DNA of 64,000 bases, from NCBI GenBank assembly GCA_028691535.1, contig JAQUZB010000005.1:1-64000 (forward strand), given 5' to 3'. Positions within the stretch are counted from its first letter, which is position 1, and every line of letters begins with the position of its first letter. The position numbers and the translations under genes are program-made. Of the stretch, positions 1 through 64,000 are shown piece after piece. A model generated the notes under the pieces. The model made no database searches. It saw nothing but the letters and a program-made list of their open reading frames with translations, and had not been told where the DNA came from. Source of the DNA: Candidatus Altimarinota bacterium (GTDB lineage Bacteria > Patescibacteriota > Gracilibacteria > BD1-5 > UBA6164).

Positions 1-897
1 GATGAACCTACTTTAAAAATGGAATTTTTAGTAAATAATTCTCCATTTGCTGGTAGAGAAGGTAAATTTGTAACTTCTAGACAAATAAGAGATAGACTTG
101 AAAAAGAACTTGAAACAAATGTATGATTAAAAGTAGATTTTTCTAGTGGTGATAATTATGAAGTAGCTGGTAGATGAGAATTACATTTATCTGTTCTTAT
201 AGAAACTATGAGAAGAGAAGGTTATGAATTACAAGTTTGAGCTCCTGTTGTAATTATGCATGAAGAAAATGGGAAAAAAATGGAACCAATTGAAAATGTT
301 TCTGTTTCTGTTCCTGCTTGAAGTGAATGATCAGTTATTGCTGAATTAGGTAAAAGAAAAGGTTTGATGTCAAATATGGTTGAAACTAATGGTATAATCA
401 GTTTAGAATTTAGAGTTCCAACTAGATGATTACTAGGATTTAAATCAGAATTTACAACAATGACAAAAGGTGAATGATTATTATCAAGTTCATTTGATTG
501 TTATGAAGAATACAAAGGACCAATTGAAAAAAGAGCTGTTTGATCTATGATTTCAATGGAAAACGGTAAAACAATGGCTTACTCACTATTTAACTTACAA
601 GATAGAGGTAGAATATTTGTTGAACCTGCTACTGAAATATATGAATGAATGATTATTTGAGAATCAAGTAAAGGTCAAGATTTAGCAGTAAATGCTACTA
701 AAAATAAAAAATTAACTAACGTTAGAGCATCTGGTACAGATGAAGCTTTAAAATTAGTACCACCAAAATTAATGACTCTAGAAGAAGCTATCGACTATAT
801 TTCAGGTGATGAATATGTAGAAGTTACTCCTCTATCAATCAGATTAAGAAAAAAATACTTAACTGAAACTGACAGAAAAAGATTTGGTAAAAATTAA
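1..897 (+). CDS. typA: GTP-binding protein TypA/BipA, C-terminal part
   Basis: The frame is open from the first base and ends in TAA, so the N-terminal GTPase domain lies outside the window. The 298 visible residues read as EF-G-like domains III and V plus the TypA-specific C-terminal domain. Recognisable blocks are [27 protein letters not shown] and the ending [13 protein letters not shown], typical of this family. TypA is a ribosome-binding translational GTPase involved in stress and low-temperature growth and 50S assembly. Several glycines are encoded by UGA (for example in VAGRGEL), mixed with GGT. A hairpin terminator follows immediately. Confidence 0.95.
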
Positions 898-902
898 TAA
901 AA

Positions 903-936
903 AAACAAGAGATTTTAAAATCTCTTGTTTTTTATT
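903..936 (+). terminator. Rho-independent terminator after typA
   Basis: An inverted repeat (AACAAGAGATTT/AAATCTCTTGTT) is followed by a T run. It sits right after the typA stop codon. Confidence 0.85.
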
Positions 937-1007
937 TTCCTTAATTTAAGCCAAAAATTAAGATAAAAAATTTAATATGGATTTAATTTAATACAAATTT
1001 AATGTGG

Positions 1008-1019
1008 TATGAGTATAAT
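1008..1019 (+). promoter_or_regulatory. Extended -10 promoter for the C39-like protease gene
   Basis: TATGAGTATAAT gives a perfect TATAAT with a TG two bases upstream region, about 50 nt before the start at 1069. I see no clear -35 box. A short inverted repeat (AGCTT/AAGCT) lies in the leader at about 1027-1043. Confidence 0.5.
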
Positions 1020-1068
1020 GAAAATTAGCTTTAAAATTAAGCTGTTTTAATTATATAATAATATTATT

Positions 1069-2481
1069 ATGAAAAAGAAAATAATATCGTGAATAGTTTT
1101 ATGTATCTTACTTCTAAATCCATTTAGCTTTACATTTGCAAAATCAAAAGTAATATATGAAAAATCTGAATGATTGGCAAAACAATTTATAAATAATTCA
1201 TTAAATGATGAAAATTGGAAATGAAAAAATCCATATATAAATTGAGATTGAAAATATTTTTATACAGATGATGATAAATATGCTTCATATATAGAATTTA
1301 AAATAAGTTGTGATAATAATATTGATTGCTGATTTATATTAGTAAATTCAGATTCAAATGATGTATCAGTACCTATATCATCAACTAGTTGAATATGACC
1401 ATGAGAATTATTAACCATACAAAATAATGAAATAAGAAAAAATAATTGATTAAAAAATAATAATAAAAATAATAAACTATATTATTTTTCACCTTTTGAT
1501 CAATATAGTGAAGATCTAGAAACTTGAAATATATTAAGTATTCAGCCTGAAGAGGATATAAATAATATAATAAAAGATGATAATAATTTAACAACTGGGG
1601 ATAAACAAAATAAAATTCAAAACAATAAAACTGAGTTAAAACAAAAAATTCTTAATTTAAAAGAAAAAGCTAAAGAATATAAAAAATCTGAAGATTTTAA
1701 ACAAAAGAAAAATGAAATACAAAATCAAATAATGAAAATTCCAAAAGATGAATTTGTAATAAATAATTTAAATATTGCAAATGCAGGTGAAATAGTTTGA
1801 GTAATGGATTACCTACCTCCTAGTTATGCTTCAAATACTTTTGTTCCTTGATTATCCTATTCATGATGTAGCTGAAAAGTCCCTTGTTATGAACAGTTTC
1901 CAACAACTTACAACTGACAAACATGTTTAGTTTGATGTGTACCAACTGCATATGCAATGATATATGGTTATTATGATAGAAAAGGACAATTTCCAAATTT
2001 GATATCAGGAACAGTACCAACAGTTAATAACACAACAATTCAAAATCTAGCTATTGATCTTTGAAAAAATTATATGTGAACATATTGTAATTGAAATATA
2101 TGAGTTACTAGTACAAGTAATTGAACTTTATCAATCCAATATGCAAAGAATAAGTGATATATTAATTCAACTGCTACAGCTATATGAAGCACAAATTTAA
2201 ATATTTTGTTTAATAGTATTAAATCTGAAATTAATTCTGGTAGACCATTAGTTTGATGAGATTGAAATCATGCAATGGTTATATATTGATACTATATGAC
2301 TGCTGATTCTTCTATTAAAATAATAAGAGTTAATTTATGATTAGGTAATTCATATGTTTTATGATCAGCAAGTTGATTATACTATAGAACTACTGCTATT
2401 GATTATAATTTAAATTCTATATACTATGAAAGTCCCGCAAGATCATTAAACTCAATAGTAAAAATATTAATTTCTAATTAA
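1069..2481 (+). CDS. Secreted C39-like papain-fold cysteine peptidase
   Basis: 470 residues with an N-terminal signal peptide (MKKK, hydrophobic stretch to about residue 24). A coiled, Lys/Glu-rich segment covers about 175-215. The C-terminal half carries the papain-like signature: GCVPTAYAMIYGYY with candidate nucleophile Cys289, and NHAMVIYGYY with candidate His401. This pattern matches the Peptidase_C39-like and streptopain-like clans. The substrate is unknown; export suggests it acts on surface or foreign proteins. An adjacent frame starts 4 nt after the stop, so the two genes are probably co-transcribed. It could be an inactive adhesin of the same fold, but both catalytic residues appear to be present. 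Confidence 0.7.
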
Positions 2482-2485
2482 AAAT

Positions 2486-3646
2486 ATGACATGATTAAGT
2501 AATCAAAATTGTATAGCAAATTGAACTATAAAGAAAATTATAGAGAATACAACATATGATAATTGTTGAAAAGAAATTCAAATGAGGTTAAATGATGGTG
2601 AAAAAGATTATATTATTAGTTGAACAATAAAATGAGAGTGAATATGATGATATGCTGATTGAACAAATAATAATGAAATAACATATTCTTGTACTACTAA
2701 AAAATATACTTTTGATACAAATCCTAAATATAAAGTTTGAGATGAATTATATGTTGTTGCAGATTTTTATAATAGAATAGTCTGAGTTTGAAAAGACTCT
2801 TATAATCAAAATATTGACAAATATTCTTGTTTTAAATATTGATGACCTTTTGGTCATTGAGATGATTCAAAATGGTTTGATTCATGCAAAATCAAGTGAA
2901 ATGTAGATAAAGTAAAATATATAAAAGCAAATGAATCTTGAAAAGAAACATGTTCTTTTGATGTAGAATTACAAGTGTCAAATGGTGATTGAAAATATTT
3001 TTTATCATCAAATGATGATGTTTATTTTGAAAAATGGTATTGATCAGTTTGCTGATATAAATCATATTATGGCTTTCCATTTATAAAAAATAATTGAATT
3101 TGAAACAAAACAGTATCATATTTACCTAAAGAAAATACTGAAGCTTATTTCATAATAAATAGTGAATCTAATGAAATAATTTGATACTGAAAAGATGATT
3201 ATAATAACTCAGAATATGAAGATTGCAAGATTCAAGAAGATAAACAAGATTATAACTTAACTTGATGACTGACAAATAATGAAATTATATGGAAAAAAAT
3301 AGATACTATATTGAACATAGCAAAAACAATGTATCCAAATAAAACCTTTACTATTGAAACTAATAGTGAAACAAATACAAAAAAAATTAAAATAGAAAGA
3401 AAACCATTAGAAATAAAGAAAATATCTAAAAATAAGCAAGTAGAATTAAAACAAGAAATAGTATCAAATAATTGAATTGAAATTAAAGCATTGTCTTGAA
3501 TTGAAAAAGAAAATACTGTTAATTTATATAATTGAACTATAGAAAATAATGATTTAAAACTAAGTAAAGAATATTTTTTATTTTGAATGTGGTTTATAAT
3601 TTTATTTATTATATGAGTTTTAATTTACAAGAAAATTAAGAAATAA
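2486..3646 (+). CDS. Unknown Cys-containing protein with C-terminal membrane anchor
   Basis: 386 residues, no family recognised. It is rich in paired-looking cysteines (for example CIANG, CKIKG, CTTKK, CSFDVEL), aromatic residues and Asp/Asn, as in extracytoplasmic proteins. It ends with one hydrophobic helix (about 362-380) and a KKIKK tail, the layout of a surface protein anchored by its C-terminus. There is no LPxTG motif. Unexpectedly no signal peptide is visible at this start. The gene begins 4 nt after the protease stop in another frame, so it may depend on that gene for translation or be the rear part of a frame-shifted longer gene. The same terminator ends both. Confidence 0.6.
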
Positions 3647-3681
3647 AAAACTAGAGATTTAAAATCTCTAGTTTTTTATTG
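3645..3681. terminator. Bidirectional terminator between convergent genes
   Basis: The perfect palindrome AACTAGAGATTT/AAATCTCTAGTT is flanked by A and T runs, so it can work on both strands. The stop codon of the minus-strand phosphatase gene lies inside it. Confidence 0.85.
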
Positions 3682-4519
3682 TTTTAGTTAATTCATTTAT
3701 AAAATCAAAATCTCAATCTCAAGTTATAACTACATCATAATGCTTTTTATAATCCTCTAAAAGTTCATCAACTTTATCATTTAAAAATCAAATCTTAAGC
3801 AAATTATTATATTCAAATCAATGTATCATAGCGGGATCACCTAAACTATCTCAAAGCAATATAACATTTTTCCTAGATTTCACACTATCATAAATACTTG
3901 GAAATGATTTTAAAACTGTTTCATCCTTATTGAAAACATGGATTACAGGTTTATTATATCAAATCGCAATTCAATTATTATCCCAAATAAAACTATTAGA
4001 TATAATCTTAATATTTTGAAATAATACATTATTTTGTTCCAAAAATAGATAATTTGAATCAGAACCTAATCAATTTGCAGAGATAACAACAATTGGAACA
4101 TTTTTATCATTCATATTTGATAAAAAATCCTTAACTCACTCTCTAAATCTAATAATTCAAGAATTAATAGCCTTGTCTATATCTTGTTTTTTCAAACCAG
4201 ATTTTACCAATAAATCTAAATGTTTTTCCCACCAAATAGTCATTTGTTCTTTCTTTTCTTCAAGTGAAATATTTGGATTTATTTCTATTGGATTATAATA
4301 ATCAAACAAATCATAAGCTTTTTTACTATATTCTTCTCACAATATGTTTTGTCTTCTAAGAATTGAGATAAGACTAGGTCTTTTTTCTCAATCAATAAAC
4401 TCCCTTGTTAGAGTTTTATCAAAATCAGATAAGATATGCAGATTAGAAAATCATCATTTAGATATATTTTCTAGAACTTCATCATATTTTTTCTTATCAC
4501 TAAAAATTATATTGTTCAT
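3668..4519 (-). CDS. Pyrimidine 5'-nucleotidase-like (UMPH-1) HAD phosphatase
   Basis: 283 residues. HAD motif I is DFDKTLT with candidate nucleophile Asp32 and acid Asp34. The motif IV region reads VILLGDSLGDPAM, which is characteristic of the UMPH-1/NT5C3 family (cytosolic 5'-nucleotidase III, dephosphorylating pyrimidine monophosphates). The segment IISNSFIWDNNG is also typical. Length agrees with the family (about 290). The exact substrate is inferred from family only. It lies downstream of dnaE on the same strand, 6 nt from its stop, so it is probably in the same transcript. Confidence 0.75.
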
Positions 4520-4525
4520 AATGTA

Positions 4526-7500
4526 TTAATTATTATTATTCCACTTCTCATTTATCCAAGATTTTAAATTATCTAAATTAGACAAACTAATCTTTGTGTC
4601 TATTTCTTGTCATCTTAAATCTATAAATATATTTATAAATCAAGTCTCCTCTTTTTGCATAAATGCTTTTAAATCATGCAAATCTTCTTTTTTTGCATTT
4701 GCTGGAATATGGATTATAAACTTGTCATCCATAACTTGTTCTTCTATTTCATTTTTATTTTCATTTATTTTTTCTTCTAAAACTTCATCAAAGTTTTCAG
4801 TTAATATAGCACAAGATTCATTGTCTCAAGTATCACATTCAACTTCAACTTTTTCCTCTTCTATGATTTCGTTTAAATCCATATTTATAAACCTTTTTGA
4901 TTTATCAAATAATCATAGGTCTGTTGCTTGTTCTCTAACTTGCGATATTGTAGCTATTTTTATTTCACGAGCTCTAATACTTTTTCTCTTGTATTCAAAG
5001 TTTATATCAAGTGATCCTGTTACTATAACTATCCTATCAAGAAGGATTTTGTCTTTATAAGTATCTACATCTTTTGGGAAAATAACTACTTCAAAATCAT
5101 AATCAAATCATTCACATTTTAGAAACATCATTTGTTTTCATGTCTTTGTTATAATCTTTCTAGCATCAATTACAACTCAAACCGCTTGAACAATCTCTTG
5201 CCCCAGGGCACTCTCTCTTCCTCCGGAATTCACCTTGTCCTTCTCTCTTGGATTTACATTTTCTTTCTTTATTTCATTTTTTTCTGCATTTATTCACATT
5301 TCTATATCTTTTGGAGCTTCATATTTTTCAGGATTTTTTAATTTATCAAGTTCTAATAATTCTTCAAAATTCATCTTAAGTTTCTTTGTATTTTGTCATC
5401 TCCTAGCACAATATCTCTTTAATCAATCAAGAGCATGACCTGAAACTGCAAAACCAATCATTTCTTTTTCTCCGGCTAATTTTTCCTCAAAACTAAAATC
5501 CTCACTATTTATAAGTTCTAACTTGTCTTCAAAATCGCTAGAATTATCAAAAAGTCATATTTGACTAGTTTCTTTTTGTTTTTCATCACGACGACAATAT
5601 TTTATTATATCATCAATAGAAACTTTCATTTGTTTTCTTACTCATAATTCGTCCATCGCACCTGACATAATAAGAGATTCAAGAGATTTTCTATTTATTA
5701 CTTCTTTTCCACAAAGCTCTACAAAATTTTCTAAATCACTAAACTTATTTTCAACTCTTGATTCTATAATCTTATCAATTGGTCAATCTCATATTCACTT
5801 AATTGCCTTTAATCAAAATCTAATATTTTTGTCATCAATATATGTAAAATGCTTCAAAGATTCATTTACACTTGGTGGTAAAACTGAAATTCATTTTGCT
5901 TCACATTCACTTACTTCCAAAACTATTCTTTCCATATTTTCTTCATCTGACACCATAAGTGCAGTCAAAAATTCTGTTGGAAAATATGCTTTTAAATATG
6001 CAGTTTGATAAGCAATAAAAGCATAACAAGCAGCATGCGACTTATTAAATGAATAATTTGCAGCAGGCATTATCATCTCAGTATATATGTAATTTGTAGT
6101 TTCAGGTTTATATTGTCTATAATTTATACCTTTTTCTATAAATTCTTTTTTTAGTGCTTCAATTACATCATGTTTTTTCTTTCAAACTCATCTACGAAGC
6201 AGATCAGCTTCTCAAAGAGAAAATCAAGCCATATACTGAACTATAAACATCAATTGCTCTTGATAAACAGCAATTCAATATGATACATCCAAGATAGGAG
6301 CTAAATCTTCATCTAATTTTCTTTTTTCTTCAAGTATTTCATCTTCATTATATCAAGCATCTTCTAGTATCTTTCTTAAATCATCAGTTAAATATTTAAG
6401 TTCTTTTCTTTTGTATTTAACATCAATATAAGTTGGAATATAAGCTAGAGGTCCTGGTCTATAAAGTGATACCATCGCAATCAAATCTTCAAAACTATCT
6501 GGTGCTAAGTCTTTTAAATATTTTCTCATTCAATCAGACTCAAATTGAAAAACTCAAGTTGTATCTCAAAGTGCAAATATAGAAAAAACCTTTGGATCAT
6601 TTAAATCAATTCAAAGTATATCAACATCTATACCCTTACTTTTTTTAATTATTTTTTGTGCTCTTTTTATAACTGTTAAGTTTCTAAGTCATAAAAAATC
6701 CATCTTTAAAAGACCTAGATCTTCTAAAGGATAAGCACTATATTGAGTAACAATTGAAGTTGCATCTTTTGGTGGATGTTGCAAAGCAGTAAAGTTAGTC
6801 ATTGGCTCTGGTGCAATAATAACAGCACAAGCATGAACTCATAATTGTCTAACATTACCTTCTATTTTTAATGCATTGTCTATTATGTCTTTATACTTTG
6901 GATTAGTTTCGTAAGCTTCTCTAAATTCTATAGAGTCTTCTAAAGCTCATTTTAACTTTGTTCCAGGTTTTTCAGGAATTAATTTAACAAGTTCATTCAT
7001 CTCTGAAAATGGAATTCAAAAAACTCTTCATACATCTTTTACCGCAGCTCTAGCTGCAAATGTACCAAAAGTACATATTTGAGCAACTCTATCAGCTCAG
7101 TATTTATTTCTACAATATTCTACTACCTTGTCTCTTCAAGTATCAGCAAAGTCAGTATCTATATCAGGCATAGAAACTCTGGCAGGATTTAAAAATCTCT
7201 CAAAAAGTAATTTATATGGAAGAGGATCTATATCAGTTATTCATGACAAATACGCCATCAAACTACCGGCCGCTGATCATCTACCTGGTCAAACTGGCAC
7301 ATCATTATTTCTAGCCCAATTTATGTAATCAGCAACTATTAAGAAATAAGCATTAAATCACATTTCATTTACTACTACTAACTCATATTCTAATCTTTCA
7401 ATCTTATCTTGTAAATCTTGACTAAACGTTTTTAGTAATTCTTTCTTTTCTTCACTATAATAAATAAGTGACAATGCTTTTAATTCTTCTGGTGAAGTTT

Positions 7501-8599
7501 CCGTTAATTTTTTAGTTAAACTTGGTTTATCTAGTTTTTGAACAAGTTTAAAAATAATATCTTTTGATATTCAAGCCTTGTATCTCCAATTTAAACCTGA
7601 AAATGATAGATACCTTAGATACCATTCATCACTTGTTAATTTTTTTATATGATTCTCTTTTTCTCCACTATTTCACTCTGAAAAATATAATTCTTTCTCT
7701 TTTTCTAAAGCTTCTTCAAAAACAACTTTATCACTTTCTGGTAATTCATAAGTTGGTATAAGTATTCATCAAGTTTCGATATGAATATCTACCATTTTAG
7801 CAATTTTTACTGTGTTTTCTAATGCTTCTGGTATAAATCAAAAAAGCATCTGCATTTCATCCTCACTTAAAAAAGAATAATCTCAATTTTTAAGCGTTGG
7901 TCTATCGGGGTTTTCCAACTCATGACCTGTTGATAATGCCATTATAACATCTTGTGTTTTAGCATCACTTTTTTCAATATAAAAACAATTGTTTGTTGCA
8001 ACAACGCTTATATTATATTTTGAATTTAATTCTATAAGTTTATCCGTAACAAATCTTTGTTTTGGAACATCATCATGATAAATCAATTCTAAATAATAAT
8101 TTTCTACTCAAAAAACATCTTGATATATTTTTATTCTATCAAGGATTATTTGGTCATCTTTTCAAGACAAGATATAATAAGGTATTTCTCACGAAATTGG
8201 TCAAGATAAACATACCATTTCTAAATCTCAAACTTGTTCTTTAAGAGCAATAATATCAGAAAAAAGGATCTTTGCTTTTACTCATGGATTATCTAAACTA
8301 GCTTTTGAAACTAGATTTATTATATTTCTATATCAAGTTAGACTCTTAGCAAGTAAAACTAATTTATGGTTTATATTTTTATCAAGTGATGATTCTATGT
8401 AAATTTCTGTTCATAAAATAGGCTTAATTCAAGCATATTTACATTCTTTGTATAACTCATGACAAGCATGGAGATTTGATGTATCAGTTATTGCAATAGC
8501 TTTCATACCAAATGAAACAGCTTTTGCTACATAATCCCTTGGTTTAGGAAGACCTTCTAATATACTATAATGACTGTGATTATGTAAATGTACAAACAT
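4526..8599 (-). CDS. dnaE: DNA polymerase III alpha subunit
   Basis: 1357 residues, the replicative polymerase. The N-terminus [11 protein letters not shown] is the PHP domain metal site. The polymerase catalytic motif MPDIDTDF lies near residue 475, followed by [24 protein letters not shown] and [10 protein letters not shown], all standard for DnaE. A helix-hairpin-helix region and an OB-fold segment ([14 protein letters not shown]) follow. After the OB fold comes a further domain of roughly 180 residues, making the protein longer than the usual ~1160. Many glycines are UGA. The ATG start immediately precedes the PHP motif and gives the expected N-terminus. Confidence 0.95.
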
Positions 8600-8679
8600 A
8601 AATTATACCTATTATTATATCTAAAATACTAAAAATATTGTAACTATTTTTAATTATTTATCTACTTTTTTTCAATTTT

Positions 8680-8708
8680 TTGCATAATTTAAAATTTAGT
8701 GTTAAAAT
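8680..8708 (+). promoter_or_regulatory. Promoter for the 8738 gene
   Basis: TTGCAT at 8680-8685, a 17-nt spacer, and TAAAAT at 8703-8708 with TG at 8700-8701. The start codon lies 29 nt downstream. Confidence 0.6.
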
Positions 8709-8737
8709 AAAGATAAATATATTATAAATAAAACTAT

Positions 8738-9277
8738 ATGGCAATTAATTCACCAAATGAAATTGTATTAGATAATGAAAATCTAGAACTAAAAATTAAC
8801 GATAAATTAGATAATTTAGAACAAAAATCAAAAGTAAACCAAGCACTTGGTATGTTAAAAGTAATTGATTCTCAAGTTCAAGATTTAGATATAGATATGA
8901 CTTATGATAAGAAAAATGATAAGTTTTATTTCATATCTTGAAATCAAAAATTAAATATTCCATTAGGTTTAAGTCAAATTGATGAAATATGAAAAGAGAT
9001 AGTAAAATTACTAAATAATAAAAATAAACTTTGAATTACATGAAAACAAGATTTCAGAAGAATTTTTGAAGTTAGTATTTGGTCGCCTGCAGATAAACAA
9101 GTAGTTTATAAAGGGACTAAATTTGAATGAAATACTTTAAATATGGATACTGCGATAAAAAACAATAATGAAATAGAAGAGTTATATAAATTTACTCAAA
9201 TTGCAAAATGAATACCTAAAGAAAATTGGGTAATTGAATGATGAATTTGAACTCCAGATGAAATATGAAATAAATAA
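8738..9277 (+). CDS. Hypothetical protein, 179 aa
   Basis: I do not recognise a family. The protein is hydrophilic, without signal peptide or membrane helix. Residues 1-45 are acidic and probably helical; the rest is a mixed alpha/beta pattern ending in EGGIGTPDEIGNK with several UGA-coded glycines. It is monocistronic: its own promoter lies upstream and a terminator directly downstream, separating it from the secretion locus. Confidence 0.6.
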
Positions 9278-9305
9278 AAAAGAAGCATAATGCTTCTTTT
9301 TTATT
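9276..9305 (+). terminator. Rho-independent terminator
   Basis: The hairpin AAGAAGCAT/ATGCTTCTT is followed by a T run and starts at the stop codon of the 8738 gene. Confidence 0.85.
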
Positions 9306-9364
9306 TATTAAGTTTATAAATCTATTATTGTCAATTCAATTATATTTATTATTAAAAGAATATA

Positions 9365-9373
9365 TGCTAAAAT
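9365..9373 (+). promoter_or_regulatory. Extended -10 promoter of the secretion locus
   Basis: TGCTAAAAT, a TG plus TAAAAT extended -10, lies 30 nt before the ATG at 9403. The -35 is unclear. Confidence 0.45.
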
Positions 9374-9402
9374 ATATTAAAGATATTTATTAAAATATAT
9401 AG

Positions 9403-12195
9403 ATGAAAAAATTAATATTTATAATTGCCTGATTGTTTATAAACTTAAGCCAAACTTTTGCTGCAGTTTTATGAACAAACAACTCAAATAACTTACCTAG
9501 TAAAACTCAACAAACTACAAATATTGCAAATTGAGGTTGGTTTAATATAACTGATGGTTGATTATTAACTGACTTAGCTACTTGGGGAATTTTAATAATA
9601 TTAGGATTTTTTCTATTAATGATAATTAAGAAAACTCTTCAATTAACATTTGAAATTTATTATGCAAAAAATCTTAGGTATTTGAAAATTACACTTCCTA
9701 GAGCAGACTCAAAACTTGATAAAGAAAAAGAAACTAAAAAAGATTTCAAAGAAAAAATCTGATCAATGAGTATGTTTTATAAAGCTATTCATAAATTAAG
9801 TGAAGCTTGATTAAAAGATACATTTATAAATTGAATTTTCGGTCACTCAAAAATATCACTAGAGTTAGTATATGATAAAGGTGAAGTGAATTTTTATATA
9901 GTTACATTTAAAAATTATGTAAATCTAATAAGTCAACATCTGACTTCTACATACAATGATGCTGAAATATTAATTGTAGATCCAAAAGAATGAGGTTATG
10001 TAGATTTAACTGAAGAATGATATCATATGAGATGAGCATCTTTATGAAAAGAAAATGATGATGTTTATCCTATAAAAATATTTAAATATTTAGAAGATGA
10101 TCCACTAAACAATTTTACAAATGTTTTTTGATGATTAGCAAAAGATGATAAGGCAATTTTTCAATTAGTTATAAAGCCAGAACCTTCAAGTTACAATAAA
10201 AAAGCTATAAGAGCAGCTTGATTAGTTGCAAAATGAAAATACAAAAAAGATAAGAAACACTTGTTTTGATTTTTGAGTTTCCTATGGAATCCAATTGTTG
10301 CAATTATTCAATGACCAGATAGTATGGTTGCTTGAAATAATGCTCCTTGAGCAAGTGAATGAGATGCTTATAAGATATTTAACCAAGCAGAAACAGAAGC
10401 ACAAAAAACAATGTGAGAAACTGCTGCTCAACCTATGTTTAAATCATCAATTAGAGTTATAGTATCAAGTAAAAATAAACAAAGTTCTGAAGATTGAGTA
10501 CATGCAATTGTTGCTGCTGCTTCTATGTTTACTGATGAATATAATAATGCACTTGATAATCCACAAATACTTGAAGATGCGCTACCTTGGTTTTTTACTC
10601 CTGTTAGATATTTTTGATTTAAACATAAATTAGTATGACTATTTCAAAATGTATCTTGGTTTTCTGCTGATGAAGTTTCAACACTTTATCATATGCCTGA
10701 TATAGTTTATAATAAATCACCAATTATAAATTGGCTTGATTATAAAAAACTACCTCTTCCGCATAATGTAAAATTTCCTACTGAGTCTACAATTCTAGAA
10801 GAAAAAGACGAAAATTGAAATGCTATTCAAGTTCAAAGAAAATTATGATGATTTCCAGTTTTTAAAGATTGAGTTTTATTATGATGGAACGAATATAGAA
10901 ATAAAAAAATACCTGTATATTTTTCTAGAAAAGACAGAGGTAGACATCATTATATTATATGAAAATCATGAGGTTGAAAATCTGTTTTTATAGGTTATCT
11001 TGCTAGACAAGATGTCCGGAATGGAGACTGAGTTTGTGTAATTGATCCGCATGGTGATCTTGTCGAAGATGTACTTGCTTTTACTCCAAAAGAAAGAGCA
11101 AAAGATGTAGTATTATTTGATCCAAGTGATGATGATAGACCAATGGGTTTAAATATGCTTGAAGTTATTTCATCAGATCCTGAAATTAGAAAAAGAGAAA
11201 TGGACAGAGCCGCAATGGATGCAACTGAAATATTTATAAAGATATTTTGAGATGAAGTTTTCGGTCCTAGAATACAACATTATTTTAGAAATGGATGTTT
11301 GACACTTATGGAAGATGTCGAAGATTGATGAACACTTATAGACGTTCCTAGGCTCTTTGTAGACGATGCCTTTATGAAATACAAGGTGTCAAAAGTAAAA
11401 AATCCTGTCGTTAAATCTTTTTGGGAACATGAATATGCAAATACTTGAGAAAGAGAAAAACAAGAAATGATACCTTACTTTTCAAGTAAATTTGGTCCGT
11501 TTATTACAAACACGACAATAAGAAATATAATTGGACAACCTAAATCAGCTTTCAATATAAGAGAGATGATGGATAATAGAAAGATACTTTTAGTAAATCT
11601 TTCAAAAGGTAAGATTTGAGCATTAAATGCACAATTACTTGGTTTAATATTTGTATCTAAAGTAAATATGGCTGCGATGTCTAGAGCAGATATACCTGAA
11701 ACAGAAAGGAAAGATTTTTATATGTATGTTGATGAGTTTCAAAACTTTGCAACTGATACATTTTGAGAAATACTTTCAGAAGCCAGAAAATATCATCTTG
11801 CTCTAATAATGGCTCACCAATTTATTGCTCAAATATGAGGTAATTCTTGACAAAAATGAGATAAACCTAGTATAAAAGATGCAGTTTTTGGTAATGCCTG
11901 AACAATTATGAGTTTCAAGGTTGGTGCTGATGATGCTGAATATATGGAAAAAGAATATGCTCCACTATTATCTCAACAAGATATTATTGGTATAGCAAAC
12001 TTTACTGCATATTGTAAATTAAATATAGACAATGCTACAACAAGACCATTTGATATAAAAACAATACGGGATAATAATTATAAAAATGCAAAAATTGCAG
12101 AAATTATTAGAGAATATAGTAGAAAAAAATATGGTAGAAAAAAGAAATATGTTGATATGGAAATTGAAGCTAGACTTTGAATAATGCCAGAATAA
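9403..12195 (+). CDS. VirD4/TraG-like type IV secretion ATPase with membrane N-terminus
   Basis: 930 residues. It begins with a signal-like hydrophobic segment and a transmembrane helix at about 60-80. A roughly 400-residue region of unknown fold follows, then a RecA-type motor. The Walker A is GKSGGGKS (residues 520-527; three of its glycines are UGA) and the Walker B is YMYVDEFQNF with Asp777-Glu778. Between them is VCVIDPHGDLVEDVL, as in the DUF87/TraG/VirD4 coupling ATPases. The family moves DNA or protein through type IV secretion channels. Three downstream pilin-like membrane genes with no terminator in between support a secretion or pilus machine. Whether it acts as VirD4 or VirB4 cannot be decided by eye. 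Confidence 0.8.
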
Positions 12196-12198
12196 GAA

Positions 12199-12229
12199 AA
12201 CAGATAGATAAAACTATCTGTTTTTTGTA
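12199..12229 (+). terminator. Terminator after the VirD4-like gene
   Basis: The hairpin AACAGATAG/CTATCTGTT is followed by T residues. A new -10 element follows, so the pilin-like genes can be expressed separately. Confidence 0.8.
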
Positions 12230-12244
12230 TTTTAAAAATATTTA

Positions 12245-12256
12245 TGATAATATAAT
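12245..12256 (+). promoter_or_regulatory. Extended -10 promoter of the pilin-like genes
   Basis: TGATAATATAAT contains overlapping TAATAT and TATAAT hexamers with an upstream TG. It lies 28 nt before the ATG at 12284. Confidence 0.45.
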
Positions 12257-12283
12257 AGAGATAATAATTTTTAATAAATATTC

Positions 12284-13258
12284 ATGAAAAAATTAATCAT
12301 AACTATACTAGTATTTTCAAGTTACTTATTTATAAACCTGAACAATGCTTACTCTGCAACCATAAATACTCTTCCTTCTGCAAATAATGTACAAATATGA
12401 AATACAAGCGGTTGAAATGGTATAACTAATTCATATTTAGATAAATTATGAGGAAATTGAGATATAAAAGCAGGATCTGAATGAGAAAAATCAGTATATT
12501 ACCTAGTTTACTCAATTGCAAAAGATTTAAAAACTATTTTTTATATATTATCTGGTTTATATTTTTTAATTTTAGTAATTAAATTAATTTTTTCAGAAAA
12601 TACTGATGAAGAAATTTCTAATTTCAAAAAATGATTGATATGGATAACTATATGAATAATGGTTATGCAAATATCCTTTTATGCCATAAATACATTATAT
12701 GCAAGGGATGTAGGATGAACATTAGCAAATAATTTAACAAAAAATTTAATAAGTCCAATAATTAAAATACTTGAAACTGCAGCATCATTTTTCTTTGTTT
12801 TAATTGCTATATTTGCATTTTATTCAATTATAACTGCAAATGGAGATGAAGAAAAAGTAAAAACAGGTAAAATGAGTATTTTCTACTGATTAATTTGATT
12901 TATAGTTGTAAAAATTGCAAAAGAAATTGTAAATGCTAGTTACTGAAAAGTTGATTGTAATGAGACAACTATACTATGAATATTTACAATAAATTGAAAT
13001 AATTGTAATGCTAGTAGTCAAATTGTATGAATATCAGATATAATTATAAAAATAATAAATTGGATGAATTGATTCGTTTGAATAATTGTCATAATAATGA
13101 TAATTTATGCTTGAGTTCAAGTATTATTCTCAGTTTGAGATGAAGATAAGCTATGAAAAGCGAAAAGTTCAATTGTTTACATAGTTATATGAATTGCTAT
13201 ATTAATTTTGAATTACTTTATATTAAGTTTCTTGATTAAACCTGAAACTATTATTTAA
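12284..13258 (+). CDS. Membrane protein with three TrbC/VirB2-like modules
   Basis: 324 residues with a signal peptide (MKKLIITILVFSSYLF) and about six further hydrophobic helices. These form three successive helix-loop-helix units. Each has a first helix ending in a short loop such as SVGDEDKLGKAKSS or TANGDEEKVKTGK, then a second helix. The loop pattern (small residue, Gly/Asp/Glu cluster, Lys-rich) resembles the TrbC/VirB2 type IV secretion pilin fold. It probably sits in the cytoplasmic membrane as a channel or pilus component. It is followed by two related genes 11 nt and 1 nt apart, so it is the first gene of a three-gene unit. Confidence 0.65.
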
Positions 13259-13269
13259 AAATAATAAAT

Positions 13270-14169
13270 ATGAAAATTACACAAAAAATAATCCTGATTC
13301 TCATATCAATATTTAGTATTTTTATTGTTAATAATACTTATGCTGCTATTGAATGATTGGATTGAATAGATAATAAAAAATCAATTTCTATAAATTGAAC
13401 AAGTACTGATATATCAGATACTATAAATAATGTTACATTAAATATTTTAACTAAAATAAAATATGTATTTTCATGAATTTTGCTTATATATTTAGTATAT
13501 GCAGGAGCACAAATGATTATGTCAATGTGAACAGATGATGATAGATTATCAAGTGCAAAAAAATCTCTACGGTATGCTGCAATAGGTTTATTTTTTATAA
13601 ATATGCCTTGAACAATATATAATGCAGTAAAATGAGATAAAACAACTGTAAACTGATGAATATGAAACTCTTGGAGTAATGAAATATGAAGTTCAACAAC
13701 TAATCTATTTATAAATACTGATGTATTTTCAATAACTCTAAATAATACTGTAATTAAATTTCTAGAAATAATCCTTGTTTGAATATCTATAATGATTATA
13801 ATAATAGCATGACTTAAAATAATAACTTCTAGGTGAAGAGAAGAACAAATTACAGAAGCAAAAAATAAAATTATTTGGTCTGTAATATGATTAATATTTA
13901 TTGGATTTATAGAAGCATGGCAAAAATTTGCATATGCTTGAAAAATTGCAGATTGATCTGATATTTTTAAAACACTTGCAAATCTAGCATTATTTCTAGC
14001 ATGACCAATTGCAATATTTTTCTTAACTCTTGCTGGATATTATTATATAACATCTGCTTGAGATGAAGAAAGAGCTAAAAAATGAAAAAGTATAGTATTA
14101 AATACAGTTCTAGCAACTGCTATATTACTAGTATCTTATGTGTTTTTATATGATTTAATGAACTTTTAA
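13270..14169 (+). CDS. Membrane protein with three TrbC/VirB2-like modules
   Basis: 299 residues with a signal peptide ending near AYAA. Three tandem two-helix modules are visible. Their loops read SMGTDDDRLSSAKKSL, SRGREEQITEAKNK and SAGDEERAKKGKS, which align by eye with one another and with the neighbouring genes. In known systems VirB2/TrbC is a single small pilin subunit, so this looks like a fused trimer. A membrane channel role or a VirB6-like scaffold is inferred, not shown. The stop is separated by 1 nt from the next ATG. Confidence 0.65.
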
Positions 14170-14170
14170 T

Positions 14171-14614
14171 ATGAGAAAAATATTTATAATACTATTTTTA
14201 ATATCTAGTTTTCTATTTCAAATAGATAATTCATTTGCAGCAAGTTGAGATAGTGTAAAAGTTAGAGTAACTGAAAAAATTCCTTGAGTAACTTGTAAGG
14301 AAGTAACTGATAAAAATTGAGATATAATTAAAGCAGAAGATTGAGCACCTGCTCTATATGATTGTGAAGTAGAAAAATGAGCTACTCAGATAGTAAAGAT
14401 GCTTGGTAATATAATAAAATATTTTACATATATAGCTTCTCTTGTTTGAGTACTATTTATAGTATATAATGGTATACTATATAGTATGTGATGAGCAGAT
14501 CCCTCATTAAAAGATGATGCAAAAAAAAGAATAATATGAACACTTATTTGATTAATCTTACTATTATTAAGCGGGCCAATATTAAAATTAATAGCTCCAT
14601 GGATTTTCGTATAA
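14171..14614 (+). CDS. TrbC/VirB2-like small pilin-family protein
   Basis: 147 residues: signal peptide, a Cys pair (TCKEV and YDCEVE) in the short exported domain, then one two-helix module with loop SMGGADPSLKDDAKKR. This is the single-module version of the two preceding genes and has the usual size of TrbC/VirB2 family pilin-like subunits. It ends the gene set; a strong hairpin terminator follows. A role as the major subunit of a secretion pilus or channel is the most natural reading but is inference. Confidence 0.7.
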
Positions 14615-14617
14615 TTT

Positions 14618-14660
14618 TAAAAAAAAGCATAGTTATTTTTATATAACAATGCTTTTTTTT
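14618..14660. terminator. Terminator ending the secretion locus
   Basis: An imperfect hairpin (AAAAGCATAGTTAT/ATAACAATGCTTTT) is flanked by A and T runs. It can also stop minus-strand transcription coming from the tRNA region. Confidence 0.75.
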
Positions 14661-14674
14661 ATTTAATTGGTTGC
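14660..14674. repeat. 15-nt direct repeat, copy 1 (copy 2 at 14818-14832)
   Basis: TATTTAATTGGTTGC occurs exactly here and at 14818-14832. In the second copy it covers the 3' CCA end of the initiator tRNA gene. Confidence 0.85.
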
Positions 14675-14775
14675 ATTGATATAGAACTGTCGCAACTCGG
14701 ACATCCGAGCAGAAAGACACAAACGTGTCTTTCTAAAAACCATTCTGATTCTTGCTCTCCTTTCAATTCCTATCA
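14660..14775 (-). other. Structured, relatively GC-rich stretch with tRNA-end repeat
   Basis: This holds no recognised gene. Two perfect hairpins are present: a 5-bp one at 14696-14709 and a 10-bp one at 14711-14734. The first 15 nt (14660-14674) repeat exactly the CCA end and flank of the initiator tRNA at 14818-14832. TTCAATTCCTATC (14763-14775) is the inverse of the tRNA T-arm. On the minus strand a 26-codon frame (14743 to 14663) with an AAAGGAG sequence 13 nt upstream is open, using CGN codons rare elsewhere here. It could be a small RNA, a tRNA-derived remnant or a microprotein gene. Confidence 0.35.
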
Positions 14776-14776
14776 T

Positions 14777-14812
14777 CAAAAAAAGAAAGTGAATTTATTT
14801 TTCACTTTCTTT
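14777..14812 (-). terminator. Terminator downstream of tRNA-fMet
   Basis: Read on the minus strand, the hairpin AAAGAAAGTGAA/TTCACTTTCTTT is followed by a T run, just 3' of the tRNA genes. Confidence 0.8.
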
Positions 14813-14825
14813 CTTAGTATTTAAT

Positions 14826-14900
14826 TGGTTGCGGAGATAGGAATTGAACCTATGATCTTCGGGTTATGAGCCCGACGAGATACCACTTCTCCACTCCGCG
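14826..14900 (-). tRNA. Initiator tRNA-Met (CAU)
   Basis: The cloverleaf has anticodon CAT in the loop CTCATAA, three consecutive G:C pairs in the anticodon stem (GGG/CCC) and an unpaired C1:A72. Both are initiator features. The CCA end is encoded. It lies in tandem with tRNA-Glu. Confidence 0.93.
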
Positions 14901-14921
14901 ATAAAAAAATAGCAATAAGTA

Positions 14922-14996
14922 TGGTACGGCTACGGAGAATCGAACTCCGGTTACCGGGATGAAAACCCGATGTCCTAACCACTAGACGATAGCCGC
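14922..14996 (-). tRNA. tRNA-Glu (UUC)
   Basis: Cloverleaf with anticodon TTC in loop TTTTCAT, standard T-loop GTTCGATTC and encoded CCA. It lies 21 nt upstream of tRNA-fMet and is probably co-transcribed with it. Confidence 0.93.
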
Positions 14997-15028
14997 TTAT
15001 TTCTTATTGCGAGCTTTATTATATTTAT

Positions 15029-15068
15029 AAAAAAAAATAGTCAAACTTTTTTTGACTATTTTTTTTTA
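15029..15068. terminator. Bidirectional terminator
   Basis: The palindrome AATAGTCAAA/TTTGACTATT is bordered by A and T runs. It ends the cyclase transcript on the minus strand and separates it from the tRNA genes. Confidence 0.8.
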
Positions 15069-15070
15069 TT

Positions 15071-17188
15071 TTATTTTCATGACATAGTTGATACTCAATC
15101 CCAATCATCAGATGGTGGAGTTTTCATATAAATTTCGCACATATCTAGATATATTTGAGGAGCATTATCTCATTGTTTTATAAGTTTTTCGAAAATCTTC
15201 TTAGCTCATAAAAAATCTCTTTTTAAGTATAATTTAACAGCTTTTTCAAATTGATTTTTAATTTCTAATCTTTCATCTGAAACCTCATTTTTTAATCATA
15301 ATAATTCATATATTTTTACAGGTTTATTTTTTCATTTAACTCTTATTTTATCAAGATACCTAAATTCAAATAAATCTTTTACTTCTTCATATATAGATTC
15401 ACTAACACAAATATATGTTCCATAAAATTTATTAACTCACTCTAAACGAGATGCTAGATTTACACTATCTCAAAGTGCAGTAAATTCCATTTTTCTTCAA
15501 GTTGATCATATATTTCATACAATTGCTTCTCATACATGTAAACCAATTCTAACTTTTATAGTTGAAAATCATTTTTTTCACCATATTTCATTTAATTCTG
15601 AAAGCCTTTTTTGTTGTTTTAATGCTGATAAACAAGAATAATAACTAGAATTATCATATGGAGTAAAAGCTCACCATAATGCCATTATTGCATCTCCTTC
15701 ATATTTATTAATAAATCAGTTTGAATCCATTATTATATCTGACATTTCAGATAAATAATCCCTAAGAAATCAAACTAAAAATTCTGGTTCAAATTTTTCA
15801 GAAATTGTAGTAAATCACTCAATATCAGAAAAATAAATTGCTAATTTTTTTCTTTCTCAGTCTAAGTTGATTTTTCATGAATTTGATAATATTTCATCCG
15901 CAATTGCTTTTGAAACATATTCAGAAAGTGCTTTATTTAGCTTATTTTTATTTTTATTTTCTGTTATATATTTAACCATATTTGAAATGGTTAGTGACAA
16001 TATAAGTGCAAAAAATAATTCAAATAAATGATTTAATAAATATGAAGTAAAAATAAGAACTGATATAGGAAAAATAACTAAAAATATAATAGAAATTGAT
16101 ATATTACTAAAAACTAGCACATATCAAGAACGAGATAGGTTAAAATAAACAGACAGTAAAATCAATGAAAAAATTAAAAATAATTCTAAATTTTTATCTA
16201 AATATAATAAATAATTTTTTGTTAACATAGTATTTACTATGTTTGATAAAACATAAACTCAGTATTCTATTCAATTTGGAGTTGTAAATATATCTTTAAT
16301 TCATTTAGCAGTTGCTCAGACTAAAACTATTTTTCAATCAAATGCATTTGGATCAATCTTATTTTCATATACATCTAAAAATGAATAAGAAATAAATTTA
16401 GAATATTTATTTTCAGCTCAAACTGGTAATGGAACAAAATTTATCAATATATCATTTGAATTTGATAATAGAAATGGAACTCTGTAGTCAGATCTTAAAT
16501 AATAAAAATCTTTATCTGAATTTTCATAATTTAAATAATTTTTTTCATATATTTTTGAATAATATGCCTTTAATATAGAAATACCAAAATGATTATATGT
16601 TGAAAGATTTTTATTTACATCATATATTTTTGCACTAGGTCTAAAACTTGTAACAACGTTTGATTTCATATCAACATTTGGTTGATAATATCAAAAAGCC
16701 AATGCTCAAGTTAAAAATTTATCAAGTGGTTTTTCGATTACTCAAATAGTTTGACCACTAAAAGTTTTAGATATTATAGCTCATCATAATATTACATTTC
16801 AAGCATCTTTTATAGATTTTGCGAATATATCATCTCATTCTATATCTAAGTTGTTATTATTAGCAAAAATGATATCAAAAGCGATTATTTCAGCTCATGC
16901 ATTATTTAAATTTTCTATTATAGGTTTATAATCTCTCCTAGATATGGGAAATCATAACTTATCTAGAGTTTTTTCATCAAAATTAATAACAACTATATCA
17001 TTATTAATTAATTTATTAACTTTAGTAGTATCAAGAAGATAAATCTCATTTTTTGTTTTAATAATAAATGATTTTATTTTCTCATTTATTACATAAAATG
17101 GGCTACTTAATACTAATAAAAGTAAAAATATGAAAAGAGATATTGAAACAGTTAAAAATACTCTATTATGTAATAATTTATTATTCAA
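15071..17188 (-). CDS. CHASE2-domain class III adenylate/guanylate cyclase
   Basis: 705 residues. There is an N-terminal TM helix, then an extracytoplasmic CHASE2 sensor (motifs VVINFDEKTLDKLG, PISRRDY, IAFDIIF and GKIVLVGATA), three TM helices and a cytoplasmic class III cyclase domain. The catalytic domain shows the metal-binding YFSDIEGFTTISEKF and KYEGDAIMALWG and the VNLASRLEG helix. A short C-terminal helical extension follows. It makes cAMP or cGMP from ATP/GTP in response to an external signal. The FecR gene immediately upstream on the same strand (6 nt gap) is a recurrent partner of CHASE2 cyclases. Nucleotide preference cannot be settled by eye. Confidence 0.9.
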
Positions 17189-17194
17189 AATTAA

Positions 17195-18391
17195 TTAGTT
17201 ATTTATTAAATTATCTAACTTTTCTTTAACAATGTTTTCAGTATTAGTTTTTAACTCTATTGTTTTATCAATAATTGTCTCTTTATTTAAAACATCTCAT
17301 GAAAAATTATTTTTTAAAGTAGAAATATTATTAATAATTGATTCTTTAATATTTGAACCAAAAGATATAGTATTTAAATATGATAGTACTTCTTCTTTTA
17401 TCTGTATAGATGTACTATTTTTTGAAAATATTCATACTATTTTATCAAGTGTATCATAACTTTTATTCTTGATCGAATCTTTAAAATCATATAAGAAACT
17501 ATTTAATATATTTTCTTTTTCACTATCTGGAGCAATTTCCAAAAGTTTTTCCTTAATACTAATTTTTAAATTAAATAAATCTGCATTATCACTACTTGAT
17601 ATAAAATTTAAGTTTTGGTAAGATGATAATAAATCATTGTATAATTTCTCTTTATCCGTTAATGAAAGATTATCTAATTTAGTTCAACTTATCTTTATCA
17701 AAGATTGTAATTTTTCCTCTAATTGGATTTTTAGTTTATTAAAAAGTTCTAAATCGAATTTCCTATTTATTTCATCAAAAGCATTATCTCTAATATTTTT
17801 AATAAATTCATCTAAGCTTATAAAAGTAAAGCTAGATAATACTATAGGCTCTTTTTCTGGAACCTTAATTGTTTCTCAACTATCTTTTGTTAATGTAACA
17901 TTATGATCAATAACATACAAATAATCTTTATCTAAATCAAGATTAAAAATAGTTCATCTAATTGCAGCTTCAGTATCTGCAAATGTTTCTTTAAAATACG
18001 ATTCTTCAGGTATAAAACTAATAACATTTGACCATGTTTTTCATGATAACAATTCAAATGAAATATTCAATTTTTCTACATTTGTTGAAACAAACAATTC
18101 ATTTATAACTATTGATGTATTTCATCAAAGTCTTGTTACACTTCAATCTCACCATTCTATTATTGCTAATGAGTTTTCCTTTGTAGTTTTAATTACATCA
18201 TTTAACGATAATTTTTCTTTTTTATCAGTTGATAAAGAATCATTATTTAAATATGCTTCTCATTCAACTAGCACAACATATGAGTTTCTATCAACTCATT
18301 TTTTAAATACTGAAATATATACTGAAAATCAGATTATAAAAATGATTAAAATCAATATAAAATATATAAATTTATTTTCTATTTTTTGCAT
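17195..18391 (-). CDS. Membrane-anchored FecR-domain protein
   Basis: 398 residues. One N-terminal TM helix (about 8-26) is followed by a FecR domain (about 35-150), with typical elements LSLNDVIKTTKENSLAIIEW, GSVTRLGGNTSIVI and AAIRGTIFNLD. A long helical, Lys/Glu-rich C-terminal region without recognised domain follows. FecR domains are extracytoplasmic or periplasmic regulators. Pairing with the CHASE2 cyclase downstream suggests it modulates that sensor. No sigma factor or TonB receptor is nearby, so the classical Fec arrangement does not apply. Confidence 0.85.
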
Positions 18392-18437
18392 TATAAGTAT
18401 TATAATATATATAAACACATATATATTATATAAAAAA

Positions 18438-18446
18438 TGTTAAAAT
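18438..18446 (+). promoter_or_regulatory. Extended -10 just before the DivIC-like start
   Basis: TGTTAAAAT ends only 9 nt before the ATG at 18456, so the predicted transcript would be leaderless or nearly so. Confidence 0.4.
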
Positions 18447-18455
18447 TCAAAAAAT

Positions 18456-18875
18456 ATGAAAAAACAATATATTTTTCTTGTGATGATTGTTATTACTTTA
18501 TACATTTTATACTTAATTTGAACATTTAAATATAAAGAATATAAGATAAACTCTCACATAGATTACATAACTAGTCTTAATAAAGAAATAACTTCAAAAA
18601 TAACAATTGCAAACCAATTAATTGGATATAAAACATCTAGTGCTTATAAAAATAAAATTTTAAAAGACCAACAATGATTTAAAAATAAATGAGAAAAAGT
18701 TATCTATTTAACTAGTGAAGATAGATATAATAAATTTACAAAAGATATTGAAGAATATACAAATGAAATAAATACTACTATAAATAATGAAGAAAATATT
18801 AATCATGATACTAAAGAAATGAGTATATATGAAAAATGGATTTATTTTTTATTTAAAAAAGATATTAGTTTATAA
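18456..18875 (+). CDS. Septum formation initiator (FtsB/DivIC-like) protein
   Basis: 139 residues with the FtsB/DivIC layout: short cytoplasmic N-terminus, one TM helix (about 6-23), then a coiled coil. The segment TSSAYKNKILKDQQGFKNKGEKVIYL has the diagnostic spacing of the family (helix, Gly, then VIYL). These proteins form the FtsB-FtsL-FtsQ divisome subcomplex. The gene stands alone between a divergent FecR gene and a terminator. Confidence 0.7.
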
Positions 18876-18903
18876 AAAAAGAAGCCTACGGCTTCTTTTT
18901 TTA
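18876..18903. terminator. Terminator between convergent genes
   Basis: The hairpin AAAGAAGCC/GGCTTCTTT with flanking A and T runs can serve both the DivIC-like gene (+) and the pilin-like gene (-). Confidence 0.85.
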
Positions 18904-19329
18904 TAAATCTGAAAAATCTGATGGTAAAGCATCTGGATTTTGAATATTGTCTCAATTATAACTACTAGAGTTTCAAAAAATCTGAGTTCATAATTCTTCT
19001 ATTTTTTGAAAGATTTTTTTAGGCTCAGCATATTTTTCAACATCAAGTCAAAGTAATCTACCTAAAATAGGAAAAACGAATATAGTGAATACTGTAACGA
19101 TAATACCAATAACAGCATATCTAATAGTATTTATAGCTGGTTTTATTTTATCATCTTTACCTCCTGAAAGGATTAAAAGTAATCCTCACCATAAAATAAA
19201 TAATATTGAAAATATTCAAGCAGACAAAACAAATATAGAAATAGCAAGTAATACAAAATCTCAAAATTCCATATTATCTGAAAGTATAGATGCTCAAGTT
19301 TCTATAGCATATGCAGTTTCTATTATCAT
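18901..19329 (-). CDS. TrbC/VirB2-like two-helix membrane protein
   Basis: 142 residues. Two hydrophobic helices flank the loop LSGGKDDKIKPA. This is the same helix-loop-helix module as in the secretion locus at 12284-14614, and the second helix begins RYAVIGIIVTVF. There is no obvious cleavable signal peptide. The C-terminal 45 residues are hydrophilic and end with Asp and Ser. It is the last gene of the tuf-rpsJ-rpmB-rpsP-khpA series, separated from khpA by 19 nt. Confidence 0.6.
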
Positions 19330-19348
19330 ATCTTATTTAAATTAGTAA

Positions 19349-19585
19349 TTAATCTAAAACTTTTAAATTGATTCTCTTATTAGATTTTACTCAAAATAAT
19401 CTAAGTATAGATCTAATAGAGTTAATATTATTTCAACCTTTACCAATAATACTTCACATATCTTCTTTGTCAACCGATAATGTTAAAAGTGTTCAAAGTT
19501 CATCTTCAACTTTTTCAATTTTAACCAAGTCTTTTTTTGAAACTATATTTTCAATAATAAAACTTAAAAATTTAACTTCATCCAT
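19349..19585 (-). CDS. khpA: KH-domain RNA-binding protein KhpA
   Basis: 78 residues, a single KH domain with the core IIGKGGNNINSIRSIL (the GxxG loop is GKGG). This matches the KhpA/YlqC family, a small RNA-binding protein linked to cell division control and often encoded next to rpsP, as here. Length is typical (75-80). Confidence 0.88.
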
Positions 19586-19596
19586 AAATTTTTGTA

Positions 19597-19637
19597 TAAA
19601 AAAATAATATCCTTCAAATAAAAAATTATTGAAGGAT
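19597..19637 (-). terminator. Terminator downstream of rpsP
   Basis: On the minus strand ATCCTTCAA/TTGAAGGAT forms the stem, followed by a T-rich run. It lies between rpsP and khpA, so it may only partially stop transcription. Confidence 0.7.
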
Positions 19638-19645
19638 TTTAAAAA

Positions 19646-19885
19646 TTATAAAGAAACGTTATTTAATTTCATTAATTTTTCAACTCTAGGAGAAAATTGA
19701 ACTCAGTGAGAAACATAAGTTCTAACTTTATCTAAATCTTTTATTTTAAATTCTTTAGAAATCGGATTATAAAATCCTAAAATTTCTTTGTAACCATGTT
19801 TAGCAGCAGCTGTATGTTCAGTTACAACAACTCTAAAGAAAGGCATATTTCTTTTTCAAGCTCTAGATAGTCTTATTTTTAACAT
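19646..19885 (-). CDS. rpsP: 30S ribosomal protein bS16
   Basis: 79 residues. The start MLKIRLSRAGKRNMPFFRVV and the segment KEILGFYNP identify bS16. Length is normal for the family. It is preceded by tRNA-Leu and rpmB and followed by khpA, a common rpsP neighbour. Confidence 0.96.
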
Positions 19886-20012
19886 AAATCAAGTATAAAT
19901 TATAAATTAGTAAGGATTTTTTAAAATTGAGAGTTTAAAACCAAAAAATAGTTTTTTTAGCTCAATAACTATCAATTTATCAATAGTTTAATTATTAGTT
20001 TTTTTATAGGTA

Positions 20013-20097
20013 TGGTGCCCAGGGCGGGAATCGAACCCGCACTACCGAAGTAACGGGATTTTAAGTCCCGCGTGTCTACCAATTCCACCACCTGGGC
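20013..20097 (-). tRNA. tRNA-Leu (UAA)
   Basis: 85-nt class II tRNA with a long variable arm, anticodon TAA in loop CTTAAAA, T-loop GTTCGATTC and encoded CCA. It lies between rpmB and rpsP. Confidence 0.95.
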
Positions 20098-20126
20098 AAA
20101 TTATTAACAACAGCTTAAGTATTACA

Positions 20127-20146
20127 TTCCTCGCTTTCGCGAGGAA
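20127..20146 (-). promoter_or_regulatory. Perfect stem-loop with GAAA tetraloop
   Basis: On the minus strand an 8-bp GC-rich stem (TTCCTCGC/GCGAGGAA) closes a GAAA tetraloop. It lies between the rpmB stop and tRNA-Leu and lacks a U tract. It may be an RNA processing or stability element, or a terminator of unusual form. Confidence 0.6.
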
Positions 20147-20156
20147 GTAAACTATA

Positions 20157-20354
20157 TTATACTAATCAGTTTTTTCTTAAAGTTTTTAAACCTTTAGCAG
20201 AAACTCTAATTTTATAAACAATCCCTGTTTCAGGATCTTTTATATTTTTGTAAAAAAGATTTGGGTAAAATTTTCTTTTAGTAGCTCTCAAAGAATGAGA
20301 TCTATTATTACCTGTTGCAGTTCTTTTTCATGTAACCTCACAAACTCTTGACAT
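20157..20354 (-). CDS. rpmB: 50S ribosomal protein bL28
   Basis: 65 residues. The N-terminus MSRVCEVTGKR and NNRSHSLRATKRKF are diagnostic for bL28. It keeps one Cys (CEVTGK) but shows no four-Cys zinc site. It lies directly downstream of rpsJ. Confidence 0.95.
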
Positions 20355-20381
20355 TGTCTAATATTTAATAAGTAATAATAA

Positions 20382-20699
20382 TTATGCTTTAATTTCAATT
20401 CAAACACCATTTGGAATACTTAAACTTTGAAGCATTTCCATAGTTTGAGCAGAAGGGTCTAAAATATCAATTAATCTTTTATGTCTTCTGATTTCAAATT
20501 GTTCTCTAGCATCTTTGTTAACAAATGTAGATCTATTAACAGTAATTTTTTCAATTCTAGTTGGTAATGGAATTGGTCAAACAACTTTTGCACCAGAATC
20601 ATTAGCTATACTAACTATTTTTTTAACAGCTTCATCTAATAATTTATGTTCAAATGCTTTAACGCTAATTCTAATTTTATTTGCAGCTTTTTTTGCCAT
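20382..20699 (-). CDS. rpsJ: 30S ribosomal protein uS10
   Basis: 105 residues. The sequence contains [25 protein letters not shown] and [11 protein letters not shown], standard uS10 signatures. It also serves in transcription antitermination as NusE in the family. It follows tuf, a conserved gene order. Confidence 0.96.
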
Positions 20700-20797
20700 A
20701 TATTTTTTTTTATAATTAATAAACTAGTTTTAATGTAGTTCTAATTGCCCAACACTATTGAATAATCAATAATGTTGGATTTATCAGATTACATTAA

Positions 20798-21994
20798 TTA
20801 TGCTATAATTTTAGCAACAACTCATGAACCAACAGTTCTACCACCTTCTCTGATTGCAAATCTTAAACCTTCAGTCATAGCGATTGGAGATTGTAAAGTA
20901 ACAGTCATTTTAACATTATCATCAGGCATAACCATTTCTACACCTGCTGGTAATTCAATATCTCAAGTTACATCAGTAGTTCTGAAGTAAAATTGAGGTT
21001 TGTATCATTTAAAGAATGGAGTATGTCTACCACCTTCATCTTTTGAAAGTACGTATACTTCTGAATCAAATTTAGTATGTGGTTTAATTGAACCTGGTTT
21101 AGCAAGAACTTGACCTCTTTCAACGTCTTCTCTTTGAATACCTCTTAATAATAAACCTGCATTATCTCAAGCTTGACCTTGATCCAATAATTTATGGAAC
21201 ATTTCAACTCAAGTAACAGTTGAAGTTTGAGTATCTCTGATACCTACTATTTCAATAGTTTCACCAACTTTAATAACTCATTGTTCTATTTTACCAGTAA
21301 CTACAGTACCTCTACCTTTAATAGAAAATACATCTTCAACTGGCATTAAGAATGCTTTATCTAAATCTCTTTGTGGAACTGGAACAAAAGTTTCAATTGC
21401 ATCAAATAATTCAAGAATAGTTTTAGCACCATATGCTTTTTCATAATCAGTAGGATTTTCTAAAGCAACTAGTCATGAACCTCTAATAATTGGAGTATCA
21501 TCACCAGGGAAATCATATTTAGATAATAAATCTCTAATTTCCATTTCAACTAATTCTAACATTTCTTCATCATCAACCATATCACATTTATTCATGAAAA
21601 CAACGATGTAAGGAACACCAACTTGTCTTGATAATAAAATATGTTCTCTAGTTTGAGCCATAGGACCGTCAGTAGCAGCAACTATTAATATAGCAGCATC
21701 CATTTGAGCAGCACCAGTAATCATGTTTTTAACATAATCAGCATGTCATGGACAATCTACGTGAGCGTAATGTCTAGTAGCAGTTTCATATTCAACGTGT
21801 GAAGTATTAATTGTAATACCTCTTGCTCTTTCTTCTGGAGCATTATCAATTGAAGCAAAGTCTCTTAAACCTTCTCCTCAACCATATTTGTGGAATAAAA
21901 CAGCAGATATACCTGCAGTAGTAGTAGTTTTACCGTGATCAACGTGACCAATAGTACCAATGTTCATATGTGGTTTAGATCTATCAAAAGCCAT
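20798..21994 (-). CDS. tuf: Elongation factor Tu
   Basis: 398 residues, full length. The P-loop is GHVDHGKT (16-23), G3 is DCPGH (80-84) and G4 is NKCD. Domains II and III are complete (RGTVVTG, FRTTDVTGD, and the ending [12 protein letters not shown]). Gly83 of the invariant DCPGH motif is encoded by UGA (TCA on the plus strand at 21746-21748). This is among the strongest internal proofs of the altered code. I count about nine UGA glycines, fewer than GGN ones. It delivers aminoacyl-tRNA to the ribosome. Confidence 0.98.
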
Positions 21995-22075
21995 AGTATT
22001 ATTTTTAATATAATAAAATAAATGTTTGTATTAACAACTTAAGTAATTTAATAATTTATTCAATAAAATCAAATT

Positions 22076-22162
22076 TTATCTCTTATTTTTTTTAACTTTT
22101 TTTTCGATTATCATTAAAGCTCTTCTTAATTTTCTATGAGCGTATCATGTAAGTCTTGACAT
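22076..22162 (-). CDS. Tiny basic protein, 28 aa
   Basis: A 28-residue frame, MSRLTGYAHRKLRRALMIIE then basic Lys/Arg residues. It starts 1 nt after the stop of the 69-aa gene, so the two are probably translated together. Family not recognised. The position between tRNA genes and tuf and the high Arg/Lys content suggest an RNA- or ribosome-associated protein. It is very short, and could be a chance frame. Confidence 0.45.
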
Positions 22163-22163
22163 A

Positions 22164-22373
22164 TTATATTTTGTTAAGATTTATTTGGTATTTTTTTAAT
22201 TTAACTGTAACAATTTTAACAGCATTTAATAGCCATTTAGTCTCTCATTCAAATTTGATTCTTTCTTGCAGTTTAGTATAATGAGCTACAGCATTACCAA
22301 CTTTTCATCCTGTTTTAGGTCATTTTTTGTTAACTGCATAGTTTAATCTTCTAGGTCTTTTATTTGAAGGCAT
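22164..22373 (-). CDS. Small basic protein, 69 aa, upstream of tuf
   Basis: 69 residues, strongly basic, beginning MPSNKRPRRLNYAVNKKGPK. It has three UGA glycines and one UGG Trp. No known ribosomal protein matches by eye. Its place in the tRNA-tuf-rpsJ-rpmB-rpsP series and its composition suggest a lineage-specific ribosomal or RNA-binding protein. It is followed by the 28-aa frame with a 1-nt gap. Confidence 0.55.
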
Positions 22374-22470
22374 TTTTTTACTATGTTAATAATATAAGTT
22401 AATTATAACTCAAAACCGAATCACCGAAAACAGTAACTCGTAAAGCTTAATTGTAGTCATTTCTAAAAAA

Positions 22471-22547
22471 TGGTGGAGCCTAAGGGAGTCGAACCCTTGA
22501 CCTCCTGCGTGCAAGGCAGGCGCTCTAGCCAACTGAGCTAAGACCCC
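22471..22547 (-). tRNA. tRNA-Ala (UGC)
   Basis: Cloverleaf with anticodon TGC in loop CTTGCAC, D-loop sequence TAGCTCAGTTGG, T-loop GTTCGACTC and encoded CCA. Confidence 0.95.
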
Positions 22548-22651
22548 AGAGTATAAGCAAATTTTAAACATATAATTATTATCGATACAAAGTTGATATA
22601 AAAATATCATTTTAAACTCTCTATCTGTTTAGCAACATTGTGCTACATTAA

Positions 22652-22728
22652 TGGCGGTCTCGACGGGATTCGAACCCGCGACCTCCGCAGTGACAGTGCG
22701 GCGCTCTAACCAGCTGAGCTACAAGACC
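22652..22728 (-). tRNA. tRNA-Asp (GUC)
   Basis: Cloverleaf with anticodon GTC in loop CTGTCAC, T-loop GTTCGAATC, G discriminator and encoded CCA. It is the first gene after the promoter at 22748. Confidence 0.95.
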
Positions 22729-22747
22729 ATTTATTTAATGCTCGTGG

Positions 22748-22775
22748 ATTATATAAAAAAAAATTATTAATGCAA
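22748..22775 (-). promoter_or_regulatory. Promoter of the tRNA-Asp/tuf series
   Basis: On the minus strand: TTGCAT (22770-22775), 16-nt spacer, TATAAT (22748-22753), then about 20 nt to tRNA-Asp. This is a near-consensus vegetative promoter. Confidence 0.7.
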
Positions 22776-22857
22776 ATTTTTTTTGTACAAAAATACAAAA
22801 ATGTTTTATTTTATTTAAATAATGCCATTTTTGTATTATAAAAAATTTGTACAATAA
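22776..22857. other. AT-rich intergenic stretch with inverted repeat
   Basis: No gene. It contains a 10-bp inverted repeat (TACAAAAATG near 22795 and CATTTTTGTA near 22827), embedded in a longer imperfect palindrome with TTGTACAA at both edges. It may act as a terminator for ftsX or as an operator for the tRNA promoter next to it. Confidence 0.4.
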
Positions 22858-23739
22858 TTATCTTAAATATTTTTTTGAAGAGAAAAATCAACTCATCCCT
22901 CATACAAATGTAAACATTATCATTTCTCATAATAAAATATAATTTGAAAAAGTAAATGTATATATAGTTCAGAAAATTCAGTTTAAATTACTTAACAATA
23001 ATACAAATAGAATTATATTTGATAAAAATGCTGAAAATGAATAAATTATTCATTGTAATACAAATGGTCAATAGATAAATACATTTGATCCTCAAACTAA
23101 TTTAGTTATATATATTTCATCTCTGTAATAATATATAAAATTTCATATAATACTATATATAATAATTGCAATTGAAACCACAAATATAAGTATAATAATA
23201 TTTAATCAAAATTGTAATACATCTAAAACTGATGTTACATCTTCTATTTTTTTATATTGAGTAGTGTAATTTGCAAAATAATCTTTTTGATTTTCGTCAT
23301 TTACCAATAAATAAAGTCTAGATTCAACTAATGCATTTATATTTTTATATTCTGAAATTCATATATTTGATAAAACTATTGTGTCTGGTAATGGATTATT
23401 TCTCTCTAATATTTTTACTAAATTTGGTTCTTTTAATCTAATTTCATTTATTATATCATCTTTTGTTTTGTATTCTACCAATACATCAGAATTTTGTTTT
23501 TTTATATCATCTATAAAATCAGTAACTTCTAGAGATGTTTTAGTGTATTTTTCATCTACATATAATGATATAGTTAATTTTGAATTTATTCAATCAATTA
23601 ATTTTGAACTAACATCGTCAAGTAATACCAATATATTTATAAAAACCATAAGTAAAGTAAGCACTAAAACAGAAGAGATGCTCAAAAACTTATTTCTAAG
23701 AGTATTTTTTACGGAATATTTAAATATACGAAAAAACAT
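22858..23739 (-). CDS. ftsX: FtsX-like cell division permease
   Basis: 293 residues with the FtsX topology: cytoplasmic N-terminus, TM1 (about 20-42), a large extracytoplasmic loop of about 120 residues, then three TM helices. KYSVKNTLRNKFLSISSVLVL and LVGGSNVFIYGPFVLQGIIY match the family. FtsX with the ATPase FtsE controls peptidoglycan hydrolases at division. No ftsE is adjacent in this window. An ATG four codons upstream (end at 23751) is also possible. Confidence 0.85.
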
Positions 23740-23918
23740 ATTATAAATCATTTATTAATTAACTTTTTAAAAGAATATACAATTAGGTTTTTTTTGCAAA
23801 TTTAGAAAATATTTTGAGTCTGATGAAACAAAAAATCAATTCGTCAAGTTGTATTTTTTGTCTTATGCTAAATAAATATGATAAAATAATAAGGAATTTA
23901 AAATATAATATTATAGTT
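23740..23918. promoter_or_regulatory. Divergent promoter region ftsX / large protein 1
   Basis: No gene. An extended -10 for the plus strand, TGATAAAAT, ends at 23887, 31 nt before the ATG at 23919. The ftsX promoter must lie in the same gap but I could not place it. Confidence 0.45.
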
Positions 23919-26882
23919 ATGGTTAATAAAAATGATATACAATCATTTAATGATGACAATTATTGAAGAAATAAAGAATATTTCAAAAATCAACCTGGAA
24001 TGATGAAAGAAATGGTTCAGTATGCAAAAGATAATCTTACTAGAATAAAAAAAGATGAGGCAGAATCTAGATGGATAGATTCTGATTTTAAAAGTGAACT
24101 TGAAAAATTTTTAGCAGAATATGAAAAAATAGAATCAGATACAACTAAAGGAGTTAAAAAAGTATCTGATGATTTAGATGTGGAAAAAAATAAATCTGCT
24201 GGAAAAAAAGAAAAGAAAAACAGTGAGATTGAAAATTATAACTTTTCAACAATTTCAAACTTATCAGATAATTTAAAAACATTAGATTGATTAGAGGCAA
24301 ATAATACTTTAATCGTAAATATAAAAGATAGTAATTCAAAATTAAGATTAAGAGATGATAATCAAAGAATAATAGATAGAATCAAGCAATGAACTGAAGT
24401 AATTTATACTTGAACTCATAAAGAAATTGAATGAAATACTTTTGTTGAAGTTAAAGTATGAGATAAAAAATGATATGTTGCATTATGATATTTAAAAAAT
24501 AAAGAAGTTGCAATAGTTCCTGATAATACAGAAACTCTTGAAATAAAAACAGGTGAAAAAGTTAAAGATTCTACTGAAAGTAAGCAAAAAATTCCAGTTG
24601 TAAAAGTTCCTGTTACGGAAAGTGAATGAGAATATTTAAGTTGAGTTGATATTCCTGCTGATAAATTAGATAAATCTATTTTTACTCAAACATACTTATT
24701 TGAAAAATGAAATACTTATTTAATTTGAAAAGACTGAGAAAAAATACTACAAACAAATGAATTAACAAAAGAAAACAAAGAGTTATTAAAAAAGTATGAA
24801 AAGGTATCTATATTAAGCGAAATACTTGATATATGGAAAGATAAAGCAACTAAAGTCGCTAATTGATTAATGTGGAAAGATTCTAGAAATGATGATGAAA
24901 TAATCTTAGAACAAATTAATAAAATTCAAGATAAATTTTCATATATTTTTCAAGACGTTCAAAATTGAAAGAATATAAGTGTAGAAGATATAAATGAAAT
25001 TTGGAATTATATAACTATTGCTGAAAACGAAGAAAGTATAATTGGTTGAAGTGATATGGAAAAGGTAAAATGATTTTTAATGGATGATACAGATACAAAA
25101 GATCAAAAACTTATAAAAATATATAATCAAATGAGATATGGTTGATTATCATGAAATAGTGAAAGAGTAAAAGAAAAAGTAGTAAATCATTTATTAAATT
25201 CTCCAGAATTTAAAAAAGAAAATGATATACTTAAAAATCCTAAATTACTTGATTATATTTCGAACAATAATAAAACAGAGCTGGAAAAACTTATATGAAA
25301 AGAAATGACAAATACTATACTAGAAACATATAGTAAAATAAAAAGCAAACAAGAAAAACATAGAGATGAATATGCTAAACAATTAGAATCTATTAATGAA
25401 GAAAGAAAAAAATCTTGAGAAAAAGAAATAAAACTTGATGATTTTATTAAATTAAATGTTGATCTGTCTATTCAAAATATATTAACTCATACTTTATTAG
25501 AAGAAAAAATAGCTAAAGAAGATAAAAGGTGAAGTGAAGATGAAAGCTATAAATGAATTTATGCGAATTTGACTTGATTATGAAAAGATAAAGGTTTTTT
25601 TAGTGATAAAGTATTCACAATCTCAGACGACAATATTGATACAGCAATTGATGTTTCATCAACAGTTGCATTATCAATTGTAAGTATGTGAGTTTGAGCT
25701 TTAGCTGCAAGATGAGCTTTAGCTGCTGCAACATGGTGAGCAAGAGTAACAACATTAGCAGAATGAGTCAATTGATTATGAAGAACATGATGATTAGCAA
25801 AATTTTGAGCAACAGCTAGTATTGAATGAGTTGCCTTTTATGAAGGTACTACAATTACAAACAATTTAATATATTGAAATACTGCTTGGAATAGTGAAAC
25901 TTGAAATGCAAAAGAGATATTTAAATCTATTGCTTTTATGTGAGTTTTAAGGTGAGCAAGCAAAGTTATGGAAGAAGCTAAACTAGCAAATGCTATAAAA
26001 AAAGATAGTATTGAAATATGACAAATGTGAGCTAAATGAGTAGATTTATGAAAAACATGAAATGCATTAGCTGCAATATGAAATCTTTCAGAAAAAGTAC
26101 CTGCTTTAATGTTTAAAAATACATCAATAACTGCTGTTTTAGCTGAAGCTTGATTACTAACAAGTACTTCAGTATGATTAGAATACGCATTTGAATGAGA
26201 AGCAGATTGGACTTGGGAAGAATATTTACAAGCAATTGTAATGGTATGAGCACTGAAAATGGCTTGAAAAGTTACTCTAAGAAAAAATAAAGAGTGAAAA
26301 GTAGAGGTAAAAGTTGAAAATGATACTAGTAAAGGAAATAAAAAAGAATCTAAAAGTGAAAGGTTAAAAAAATATAATGAAAAAATTGAAAGTATAGAAA
26401 AAAAATTAAAATTAATACCAGAATTTTTTTGAAGTGTAATTGATAAAAAATTATCAAGTCTACCTTTCTACTTAGATAAAGCTTATACATTTCCAAAATG
26501 GTTTATTCATAATTGAAATAATTTTAGATATATACCAAGAGAGATATGAAATAGTCTAATAACTCCAAAAATTTTAATTAAGGATTTACCAAAAAATTTA
26601 TCAGAATGACAATATAAACAAGCAATTAAAAATGTATTATTTTCATCAAATGATATAACTTGGAAATGATGAATTATGAAAATATGAGCTTATTTTACAA
26701 TTCCTTTTACTATAGAAGAAATATACAAATTTAATACTGTTGAGTGATATGAATGGTGAGCTGGCACTATGTCAGATGCAGCAATTGCAATTGCTCAAGA
26801 TTGAATATCAAATATGTATTTATGAGTAATTAATTCAATGATAATAGAATATTTTAATAATAACACTATATTAGAACAGTAA
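23919..26882 (+). CDS. Very large unknown protein with SH3-like domain and hydrophobic core
   Basis: 987 residues, family not recognised. Residues 1-125 are charged and helical, with no signal peptide. Residues about 128-188 fit a bacterial SH3 (SH3_3) domain: KLRLRDDNQRIIDRIKQGTE, then TFVEVKVGDKKGYVALGYL. A long charged helical region follows, and at about 575-690 and 740-790 there are Gly/Ala-rich hydrophobic segments suited to membrane insertion. Most glycines are UGA. It has its own extended -10 promoter and terminator. The next gene is a second giant protein of similar design. A surface or pore-forming role is speculation. Confidence 0.7.
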
Positions 26883-26883
26883 A

Positions 26884-26912
26884 AAACCACTGATAAATCA
26901 GTGGTTTTTTGT
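26884..26912 (+). terminator. Terminator between the two giant-protein genes
   Basis: The perfect hairpin AACCACTGA/TCAGTGGTT is followed by a T run. Confidence 0.88.
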
Positions 26913-26926
26913 TTTTAAAAGGAAAT

Positions 26927-26936
26927 TATGATAAAA
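26927..26936 (+). promoter_or_regulatory. Extended -10 promoter for large protein 2
   Basis: TATGATAAAAT, the same motif as before the previous gene, lies about 30 nt upstream of the ATG at 26967. Position may be off by one or two bases. Confidence 0.45.
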
Positions 26937-26966
26937 TAATATAAATTATAAAATAATAAATTATCT

Positions 26967-29663
26967 ATGAACCCAAGTTTAAGTGAAAATCCTTGAAAAG
27001 CAGCAGAAATAGTAACTAAAAAAGTATCTGAAATAAAAGATGCTGTTTTAAGTGAAGAACAAAAAGAAAAATACAAAGATGTTATCTTAAGTATGGAACA
27101 AGCAGATAGATTAAAACAATGAAGACTAACTGTTGAAGAATTAACAAGACTTCATTTAGAACAATTTAAAAAAACTAGAGAAAATTATTCTCCTGAAAAA
27201 CTAAATGAAGCTCTAGAAGCAGGTAAAAAAGAAGCAATAGAAGCAGGAAAAGAAGCAGAACAATTATGAAAAAAATTATGAGATTCAACTATAGTTAAAA
27301 AAGCTGAAGAAAAAGCTTGAGAATTAAAAGACAAGGCTTCTGAAATAAAAGAAAAAGTTTGAGAAGAAGGATTGATGGTTTGGCTAGAAAAAATAGAAAA
27401 AGAAGGTTGAATAATTTGATTTCTTGTTTGAATATTTCTTTGAATTGCTAGACTTTTATGATACAAAAGTAAACTTGGTGATGCTGCTGAAAAAGTAAAA
27501 TGAGCAATAGAAAAATTAAAACCAGAAGAAATAACAAAAACTAAAGAAGAAACTAAAAAATTAATAATCTGAAAATTAGGTAAAACATTAACTCCAGAGA
27601 ATCAAGCTAAATTAGAATCAGCGATAAATAACTTATCTTCTGAAGAATTAAGTTCTCTATATACAAAACTTAAAAAATGAGAATTAAATTATTCTGAAAT
27701 TTTAAAAATAGTACCAAATTTATTAAAAGATGTAATTAATCCTGAACAAATAGAAAAAACTAAAAAAGATGTTCAAGAATCACTTATTAATGCATTAAAA
27801 AAAGAAATAAAAGAAAAATATAATATAGAACTAGACCAAAATAAATTATTAAAACTAAGAGAATTAGTTGAAAAAAATACAACGATTAGTAAAGATACAA
27901 TTTGATTATTTTATGAAATATGAGAAAAAAAAGAATTTAAAATAAAAGATTTCTTTGGTCCATGATTAGAAGCTTGAATAAATACTAGTTCATTAATGAT
28001 TTGATTATTAATAAATTGAATTATTCCTATTTCAGCATTTTGAATGGATTTTGCAAAAGCATGAACAGATATGATTCGCTTTTCAATTGATGCATTGTGA
28101 GTATGAAGTAGTATAAGTATAGATAATTTTAATAAAAGCATTGAATGAATGAATGAATCAGAAAAAGCTATTTTAATATGATTATTATACAGAAAATGAG
28201 GATTATTTTTAAATATGGTTTGAAGTATTTCAGAATCAGTATCAAGACTATGAATAGCATTTTTAACTAATACTTCTGTTAAATGATATGAAACAATATG
28301 AGCTTCATTAACTTGAAATTATGGTAAACAAGCTGAAAATTTTGCTAAAATAGCAAAAAATATCTCTCCTGAAATATATAAAGATGCAGAAGATATATTA
28401 AAAAAATCAACTGCTGCATTATGAAAATTAGAAGAAAACTATAAAATAATTGATATATTTCAAAAATCTGAATGAAATATAGAAACTGCAACTAAATTAT
28501 TAACTGATGCAAAGATTAAAATACCATCTTGAATAAATACTAGTGATTTTAATAAATTTGTTGAATGATTTAAACCTGCAATGGAATATACTTTTGAATG
28601 ATTAAGTAAATGAAGTATTACTTCAAAATTATGATTTTGAGCAAGTGCTGATTTATTTGATTTAGAAAATAAAATACAAAAAGTAACTCAAGCTCAAAGA
28701 AGATTATTAAACTGAAATTTTTTAACTAAATGAATTGCAAAACTTAGAGAATTATCAGAAATATGAGAAATCTCAAGACTATGAGATAGAATGGTATTAC
28801 ATTTTGAATCAAAAGATGCTGCATTAAAATGAATAAGTAAATGGAATATACTTGCTAATAAATTCCCAGAAATTGTAAAATGATGTCTTGATAAATTACC
28901 TATTATTGCAGTAGCATGAATTGCAGCAAACTCAGATAAACCATTTTTTGAAGAGTTTAGAAAAGAAATGAAATATATATTTCCAATAATATGACCTATA
29001 TGGCTAATTTGAGATAGTTGATTAAATTGGGAAGACGGAATGCCAAAAATAACAAATTGATTAGATGCTTGAATATGATGAGCTTTACTTGCGGTAGATA
29101 CAGTTTTTTTAATTAAAGAAATGTCTAAATCTTGACTTAAATGAGGTATTTGATATTTATTTAAACCTATAAAAGATATTTATAGTATATGAAGATGATC
29201 TGCTGAATGAATATATAGTATATCAAAAGCGATATCAAGCGGTAAAACATTATCATCAATATTTAAAGAATCTGTAATTAAATCTAAAAGTATAAAAAAT
29301 ACAAAATTAAGAGCTATTGCAATTATATGATTACTTTGATATGCATGATATAGTATGGCTTTTGAAGATAATTCATTAAAAGAAGTTTTTGGTAAAGATT
29401 GAAAATTAGATAGAGAAAAATTAAAAGATGAATTACCAAATTTATCAGATGAAGAAAAATTAGTTTGTATTAAATACATACTATCAGAAAGTCAGTCAGA
29501 AAATTTTCTAAAAGATGTAGATTTTAAAATAAAAAATAATACATTATATGTAAAATCTCAAAATGAAAATATCCAATGAGATTGGTTTATAGATGATGAT
29601 ATAAAACAAACTCTTTGATTAAATCATAAAGTAGAATTTTCTTATGAAAAAAAACCTGCATAA
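26967..29663 (+). CDS. Very large unknown multi-helix membrane protein
   Basis: 898 residues, family not recognised. The first 130 residues form Lys/Glu/Ala amphipathic helices (for example KAGELKDKASEIKEKVGEEG), reminiscent of LEA or apolipoprotein-like helices. A hydrophobic segment (IIGFLVGIFLGIARLLGY) follows at about 150. Further helical domains and Gly-rich hydrophobic stretches appear at about 330-430 and 645-720. There is no N-terminal signal peptide. Most glycines are UGA. The layout parallels the preceding 987-aa protein, suggesting functional partners, although I could not align them convincingly by eye. Confidence 0.7.
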
Positions 29664-29679
29664 AATGCAGGTTTTTTTG
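29651..29679 (+). terminator. Terminator overlapping the stop codon
   Basis: The hairpin CCTGCAT/ATGCAGG plus T run includes the last codons and the TAA of the preceding gene. Confidence 0.85.
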
Positions 29680-29697
29680 ACTCTCATCCAAAAATCA

Positions 29698-29703
29698 TAT
29701 AAT
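29698..29703 (+). promoter_or_regulatory. -10 element of queA
   Basis: A perfect TATAAT lies 27 nt before the queA ATG, directly behind the terminator. Confidence 0.45.
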
Positions 29704-29730
29704 ACACAAAATAAATTATAAAAATAAAAT

Positions 29731-30789
29731 ATGAATCTTTCAGATTTTGACTACATATTACCAGAAGAGCTAATTGCTCAAACTCCAATCGAACCTAGAG
29801 ACAATTCTAGGCTTTTAATTTTTGATAAAAGTAATTGAAATCTAGAAGAAAAAAGATTTTTTAATATAGTAGATTATTTATGAGAAAATGATGTATTAGT
29901 ATTAAACGAAACTCGTGTAATAAACGCTAGATTAAGATGAGTTATAGACATATTTCCAAGATGAAAAAAAGAAGAAAAACAAGTAGAGATCTTTCTTCAT
30001 AAACAAATAAATCTTGATACTTGGGAGTGTCTTGGTTACCCAGGAAAAAACCTAAAAGTATGAAGAAATATTAGAATTTATGATAATAAATGAAGCTTAA
30101 TATTAAACTGATTAATTGAAAAAGTAAGTGAAATGTGAAGATTTATAAAGTTTGATAAAAGTTGATTAGATTTTTTAGAAACAATAGATAATTTTTGAGA
30201 ATTACCACTTCCTCCATATATAACTGAAAAATTAGAAAACTCTGAAAGATACCAAACAGTTTTTTCAAAAGACCATTGAAGTGCAGCAGCACCTACTGCA
30301 TGACTTCATTTTACTAAAGAACTTTTAGAAAAATTAGAAAATTTATGAGTAAAAATAGAAAAAGTATTACTTCATGTTTGAGTTGGTACATTTAAACCAG
30401 TTGAAACAGAAGATTTAACAAAACATTATATGCATAGTGAATACATAGAAATAAAAAAGGAAGTTGCAGAAAGACTTAATAAATACAAGAAAGAGTGAAA
30501 AAATATAGTTGCAGTTTGAACTACTTGTGTAAGAGTTCTAGAGAGTTTTAGTGATGAAAATTGAATTTTAAATTATTGAAATAAAGAAACAAATATTTTT
30601 ATATATCCATGATACAAATGGAGATTTGTAAATAGTTTAATAACAAATTTTCATCTTCCAAAATCTACTCTTTTAATGCTTGTTTCCAGTTTATGATGAA
30701 CTGAAAATATAATGAAAGCATATAGTTATGCAATAAAAAATAAATTTAGATTTTTTTCATTTTGAGATGCATTATTTATAAAAAAATAA
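29731..30789 (+). CDS. queA: S-adenosylmethionine:tRNA ribosyltransferase-isomerase QueA
   Basis: 352 residues, full length. [40 protein letters not shown] and HVGVGTFKPV are all QueA hallmarks. It transfers ribose from SAM to preQ1-modified tRNA to make epoxyqueuosine. No tgt or queG is in the window. Glycines of several motifs are UGA, including the Gly in TAGLHF. Confidence 0.95.
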
Positions 30790-30796
30790 AAAATAC

Positions 30797-30824
30797 TTGA
30801 CATTTAATTAATTTAATATATAAA
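30797..30824 (+). promoter_or_regulatory. Promoter of the diguanylate cyclase gene
   Basis: A perfect TTGACA (30797-30802), 16-nt spacer, then TATAAA (30819-30824). The ATG is 43 nt downstream. Confidence 0.6.
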
Positions 30825-30867
30825 TATCGTCATATTAAAATAAAATTAAAGTTATTTATATAAATTT

Positions 30868-31878
30868 ATGGATAAAAAAAATTATTTAGAAAAGCTAATA
30901 TCAAGTAATGATATACTAAGTATAAATCCTCATAATATACTATGCTTTGCTCGTATAAAAAAAGTATGACAATTATTAAGTATAGCAAAATGAGAAGAAG
31001 TAGAATGAATTACTAAAAATAAGATATCAAATTCTGATACTATTATATTAGCTAGATATATATTAGAAAAAACTGTAGAGATACTTTGATATGACCCTAT
31101 AGAAATAAAAGAAAAACCACTTTTACCTATTACTATGAAAATTTGAGAAAAATTAATAGAAAGTAATTCAATTGAAAATTTCATAATTTGAACTTTTATA
31201 CAAAAAATTTCATATCAAGTAAATACAATTCATTTAAGATATGAAAGATTAAATAAGCACAAACAAAATGTTGAATTAAGAAATGATAGTAGTAGAGATC
31301 ATCTTACATGATTATTAAATAGGAGATCAATGGAATTATATCTTGAAGATGCCATAAGTAATAAAAAAAGAAATTGAGAAAACTATTGAGTAATTATTAT
31401 AGATATAGATTTTTTTAAAATAATTAATGATACTTACTGACATAACACTTGAGATGTTGTTTTAGAAGAATTAGCTTTAAGTTTTAAAGAATTTTTTAGA
31501 GAAGAAGATAAAATATGTAGATGGTGATGAGAAGAATTTTTAATTTTAATGAAATGATGAAATAAACAATCGTATATTAAAAAGTTAAATTCTCTTAGAG
31601 TTAAAATAGAAGAAACACTTGTTAAATTAGTAAATAAAAAAATTAAATCTTATTGATGTAAATGTAAAGATTGAAGTTTATACAACTCTAAAACTAATGA
31701 TTGTTGTTGTGAAGACGAAATTGATTCTGGTATAAAAATAACTCTTAGTATATGAATATCATCTTTAGAACTTAATGACAATATAAAGACTGTTGTTAAT
31801 AGAGCTGATAATTGATTATATTTAGCAAAAAACGATTGAAGAAATAGAGTTCAATATATTGAAAATGAAATTATATAA
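30868..31878 (+). CDS. Diguanylate cyclase (GGDEF) with Cys-rich insertion
   Basis: 336 residues. The N-terminal half (1-150) is a helical region without recognised domain or TM helix. The GGDEF domain begins at RDHLTGLLNRRSMELYL. The active-site loop is RWGGEEF (218-224), with both glycines encoded by consecutive UGA codons, and the domain ends TLSIGISS, NGLYLAKNDGRNRV. Between the core strands lies an insertion at about 260-290 with five cysteines (CKCK, then CCC). Family members make c-di-GMP from two GTP; the catalytic residues look intact. The insertion could bind a metal or sense redox state. A small Cys protein is encoded 12 nt downstream. Confidence 0.88.
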
Positions 31879-31890
31879 TAACAATATAAA

Positions 31891-32148
31891 ATGCCTATAA
31901 TAAAATATAAAGAAACTGATGAAAGATTTAAAGAATTAGATCCAAAACCACTTCCATTATTAATTGAAATATATATAAGAACTACAAGTGAAGGAGTATA
32001 TGAATGCATATGTCCAATTTCATGAAATATAATAAACATTTGAATTGAATGAAAAGTAAAATGTGATGTTTCTAGAGATTCAAGAATAACATGTTGAAAC
32101 ATTTGACTTGAAGATAAAGTTTGTCCTTATAAAAAAAATATGATATAA
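31891..32148 (+). CDS. Small Cys-containing protein, 85 aa
   Basis: 85 residues, family not recognised. It has five cysteines (CIC in the middle, then three more spaced about ten residues apart), suggesting a metal site. There is no signal peptide. It is co-transcribed with the diguanylate cyclase (12-nt gap) and followed by a terminator, so it may work with it. Confidence 0.6.
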
Positions 32149-32149
32149 A

Positions 32150-32176
32150 AAAAGCACTTAAGTGCTTTTTTTTATT
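32150..32176. terminator. Bidirectional terminator
   Basis: AAAAGCACTTAAGTGCTTTT palindrome with flanking A and T runs, between convergent genes. Confidence 0.88.
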
Positions 32177-33287
32177 AATTTATATCTTTTATTTCTATAT
32201 CAAAATTCAAAACTTTTCATGCCATTGGATGATTTCAATCAACTGTAATAGTTGTTTCATCACTATCAATTATTTCTATATTTCAAATTTGAGTTGGAAG
32301 AACAGTTCATTTTTCAAGTTTATAACCTGCTTTTTCAAAATCAGCTAGATTTTCTTTTGGTATTTTTTGAATATTTTTCTCATCTCTTTCTCAATAAGCA
32401 TCAATTGGTTGTAGAGTAATTGATTTTTTATCTCAAATCTTCATACCTAAAACTGCTTTATCAAAACCTGGAATCATCATACCTGCTCAAACTGTAAATT
32501 CAAGTGGTTCTCATCTATCTAAACTTGAATCAAATTTTTCACCATTTTCATAAGTACCAGTATAATCAACAGAAACTACACTTCATGATCAAACAACCAT
32601 ATCTTTTTTAGCTTCTAAATTAACTGTATTTCTTTCAGTATAAAGTTTTTTAGCAGCTTCCTCATCAAAACTATAATCTTTTAAACTTCATCATTTATAT
32701 TGTTTTATATCAATACTTATAATTTTTACTTCTTTTTCTGGTTTATCATTAGAATCAGTTTTAACTTTTGATATCTTATCTACATTATCAAATCATTCTA
32801 CAACTCTACCAAAAACACTATGTTTATTATCTAGGAAATTGTTATCTGCAACATTTATGAAAAATTGGCTACCATTAGTATTTTTTCATGCATTTGCCAT
32901 TGAAATAGTATATTTATTATTTTTTAAATTAGGACTAAATTCATCGTTAAATTTTTCTCAGTAAATACTTTCTCATCACATACCAGTTCCAGTTGGATCA
33001 CCTCATTGGATCATAAAATCTTTTATAACTCTATGAAAAATAATTCCATTGTAATATCCTTTTTTAGCTAAACCTATAAAATTATTAGTTGTAAATGGAG
33101 CATCCTTAGTTTCTAAAACTAAATTTATAGTACCATTTGTAGTTTTCATAACAGCAACAATATCTCACTCATTATAAGTTGCTCAAGTAGAAGTTTTAGT
33201 TTGTTCAGTTTTTTTATCAATTGTCATACAACTATTTAGTGTTAATGTTAAAATAATAAGTAATAGTATACTTTTAAATGTTTTCAT
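32175..33287 (-). CDS. Lipoprotein with fused cyclophilin and FKBP peptidyl-prolyl isomerases
   Basis: 370 residues. A lipoprotein signal (lipobox LTLNSC, Cys20) anchors it outside the cytoplasmic membrane. Residues about 45-200 are a cyclophilin: [40 protein letters not shown] and [10 protein letters not shown]. Residues about 225-370 are an FKBP with [18 protein letters not shown] and [20 protein letters not shown], plus an inserted flap as in SlyD-type FKBPs. Both are prolyl isomerases that assist protein folding. Fusing the two unrelated families in one chain is rare. It likely helps fold exported proteins such as the S-layer. Confidence 0.9.
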
Positions 33288-33305
33288 ATCTTTATAATTT
33301 ATAAA

Positions 33306-36300
33306 TTATTTTTTCTTTATGATAATTCTTTTTTTGTTTTGCTTATTGTCAAAAATAAACAAAAGGTATTCTAATAGTTTTTCTTCATTTGCAAAATTTT
33401 TTACAAGACTTCTTAATCTATTCTTAATCACAAATGAAAAATTTAGATTAGTATCAAGTATTAAAAATCTTTTCCATTCATCTAAAGTAGTATTTTCATC
33501 AAAATCAATTTGATAATTTATACCTACCTTTCTAATTGATTTTATCTTATATTTACTAGAAAGAATCTTAAGTCTTATAATATCAAATAAATTTTGTGTT
33601 TGTTTTTCAAAATCTCAATTTATTTCTTTGAAATCAGAAATAAGATTATCTAAATCTTCTAAATCTCTAATACTTTCTATTTCCCTGTAAAAATTTATCT
33701 TATCAAGTTCACTTGAAAAATATTTATCAGTTATGTAAGCTTCTATATTCAAATCAATTGTTGTATCAATTCTTTTTAAACTTGTTTCATCTTCACTAAT
33801 TATATTTCTATTTATTTTTAATTCTTCAATCTTGTCTTCAAGCATTTCAAGAAATAAACTAACTCAAATCTCTACACTACTTCAACTTTGTCTAATACCT
33901 AAAATATCTCATCATCACCTTATTTCAAGATCCTTGATTGCCAACTCAAATCATGCTCAAAGATGACTATAATCAACTATTGTTTTGAGTCTTTTTGCAG
34001 CATCTTCCTTGATAGTATCCTTTCTAAATAATAGATAACAATATCATTTATTAGCACCTCTTCACACTCTTCATCTTAGTTGATGAATTTGACTTATTCA
34101 AAAATTATTGGCTTCGTTTATAAAAATAGTATTTACATTTGAAAAATCTATACCATTTTCTACAACAGTTGTAGCAAGTAATATATCATATTGTTTTCTT
34201 TTAAACTCTATGATTCTTTTTTCAAGAGTATCTCCTGGAAGTTGTCCGTGAGCTACTACTATGCTTTTTCCTGGTAATAATTTTTCTAAATATGATTGCA
34301 TTCAAGTTATTGTTTCAACTCTATTATGTATAAAAAAAACTTGTCCTCCTCTATCAAATTCTCTTTTACAAGCTTCAAAAATTATATCATCTTCAAAAGA
34401 AGAAACTATAGTATGAATTGATTGTTTTCAGACAGGTGGAGTTGTCAACATTGACACTTCTTTTATTCAATTTAAAGCCATATTTAGACTTCTAGGAATA
34501 GGTGTTGCAGACATAGAAAGTATATCAATATTTCACTTAAAACTCTTGATTTTTTCCTTATCTTTTACTCAAAATTTATGTTCTTCATCTATAACTAAAA
34601 GTCATAAATCTTTAAATACAACATCTTCACTAAGTAATCTATGTGTTCAAATAATCAAATCTACTTTTCAATTTTTAAGTTTTTCAAGTACAGTTTCTAT
34701 AACACTTGGTTTTTCAAATCTGGTAATTACTTCTATATTGATTGGAAATCAAGCAAATCTCTCAATGGCTTTTTCAAAATGTTCATAAGCAAGAACTACA
34801 AGTGGAGAAATAAGTGCAGCTTGTTTATGATTTATAATAGCTTTAAAAATTGCTGCAAAAGCAACTTCTGTTTTACCAAATCAAACATCTCAAGAAAGTA
34901 ATCTATCCATAGGATTTTCACTTTCCATACTCTTATAAATTTCATTTATTACATTGTATTGATCTGGAGTATATTCGTATTCAAAACTATTAAAAAATTT
35001 AGCTTCTTCATATTTATCTGACTTAAAACTATGTCAAACTTGTAGTTTTCTTTTTGCATAGATTTCAAGTAATTCTCAAGCAATTTGCTCAACATCTTCT
35101 CAAACTTTTTTAAGTTTCTTTTCCCATTCTTTTGTTGACAAGGCTGTCAATTTTGGATTTTCAACTCAAACATATTTTGATACACGATTTACTTCTGTTA
35201 TTGGTACAAAAAGCTTATCTTCATTTTTATATTCTAGAGTTATGTATTCTTTTTTTATTCTTCACAATTCTTTTTCAACTATCTCTCGAAAGACTCAAAC
35301 TCAATGATCTATATGAACTATATAATCACCAGGTTTAATTTGCATAATTAAATCCATATTTTCACTTAATGTTCTCTTTATCCTCTTTTTTATAAAGATT
35401 CTAGAAATATTGTCATCAGAAACTATGATTAATTTATCATTTTTAAGACTCTTTATATTGTTTAATTCAGTTTCAAAAACAACAACATCATCTAAATTAT
35501 TTAAATTTAAGAAATTATTTATAGTTTTTTTATTTTTTGTAAATACATATTTTGCTATGTTTTTATTTTCCAAAATATCTTTAAATTCATCTACATTATG
35601 AACAACTAATTCACTAAATCATAAACTAAAACTAGTATCAAAATTTCATAGTGATGAAAAAACAACATAATTTTCTAAAGATTCAAAAATATCATCAAAA
35701 GTAGAATAAAAATCTATATTGTCAAGAATTGTGAAGATTGGTTTATTTTTGTATATTTCCAATATAGTTTTTGAAGTATTTCTACTTGTTTCAAATGAAC
35801 TTATAGCTTTATTTAGTCAAAAAACATATTTTTCAACTAGTTTTGTTCATATAAATATTTCATCAACTTCATTGTCCCAAAACGTAATTTTTATTAATTG
35901 TCAAGTTTTATCAGTATAATTAAAAGTATCTCATGAAATAAAAAAAGTATTTGGATTTTGATATTCATTAAAAACAATTTCTAGTGAATTTAATTTTTTA
36001 GTTAAATCAGATATAGAAATAATTTGTCATTTCCCTAGTGAAAAAATACTATTGTATTCAAATTGATTAGTTGTATTTAAATCAAGAGAAAAGAAATCCT
36101 TTGTTACTATATACTTTCAAAATCAGTTATATGTGAGATTTACAAAGTCTGAAATATTGTCCATTATGTCTAAGTTTATACCTAGAAATTTAGCTATTTT
36201 AAGATAATTAAGTATATATTTTTCATTTTCGACAACAATCAAAAAAGAAGTCTCTTCTTCTAAAAGACTTTTTGAAAAAATTAACTTTGAAAGTATATTT

Positions 36301-36353
36301 CACGATTCAGTATAAATCTTATTTCTCTCTATTGTTGTTTTTAAATCAATCAC
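33306..36353 (-). CDS. mfd: Transcription-repair coupling factor Mfd
   Basis: 1015 residues. UvrB-like N-terminal region, then the RNA-polymerase-interacting CarD-like domain starting near residue 336 (PGDYIVHIDHGVG). The translocase core follows, with Walker A GDVGFGKTEVAF (about 487; two glycines are UGA), IDEEHKFGV, SATPIPRSLNMAL and HQLRGRVGRG. It displaces stalled RNA polymerase and recruits UvrA. It is slightly shorter than the usual ~1150. The start is GTG at 36351-36353; no in-frame ATG gives a longer N-terminus. uvrA is also in this window. Confidence 0.95.
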
Positions 36354-36434
36354 TATTTTTATATTAAATTAACTAATGTTTACAAATTATATAAAAAAAT
36401 TAAAATAAGAAAAATTATATTTTACAATAAAAAA

Positions 36435-36995
36435 ATGAACCTATTTATAAATACAGTATCAAAAAATTCTATTATAATATTATTTAATGATAATAGAGAA
36501 ATCCTAGAGCAAATATCGTTTGAAATAAAATGAAATGAATCTAGTCGACTTATACCAACAATAGATGAGTTTTTGAAGAAAAAAGAACTTAAATATAATG
36601 AAATTAAAAACATAGTTTTAGTAAACTGACCTGGAAGTTTTACATGAGTTAGAACTGTAGTTTTGGCTATAAATAGTATAAACTATATAACAAATAATAA
36701 TTTAACTCCTATTTCATATTTTGAATTATTTAAGAATTATCCTATTGTAAAATCAAGTTCAAAAAGAGATTGTTTTTTCAAGGAAAATACTGATAGTAAG
36801 GTAGAAATGATTTTAAATGAAGATATAGAAAAATATTTAAAAGAAAAAAATATAAGAGAAATTTATTGAGAAGCAGATATAGAAAATGTGGAAATAATTG
36901 AAAATATAGATTATTTAAGTATAATACAAAAAATAAAACTTGAAAATATTAAAAAAATTGATCCTCTTTATATAAAAAAACCAAATATTTGTTAA
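36435..36995 (+). CDS. tsaB: tRNA threonylcarbamoyladenosine factor TsaB
   Basis: 186 residues. MNLFINTVSKNSIIILF, then the motif NGPGSFTGVRTVVLAINSI, typical of TsaB (YeaZ). It partners TsaD in making t6A on ANN-decoding tRNAs. The C-terminal half is shorter and more diverged than in E. coli. It is followed by a PH-domain gene after 9 nt. Confidence 0.9.
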
Positions 36996-37004
36996 TTATA
37001 ATCT

Positions 37005-37517
37005 ATGATAAATCTAGAAAATCTTAGACCTTGAGAAAAAGTTGTAATGCTTGTAAAAAGACATTGGATAGTATATATAATATTATGAATTTATCTTTTA
37101 TTAACTATAATTATAACAGTAACTGTATATTCACTTTTATGAGTTAATTCTATAACTCACCTGGCAAATATAATTATATGGCTTATATTTTCATTATTTC
37201 TTTACATAGAATGGCTAAATCATGAGCTTGATATGTATGTAGTAACAAATAATAGAGTTATATGAATAGAACAAATAGCATTTTTAAATAGAGCTGTATC
37301 AGAATGTAATTTATGACAAGTTCAAGAAGTAAACTCAAAAACTAGTTGATTATTTGCAAATATATTAAATTACTGAACTTTATCAATTCAAACAGCTTGA
37401 AATAAAACAACTCTTCAAATGTATTTTTGTCCTGATTCTATACAAGCTGCTAGAAAAATACTTAATGTTGTAGATGATTATAGAGATAGTCATCATATTA
37501 AAACTGAAGATAAATAA
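37005..37517 (+). CDS. Bacterial PH-domain (YdbS/YdbT-like) membrane protein
   Basis: 170 residues. Two adjacent TM helices (about 22-45 and 50-68) are followed by a bPH2 (DUF304) domain: MYVVTNNRVIGIEQ, LGQVQEVNSKTSG and LNYGTLSIQTAG. The family is widespread; its function is unknown, possibly in membrane homeostasis. It is probably co-transcribed with tsaB. Confidence 0.8.
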
Positions 37518-37524
37518 TTAAAAA

Positions 37525-37629
37525 ATAGAAACAATAATTACTTATATAAATGAGAAACTGTTTGAATCCCAATTTACATTGTAAATTGGTTGAGTTTTTC
37601 GAATTAATATAAGTAATTATTGTTTCTAT
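37525..37629. repeat. 105-bp element: 23-bp perfect inverted repeat with nested hairpin
   Basis: The arms 37525-37547 and 37607-37629 are perfect reverse complements over 23 bp, beginning ATAGAAACAATAATTAC. The loop contains a second perfect 9-bp palindrome (CCAATTTAC/GTAAATTGG, 37569-37589). No open frame lies inside. It fills the tsaB-era gap almost completely. It could be a MITE-like element, a structured RNA or an unusual terminator without U tract. Confidence 0.85.
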
Positions 37630-37655
37630 TCATATAACTAATAAAAAACATAAAA

Positions 37656-38555
37656 ATGAAAGAATTAAATCTAAAAGAGATACTTGAAAATACTAGTGAT
37701 TTTAGTAAAGAGAAAAAAGTTTGATATGTAGCAATCATAGGTAGACCAAATGCGTGAAAATCTACGTTTATAAACTCTTTAATTGGCGAAAAGATATCAA
37801 TTACCACAAACATACCTCAAACCACTAGAAGAAGAGTTTTAGCTATATATAATGATGATGATAGTCAGATCATATTTTTTGATACACCTTGAATTCATAA
37901 ATCTGAAAAAGACTTCAATAAAAAAATAAATGATGTTGCAATAAACTCATTTAAAGATTGTGAAATGATTCTATATTTTATAGATTCTTCTAGAGAATGA
38001 TGAGAAGAAGAAAATTATATAAGAAGTATTTTAGAAATGGTAAATAAACCAATTATTAAAATTTATACAAAAATAGATTTAGAAGCAAAAATAAATATTC
38101 CAGATACAAATGATATAGTAAAAATATCTTCAATTACAAAAGATTGATTTGAAGAATTACTTAAAAAAGTAAAGAATAATCTACAAATGTGACCATTGTT
38201 ATTTCCTGAAGAATATTATACTAAACAAGATATATATTTTAGAATAAGTGAAATAATAAGAGAAAAAGCATTTTTACATACAAAAGAAGAACTTCCCCAC
38301 TCTATCTATATAAAAGTAGAAGAAATTGAAGAAACTGATGAATTATTAAAAATAGTAGCTTATATATATACTGATACAGAAAGTCAAAAATATATAATTG
38401 TATGAAAATGATGAGCTATGATTTCTCAAATATGAAAAGAAGCTAGAATAGAATTAGAACAAATCTTTGAAAAAAAAGTATTCTTAGCACTTAGAGCAAA
38501 ATCTCATAAGAACTGGAGAAAAAATGAACATCTAGTAAAACAAATTTTAAACTAA
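37656..38555 (+). CDS. era: Ribosome assembly GTPase Era
   Basis: 299 residues. P-loop GRPNAGKS (29-36, where Gly34 is UGA), effector TTRRRVLAI, G3 DTPGIHK (76-82) and G4 TKID. The C-terminal KH domain contains IIVGKGGAMISQIGKEAR and ends with LRAKSHKNWRKNE. Era binds the 16S rRNA 3' end and guides 30S maturation. It is followed by a terminator. Confidence 0.95.
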
Positions 38556-38586
38556 AAAAAGACTGAATTAATCAGTCTTTTTTTAT
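38555..38586. terminator. Bidirectional terminator after era
   Basis: AAAAGACTGA/TCAGTCTTTT hairpin with flanking A and T runs, between convergent genes. Confidence 0.88.
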
Positions 38587-39689
38587 TATTTTAATTTATC
38601 TATTATAGCAGAAAACGCGTCAGCAGGATAAGCACCTGAAATAACTTCATATTCTCATGTTTCGTTATTTATAAGTACATTACCTGGAGTTCAAGTTACA
38701 CCAAATAAATCTGTACCAGCTTGCATTTGATCAGTAACCTTTTTAGTAAATGTTTTTTCTTCCAAACATTTATTCAATTTAGTTTCATCAGCTCATAATT
38801 TAACTGCTTCTTTTATTAAAGTTTCTTTTGAAGAATCCTTTGTTTCATAAGATATAGTTATCAATTCATAAAATGCTTCACTTCCTTTTTGAGCAGCTAA
38901 ACATTCTAATATTTCAGCACCAGTTTGAGCATTATTATGAAAATATAATGGGAAATGATTAAATACTATATTTAAATCATCTCCATACTTTGCAGAAATA
39001 GTTGCTGGAGTTTTATCAGTAGCATGTAATTTAGCACAATAAGGACATTCTAAATCACTATATTCTAACCAAGTAATTTTTGCATTAACATTACCTTTTA
39101 TATAAGAATCTCTTTTAATTGCTTCTAATTGAGCTTTATCAATTACTCTAAACCCTCTTTCACTTCTTTCAGCAAATGGATCAAAAGTTGAACCAACTTC
39201 TAGAAAAAATTCTCCATTTGGAAGTGCTTGAAGATAAGTATTTATCTTAGGCATAGGATTTCAATCTTGTCATACTTGAATTGTATCAGCTGAAACATCA
39301 AAATTTTTAGTAGAAAATATAAATGCAGGTAGAGCTTTTATATTATTTTCTTTTAAATAATCACTTATACCTTTATCAGCAAAATCTAAAACTTCTATTT
39401 TTGCAGCAGCAATTGAAGGAATTTTTTTCATTTCGGTAACAATAGCATCTGCATTAAGAGTTGAATCTCTAGAATCTTTGATTACCTTTACTGTCAATTT
39501 ATCATATTTTACATTAGTAGCTCAATTAATTCACACACTACCACCATTTGTCATCTTTCATAAGAAAAATCACATAACTGCAATAACTACAGCTAATACA
39601 ACTATAATTCAAACTAATAAGTTATTATTAGTAGTATTTAATACACTTTTTTCAACAACTTCTTCTTTTTCTTTTTTACAAAACCACAT
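38586..39689 (-). CDS. Membrane-anchored DsbA-like thiol oxidoreductase
   Basis: 367 residues. One TM helix (about 24-46) anchors it with the bulk outside. Residues about 65-140 look like a thioredoxin fold without CxxC. Residues about 180-367 form a DsbA/thioredoxin_4 domain with the active site ECPYCAKLH, helical insertion, and the cis-Pro loop GVTGTPGNVLIN. It probably oxidises or isomerises disulfides in exported proteins; the Cys-bearing surface proteins at 2486 and 14171 are possible clients. The S-layer protein has no Cys that I could find. Confidence 0.88.
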
Positions 39690-39815
39690 ATAAATAAAAA
39701 TGTTTAAAAAATAAATAACTTTTATATTTTAATAGCTAACTATAAAAAGTAAAGGATAAACAAAAAAATACCTTGATTATTTATCAAAGATATTTTCTAA
39801 TTAAGTTTATAGGCA

Positions 39816-39856
39816 CAAAAAAAGAACCCTTCGTAAACGAAGAGTTCTTTTAAAAA
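39816..39856 (-). terminator. Terminator of the S-layer-like gene
   Basis: On the minus strand AAGAACTCTTCG/CGAAGGGTTCTT forms a strong stem followed by a T run. Confidence 0.88.
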
Positions 39857-39896
39857 TTAATTAAATAATTTTTAAATAACTAATTCTAAATAACAA

Positions 39897-42800
39897 TTAT
39901 TTAGTTTCAGTAATTGGGAATTCACCCATGTTAGTATATGCGTTAGCATTAATTGAACCAACTAATACATTAGTTAATCTAACTGTCCAAGAAGGAGTAT
40001 TAGCATTAGCATCTATTGTACCATCAATTACAACGATATATGTATTAGTAGAACCAGCATCAACTGTTTTATTACCTGTAAATGTAACAGGACCAGTAAC
40101 AGAACCTGTACCAACTATGTTAGAAACAGAAACTGTATCTTTATAAACAGTTAAAGTAGTAGCACCAGTATAACCTGATAATACATTATCAAATGTTGCA
40201 GAATTTAAAGTAACTGAATCTTTACCAGAAGCAGTAACAGTAAATCTTAATGCAGAAGTAGATAAATCTTTAGAAGAGTTACTAGCTTTAGCAACTACAG
40301 CTTTGTTTTCTTCAATTGCATGTACATTTGAAGCAACAGAAGCAGTAACAGTTGTATCCATATTAACTACAGTACCATTAGTAGATTTAACTTTTGATTG
40401 AGCACCATCTAAATTAACAGAGAATGTAGCACCTGAAACATTAGTATTAACATCAGCAACTAAGTAGTAAGTATTAGTTACATCCATAGCTATAGTATTT
40501 GTAGTATCAATAGATGTAAAAGTAACACTTCCTGAATTACTAGTTGTAGAAGAAGCAACAACTTCATTAGAAGAAGAAACAACTCTAAAGTTAGATAGAT
40601 TATCTAAGCTAGTACCAGTAAATACTAAATCTCTTAATTTAATAGTATCATTTGAAGCTTTAACTCTAAAAGCTAAAACTTTTTGATCTCTATCACCAGC
40701 TAATAATAATGAAGCTTTTGGATTAGAATCACTAGTTGATAATGTTCCTTTAGCAGCAGCAATAGTTAAAGTAGCTGAAGTTGGGAAAGAACTAGGTTCA
40801 GCAGTAACTGAAGTAGAATTATCAACAGCATTTAAAGCAGTTAATTTCATAGAAAAATCACCTGCATCATATGCATCTGATAAGTCTAATTTAACAGCTA
40901 ATTTAGTAGCAGTTTTAGAAATAACTTTACTAGAATTATTAAATGTAACAGTAGCTCCACTTAATGTTTTAGTATCAACAGCAGTACCATCAATAAATAA
41001 TGTAGCAAATACATTATTAGAGTATGTTCCTGAAGCAGTAATAGCATATGTAACATTAGAAATATTTACATCATTACCTTGAGTAACAACAGCTGATACT
41101 TCATTAGCTAAAACAGCTTTAGAACCAACAGCAACTTTAGTTGCACCCATGTTATCAATTCTAGTAACACTTAAGTTAGTATTACCAACAGTAACATTAA
41201 CACCAGATATAGAACCAACTGAAGATTTTACTTCATTTTGATTAGAAACATATTCAGCTTTACCATTAGAAGTAAAACTAGTTAATCTTAAATCATCAAA
41301 TTTAACATCAACAGCATTAGCAGTATCTTTTAATTTAGCATATAATTTAACAGTAGTAGAACCATTAACAGTAGCTAAACCAGAGAATTGAGCAGTACCA
41401 GTAGCAGTAGCTGACCAAGTCATAGTAGATGAACCAATTTGTAAATATAAAGTTGAGAATAAATCACTACCTGTACCATTGAAAGTTAAAGTAGGATCTT
41501 CAAGAGTAATTGCTTGTTTAGCAGTAATTGTACCTTGCATAAATACTACATCAGATGACCCTTTTGCATAAGTTTTAGATAATTCAACAGAAGAATCTCT
41601 AGCGAAAGTTACATCAGCACCAGTAATAGTGTAAGTAGAAAATGCAGCTCCAGTATTATTAACTGTAGATCTGAAACCATTTAATACTTCAACAACACTT
41701 ATGTCAGTTGTATTTCTTAATGATAATTGGTAAGAATCACCACCATTATTTTGAACAGTTTCAACAACAGCTTTTACATAGTAATCAGCAGTTGTACCAT
41801 CTTTAATAATATCATTAACTACAAAAGTTAAATCTTTACCAGAAACAGCAACTTCACTAGAAACAACTACACCATTTCTTTCAAGAACTATATTAGAAAG
41901 GTCAAATAAATCACCATTTCCTAATTGTCTAAAAGTAACAGTTTGAAATTTTAAATCTCTAGTTTCTGGACTTGCATCTTGGTTAATTAATTTAAATCTA
42001 CCTAATTCTAATGAATTAGCTGATTGATTAACAGAAGTAGTAGCAGATGAATTAGCAGTAAAATCAGTTCAAGCAACAGCATAATTAGCAGTTCTTAAAG
42101 TAGAAGTTACAAATGATCCATTATTATTGTTAGCTGAACTTGCAGTAATTTTTCCAGAAAATTGGAAATCATTACCAGAAACAGTAGCTAATTCAACATA
42201 TAAATCAAGAGTTTCAGTAGAACCAGCTTTAACAACTAAAGCAGGAGCAAAAGAAGTAACAGCTAATCTTTCAGAAGAGAAAGAAGCTTTTCCTGATAAT
42301 CTTTTACCATTTTTTTCAAACCAAACTTTAGTTCCAGTAGGTACTGCAGCTAAACCTAATGAATTAAGTTCAACAGTATCAACAGAAACATCAGCAGAAC
42401 CAGCAGTAAAGTCAACTTTAGCGAATAAAATTGATCCAGTACCTGGGATTTGAGTTCCGTTAGCAGCACTCATTGGATTTAATGAAACTTCAACATCACC
42501 TGCTTTAACAGTAGTATCAGTAGTAGTTCCAGTATTAGTAGTATCAGTAGTAGTAGTATCATCACCAGTTAAACCACCAAGTAGTTCATCTAGGATATTA
42601 CCCATATCATCTTGTCCTGATGCCATAGCATTAGAACCAGCTTCAAATACAAAACCTCTAGTAGCAGCAGTATCATAGTTTGTAAATGATGAAACAACAC
42701 CATTAGCAACTGCGAATGCAACTACTTGTTCTTGCCAAGATGTACCTAAAGTAGCATCAAAAGCGTATTCTGAACCGAATGCAGCTTTAACAACCATACC

Positions 42801-43187
42801 AACAGCTTCAGCTTTTGAGATGTTTGCTTCAGGTCTAAATTCAGCATTTTTTGCAACTAAACCAGCGTTAGCTAGAGCGTTAACAGATGACCAAGCCCAA
42901 GTATTAGGAGTAGTTTCAGTAACATCTGAAAATACAGGAGCATAAGTAGTTTCTTTATCAAGACCAGCAATACCTCTAGCAACTGCAGCGATTTCTTGTC
43001 TTAATACATTTTGATCTAAATTGTAAGCAGCACTGTTTGATGAGTGGTTTACAATTATATTAGCTTCAGCTAAAGCGTTTGCAGCTTCAACTTCAGAAGT
43101 GCTGTATGCAGATACTCCAGTAGAGAAAATCCCTGAAACAAGAGTAACTAATGCAATAGCAGCAGTAGTTTTTTTAAATAAATTCAT
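39897..43187 (-). CDS. S-layer-like surface protein with SLH-type N-terminus
   Basis: 1096 residues. A Sec signal peptide (cleavage near VSAYS) is followed by a SLH-like region (about 30-190) with FSDVTE, WAWSSVNALANAGL and FRPEANISKAEAVGM. A Thr/Asp linker of near-repeats comes next (about 205-225), then about 850 residues of Thr/Ser/Val/Asn-rich beta-sandwich sequence. SLH regions bind cell-wall polymers; this is the likely main surface layer. No Cys is visible. Codon use is special: I find only one in-frame UGA (42069-42071, residue 373), and the other glycines use GGN. The start has no Shine-Dalgarno. Confidence 0.85.
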
Positions 43188-43223
43188 GAGTGAAATTATT
43201 ATAATAAATAAAATATATATTTC

Positions 43224-44264
43224 TTAAAAAATATCTTCTAAGTTTTTAATGAAATTTGATTCACCAAAATCAGTAGTTATTTTTAAAGCATTTTTTGAAA
43301 GTGTTTTTTGCAAATTAGAATCATTAAGTATTTCTAAAACTTTTAGAGTAAAATCAGAATCTGTTTTTACTAAAAATCAGTTTTGTCAATCTTTAATTAT
43401 TTCTTTTGCTCAATGTATATCAAAAGCAACAACAGGAACTCAAATAGACATAGCTTCTATTATAGTCATTCAAAATGAATCTATCTTAGAAGTAAAAAGA
43501 CAAACAAGCGACTTTTTAAGATAATTGATTATAGACAACTTGTCTAACAATCATAAAAATGATACATTAATATCATCTTTATATTTATCTTTGTAAAAAT
43601 GAAGCTCTTCTCAAATTCATCATATATTAAGCTTAAGTCAAGTAACTTGATTTTTAAGGCTTTCATATGTTTGAAAAACTTGTTCTATGTTTTTTCATTT
43701 TACCCGTCTACCATAAGTAAATATGGTTTTTGAAGTAATATCTATGTTTCATATAGTATGATTTGTAAAATCTTTATCCAATATAGGATAAAGAACTTTT
43801 GAGTCTACATTGTAAATATCTTTCAAAGAACTTTTTAAATAATAACTATTAGAAACTAGTGTATCTATATATCATATAGAAACTTTTTCCAATAATCTTT
43901 TAATCAATATAAAAACGTTTGTATTTTTACCATAATACCAAGGATAATGATGATGCCACCAAATAAGTTTAGCCTTAGAAAAGAAAAGTATTTTAGATAA
44001 CACTCATACAAATTGCATGGGTGAATTTCAAATTATTATATAGTCACTATTTCTTATAGAATAAGCTGTTTTAATTTTGTTAAAACAATTTATCTTAAAT
44101 GTAATATCTTTTGAAAATATCTCTTCATTATAAGAAAAAGTATAAAACTCTACAATATTTTCTTTTTTAAGTAAATTTGATAAATAAATCATCATATTTA
44201 TTGCTCATCACTTATTGTTAACATTAGGATGGAGCACACTTATAATCTTATTTTTTGGAATCAT
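43224..44264 (-). CDS. GT4-family glycosyltransferase
   Basis: 346 residues with a GT-B fold pattern: ISVLHPNVNNKWGAINMMIY at the N-terminus. The C-terminal half has TFGRRVKGKN-like text (read YGRRVKGKNIEQ), then the donor-binding helix SFGMTIIEAMSIGVPVVAFD and HGAKEIIKDGQNGFLV. This EX7E-like region is typical of retaining GT4 transferases. It probably builds a surface glycan. It lies 36 nt upstream of the S-layer gene on the same strand, so it may modify that layer or its anchor. Confidence 0.88.
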
Positions 44265-44452
44265 ATTATTAGGCAATAGTAAAATACAAGGTTAAAGCCT
44301 TAACCCAAAAGTTGTGTACAACCCTGGGAAACAATCATCAATAAGGATTGATAACTATTTCCCAAAGTCATAAAAACAACTCTTTAGTAAAGCTAAAAAG
44401 TCTTTAAAATTTTGTGTTCGGTTTATTTTAAAGATCCCCCAAATTAATACGA
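44265..44452 (-). ncRNA. Candidate structured leader or ncRNA upstream of the glycosyltransferase
   Basis: No open frame. Read on the minus strand from the promoter at 44458-44486, the transcript folds into several local hairpins: CTTTTTAG/CTAAAGAG, TTTGGGAAA/TTTCCC enclosing ATCAAT/ATTGAT, GTTG/CAAC, and GGTTAA/TTAACC. About 185 nt long, it ends at the glycosyltransferase start. No family recognised. It could be a cis-regulatory leader or an independent small RNA. Confidence 0.5.
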
Positions 44453-44457
44453 GTAAT

Positions 44458-44486
44458 ATAATAATCATTTTATCCTTTAAAGTCAA
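44458..44486 (-). promoter_or_regulatory. Near-consensus promoter for the 44265-44452 transcript
   Basis: On the minus strand TTGACT (44481-44486), exactly 17 nt, then TATTAT (44458-44463). Confidence 0.65.
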
Positions 44487-44542
44487 ACAAGCACCTACTA
44501 ATTTCACACAATCTTCACATTCATTAAATTTTCTTCACACAA

Positions 44543-44577
44543 AATAAAAAAACAATCCATAAAATGAATTGTTTTTA
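44543..44577 (-). terminator. Terminator of the pilus operon
   Basis: On the minus strand AACAATTCATTTTATGGATT-type hairpin (stem AACAAT/ATTGTT with extensions) followed by a T run, just after the pilC stop. Confidence 0.7.
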
Positions 44578-44591
44578 AATCAATATAATTA

Positions 44592-45758
44592 TTAAGAGTT
44601 ACTTATAGTATCAGATAATCACATGATTGGTTGCATTATTGAAACGGCGATAAATCATACTATAATTGCAAGTGTAACAAGTATAAAAGGCTCTAAAAGC
44701 TTATTTAATACTCATATTGTATTATTAACTTGTTCATCATAGAAGTCTGCTACTTTCAATATTATTTGGTCTAGTTTAGCAGTTTGTTCTCATACTTGTA
44801 TCATTTGAACCATCATATCAGGAAACAATTTATCTCAATCTAAAGATTCCCACATCTTGATACCTGAAGATATATCTTCACTTAAAAGTAATATTCTTTG
44901 TTTATATACTTCATTTCAAACCGCATCAGATGTTATTCTAAGAGATTCTACAATTGAAACTCAAGAACCAACTAATCAAGCAAAAACTCTAGAAAACTTT
45001 GAGAGAATTAATTTCTTGTTAATTTGTCAAAAAACAGGTATTTTAAGTTTAAATCAATCATACATATATACTCATGTTGGTGTTTTTTTCCATATTTGTA
45101 ATCATATATATGAAATTATAATAACAATAAGCATAATTATCCAATAATTTACAAATGTATCAGAAATGAATATAAGAGCTCTTGTAGTTCAAGGTAAATC
45201 ATCTTTGTTATCAAATATTTCAAGAAGTTTAGGTACTACCATTATCATCATAACAGCAACTACTCAAATAACTACTACTACTATAAACATAGGATACATC
45301 ATAGCACCTTTAATTTTTCAACTAATAGCCTCAACTTTCTCAACTTGATCAGCTAAGTCAGATAATGCCCTATTTAATTGTCATGTTTTTTCTCAAGATC
45401 TGATAATTCAAATTTCTGCTTCATCAAAATTAGTTGGATACATATGCATACAATCTGATAGAGATTTTCATTCTTTTAATTCTTCACAAAATCTTCACAT
45501 TATTTTTTTAAAAACAGGATTTTTTTCTTGTTTTTCCATAATAGAAACAGATTTCATGATTCACATTCAGGCATTCGTCATTGTAGACAAAAGACGATAA
45601 AAAACTACCTTTTCAGATGTTTTTATCTTTTGTAAGGACATTACTATATTGTTTAGTTTATCCATAAAAGTCTCTTGTTTTTGATCTGAATTTGTATTTG
45701 AGACAATGTTGTCAGATTCTGATTTTTTATCATCATCTAAGATTAAAAAATCTGCCAT
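44592..45758 (-). CDS. pilC: Type IV pilus/type II secretion inner-membrane platform protein
   Basis: 388 residues, T2SSF/PilC family. Two copies of the cytoplasmic four-helix domain are seen: VVFYRLLSTMTNAGMNVMKS with IIRSGEKTGQL, and LSKFSRVFAGLVGSGVSIVE with MIQVGEQTAKL. TM helices follow each copy. An acidic N-terminal tail of about 40 residues is extra. It anchors the PilB motor and transmits its motion to pilin assembly. It follows pilB after a 20-nt gap. Confidence 0.93.
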
Positions 45759-45778
45759 ATTATATTATTAAAAAAATA

Positions 45779-47047
45779 TTATCAATTTTGTGTTTTTGAA
45801 GCTCTATAAACTTCTTCCAATGACGTTATTCAATTTAGTGCTTTTATTATTCAGTCTTGTTCTAAAGATATCATTCAATCTTTAATTGCTTGAATATTTA
45901 TATTAAATGCAGAAGCTCAAGCAAGTATCATTTCTTTAACTCATGGTGTTATTTCTAAGACTTCATATATTCAAACTCTTCACTTATATCACATATTGTC
46001 ACATTTTTCACAACCAACTGGTCAATAAAAAACTGGTGATTTTAATTTTTCAGCTCATACTCTAGTTAAAAGTTCATTTTTATCAGTTATATTAATAGCA
46101 TTTTTTATATTATCAATAGTATTTTTTCATAAACTTTTTAAATCTATTGGTTTTTTACAGTGTGGACATAATTTTTTAATAAGTCTTTGAGCAATAATTA
46201 TATTTACAGATGCAGGTATCAAAAATGGTTGAACTCACATATTAAGAATTCTTGTAATTGTTTCTGCAGAATTATTGGTATGTATTGTCGAAAGAACCAA
46301 ATGTCAAGTAAGAGATGCTTCAATAGCAATATCAACTGTTTCTTTATCTCTCATTTCTCATACCATTATTATATCTGGATCTTGTCTAAGAGCTGTTCTT
46401 AATCAATATGCGAAAGTATAACCTATATCTGGTTTAACTTGTGATTGATTTATTCAATCTACCTGATTTTCTACTGGATCCTCAAGTGTCATTATATTTA
46501 CATCTATCTTATTTAAATCAGTAAGTGCAGAATAAAGTGTAGTAGATTTACCAGATCATGTAGGACCGGAAGTAAGAATTACTCAGTTTGGTAATCAAAT
46601 TGCCTTTTTTATCAACTCAAGATTTTTACCATCTATTCATAATTCTGTTAATTTTGGTATTGTTTTTGACTTATCAACAATTCTCATTACAACTTTTTCA
46701 CCATGTACTGTAGGAAGAGTTGAAACTCTTAAATCAAGGCTTTTTCATTCAATTGTGGTACTTATTCTACCATCCTGAGGAACTCTTGATTCATCTATTT
46801 TTAAATCAGACATTATTTTAAACCTAGCAACAATTCAAGAATGAAGGAAATTTTGGTACTCCAAAATTTCTCTCAATTCTCAATCTAGTCTATACCTAAG
46901 TCTTACATATGAAGACAATGGCTCTAAATGTATATCTGATGAATCTCAAAGTACAGCTGCAAGTATAATATAATCACATACTTTTTGTATGTTATCTCAC
47001 TTATAGACCATATTTTTTAATTCTTCAACTACATCAATATATTTCAT
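45779..47047 (-). CDS. pilB: Type IV pilus extension ATPase
   Basis: 422 residues, GspE/PilB family. [21 protein letters not shown], Walker A SGPTGSGKSTTL (about 158-169), LEDPVE, the AspBox DIIMVGEMRDKET, the HisBox [11 protein letters not shown], and a tetracysteine zinc site CPHC...CEKC. It lacks the N-terminal MshEN/N1 domains of typical PilB (about 560 aa), so it is a compact form. The zinc-binding motif argues for PilB rather than PilT. It powers pilus assembly with the downstream pilC product. Confidence 0.93.
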
Positions 47048-47050
47048 ATT

Positions 47051-48313
47051 TTAATTTTTAAATTGTTCTAAATCTTTTTTATAATTATCAAGTATATTTT
47101 TATAAATATTTACTTGTTTAAATGCTTCATCTAAACCAACTTTTGTTGAAAGGTTTTTTTGTATTCAATTAATTACATTTATTTGAATTTGATCTAATAC
47201 AGTATTTATTTCAGTTAATTTTTTTGATTTAGTAGAATCTTGTCATAATTTTGCAATATATCATTCAACATCTGATTTCATTTTTGTAAAATCTACAATA
47301 AAATCTCTTATAAAATTTTCTATTTTAAAAATAGGAATTCATTTTATATAAAATCTAAGACTTACATTCGCCTTAATTAACTCTCTTCATTGAGTATTTT
47401 TAATATTTGATATAAATGATACTTTAGGGTCAGTTAAGTCAAAAGATGAATCAAGATAATTATCAAACTCTACACTTTCAATATCAAAAACTTGATTATT
47501 AAATATATTGTATCATTCATCTTTAATTTGTCATTTTAATACCTTATTTTTGAAATCTAAAAAGTCTTTATTTATATCATTTTTAATATTAATATTTTGA
47601 TCTTTATCTAATTCTATCTTTCAAATATTATCAACAAAATATAAAAAATCTAATATTGAAGATTTAGTTCAATTTAAATCTAGTGTAAGTGGAATATAGA
47701 ATATATTTGTGTCTAAGTTATTATCTCAAACTCATACAGAATAATCATCTAATAATTTTAATTCAGAAATTCATATTGAATTAGTAAAATTAACATTAAA
47801 AGTTTCAGCAATTGACTCAATATAATTAATAAATTTAAAGTCATTTAAAGCATTTTCTCATAAATCACTAACTTCTTCTGAATAAACAGGTAAAATTTTT
47901 GATATAGTATCTACTTTATTATCAAAAGTAGAATTATCAGAATATTTTTTACTTAATGCATCTATAAAAGTATTAAAATCATCTTCAGTTGAATTTTTAA
48001 TATTTTCATTATAAAATTTTTCATCTATACTTTTAAGTATTTCAGATAAATATAAATTATCTTCTTTTTTATCAACCTTTGTTTGTTGAATAATTGTATT
48101 TATATTTTCATTAAATTCACTATAATTTACACCTTCTTTTTTTATTCTATTTATATCTAAATATGTAGCAGAAACAGATGATTTTAACAATGAAATATCT
48201 TTAATAGATGGTACTATATAAGATATAAAAAAATATAATATTATAATTATTAATGCTCAATAGATTACATTTACTATAATCAAGGCATTTTCTTCTCTTT
48301 TTGTTCTTTTCAT
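47051..48313 (-). CDS. Single-TM pilus operon protein (PilO-like layout)
   Basis: 420 residues. A short basic N-terminus, one TM helix (about 12-33), then a long helical and alpha/beta extracytoplasmic part rich in Asp/Asn/Lys. This layout matches PilO/GspM alignment proteins, but I see no diagnostic motif and it is about twice their usual size. The stop is 3 nt from the pilB start, so both are in one operon and it probably belongs to the pilus machine. Confidence 0.6.
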
Positions 48314-48316
48314 TTT

Positions 48317-49177
48317 CTAAAAATTAATTTTTAATTTTACACCAAAAGATGTTTTATTTGTATATCAATTTGTTTCACTAGAAATACTGCTTATATTAAA
48401 TACTTTTTGTTTATCAATTAAAACAAAATCTTTTGAATTTTTCTCAATATAATTTAAAAAACTGTTTGCTATTGAAATTGATGTTCATCATGTTTCTTCA
48501 GTTTCATTTTTTCTTCAAGAAAATCAGATAATTCAATTTTCATATCATTTTGAATAGGCAGTACAGTTCATTTCCAATATATTAGTATCTGTATGAATCT
48601 TTAAGCCATCACATTGTATTTTACTTTTATCAATTCCTCAAAAATCATTTTTTAATAAATCAAATTTCTCTATTACATTTAGTATACTTAATCTATACTC
48701 TGTTTTATCCAATAAAAATACTAGCTCTTTTGTTTTTGTAAAATTATTTTCTTCATAAATTTGAATTATATTTCAAAATATTTTTTTTGTTTGCTCTAGC
48801 TTAGTCTTATTTAATAAGTCTTCATAAAAAACTTTTGTAAATGTTATTGAGGAACAATACGTTGTTCAATCTGGTTTTCATATGCTTGTATCAACAAAAA
48901 TAGAACAAATTGGATCAATTAATGAATTATCACTAAATGTTTCACTTTTTTGAATATAAATATAAGAATATGAAACTATAAATCATATTATAAATAGTAT
49001 AAATAGTTTTTGAAATACTTTTCACAAAATAGAAAGATAATAAAATAAATCTTTATTAGCCTCATCTTTAAGTTTTTCAACTTCATCAACTAATGACGAA
49101 TCTGTAGAGAATTCATCAAAAATATTTGTTGATTTATCATCAGTAGATACATTTGGTTTTATATCTTTTTCTAACAT
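48317..49177 (-). CDS. Single-TM pilus operon protein, first gene
   Basis: 286 residues, family not recognised. An acidic cytoplasmic N-terminus of about 50 residues precedes one TM helix (about 57-75) and an extracytoplasmic domain with a few Cys (CSIF, YCSS, IQCDG, MNCTAY). It starts the operon leading to the PilO-like protein, PilB and PilC, 3 nt before the next start. A role as a pilus assembly partner (PilN or minor component) is inferred from position. Confidence 0.55.
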
Positions 49178-49236
49178 ATAAAAGTTTTAATAAAATAATA
49201 ACTATTACAATAATATCATAAATAATATTTAATAAC

Positions 49237-49270
49237 AAAAAAAAGACTTTACAATTAAGTAAAGTGTTTT
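49237..49270 (-). terminator. Terminator after dinG
   Basis: On the minus strand ACTTTACTT/TTGTAAAGT hairpin with a following T run. The dinG stop codon lies at its edge. Confidence 0.8.
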
Positions 49271-51881
49271 ATTGTTTCTTTTCTAAGATATCTAAAAATT
49301 GCTTTTTAGTTCATTTTTTAATATTTATATCCTTAGGAAATGCCTCATAGAAGAGCTCTCACCATTTAGTATTAATTCTATCATCAAGTAATATAACAAT
49401 TCATTTATCATTTTTTGTTCTTATTAATCTTCAAAATCATTGTTTAAGTTTAATAATTGCTTTTGGTAGAGAATAATCTTTAAAGCTATCTTTGAAAAAT
49501 ACACTCCTAGCTTGAAATATAGGATCATTTGGTACAGAAAAAGGGAACTTATGGATAACTAAATATTTTAAATCATCTCAAGGAATATCTACTCATTCCC
49601 AAAAACTATCTGTTCCTAATAATATAGAGTTATCTGGAGATTGTGTGAAGTTTGATAAAAGTTTATTTTTACTTCATCAAATTGATTGTGCATACAAATT
49701 AATTCACTCTTTTTTTAAATCTAGGTTACAAAAAGTATAGATCTTTTTTATAACATGAAAACTTGTAAGTAAAGTAAGCACTTTTCATCTAACTAAAAGG
49801 AAAAAATCTTTTAGAAAAACAACCATTTCATCTGAATTATTCTTTACACTTCAAATATCTGTTGGTATAAATAATGTTGCTTGTTTACTATAATCAAAAT
49901 CACTTTCATAAGAGTAAAATCAAAAATCATCCAATTTTAATATGTTTTTTACATAATCAAAACTTCATCAAATACTCAAAGTTGCAGAAGTAAGTAAACA
50001 ACTATTTAAATCTTTCCAAAGATTTTTATATAGATGTTCTCATGGATTTAAAAGAGTAAAGTCAAAATTTATACCACTTCTATCTATATAAGTAAGTATC
50101 TTTATATACTTATTAAAATTATTTTTGTCAAAAAACACATTGATATTTTTGGCTATTTTATCGAAATAACTAATCTCTTTTGAAAAATCATATTCATTTA
50201 TTACCTTTAATTTGTCAACTATGTCAATTAAATCAAGATTGATTTTTGACAACAAAATAGTGAAATCAAGTTCAGTAAAAAAATCATCTTTTATCAATAT
50301 ATTTTTATATTGACTATCATCTGGAATTTTTTTGTTTATATGTGAAAATGCATAATCATCTAAAACTTCTAAATTTGATAAAAGTGATTCTTTTTTATTT
50401 AAAAAATCTATTTTTTTTATATTTTTAACTGTAAAAATCTTTTCACACTTATCAAAATGTTCTTTAAAATACTTTAAATTATATGATTCTCTAAGTGATT
50501 CTGTAACTGAATCTTCTATGTTGTGCGCCTCATCAATTACTAGATTTTTTAAATCATAAAGTATAGAATTTTCTGATTCTAAATCAGAAAATAATAAACT
50601 ATGATTTATTATAACTATATTGGCTTTTTCAAGCGATTTTCTTGCTTTTGTTAAAAATTCATATTCTCTATATGGATTTTTATCTGATGATAAATAAATA
50701 CCTTCACTATTTAGGTCTCTTAAATATCAATATTCATCAGGATAAAAATTTAGTTCGTCAAGTTCTCAGTATTTGGTTTCCAAAAGCCAAAAACTAACTT
50801 TTAATAAAAAAGTAATTTCATAATAAGTAAGATTTGCTAAAAAAACATATTCAAAAAATCACTTAAGACTTGCATAATTTCTCTTTCATTTTAGTTTTGT
50901 ATAAGAAAAATTAACTCCTAATTTTTCATGCAAAAAACTTAAATCTTTTAAATAAAGTTGGTCTTGAAGGTTTTTTGTTTTAGTTGTAATATAAACTTTT
51001 TGATTGTTTTTAACTGAAAAGATAATAGAGGGAATTAGGTATGCAAAACTCTTTCAAAGTCAGGTAGGAGCTTCAATAAGTGTTTTTTTTCAATTATTTA
51101 GAGTATCAAAAACATTTTTTGTCATATTTATTTGATTTTCTCTTTCTTCAATCTTATCTGAAAAATTAAAAAACTTCACAATATCTTCACATTCTAAATT
51201 TTCATCTGAATAAAATTGTTCTAAATAGTCATCTTTTCAAACTTTCTTTAATATTATTTTCTCAAATTCTTCTAAATTTATCTTTTCTCAATATTCACTA
51301 AAAAGTAATCTTTCTATATTTTTTATGTTTCTATCTTGTGATAAACTAAACAAATAAAAAATAATCTTTTTCTTATCTTTTTTTAATTTATTAAATTCTT
51401 CTAATTGTTTTTTAAATAATTCAACTGTAGCTTTTACATCATTTATAGCTCTATGTGCTCAAGTAAATGGTATTTTATAGTGTTTACAAAGCATCTCTAA
51501 ATTTAGGGAAGCAGTATTAAAAGATAAAAAATTAGCAAAAAAGAAAGTATCAATCTTGTAATTATTAGAGACATTTATACCATTATTAACAAAAAACTCT
51601 ATGTCAAAATCAACATTATGACCTAAAAGAGTACTATCTCATATAAAATCTAAGATTTCTATTTTTAAATCATCTATCTTAGGCGCTCAAAGCAAATCAT
51701 CATCAAATATATTTGTAATATTTGATATAATTTCAGGGATTGGCATCTCTGGATCAACAAAACTAGAATAAGTATCAATTACTTTAAAGGTATGTTCATC
51801 AAACTTAATCATAGCAATTTCTATAATCTTATCATTATACTTATCTAAACCAGTAGTCTCTAAATCAAAACAAACAATCAT
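49269..51881 (-). CDS. dinG: DinG-like helicase with N-terminal DEDDh exonuclease
   Basis: 870 residues. Residues 1-170 are a DnaQ-like exonuclease: FDLETTGLD, GHNVDFDIEFF and HRAINDVKAT carry the acidic and His residues. The XPD/DinG helicase follows, with Walker A EAPTGLGKS (about 270; both loop glycines are UGA), VIDEAHNIED, SATLS, GTDSFWEGVDIPG and QGFGRLIRT. The Fe-S cysteines of E. coli DinG are not apparent. This resembles the exonuclease-fused DinG of Bacillota. It acts in DNA repair or replication restart. Confidence 0.92.
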
Positions 51882-51917
51882 ATTATAAAAATTTCTTGAA
51901 TAAAATATATATAAGTA

Positions 51918-51923
51918 TATAAT
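51918..51923 (+). promoter_or_regulatory. -10 element of the 51953 gene
   Basis: A perfect TATAAT lies 29 nt before the ATG. TTGAAT at about 51897 is a possible -35 with a short spacer. Confidence 0.4.
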
Positions 51924-51952
51924 AACAAAAATAGTAAATAAGAGAAACTTAA

Positions 51953-52612
51953 ATGAAAACTTTTGTTAAATTATTAGTGATATTATACTGAGTATTAAAT
52001 ATAACTTCTGCTGCATATGTAGAAGAAGATCCGTATGTTTGAAAAAGTAATATAGAGAAAACCATACTTATAGAAAAATATCTACAATGACACAAAGAAA
52101 AAATAGTAAATTTTTCTATGAAATATGATGTTGAAAACGATATTGAGATAAAAAACAATATTGACAAAATAAATTATTTAATTGAATCACTTAATAAGAT
52201 TCAAAATAATAATTTATGAGAAGATAAAGAAAATCTACTTATATCAACTATATTAAGTGAAATTAAAAAAGTAAATGATTCTTTAAAAACTACTCTACAA
52301 AAGAAAAAAGATACTTTTGAATCTAATTTAAAAGCAAAAAAAGATTTTTATAGTAATCTATGATATAAATTATCTTTTAAAATAGAAGAAATTTACAATG
52401 TTATCTACGATAAAAATTTATTTGAAAATAACTATTTAAACGAAAAAGAGACTATGACAAAAAATGCTCTTATAGAAATAAGTAGTTTATCTAAAGATTT
52501 AAAATATTTTTCATACAAAGATTTTGAAACTCAAAAACAAATACAAGATGAATTTATACTTATATTAAAAGATATAAGAAAACAAATTCTAATATTAAAG
52601 AAAAGCATATAA
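51953..52612 (+). CDS. Secreted coiled-coil protein, 219 aa
   Basis: No family recognised. The signal peptide (about 1-20, cleavage near TSAAY) is followed by an almost purely helical, Lys/Glu/Ile/Leu-rich sequence with heptad-like spacing. It has no cysteines after the signal and no second membrane segment. It is monocistronic with its own -10 and terminator. An envelope structural or spacer role is possible. Confidence 0.6.
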
Positions 52613-52645
52613 AAAAAGACAGTTAACTAACTGTCTTTTTTTATT
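52613..52645. terminator. Terminator between convergent genes
   Basis: AAAGACAGTTA/TAACTGTCTTT hairpin with A and T flanks. The end of the minus-strand pseudouridine synthase frame runs into it. Confidence 0.88.
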
Positions 52646-53346
52646 CATAATTTATCAAATAATCCCTTTAATTCAATATTAGTTAAATGTCTATATTGTC
52701 CATCATCCAATTTTCATAACTCTATATTTTCTATCCTAATCCTCTTTAATTTTTTTACTCTTGATCATACTTTTTCAACCATTCTTCTGATTTGCCTATT
52801 TCTTCATTCAGTAATAACTATAGAAAATCTTCCTGATGAAATTCTATTTATAAGTGCTTTTTTAGTATAACTTCACAATATAAATAATCAATTTCTCATA
52901 TAATCTAACTGTTTATCATCAATACTTCAAAATGTTTCTACTATATATTCTTTTTCGTGATTATATTTTGGATGCATTAAGTAATTAGCTAATCTACCAT
53001 CATTTGTCATAATTATAAGACCAGTAGTATCTTTATCTAATCTTCAGATAGGAAAAACTCTCTCTGGCACATCCATTATATCAACTATATTTTTTTCATC
53101 ATGTTGTGCACAAGTAGTAACAATTCATCTTGGCTTATTAAGTTTATAGTAGACAAGCTCATTTTGCTCTTTTATGGCTTTATCAAGCATTTCAACCTTA
53201 TCTATCTCTGGGTTTATAGACATTCAAATTGTTGCTGTTTGTCAATTTACTTTTATCAATCAAGCTGAAATATATTCTTCTGCTTTTCTTCTAGAACATA
53301 TTCAAGCCTGACTTAAATATTTTTGTAATCTTAATATAGTTTCCAT
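52627..53346 (-). CDS. RsuA/RluB-family rRNA pseudouridine synthase
   Basis: 239 residues. N-terminal S4 RNA-binding domain (LRLQKYLSQAGICSRRKAEE), then the RsuA catalytic domain with the GRLDKDTTGL motif, whose Asp is the catalytic residue, and the ending EGRNRQIRRM. It converts a specific rRNA uridine to pseudouridine; RluB versus RsuA cannot be decided by eye. The last codons overlap the bidirectional terminator. Confidence 0.92.
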
Positions 53347-53360
53347 TAATTAATTATGAC

Positions 53361-53645
53361 TTATTTAGTAAATAAATTTATATTCATTTTATTATAATTT
53401 TTTATGTCTTTTTTTATACAGTTCCAAGTTTCAACTTGAGTTTTATTATTTCTTTCTATATCAACAATAGAACAAACGATTGAATCTTTACAAGTTGAGA
53501 GTTTGTCTAATACTATTTTATAATCTTTTTCATTTACTCAAGAAAATTTATTACAGAGAGTATCAAAATAAAAAATATATAATAGTGTATAAGAAATTGC
53601 AACTAATACAAATACAACAAGAAAAATTTCAAAATATTTTTTCAT
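53361..53645 (-). CDS. Small single-TM protein, 94 aa
   Basis: No family recognised. MKKYFEIFLVVFVLVAISYT forms an N-terminal TM helix or uncleaved signal, followed by about 65 residues with four Cys (LCNKF, STCKDS, VCSIV, NCIKK). It lies 7 nt after murB on the same strand, so it is probably co-transcribed. The cysteines may form disulfides outside the cell. Confidence 0.55.
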
Positions 53646-53652
53646 AAAAAAA

Positions 53653-54540
53653 TTAATTAGCAATTATTCTTACTTCAGGAACTAAGTCTATTTTAAAATC
53701 TTTTTTTACTTTATTTTGAGCCAAATCAATCAAATCAAGTAAGTCTTTATAAGTTGCAGTTCAATCATTCATCAAGAAATTTGCATGTAATGGAGAAAAA
53801 AAAGCTCCTCATAATTTATATCATTTTAATCATACTTGTTCAATTAAAAATCAAGCTGATTGTTCTTTGCTAGGGTTTTTAAAAAAACTTCAACAAGTAT
53901 TTCATTTTGGTTGTTTATTTTCTCTGAAATCTATATTATCAACATCACTATGATATTTTTCTATCAAACAAGATAGATCAAACTTAGCACTTATTATAAA
54001 ATATTTATTATTAAATTCTTTTATTATTGAAGATCTATAATTAAACTTCATTTCATCTTTATTAAAAATCATCATTTGTCAAGTTTCAATATCATATATT
54101 TCAGCTTCTAAAAAATTATTTTCCGTTTCTAATCAAAAACATCATGCATTTCAATAAACTGCTCATCCAATACTTCCTGGAAGTCATATAAATCTATGCC
54201 ATAATTTTTGATTATATGTCATTTCTAACTCTTTTGCTATATCAGTTATAGATTCATCAGAAAAAGAGTTTAAAATCATTGTTTTTTCATCATAACTCCA
54301 TCATTTTAGATTATTTTTTACAATTACTCATTCATATGTATTAAATGCAAACAATAAGTTTGTACCTCATCAAATATATAACAAGGAGATATTATTTTTT
54401 TTACAAAATAAATTTATATCTTTTAACTTTAAAATATCACTAGTATTATTTATTTCAAAATAATACTTAGTAAATGCTTTTGTTTTAAAATTCGAAAGAT
54501 TTGTAATTTCAATATTTTTTTCTAAATAATCCAAAGTCAT
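53653..54540 (-). CDS. murB: UDP-N-acetylenolpyruvoylglucosamine reductase MurB
   Basis: 295 residues. FAD-binding motif GGGTNLLFA, GLPGSIGGAVYGNAGCFG, the catalytic-loop block GNTCGSFFKNPS, and the ending LVPEVRII. Most of these glycines are UGA. It makes UDP-MurNAc for peptidoglycan, so the organism probably has a cell wall, in line with FtsX, the DivIC-like protein and the SLH region. Length matches the short type II form. Confidence 0.93.
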
Positions 54541-54549
54541 AATTTAATT

Positions 54550-57399
54550 TTATTTATTTTCTAATAATTTGTTTCTATATTTAATAATTGCTTCTCAAGT
54601 AAAACTTTTAGTTTCATTTGCTATGTCTTCAACACTTCATTCAGCAATCAAATATCATCATTTGTCTCATCAAACTGGTCAAATATCAATTATATGATCA
54701 GCATTCATTATCACATCCATATTGTGTTCAATTACCATAACAGTATTTCATTTATCAACTAGTGAATGCAATATATTTAATAATTTATCAACATCTTGAA
54801 AATGTAATCAAGTTGTTGGTTCATCTAATATATAAAAAGTCTTACTTGTTGATCTTTTTGAAAGTTCAGTTGAAAGTTTTACTCTTTGGCTCTCTCAACC
54901 TGAAAGAGTAGTACTTGATTGTCAAAGCTTAATATATCATAATCAAACTTCAAATAATACATCTAGTATCTTAGTTATTTTTGGATGACTAGAGAAAAAA
55001 TCTTTTGCTTCTTCAACTGTCATTTCTAAAACATCTGAAATAGTTTTTCATTTGTATTTTATAGTTAATGTATCGTTGTTATATCTTTTTCAATAACAAG
55101 TTTCACATTCTACATAAACTGGTGGTAAAAAATGCATTTCTATTTTTTTAACTCAATCTCAATCACAAGCCTCACATCTTCATTCCTTTGTATTAAAACT
55201 AAATCTACCTGGTCAAAATCATCTAATTTGTGATTCTTGTGTCATAGAGAAAACATCTCTGATTGGTGTAAAAACCTGAGTATAAGTTGCAGGATTACTA
55301 CGAGGAGTTTTTCAAATAGGTGATTGATCAATAATTACAGTTTTATCTAAATTTTCTAATCATTTAATTTCACTAAATTCTCAAACATCTCTTTTTGCTC
55401 TATTTAATTCATTTGCTAGATAATTAGCCAATATATCATTAACTAAACTTGATTTTCAACTTCAAGAAACTCAAGTAACAACTATAAAATTAGATAAAGG
55501 AATTGATACGTTTATATTTTTTAAATTATGTTGTCTTGCTCAAATTATTTCAAGTATTTTCTTATTTTTTTTCAAATCAGAAAAACTTGGTCTAAATCAT
55601 CTTTTTACAATAACATCTCTTTTATGACTTAGATATGGTCAAGTAACAGAATCTGGATTATTTATTATATCATCTATATTTCATGTTGCAATAACTTGTC
55701 ATCCGTGAATTCACGCTCATGGTCATATGTCTATAATATGATCACATTCTCTCATAATATCCTCATCATGTTCAACTACAATAAGGGTATTTCATATGTC
55801 TCTTAACTTTTTAAGATTGTCTATTAACATATCATTATCTCTTGGATGAAGTCAAATTGATGGTTCATCTAAAACATAAATAATTCATTCTAATCTAGTT
55901 CATAATTGAGTTGCTAATCTTATTCTTTGAGCTTCTCAACCTGAAAGAGTGCTAGCTCTTCTAGAAATAGTCATATAATCAAGTCAAACTCATGATAAAA
56001 ATTCTAGTCTTTCAACTGCATTTTTCATAACTTTTTTAGTTATATGAATTTCAGATTTTGATAATTTTAATGACTTTAAAAAATCAATCGCTTTATTTAC
56101 TGAAAAATCTGAAACTTGTCATATATTTAATCATCAAACAAAAGTTGATAAACTTTCTTCATTTAGTCTATATCAATTACAAACATGACAATCCATATCA
56201 ACTACAAAATCGTCATAATGTCATTTTTCACTTCATCCGTCATAATATCTTCTAGTAAGCGCATTTATAATTCACTCAAATCTAGTATTATAAGTATTTT
56301 GAACACCATATTCATTTACATATGTAACTTTATATTGAGTATCTCATGTACCATATAAAACTATATCTTTTTCTTTTTGTGTTAAAAGTGAATAGTTTTT
56401 ATTGATTTCTAGCTTAGTTTTTTTTGAAAGTTCTTTTAACAATGCAAAAAAATACTCTCATCAAAATCATGGAGCAATAACTGCTCATTCAAGTAATGTA
56501 AGATTATAATTTATAACTCTGTCTTCTAAAAATACTTTTTTAACTCATAGTCAATGACACTCTGGACAAGCTCAATGATGGCTATTAAAAGAGAAACTAG
56601 ATATATTTAATTCACTTGGAATATGTCAACAATTAGAACAAACAAATATTTGAGAAAATCCTTTTTCTTCATCTATAGAATCAATTATTAATTGTCATTT
56701 TCAAATCTTATATGCAAGATTTATAGAATCTTTAAGTCTTTTTACATCGTTTGAATTATCATCTGTGAAGTCTTTTTTTACAAGTCTATCAACAACTATT
56801 GATAAATTGTCTATATTATTTAATTCTATATTGTCATTTATAGTATAAATATCCTTTCAAATAGCGAATCTTATAAATCATAAATCAAGTACTTCTTTTT
56901 TTATTTCATCAAAATCATTAAATTTTCATTTAATTGGAGCTTTTATTAAAAACTTTTTTGCTTCTTCAAAAAAGTTTATATAAGTAATTATGCTTTCAAT
57001 TGTGTCTTTCTTTACAATATTACCGCATTTTACACACTTTCTTTCTCAAACATTTAAAAAAAGTAATTTATAATAATCATAGATTTCAGTGATAGTTCAA
57101 ACTGTTGATCTAGGATTTTTACTAGTTGTTTTTTGATCTATAGAAATAGTTGGAGATAATCAATTAATCTCACTTACATCAGCTTCTTCTGTCATTCCTC
57201 AAATAAACATACGAGCATAACTACTTAAACTCTCAAGATATTTTTGTTGTCAAACACTATAAATAGTATTGAAAGCCAATGATGATTTTCAACTTCATGA
57301 AACTCAAGTTATAACTGTCATCTTATTTTTTGGTATTGACACATTTATGTTTTTCAAATTATGAGTTTTTGCTCATATAACCTCTAAATATTTAGACAT
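54550..57399 (-). CDS. uvrA: Excinuclease ABC subunit A
   Basis: 949 residues, full length. Two ABC ATPase halves: Walker [17 protein letters not shown] (about 31-46) and [15 protein letters not shown] in the second half. Signature motifs [15 protein letters not shown] and [16 protein letters not shown], Walker [12 protein letters not shown] and [11 protein letters not shown]. Zinc fingers CVKCG and CEACDG...CETC are present. Nearly all loop glycines are UGA. It recognises DNA damage and is recruited by Mfd, encoded at 33306. Confidence 0.97.
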
Positions 57400-57402
57400 T
57401 AA

Positions 57403-57427
57403 AAAAAAGTTAGAATATACTAACCTT
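57403..57427 (-). terminator. Terminator upstream of uvrA
   Basis: On the minus strand GTTAG/CTAAC closes a short hairpin followed by eight T residues. It ends the zinc-ribbon gene transcript. Confidence 0.7.
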
Positions 57428-57467
57428 TCATTTTAATTGTTTTTTTTATTAAGCAAGTTTTTTAATG

Positions 57468-58034
57468 TTATTTAGAAATAATAAAATTATTAAACTTAAT
57501 ATCTGTTAAAATTAAAAATACATATTTTTTTAATTTTTTATAATCAATAAATACTTTATTCCGTCTAATCTTATTATTTTTTAGTTTTATTTGTTTTTTA
57601 ATACTTGATTTAAATCTAATATTTTCAATAGTTTTTGCAAAATTATTTTCTTTTATATCATATTCTACCTCTACTTTATAAACTTCTCCATCTAATTCAA
57701 ACTCTAAAATAGCTTCATTTTCTTTTATTCTTCAAAAATAATCAAAATAATAAAGTTCTTCTCATCAAAATGTTTTCAATATATGCTTTTCTCAATTTCA
57801 CATCATATTTATAGATTTTTGTAATCTTTGTTCTTCTTTATTTCTTAAATAATCATCTCAATGTCAATATCAACATGATTTATAATTTTCACATTTTCAA
57901 TTTAATAAATCTCATCCACAATTTGGACAAGGTTCTATTTCTAATATATCTTCAACAAAACCTTTAGTTTCATTGGTAAAATCTAAAGTTTCGTCTGTTC
58001 TTTTATTTACGTATGATTTAACTTTTTCAACCAT
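57468..58034 (-). CDS. Zinc-ribbon protein, 188 aa
   Basis: No full-length family recognised. Residues about 35-62 are a zinc ribbon (CPNCGGDLL, then KCENYKSCGYG). The rest is Lys-rich alpha/beta sequence without TM helix. A nucleic-acid or protein-binding role is possible but unproven. It lies between comF and uvrA on the same strand. Confidence 0.6.
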
Positions 58035-58075
58035 AAAATATAATTATTTTTATTAACTATATTTTATCATATGAT

Positions 58076-58774
58076 TTAATCTGATGCAACTATTAATCAA
58101 ATCACATATTTAACTCAATTATTTTTAAGTAATTTTGATATTTCATTTAATGTAGTTCAGGTAGATATTACATCATCTAAGATAATTACATTTTTATTTT
58201 TTATTTTTTCTATAAATTTTTGATTTATTACAAAAGAATCTTTTAAATTTATTATTCTTTCTTTTTTACTAAGTTTTGACTGTTGTTTAGTATATCTTAT
58301 CTTTTTAACTACATTTTTTAAATAAATTATTTTTGATTTTCATGAAAAAAATCTGGCAAATATATCTGATGAATTATATCATCTAAATATTTTTCTAGTA
58401 AAATAACTTGGAATTGATATAACTACAAAATCATTTAAATTTATAATCTTATTATTTAATAAAAATTTATCATATACAAGATCTGAAAATTCTTCAAAAA
58501 TTTCTTTTTTATTATAAAATTTAGCATCTTTTACAAGCTTGGAAATAATTTTTGATTTATAATGTTTTAAAATAATTACCTTGTCATAATATACATCTTT
58601 TTTGCATCAATCATGAACTTCAAAATTCTTAGTTTTTCATTTACATACATAACAAACAGTATTAAATTCAACCTCATAATTATAACAATTTTGACAAATA
58701 AAGTGTCACTCTTTTTTACAAGAGTAACACTTTTTAGGAGCAATTAAATCTAAAAAAAATTTAAATATCTTCAT
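58076..58774 (-). CDS. ComF-family phosphoribosyltransferase-like protein
   Basis: 232 residues. The N-terminal zinc-finger region has six or more Cys (CYSCKKE, CQNC, CYVCKG). The C-terminal PRTase motif VIILDDVISTGTTLNEISKLL is clear. ComF/GntX proteins are linked to DNA uptake through type IV pili. The pil genes in this window make natural transformation plausible, but no comEC or comEA is present here. Confidence 0.88.
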
Positions 58775-58812
58775 ATTTTTTATCTCAAATATAAGTAAAT
58801 CTAGGAGAGACT

Positions 58813-60219
58813 TTACTTTAATTCTTTAAATATTGTAGACAAACTGTCTACTCAAAATCAAGTCATTCATAGATTTGCATAACCATATGGTTCTAGTGAA
58901 TTTAAAGCAGTTCCTGCAATATCTAGGTGAGTATATTTTTCTCAATTCAAGACAAAGTTAGACAAAAAAGCAGCTCACATTGTAGATCATGCATAAACTC
59001 ATCTATTTAAATTTTCTAAGTCTGCAATTTTTGATTTTGTCTTTTCAATAAAATATTCATCAAATGGAAGTCTATTATATTTTTCGAAATTATTTTTAGA
59101 ATAATCTAAAAATTTAGAAATCATTTCTTCATCATTTCACATAATTCATGCATATCTATAACCTAGAGCAACCATACAAGCTCAAGTTAATGTAGCTATT
59201 GTTATTATATTATTTAGTTTATAATTCTTACTAATATAACTAACTCAATCTGCTAAAACTAGTCTTCATTCTGCATCTGTATGAACAATATCAACTGTTT
59301 TTCAACAATATGAAGTTAAAATATCACTTGGTTTATATGATTCTCCTGATATATGATTTTCAGCTAAAACGATACAAGCAACTATGTTTACTTTTAAATC
59401 TGTCTCATCTAGTTGTTTCATTGTAGCAAATGTTGCTGCAGCTCAACACATATCTCATTTCATTTCATACATATGATCGCCTGGCTTAACTTGAATTCAA
59501 CCAGTATCAAAAGTTATACCTTTTCAAACTAGTCAAATTGTTGGTAATGATTTGTCTATAATCCTCTCTAATATAACCATATATGGCTTCTTAGAACTTC
59601 ATTTACCAACTCACTCTAATAATCCTAGTCATTTTTTTTGTATAGCTTTAAAATCAAAAATTTTAACTTTTGTGTTTTTAAATTTAGTTTCCTTTATAAT
59701 TTTTGCAAATGTTTCAGGATAAAGTTCATTTGATGGCTTAAATCACAAATCACGAGCTAAAATTATATTTTTAATTACAGAAATTCTTTGAGAAAATAAT
59801 TCTTTGTTTTTTTGATCAACTAAAAATACAATCTTATCTTTTTCTTTTTCTGTTTTATATTCTTGATATTTATATCTTGATAATAAACAATTATTTAACA
59901 AAGTATTAACGTTTTTATCACTATTTGTTAAAATTGTTAAGTTAGATGGTAATTTTGGAAATTCTGCTCATAAAAAATAATTTATATCCTTTTTACTCTC
60001 TTCAGTAAAATAAATAATAAATATTTTTTCAAAATTTTCTTCTCAAAGATAAAATTCAAGTACTTTATTTTCTTTTTTTTCAATAGTTTCCTTTATTTTT
60101 TCAACTATTTTTTTATTTAATTTAAGTGTTTTTAAAAGTTTTAAATCTGTAATATTCTCAATAAAAAATACTAGATTAGAATCTTTTATATCTGTAAAAT
60201 TGTACTTTAATTCAAGCAT
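58813..60219 (-). CDS. pepA: Cytosolic (leucyl) aminopeptidase, M17 family
   Basis: 468 residues. VGKGITFDTGGIQVKPG, MKGDMCGAAATF and HTDAEGRLVLADG carry the two-metal site of M17. The usual Asn before TDAEGRL is His here. The final part includes YRYAGIMGND and THLDIAGTA. It releases N-terminal residues from peptides, useful for an organism living on scavenged peptides. Confidence 0.94.
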
Positions 60220-60238
60220 ATAAATATTTAAAAAATAA

Positions 60239-60874
60239 TTAAAATAATACTATATAAAATTCTTTTATTTTCAAAAATAAAAAATAAATAAGCATTAAAC
60301 ATCATAAAATAGATAAAAATAGTGATATATAATTTGAATATTTTTTATGAATGAAATAATTAAAAACAATACTATAAATTATTATTAATATAATATAATA
60401 TGAAAATTCTACTATAAAAAGATATAATAATGATGAAATAAATACTAGATAATTAAGTATTAATCAAAAATACCTAAGTTTTACTTTTTCATGTATAAAA
60501 TACTTTAAATTTGATATATAATTAAAAATTAAATCTCAAAATATAAATATTATTATAAATATAAATATTATAAAATTTGGATTTAAAAAACCTAAATAAA
60601 AAGGAGTTATAAGCAAAAAATAATATAATATATACAAAATTTTATTATAAAAATTTTGCATCTTATTTTCTTTATATGATGTAAAATATATAATAAATAT
60701 AAATCAAATTACTAGAAAAAATACTGATTCTATCAATAAATTTGATGACAAACTTTCTATTTTTAGATTATAAAAAGTTTCATCTCACAAAAAATTTTTT
60801 CATTTTGTTAATAGATAAAAACTATAAAATATAAATGAAAAAATGAATGAAACAAAAAAAAGAAGTAATCTCAT
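60239..60874 (-). CDS. Multi-pass membrane protein, 211 aa
   Basis: No family recognised. About six hydrophobic helices dominated by Ile/Phe/Leu/Tyr, with little else. Base composition is even more AT-rich than the surrounding genes. It is the last gene of a four-gene minus-strand cluster (60239-62836) with gaps of 13 to 22 nt. Confidence 0.6.
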
Positions 60875-60887
60875 TTTAATTATTAAA

Positions 60888-62264
60888 TTAAAAATTAATT
60901 ACTCCAAATATAATAATAAAAAATAAAAAAACAAAGTTTGTTATTAGAATTATAATATTTTTTGAAATTGAAATTATTATATATATTAATAAAAATATAA
61001 TAAAATAAAAAATTCAATTAAAACCATAATTATTAATACTTAAAAAACTATTTAAGTTTATATATAAAATAAATGATATTGAATAGAATACTATTACTAC
61101 AAATATTAATTTATTAATACCTTGAAAAAATAATAATATATTTTCAACTATTTTACCAAATCATTTTTTTATATAAGTATATGATATACTTAATCACTTT
61201 TCTTTTGCTTTTAATAAAATAATATTTTGTTTAATTACGCTTCTACTTAAAAATAAATCATCTTTTAATTCTTTATTATAAATTAATTTTAAAAAATTTT
61301 TTAAAATTAATTTTGTATTTTCTCTATATAAGTCTTTATATTTTGATAAATATAATAGATTTTTTATATATGAGTGTGATTCTTTATCTACTCATCCTTC
61401 TTTTTTTACTTTCTTAACACTTTCAAAAAACTCTTTTATTTTATTTGTAATTAATTTAATTTGATATTGAAAATCTTTATCTTTTTCTATAAATTGATCC
61501 TTACTTCATATTTTTTTTAATAATTTGTTAGTTTCTTTTAAAAGTTCTCTATTTTCTTTATTTTTATTTTTTTCTACTTCTTCTAATTCAATTTTTCATA
61601 TTTTTAAAAGTGCTAATTCTCAAATTTCTCTAAGTTTTGATATATTTGTTGATTTTTTTAATTTTATTATTTCATTATAAATAATTTTTAACTTTTCTTT
61701 TTTTCATGAATCTATTTGTATTAAATTAGAAGATATCATTTCTTCTAATTTAAAAATTACTTTTTCTAATAAAAAATTAACATCATCTAATTCTTTTTTA
61801 AGATAAAAATTATCTATATTATTACTTCTTGTTTTTACATTATTAGATTTTTCATTTTTAATTTTCTCTTTTAATTCATCTATTTTGTCTTTTTTTCATG
61901 AATTATAATATAAATTATATTCTTCTCTTAATTCCTCAATTATTTTATTTTTTTGATCTATATTTAAAATATTATCTTCTTCTGAATAAATATATTTTAC
62001 ATCGTATTCTAAATCTTTTCTAAGTTTAACATAAGATTTAAATATATCATTTCAAACTATTTTACCATGTTTATACTCTTCTCATTTAAATCATTCAAAA
62101 ATAAAAGTATTTCAAATTTCATTTTTATCAAAAATTTCTTGCAAACTCAAAATAGAGTATCACTCTTTGTGAACTCTTTCTCTAGCAGCAGATTCATTTT
62201 CTGCTTTAAAAACGATATTATATTTTTTACCGTCTTTACTTACTGATATTTTGTAATTTGCCAT
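60888..62264 (-). CDS. Long helical protein with PilC-N-terminus-like segment and C-terminal TM helices
   Basis: 458 residues. The first 45 (YKISVSKDGKKYNIVFKAEN, then a helix and GYSILSLQEI) resemble the short N-terminal domain of PilC/GspF-type proteins. About 280 residues of charged coiled-coil helix follow, then three to four TM helices at the end (about 360-458). The family is not otherwise recognised. The cluster may form a membrane-bound assembly. Confidence 0.6.
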
Positions 62265-62286
62265 ATAAAATATTATTTAAAACTAA

Positions 62287-62520
62287 TTAACATGTTCAAA
62301 CTGGATTTTCTAATTTAGAAAAAGCTCATTTAAAATTAAATCATTTTTTTTCTAATTCTTGATTTAAAATATTATTTAAACTAGAACATTGGTCTTCTAT
62401 ATCTTTTTTTTCTGCATTATTACATAATCATTCTAATCTTGAAATTTGCATTGATTTTGTTTCAATTAATTCTGGATTTTTAATTTCAGGTATTTTTTCA
62501 TGTATATCTATATTATTCAT
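62287..62520 (-). CDS. Small helical protein, 77 aa
   Basis: No family recognised. Charged and helical, two Cys in LCNNAEKK and QCSSLNN spaced 14 residues apart, ending VGTC. It lies 22 nt upstream of the long coiled-coil gene and 4 nt after the 103-aa gene, so it is part of the same unit. Confidence 0.5.
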
Positions 62521-62524
62521 ATAT

Positions 62525-62836
62525 TTATATGTTATTAATTAAAAATGAAAATGAATTTATTTCTTTTTTTCTTTCTTCTGCTTCTTTTTTTCTCATTCAT
62601 GCTATAACTGTAAAATTATTTTTCTGAATTTGATCTAATTCTTTTATTTCTATATCTTTAATAAAAATAACCAAATTATTATATATTCTATCAATTCCAC
62701 TTTCATCTAAAATATCTAAAGCTTGAATATAAAGGCTTTTTTGCTCTTCTGGAATTTGTAAATTAAAAATCATAATTTTTGTTAATTTTATTTTTTCTTT
62801 TAATTTACTTTGTTTTTTTAAATATTCAAAAATCAT
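62525..62836 (-). CDS. Small helical protein, 103 aa
   Basis: No family recognised. Helical and charged (MIFEYLKKQSKLKEKIKLTK); one UGA glycine joins the first 79 residues to a Lys/Glu-rich tail. First gene of the AT-rich cluster. No TM helix or signal. Confidence 0.5.
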
Positions 62837-63180
62837 ATTTAATTATATTAATAATATATTATAATAATATTACCATATATTTATTTTAAAATCAAAAATG
62901 TGAAATACTTTATCTTTATATATTCTTTTTTATATTTAATATAATATATTATTAATATTAATAGCTAATGTTAAAATGTTAAAAGACCTCTATTAAGCCA
63001 TTTATTTTTAAATTTATTCAAATTATAATTTTAAAACAATAATTTGAATAAGAATAGAAGCCAATTTTTCTTTTATAACATTTTTTTAACAATGAATAAA
63101 AATAATTATTGACTTGTCTTTTTATAGATAAAAATTATTATTGATACATAAAATAATTTAACACTAATATTAAAATATTT
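62837..63180. other. Extremely AT-rich intergenic region with repeats
   Basis: 344 nt without gene. It holds a 12-bp perfect hairpin (TTATTCAAATTA/TAATTTGAATAA, about 63016-63053). Short palindromic TA-rich repeats flank the 62836 start. A near-repeat AAAAATAATTATTGAC / AAAAATTATTATTGAT lies at about 63100-63145. TTGATA near 63139 with a downstream TAATAT could be a promoter for the S41 protease. Divergent transcription starts from here. Confidence 0.5.
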
Positions 63181-64000
63181 ATGAATGAAAATAAAAATAA
63201 AAGAAGTTACTGACTATTTTTTATAATTTTTTTAACAAGTTTCACTCTCTGAATTATATTTTCTCTTGAATGAGCCAAAATTCGGAATAATGTAATGTTA
63301 AAAAGTAACAATTTTACTAGTATATACTCATCTTGAAATGATTTAAATTTAACTAAATATTGGGCAATTTATGATATAATTAAAAAAGAATATTTTGACG
63401 AAAATACTATTAATAATGATAAACTATTAGAATCATCTATTACTTGACTTGTAAATTGATTATGAGATAAACATTCTACTTATTTTAATAAGGATGAAAA
63501 TAAAAGTTTTAATGAAACACTATCTTGAGATTTTGAAGGAATTTGAGCTGTTGTTGAAGTTAATCCACTTTGAGTAGCAATTGATAGAATTATTAAATGA
63601 TCTCCAGCTAAAAAGTTTGATCTAAGATCAGGAGATATAATAATTTCAGCAAATGATATTAGTTTACAATGAATGAATTTAGTAGAAGCTGTTAATAATA
63701 TAAAATGACCAGCTTGAACAATTGTTAAATTAGATATATTAAGAGAATGAGAAGAAAGTTTAGTAAAAAAAGAAGTTGTAAGAGAGAAGATTAAAATTCC
63801 TTCTGTTGATTTTGAAAAATTTGATAATAATACAGGATATATTTCTATAAATATGTTTTGAGAAGAAACATCAAGAGATTTTAAAAATGCATTAAATGAA
63901 TTAAAAGATACGTCTTGAATAATTATAGATTTAAGAGATAATTGAGGATGATACTTAATTAGTGCAGTTGAAATACTTAGTAATCTAATAGAAAATTGAA
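63181..64000 (+). CDS. C-terminal processing protease (S41/CtpA), N-terminal part
   Basis: 273 residues visible; the frame runs off the window, so the catalytic Ser-Lys part is not seen. One N-terminal TM helix or signal anchor (about 10-28), the helical segment HSTYFNKDENKSF, a PDZ domain (DFEGIGAVVEVNPLGVAI through GPAGTIVKLDILREG), then the start of the S41 domain (GYISINMFGEE, IIIDLRDNGGGYL). CtpA proteases trim exported proteins and regulate wall hydrolases. Confidence 0.92.

What the first reader, a model, noticed from the sequence alone, without database searches (positions are those of the whole stretch)
12284..14614. Tandem-fused pilin-like modules: 3 + 3 + 1
Seen: two adjacent membrane proteins each carry three copies of a helix - Gly/Asp/Glu loop - Lys - helix unit, and the third has one copy. 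The loops (SAGDEERAKKGKS, SRGREEQITEAKNK, TANGDEEKVKTGK) correspond. Known: VirB2/TrbC pilins are single modules. Inference: fused trimers could form a fixed-stoichiometry ring or channel next to the VirD4-like ATPase, a design different from classical type IV secretion.
Basis: partly seen in the sequence, partly recalled or inferred. Interest (0 to 1): 0.65.

Follow-up and report, generated by a model that had tools for sequence, protein, structure and literature searches.

The report
Fused triple pilins beside a T4SS-type ATPase
A group of tiny, host-dependent bacteria carries two membrane proteins that are each three copies of a secretion-pilus building block joined in a fixed order, next to a DNA- or protein-pumping motor, which suggests that the base or pore of their secretion machine may be built from fused pilus subunits.

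Summary
Read with genetic code 25 (TGA=Gly), 12284-14614 holds three membrane proteins with 3, 3 and 1 copies of a helical hairpin of the Pfam family T4SS_pilin. A profile trained only on single-module pilins from other Patescibacteria loci finds exactly 3+3+1; 80 control membrane proteins score near zero. AlphaFold models, at moderate confidence, show three hairpins in each of the two larger proteins.

The 3-3-1 gene set follows a VirD4-type ATPase in 27 of about 56 sampled TGA=Gly Gracilibacteria loci (many of the others are cut by contig ends). Full-length relatives of both triple proteins occur in the 20 sampled genomes of the order, one of them split by contig ends. Standard-code relatives carry two adjacent triple genes with the same 1-2-3 module order, so the fusion is old. 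Relatives outside these groups have 1, 2 or 4 modules, so three is not universal.

My best reading is a T4SS membrane platform or pore made of fused VirB2-like pilins, in lineages where VirB6 is mostly undetectable. The VirB6-like role and any fixed-stoichiometry ring are inference. I found no description of fused VirB2-like pilins in the papers I searched.

The parts
12284..13258 (+). Gene A: signal peptide, extracytoplasmic N-terminal segment, three T4SS_pilin hairpins (324 aa, code 25)
12485..12697 (+). Module A1 (aa 68-138), the most divergent; loop SENTDEEISNFKKG
12716..12943 (+). Module A2 (aa 145-220); loop TANGDEEKVKTGK
13034..13237 (+). Module A3 (aa 251-318); loop SVGDEDKLGKAK
12944..13033 (+). 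A linker between modules 2 and 3; a cysteine in each of its two segments in 30 of 34 orthologs (possible disulfide, so probably extracytoplasmic)
13270..14169 (+). Gene B: signal peptide and three T4SS_pilin hairpins (299 aa)
13411..13632 (+). Module B1 (aa 48-121)
13717..13938 (+). Module B2 (aa 150-223); loop SRGREEQITEAKNK
13945..14163 (+). Module B3 (aa 226-298); loop SAGDEERAKKGKS
14171..14614 (+). Gene C: signal peptide, N-terminal segment with two Cys, one T4SS_pilin hairpin (147 aa)
14381..14599 (+). Module C1 (aa 71-143)
9403..12195 (+). VirD4/HerA-type ATPase (T4SS-DNA_transf, TrwB_AAD_bind), 930 aa, one TM after a signal-peptide-like segment
12195..12226 (+). Terminator-like hairpin between the ATPase gene and A (-14.2 kcal/mol, z -5.0)
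14618..14661 (+). Hairpin with a T run just after C (51-nt stretch folds to -16.4 kcal/mol, z -6.4; not listed by the terminator scan, which needs 3 G-C pairs)
18901..19329 (-). Separate single-module T4SS_pilin gene (142 aa)

Best explanation
A, B and C are membrane components of the Gracilibacteria type IV secretion system, made from VirB2-like pilin hairpins. A and B are old fusions of three same-way-round hairpins (N and C termini and linkers outside, charged G-D/E-E-K loops in the cytoplasm). I propose that they stay in the membrane as a VirB6-like pore or pilus-assembly base, with the cytoplasmic loops facing the VirD4/VirB4 ATPases, while separate single-module pilins elsewhere in the genome form the filament. 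Shown computationally: module identity, count, order, topology, conservation, gene linkage. Inferred: membrane-resident role, VirB6-like function, contact with the ATPases.
For: Pilin identity and 3+3+1 count. Hairpin models. In the PDB second look, module B2 matched the Aeropyrum conjugation pilus chain 8dfu at Z 8.1, rmsd 3.2, 76 residues, within the range common for helical hairpins, so weak. Positive-inside pattern: loops carry 1.8-2.9 K+R per 10 residues, linkers and termini 0.5-1.2, so all hairpins point the same way. Cleavage-type AxA motifs are almost absent from linkers (at most 4 of 34), against a polyprotein. Module order 1-2-3 is the best pairing for all six gene pairs among A, B and the two standard-code genes X and Y. 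Purifying selection: dN/dS 0.09-0.20. D4-A-B-C conserved in the TGA=Gly Gracilibacteria. A-type gene beside VirB4 and D4 in L073 and L102, and beside VirB4 in L100. PF04610 TrbL/VirB6: no match in this genome; 2 of about 38 genomes of this class against 133 of about 342 others. Gly-codon usage of A/B/C (TGA 71-83%) is that of ordinary genes; one C5 single-module pilin has 33%, nearer EF-Tu at 23%. Literature: the CedA N-terminal region is homologous to the CedA1 pilin, and VirB2 and VirB6 show the same at lower significance (PMC9905601); VirB6 reported scarce or absent in Gracilibacteria (PMC12102498).
Against: No sequence or fold match of the whole A or B protein to VirB6 or CedA. TrbL proteins recovered from three Patescibacteria loci show no pilin-module similarity. 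VirB6 may simply be too diverged to detect. Some relatives keep only A beside D4, or have 4+4 modules, so number and partners vary. A terminator-like hairpin separates D4 from A. The T4CP-like ATPase is not essential in the one Patescibacterium tested (PMC12102498). The codon-usage argument rests on few Gly codons.
Confidence: 0.42

Rival explanations
1. A and B are true pilus subunits: 3-hairpin pilins that polymerise (alone or with C and other single pilins) into the filament, so one chain supplies three lattice positions.
For: Same family as the filament-type pilins, signal peptides, uniform hairpin orientation. Pilin arrays of 2-11 genes are common in Patescibacteria, and 2- and 4-module fusions sit inside such arrays in relatives.
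Against: Gly-codon usage is not that of an abundant protein. Long linkers with conserved Cys and, in L096, a TSP3-bearing N-terminal extension fit poorly in a dense pilus lattice. Old fixed module order with divergent modules. Two different triples are conserved rather than one.
Confidence: 0.25
2. They are minor components of the pilus (tip, base or cap), or an adhesin/scaffold, not the pore.
For: In standard-code relatives two triple genes are followed by a single-module protein of up to about 1650 aa and by a PKD-repeat protein; extracytoplasmic N-terminal extensions on some A proteins.
Against: The A, B and C of the window have only short extracytoplasmic parts; linkage is to the ATPases.
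Confidence: 0.2
3. They are accessory partners of an exapted VirD4/HerA-like DNA or protein translocase that is not a secretion system (for example DNA uptake, as in archaeal Ced).
For: Most Patescibacteria VirD4-like genes lie away from virB4 and one was non-essential (PMC12102498). D4-A-B-C lies away from VirB4 in this genome. Ced uses a pilin, a polytopic channel and a HerA/VirB4-like ATPase for DNA import.
Against: D4-A sits with VirB4 in L073 and L102, and an A-type gene with VirB4 in L100.
Confidence: 0.1
4. The repeats are an accident of hydrophobic composition, and the proteins are unrelated multi-TM proteins.
For: Module identity is low (about 11-45%); AlphaFold confidence is moderate.
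Against: Curated Pfam model above cut-off with three stretches each, independent HMM with clean controls, conserved glycine-acidic-lysine loops, order conservation.
Confidence: 0.03

Closest known systems
VirB2-like pilins / Pfam PF18895 T4SS_pilin (including the Patescibacteria pilin arrays, PMC12102498)
   Same: Same hairpin module, signal peptide, charged cytoplasmic loop, T4SS gene context; C is an ordinary member
   Different: Known members are described as single-module proteins in gene arrays of 2-11; A and B carry three fused, diverged modules in a fixed order
VirB6 / TrbL (PF04610) inner-membrane pore and pilus base
   Same: Polytopic membrane protein in a T4SS; in this class VirB6 is largely undetectable, leaving that slot apparently empty
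   Different: No PF04610 match; built of recognisable pilin repeats; TrbL proteins of other Patescibacteria show no pilin module
Archaeal CedA/CedA1 and TedA/TedC (PMC9905601)
   Same: Polytopic channel plus pilin plus HerA/VirB4-like ATPase; the CedA N-terminal region is reported to be homologous to the pilin CedA1
   Different: Archaeal; whole-length tandem pilin repeats in CedA are not reported there; I could not compare sequences directly
Mbov_0395 family pilin-like conjugal transfer protein (NCBIfam NF045849, mycoplasma ICE)
   Same: Matches all modules; B slightly above the cut-off, 40.4 against 40 bits
   Different: Single-module protein of an integrative conjugative element

Membership tests
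PF18895 T4SS_pilin / VirB2-like pilin | Match to the family profile above the curated cut-off | tested here: met
   A 54.5, B 74.7, C 37.5 bits against 26.6
PF18895 T4SS_pilin / VirB2-like pilin | Two-helix hairpin with charged cytoplasmic loop after a Sec signal peptide | tested here: met
   Models and positive-inside counts; SPase-like site in 32/34 A and 27/31 B orthologs
PF18895 T4SS_pilin / VirB2-like pilin | One module per protein | tested here: not met
   A and B have three; C has one. So A and B are fusions derived from the family, not ordinary members
PF18895 T4SS_pilin / VirB2-like pilin | Assembles into a filament | not testable with these tools
   Needs cryo-EM or pilus purification
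VirB6 / TrbL | Match to PF04610 | tested here: not met
   No PF04610 match anywhere in the genome at E<=1
VirB6 / TrbL | Polytopic inner-membrane protein in a T4SS | tested here: met
   Six predicted TM helices after the signal peptide; D4 adjacent, VirB4 adjacent in some relatives
VirB6 / TrbL | Fold like R388 TrwI/VirB6 | tested here: inconclusive
   No significant Foldseek match, VirB6 not among the listed rows, moderate-confidence models
VirB6 / TrbL | Forms a C5 pore/pilus base | not testable with these tools
   No oligomer prediction available
Type IV secretion system (gene set) | VirB4 ATPase in the genome | tested here: met
   G000 C20, P-loop_TraG protein of 612 aa
Type IV secretion system (gene set) | PrgI/VirB3 and VirD4-type ATPase | tested here: met
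   PF12666 on C15; T4SS-DNA_transf at 9403-12195
Type IV secretion system (gene set) | A/B linked to VirB4 | tested here: met
   D4-A-...-SpoIIE-VirB4 in L073 and L102; A-type gene-...-SpoIIE-VirB4 in L100. Not linked in the window's own genome

The most novel reading that the evidence does not exclude
In Gracilibacteria the central inner-membrane pore and assembly base of the T4SS (the VirB6 slot) has been replaced by proteins that are three fused VirB2-like pilins, giving a living example of a pilin-to-pore transition and supporting a shared origin of VirB2 and VirB6.
Probability: 0.3. Interest if true: 0.82.

Novelty: new variant of a known kind. Interest (0 to 1): 0.57.

Why it matters
Beltran et al. 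(PMC9905601) reported that CedA/VirB6-type pores and CedA1/VirB2-type pilins share sequence and asked which came from which. Proteins that are plainly two, three or four pilins in a row, sitting with T4SS ATPases in lineages where VirB6 is mostly undetectable, make that question directly testable. They also give a component list to try for the secretion machine of Gracilibacteria, a host-dependent group in which T4SS parts are expressed (PMC11452946) but VirB6 could not be found.

Tried and rejected
Chance or composition as the cause of the repeats: rejected by the independent HMM and controls. Polyprotein cleaved into single pilins: AxA motifs rare in linkers. Recent tandem duplication within A or B: rejected, modules are diverged and positionally conserved across the class; a recent-looking 4-module expansion does exist elsewhere (L162). 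Strict six-hairpin ring matching a hexameric ATPase: not favoured, because 4+4 and A-only variants exist. Mobile-element origin: no plasmid, phage or viral-contig relatives of B. Foldseek and VIA-align of both models against the PDB: no significant Foldseek match, only hairpin-level resemblances; of T4SS-related chains only 8dfu appeared among the listed rows. PDB sequence search with full-length and module profiles: nothing relevant. Homology of TrbL/VirB6 proteins of other Patescibacteria to the module: none seen in the three TrbL ORFs recovered from eight loci.

Full report
What is there. The window comes from a bacterium that reads TGA as glycine. Under table 25, region 12284-14614 holds three adjacent genes, A (324 aa), B (299 aa) and C (147 aa), preceded by a 930-aa VirD4/HerA-type ATPase at 9403-12195. 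A, B and C are tightly spaced (11 bp and 1 bp). A terminator-like hairpin lies between the ATPase gene and A, and a second hairpin with a T run follows C. So A-B-C is probably one transcript, and the ATPase may be another.

Are the repeats real. Pfam T4SS_pilin (PF18895) is matched in three stretches in A (54.5 bits), three in B (74.7) and one in C (37.5), with a cut-off of 26.6. To avoid circularity I built a profile from 65 single-module pilins of other Patescibacteria loci. It finds three, three and one modules (A 17.5, 37.9, 54.9; B 32.6, 43.7, 55.8; C 42.0 bits). The best of 80 control proteins with four or more TM helices reaches 2.2 bits; these controls had been screened beforehand with a broader pilin profile. 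Profile-profile scores between all module pairs (31-88) exceed column-shuffled controls (median 11, maximum 22). AlphaFold2, with 31-34 orthologs, draws three successive helix-turn-helix hairpins in each protein; mean pLDDT is 62.7 (A) and 69.4 (B), so the hairpins are credible and their packing is not.

Topology. Across 34 A and 31 B orthologs the intra-hairpin loops carry 1.8-2.9 K+R per 10 residues, against 0.5-1.2 for N-termini and linkers. Signal-peptidase-like sites sit after the first hydrophobic segment in 32 of 34 A and 27 of 31 B orthologs, and AxA motifs are nearly absent from linkers. A has a cysteine in each of two segments of linker 2-3 in 30 of 34 orthologs, and one A ortholog (L096) has an N-terminal extension with TSP3 repeats. 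The simplest reading is signal peptide removed, N and C termini and linkers outside, loops in the cytoplasm, all three hairpins in the same orientation.

How conserved. In loci fetched around relatives of the ATPase, 27 of about 56 TGA=Gly loci show exactly 3, 3, 1 modules; the others are cut by contig ends, keep only one A-type triple, or lack adjacent pilins. Distinct complete ORFs over all loci: 127 with three modules, 107 with one, 13 with two, 6 with four. Full-length B matches occur in the 20 sampled genomes of the order, and full-length A matches too, apart from one genome in which A is split between contigs. In standard-code members of the class, two adjacent triple-module genes (X, Y; 24 pairs) occur. 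Module position is conserved: for all six pairs among A, B, X and Y the 1-1, 2-2, 3-3 pairing scores highest, though narrowly for X-Y (334 against 332). So the triple fusion most likely predates the split of these lineages and was duplicated as a unit. dN/dS against four close relatives is 0.09-0.20. Outside these groups 2-module (L161, L164, L165) and 4-module proteins (L162, L163; 4+4 in L159/L160) exist, some inside single-pilin arrays. Fusion is thus recurrent, and three is a lineage habit, not a rule.

What it belongs to. The genome also has VirB4 (contig 20), PrgI next to a TrsD-like gene and a single-module pilin (contig 15), a second VirD4-like ATPase, a four-gene single-module pilin array (contig 2) and a pilin pair (contig 5). 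In L073 and L102 the ATPase and A-type gene are followed by a RadA-like gene, a SpoIIE phosphatase and VirB4. L100 has the A-type gene and VirB4 in the same order but no labelled ATPase, and four further loci have D4-SpoIIE-VirB4. This ties A to the T4SS. PF04610 (TrbL/VirB6) is not found in this genome. Among 380 genomes of the phylum it matches about 133 of 342 outside this class but only 2 of about 38 inside it, one of them weakly (the class counts are read from the listing). Quinonero-Coronel et al. report the same scarcity, and describe pilin gene arrays but mention no fused pilins in the passages read (PMC12102498).

Mechanism. Best-supported reading: A and B are low-copy, membrane-resident T4SS parts made from VirB2-like hairpins, filling a VirB6-like role (pore or pilus base), while a single-module pilin forms the filament. 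In R388, VirB6 is the proposed base on which VirB2 assembles (PMC9259494). Beltran et al. found the CedA N-terminus homologous to the CedA1 pilin, and the same for VirB2/VirB6 at lower significance (PMC9905601). A hint on copy number: A, B and C use TGA for 71-83% of glycines, as ordinary genes do, whereas one contig-5 single-module pilin (33%) leans towards EF-Tu (23%) and the S-layer protein (1%); counts are small. Not shown: membrane residence, contact with ATPases, pore formation, any ring stoichiometry.

Limits. Structural searches gave no significant Foldseek match. One hairpin of B matched the Aeropyrum conjugation pilus (8dfu, Z 8.1, rmsd 3.2, 76 residues), which is within the common range for helical hairpins. 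TrbL proteins recovered from three other Patescibacteria loci have no pilin-module similarity, so if A and B replace VirB6 it is by analogy or very old homology. The literature library holds only open-licence papers.

Noticed in passing
window 39897-43187 (-): A 1096-aa S-layer-like protein uses TGA for only 1 of 79 glycines (GGT for 61), while most genes checked in the window use TGA for 65-88%; EF-Tu 23%. TGA-Gly usage may mark expression level in this code-25 genome.
   Followed up: partly
L155, L156, L157, L158, L174 (standard-code members of the class): The two triple-pilin genes are followed by a single-module protein of up to about 1650 aa (at least 1074 in the cut L156); in L155 and L157 the next gene is a PKD-repeat membrane protein, and in L157 it also weakly matches T4SS_pilin.
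   Followed up: partly
L020:7080-10258; L073, L081, L083, L087, L091, L100, L102: A SpoIIE-type phosphatase gene lies directly upstream of VirB4 in seven related loci (one with a short ORF between) and in the window's own genome, suggesting phospho-regulation of this T4SS.
   Followed up: partly
L162:3786-4880 and L163:1292-2536: Four-module fused pilins inside a single-pilin array; in L162 modules 1 and 2 are nearly identical, so the expansion looks recent.
   Followed up: no
window 9403-12195: The ATPase matches PHROG family phrog_5156 (unknown function) at E 9e-75, so relatives occur in records classed as phage; origin unclear.
   Followed up: no
L063 and L096 A orthologs: N-terminal extensions with thrombospondin type 3-like D-x-D-x-D-G repeats before the three hairpins (for L096; visible in the alignment for L063).
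   Followed up: no
L017:10775-13517: Four single-module pilin genes in tandem followed by a protein weakly resembling zinc metallopeptidases (Peptidase_Mx, below cut-off).
   Followed up: no
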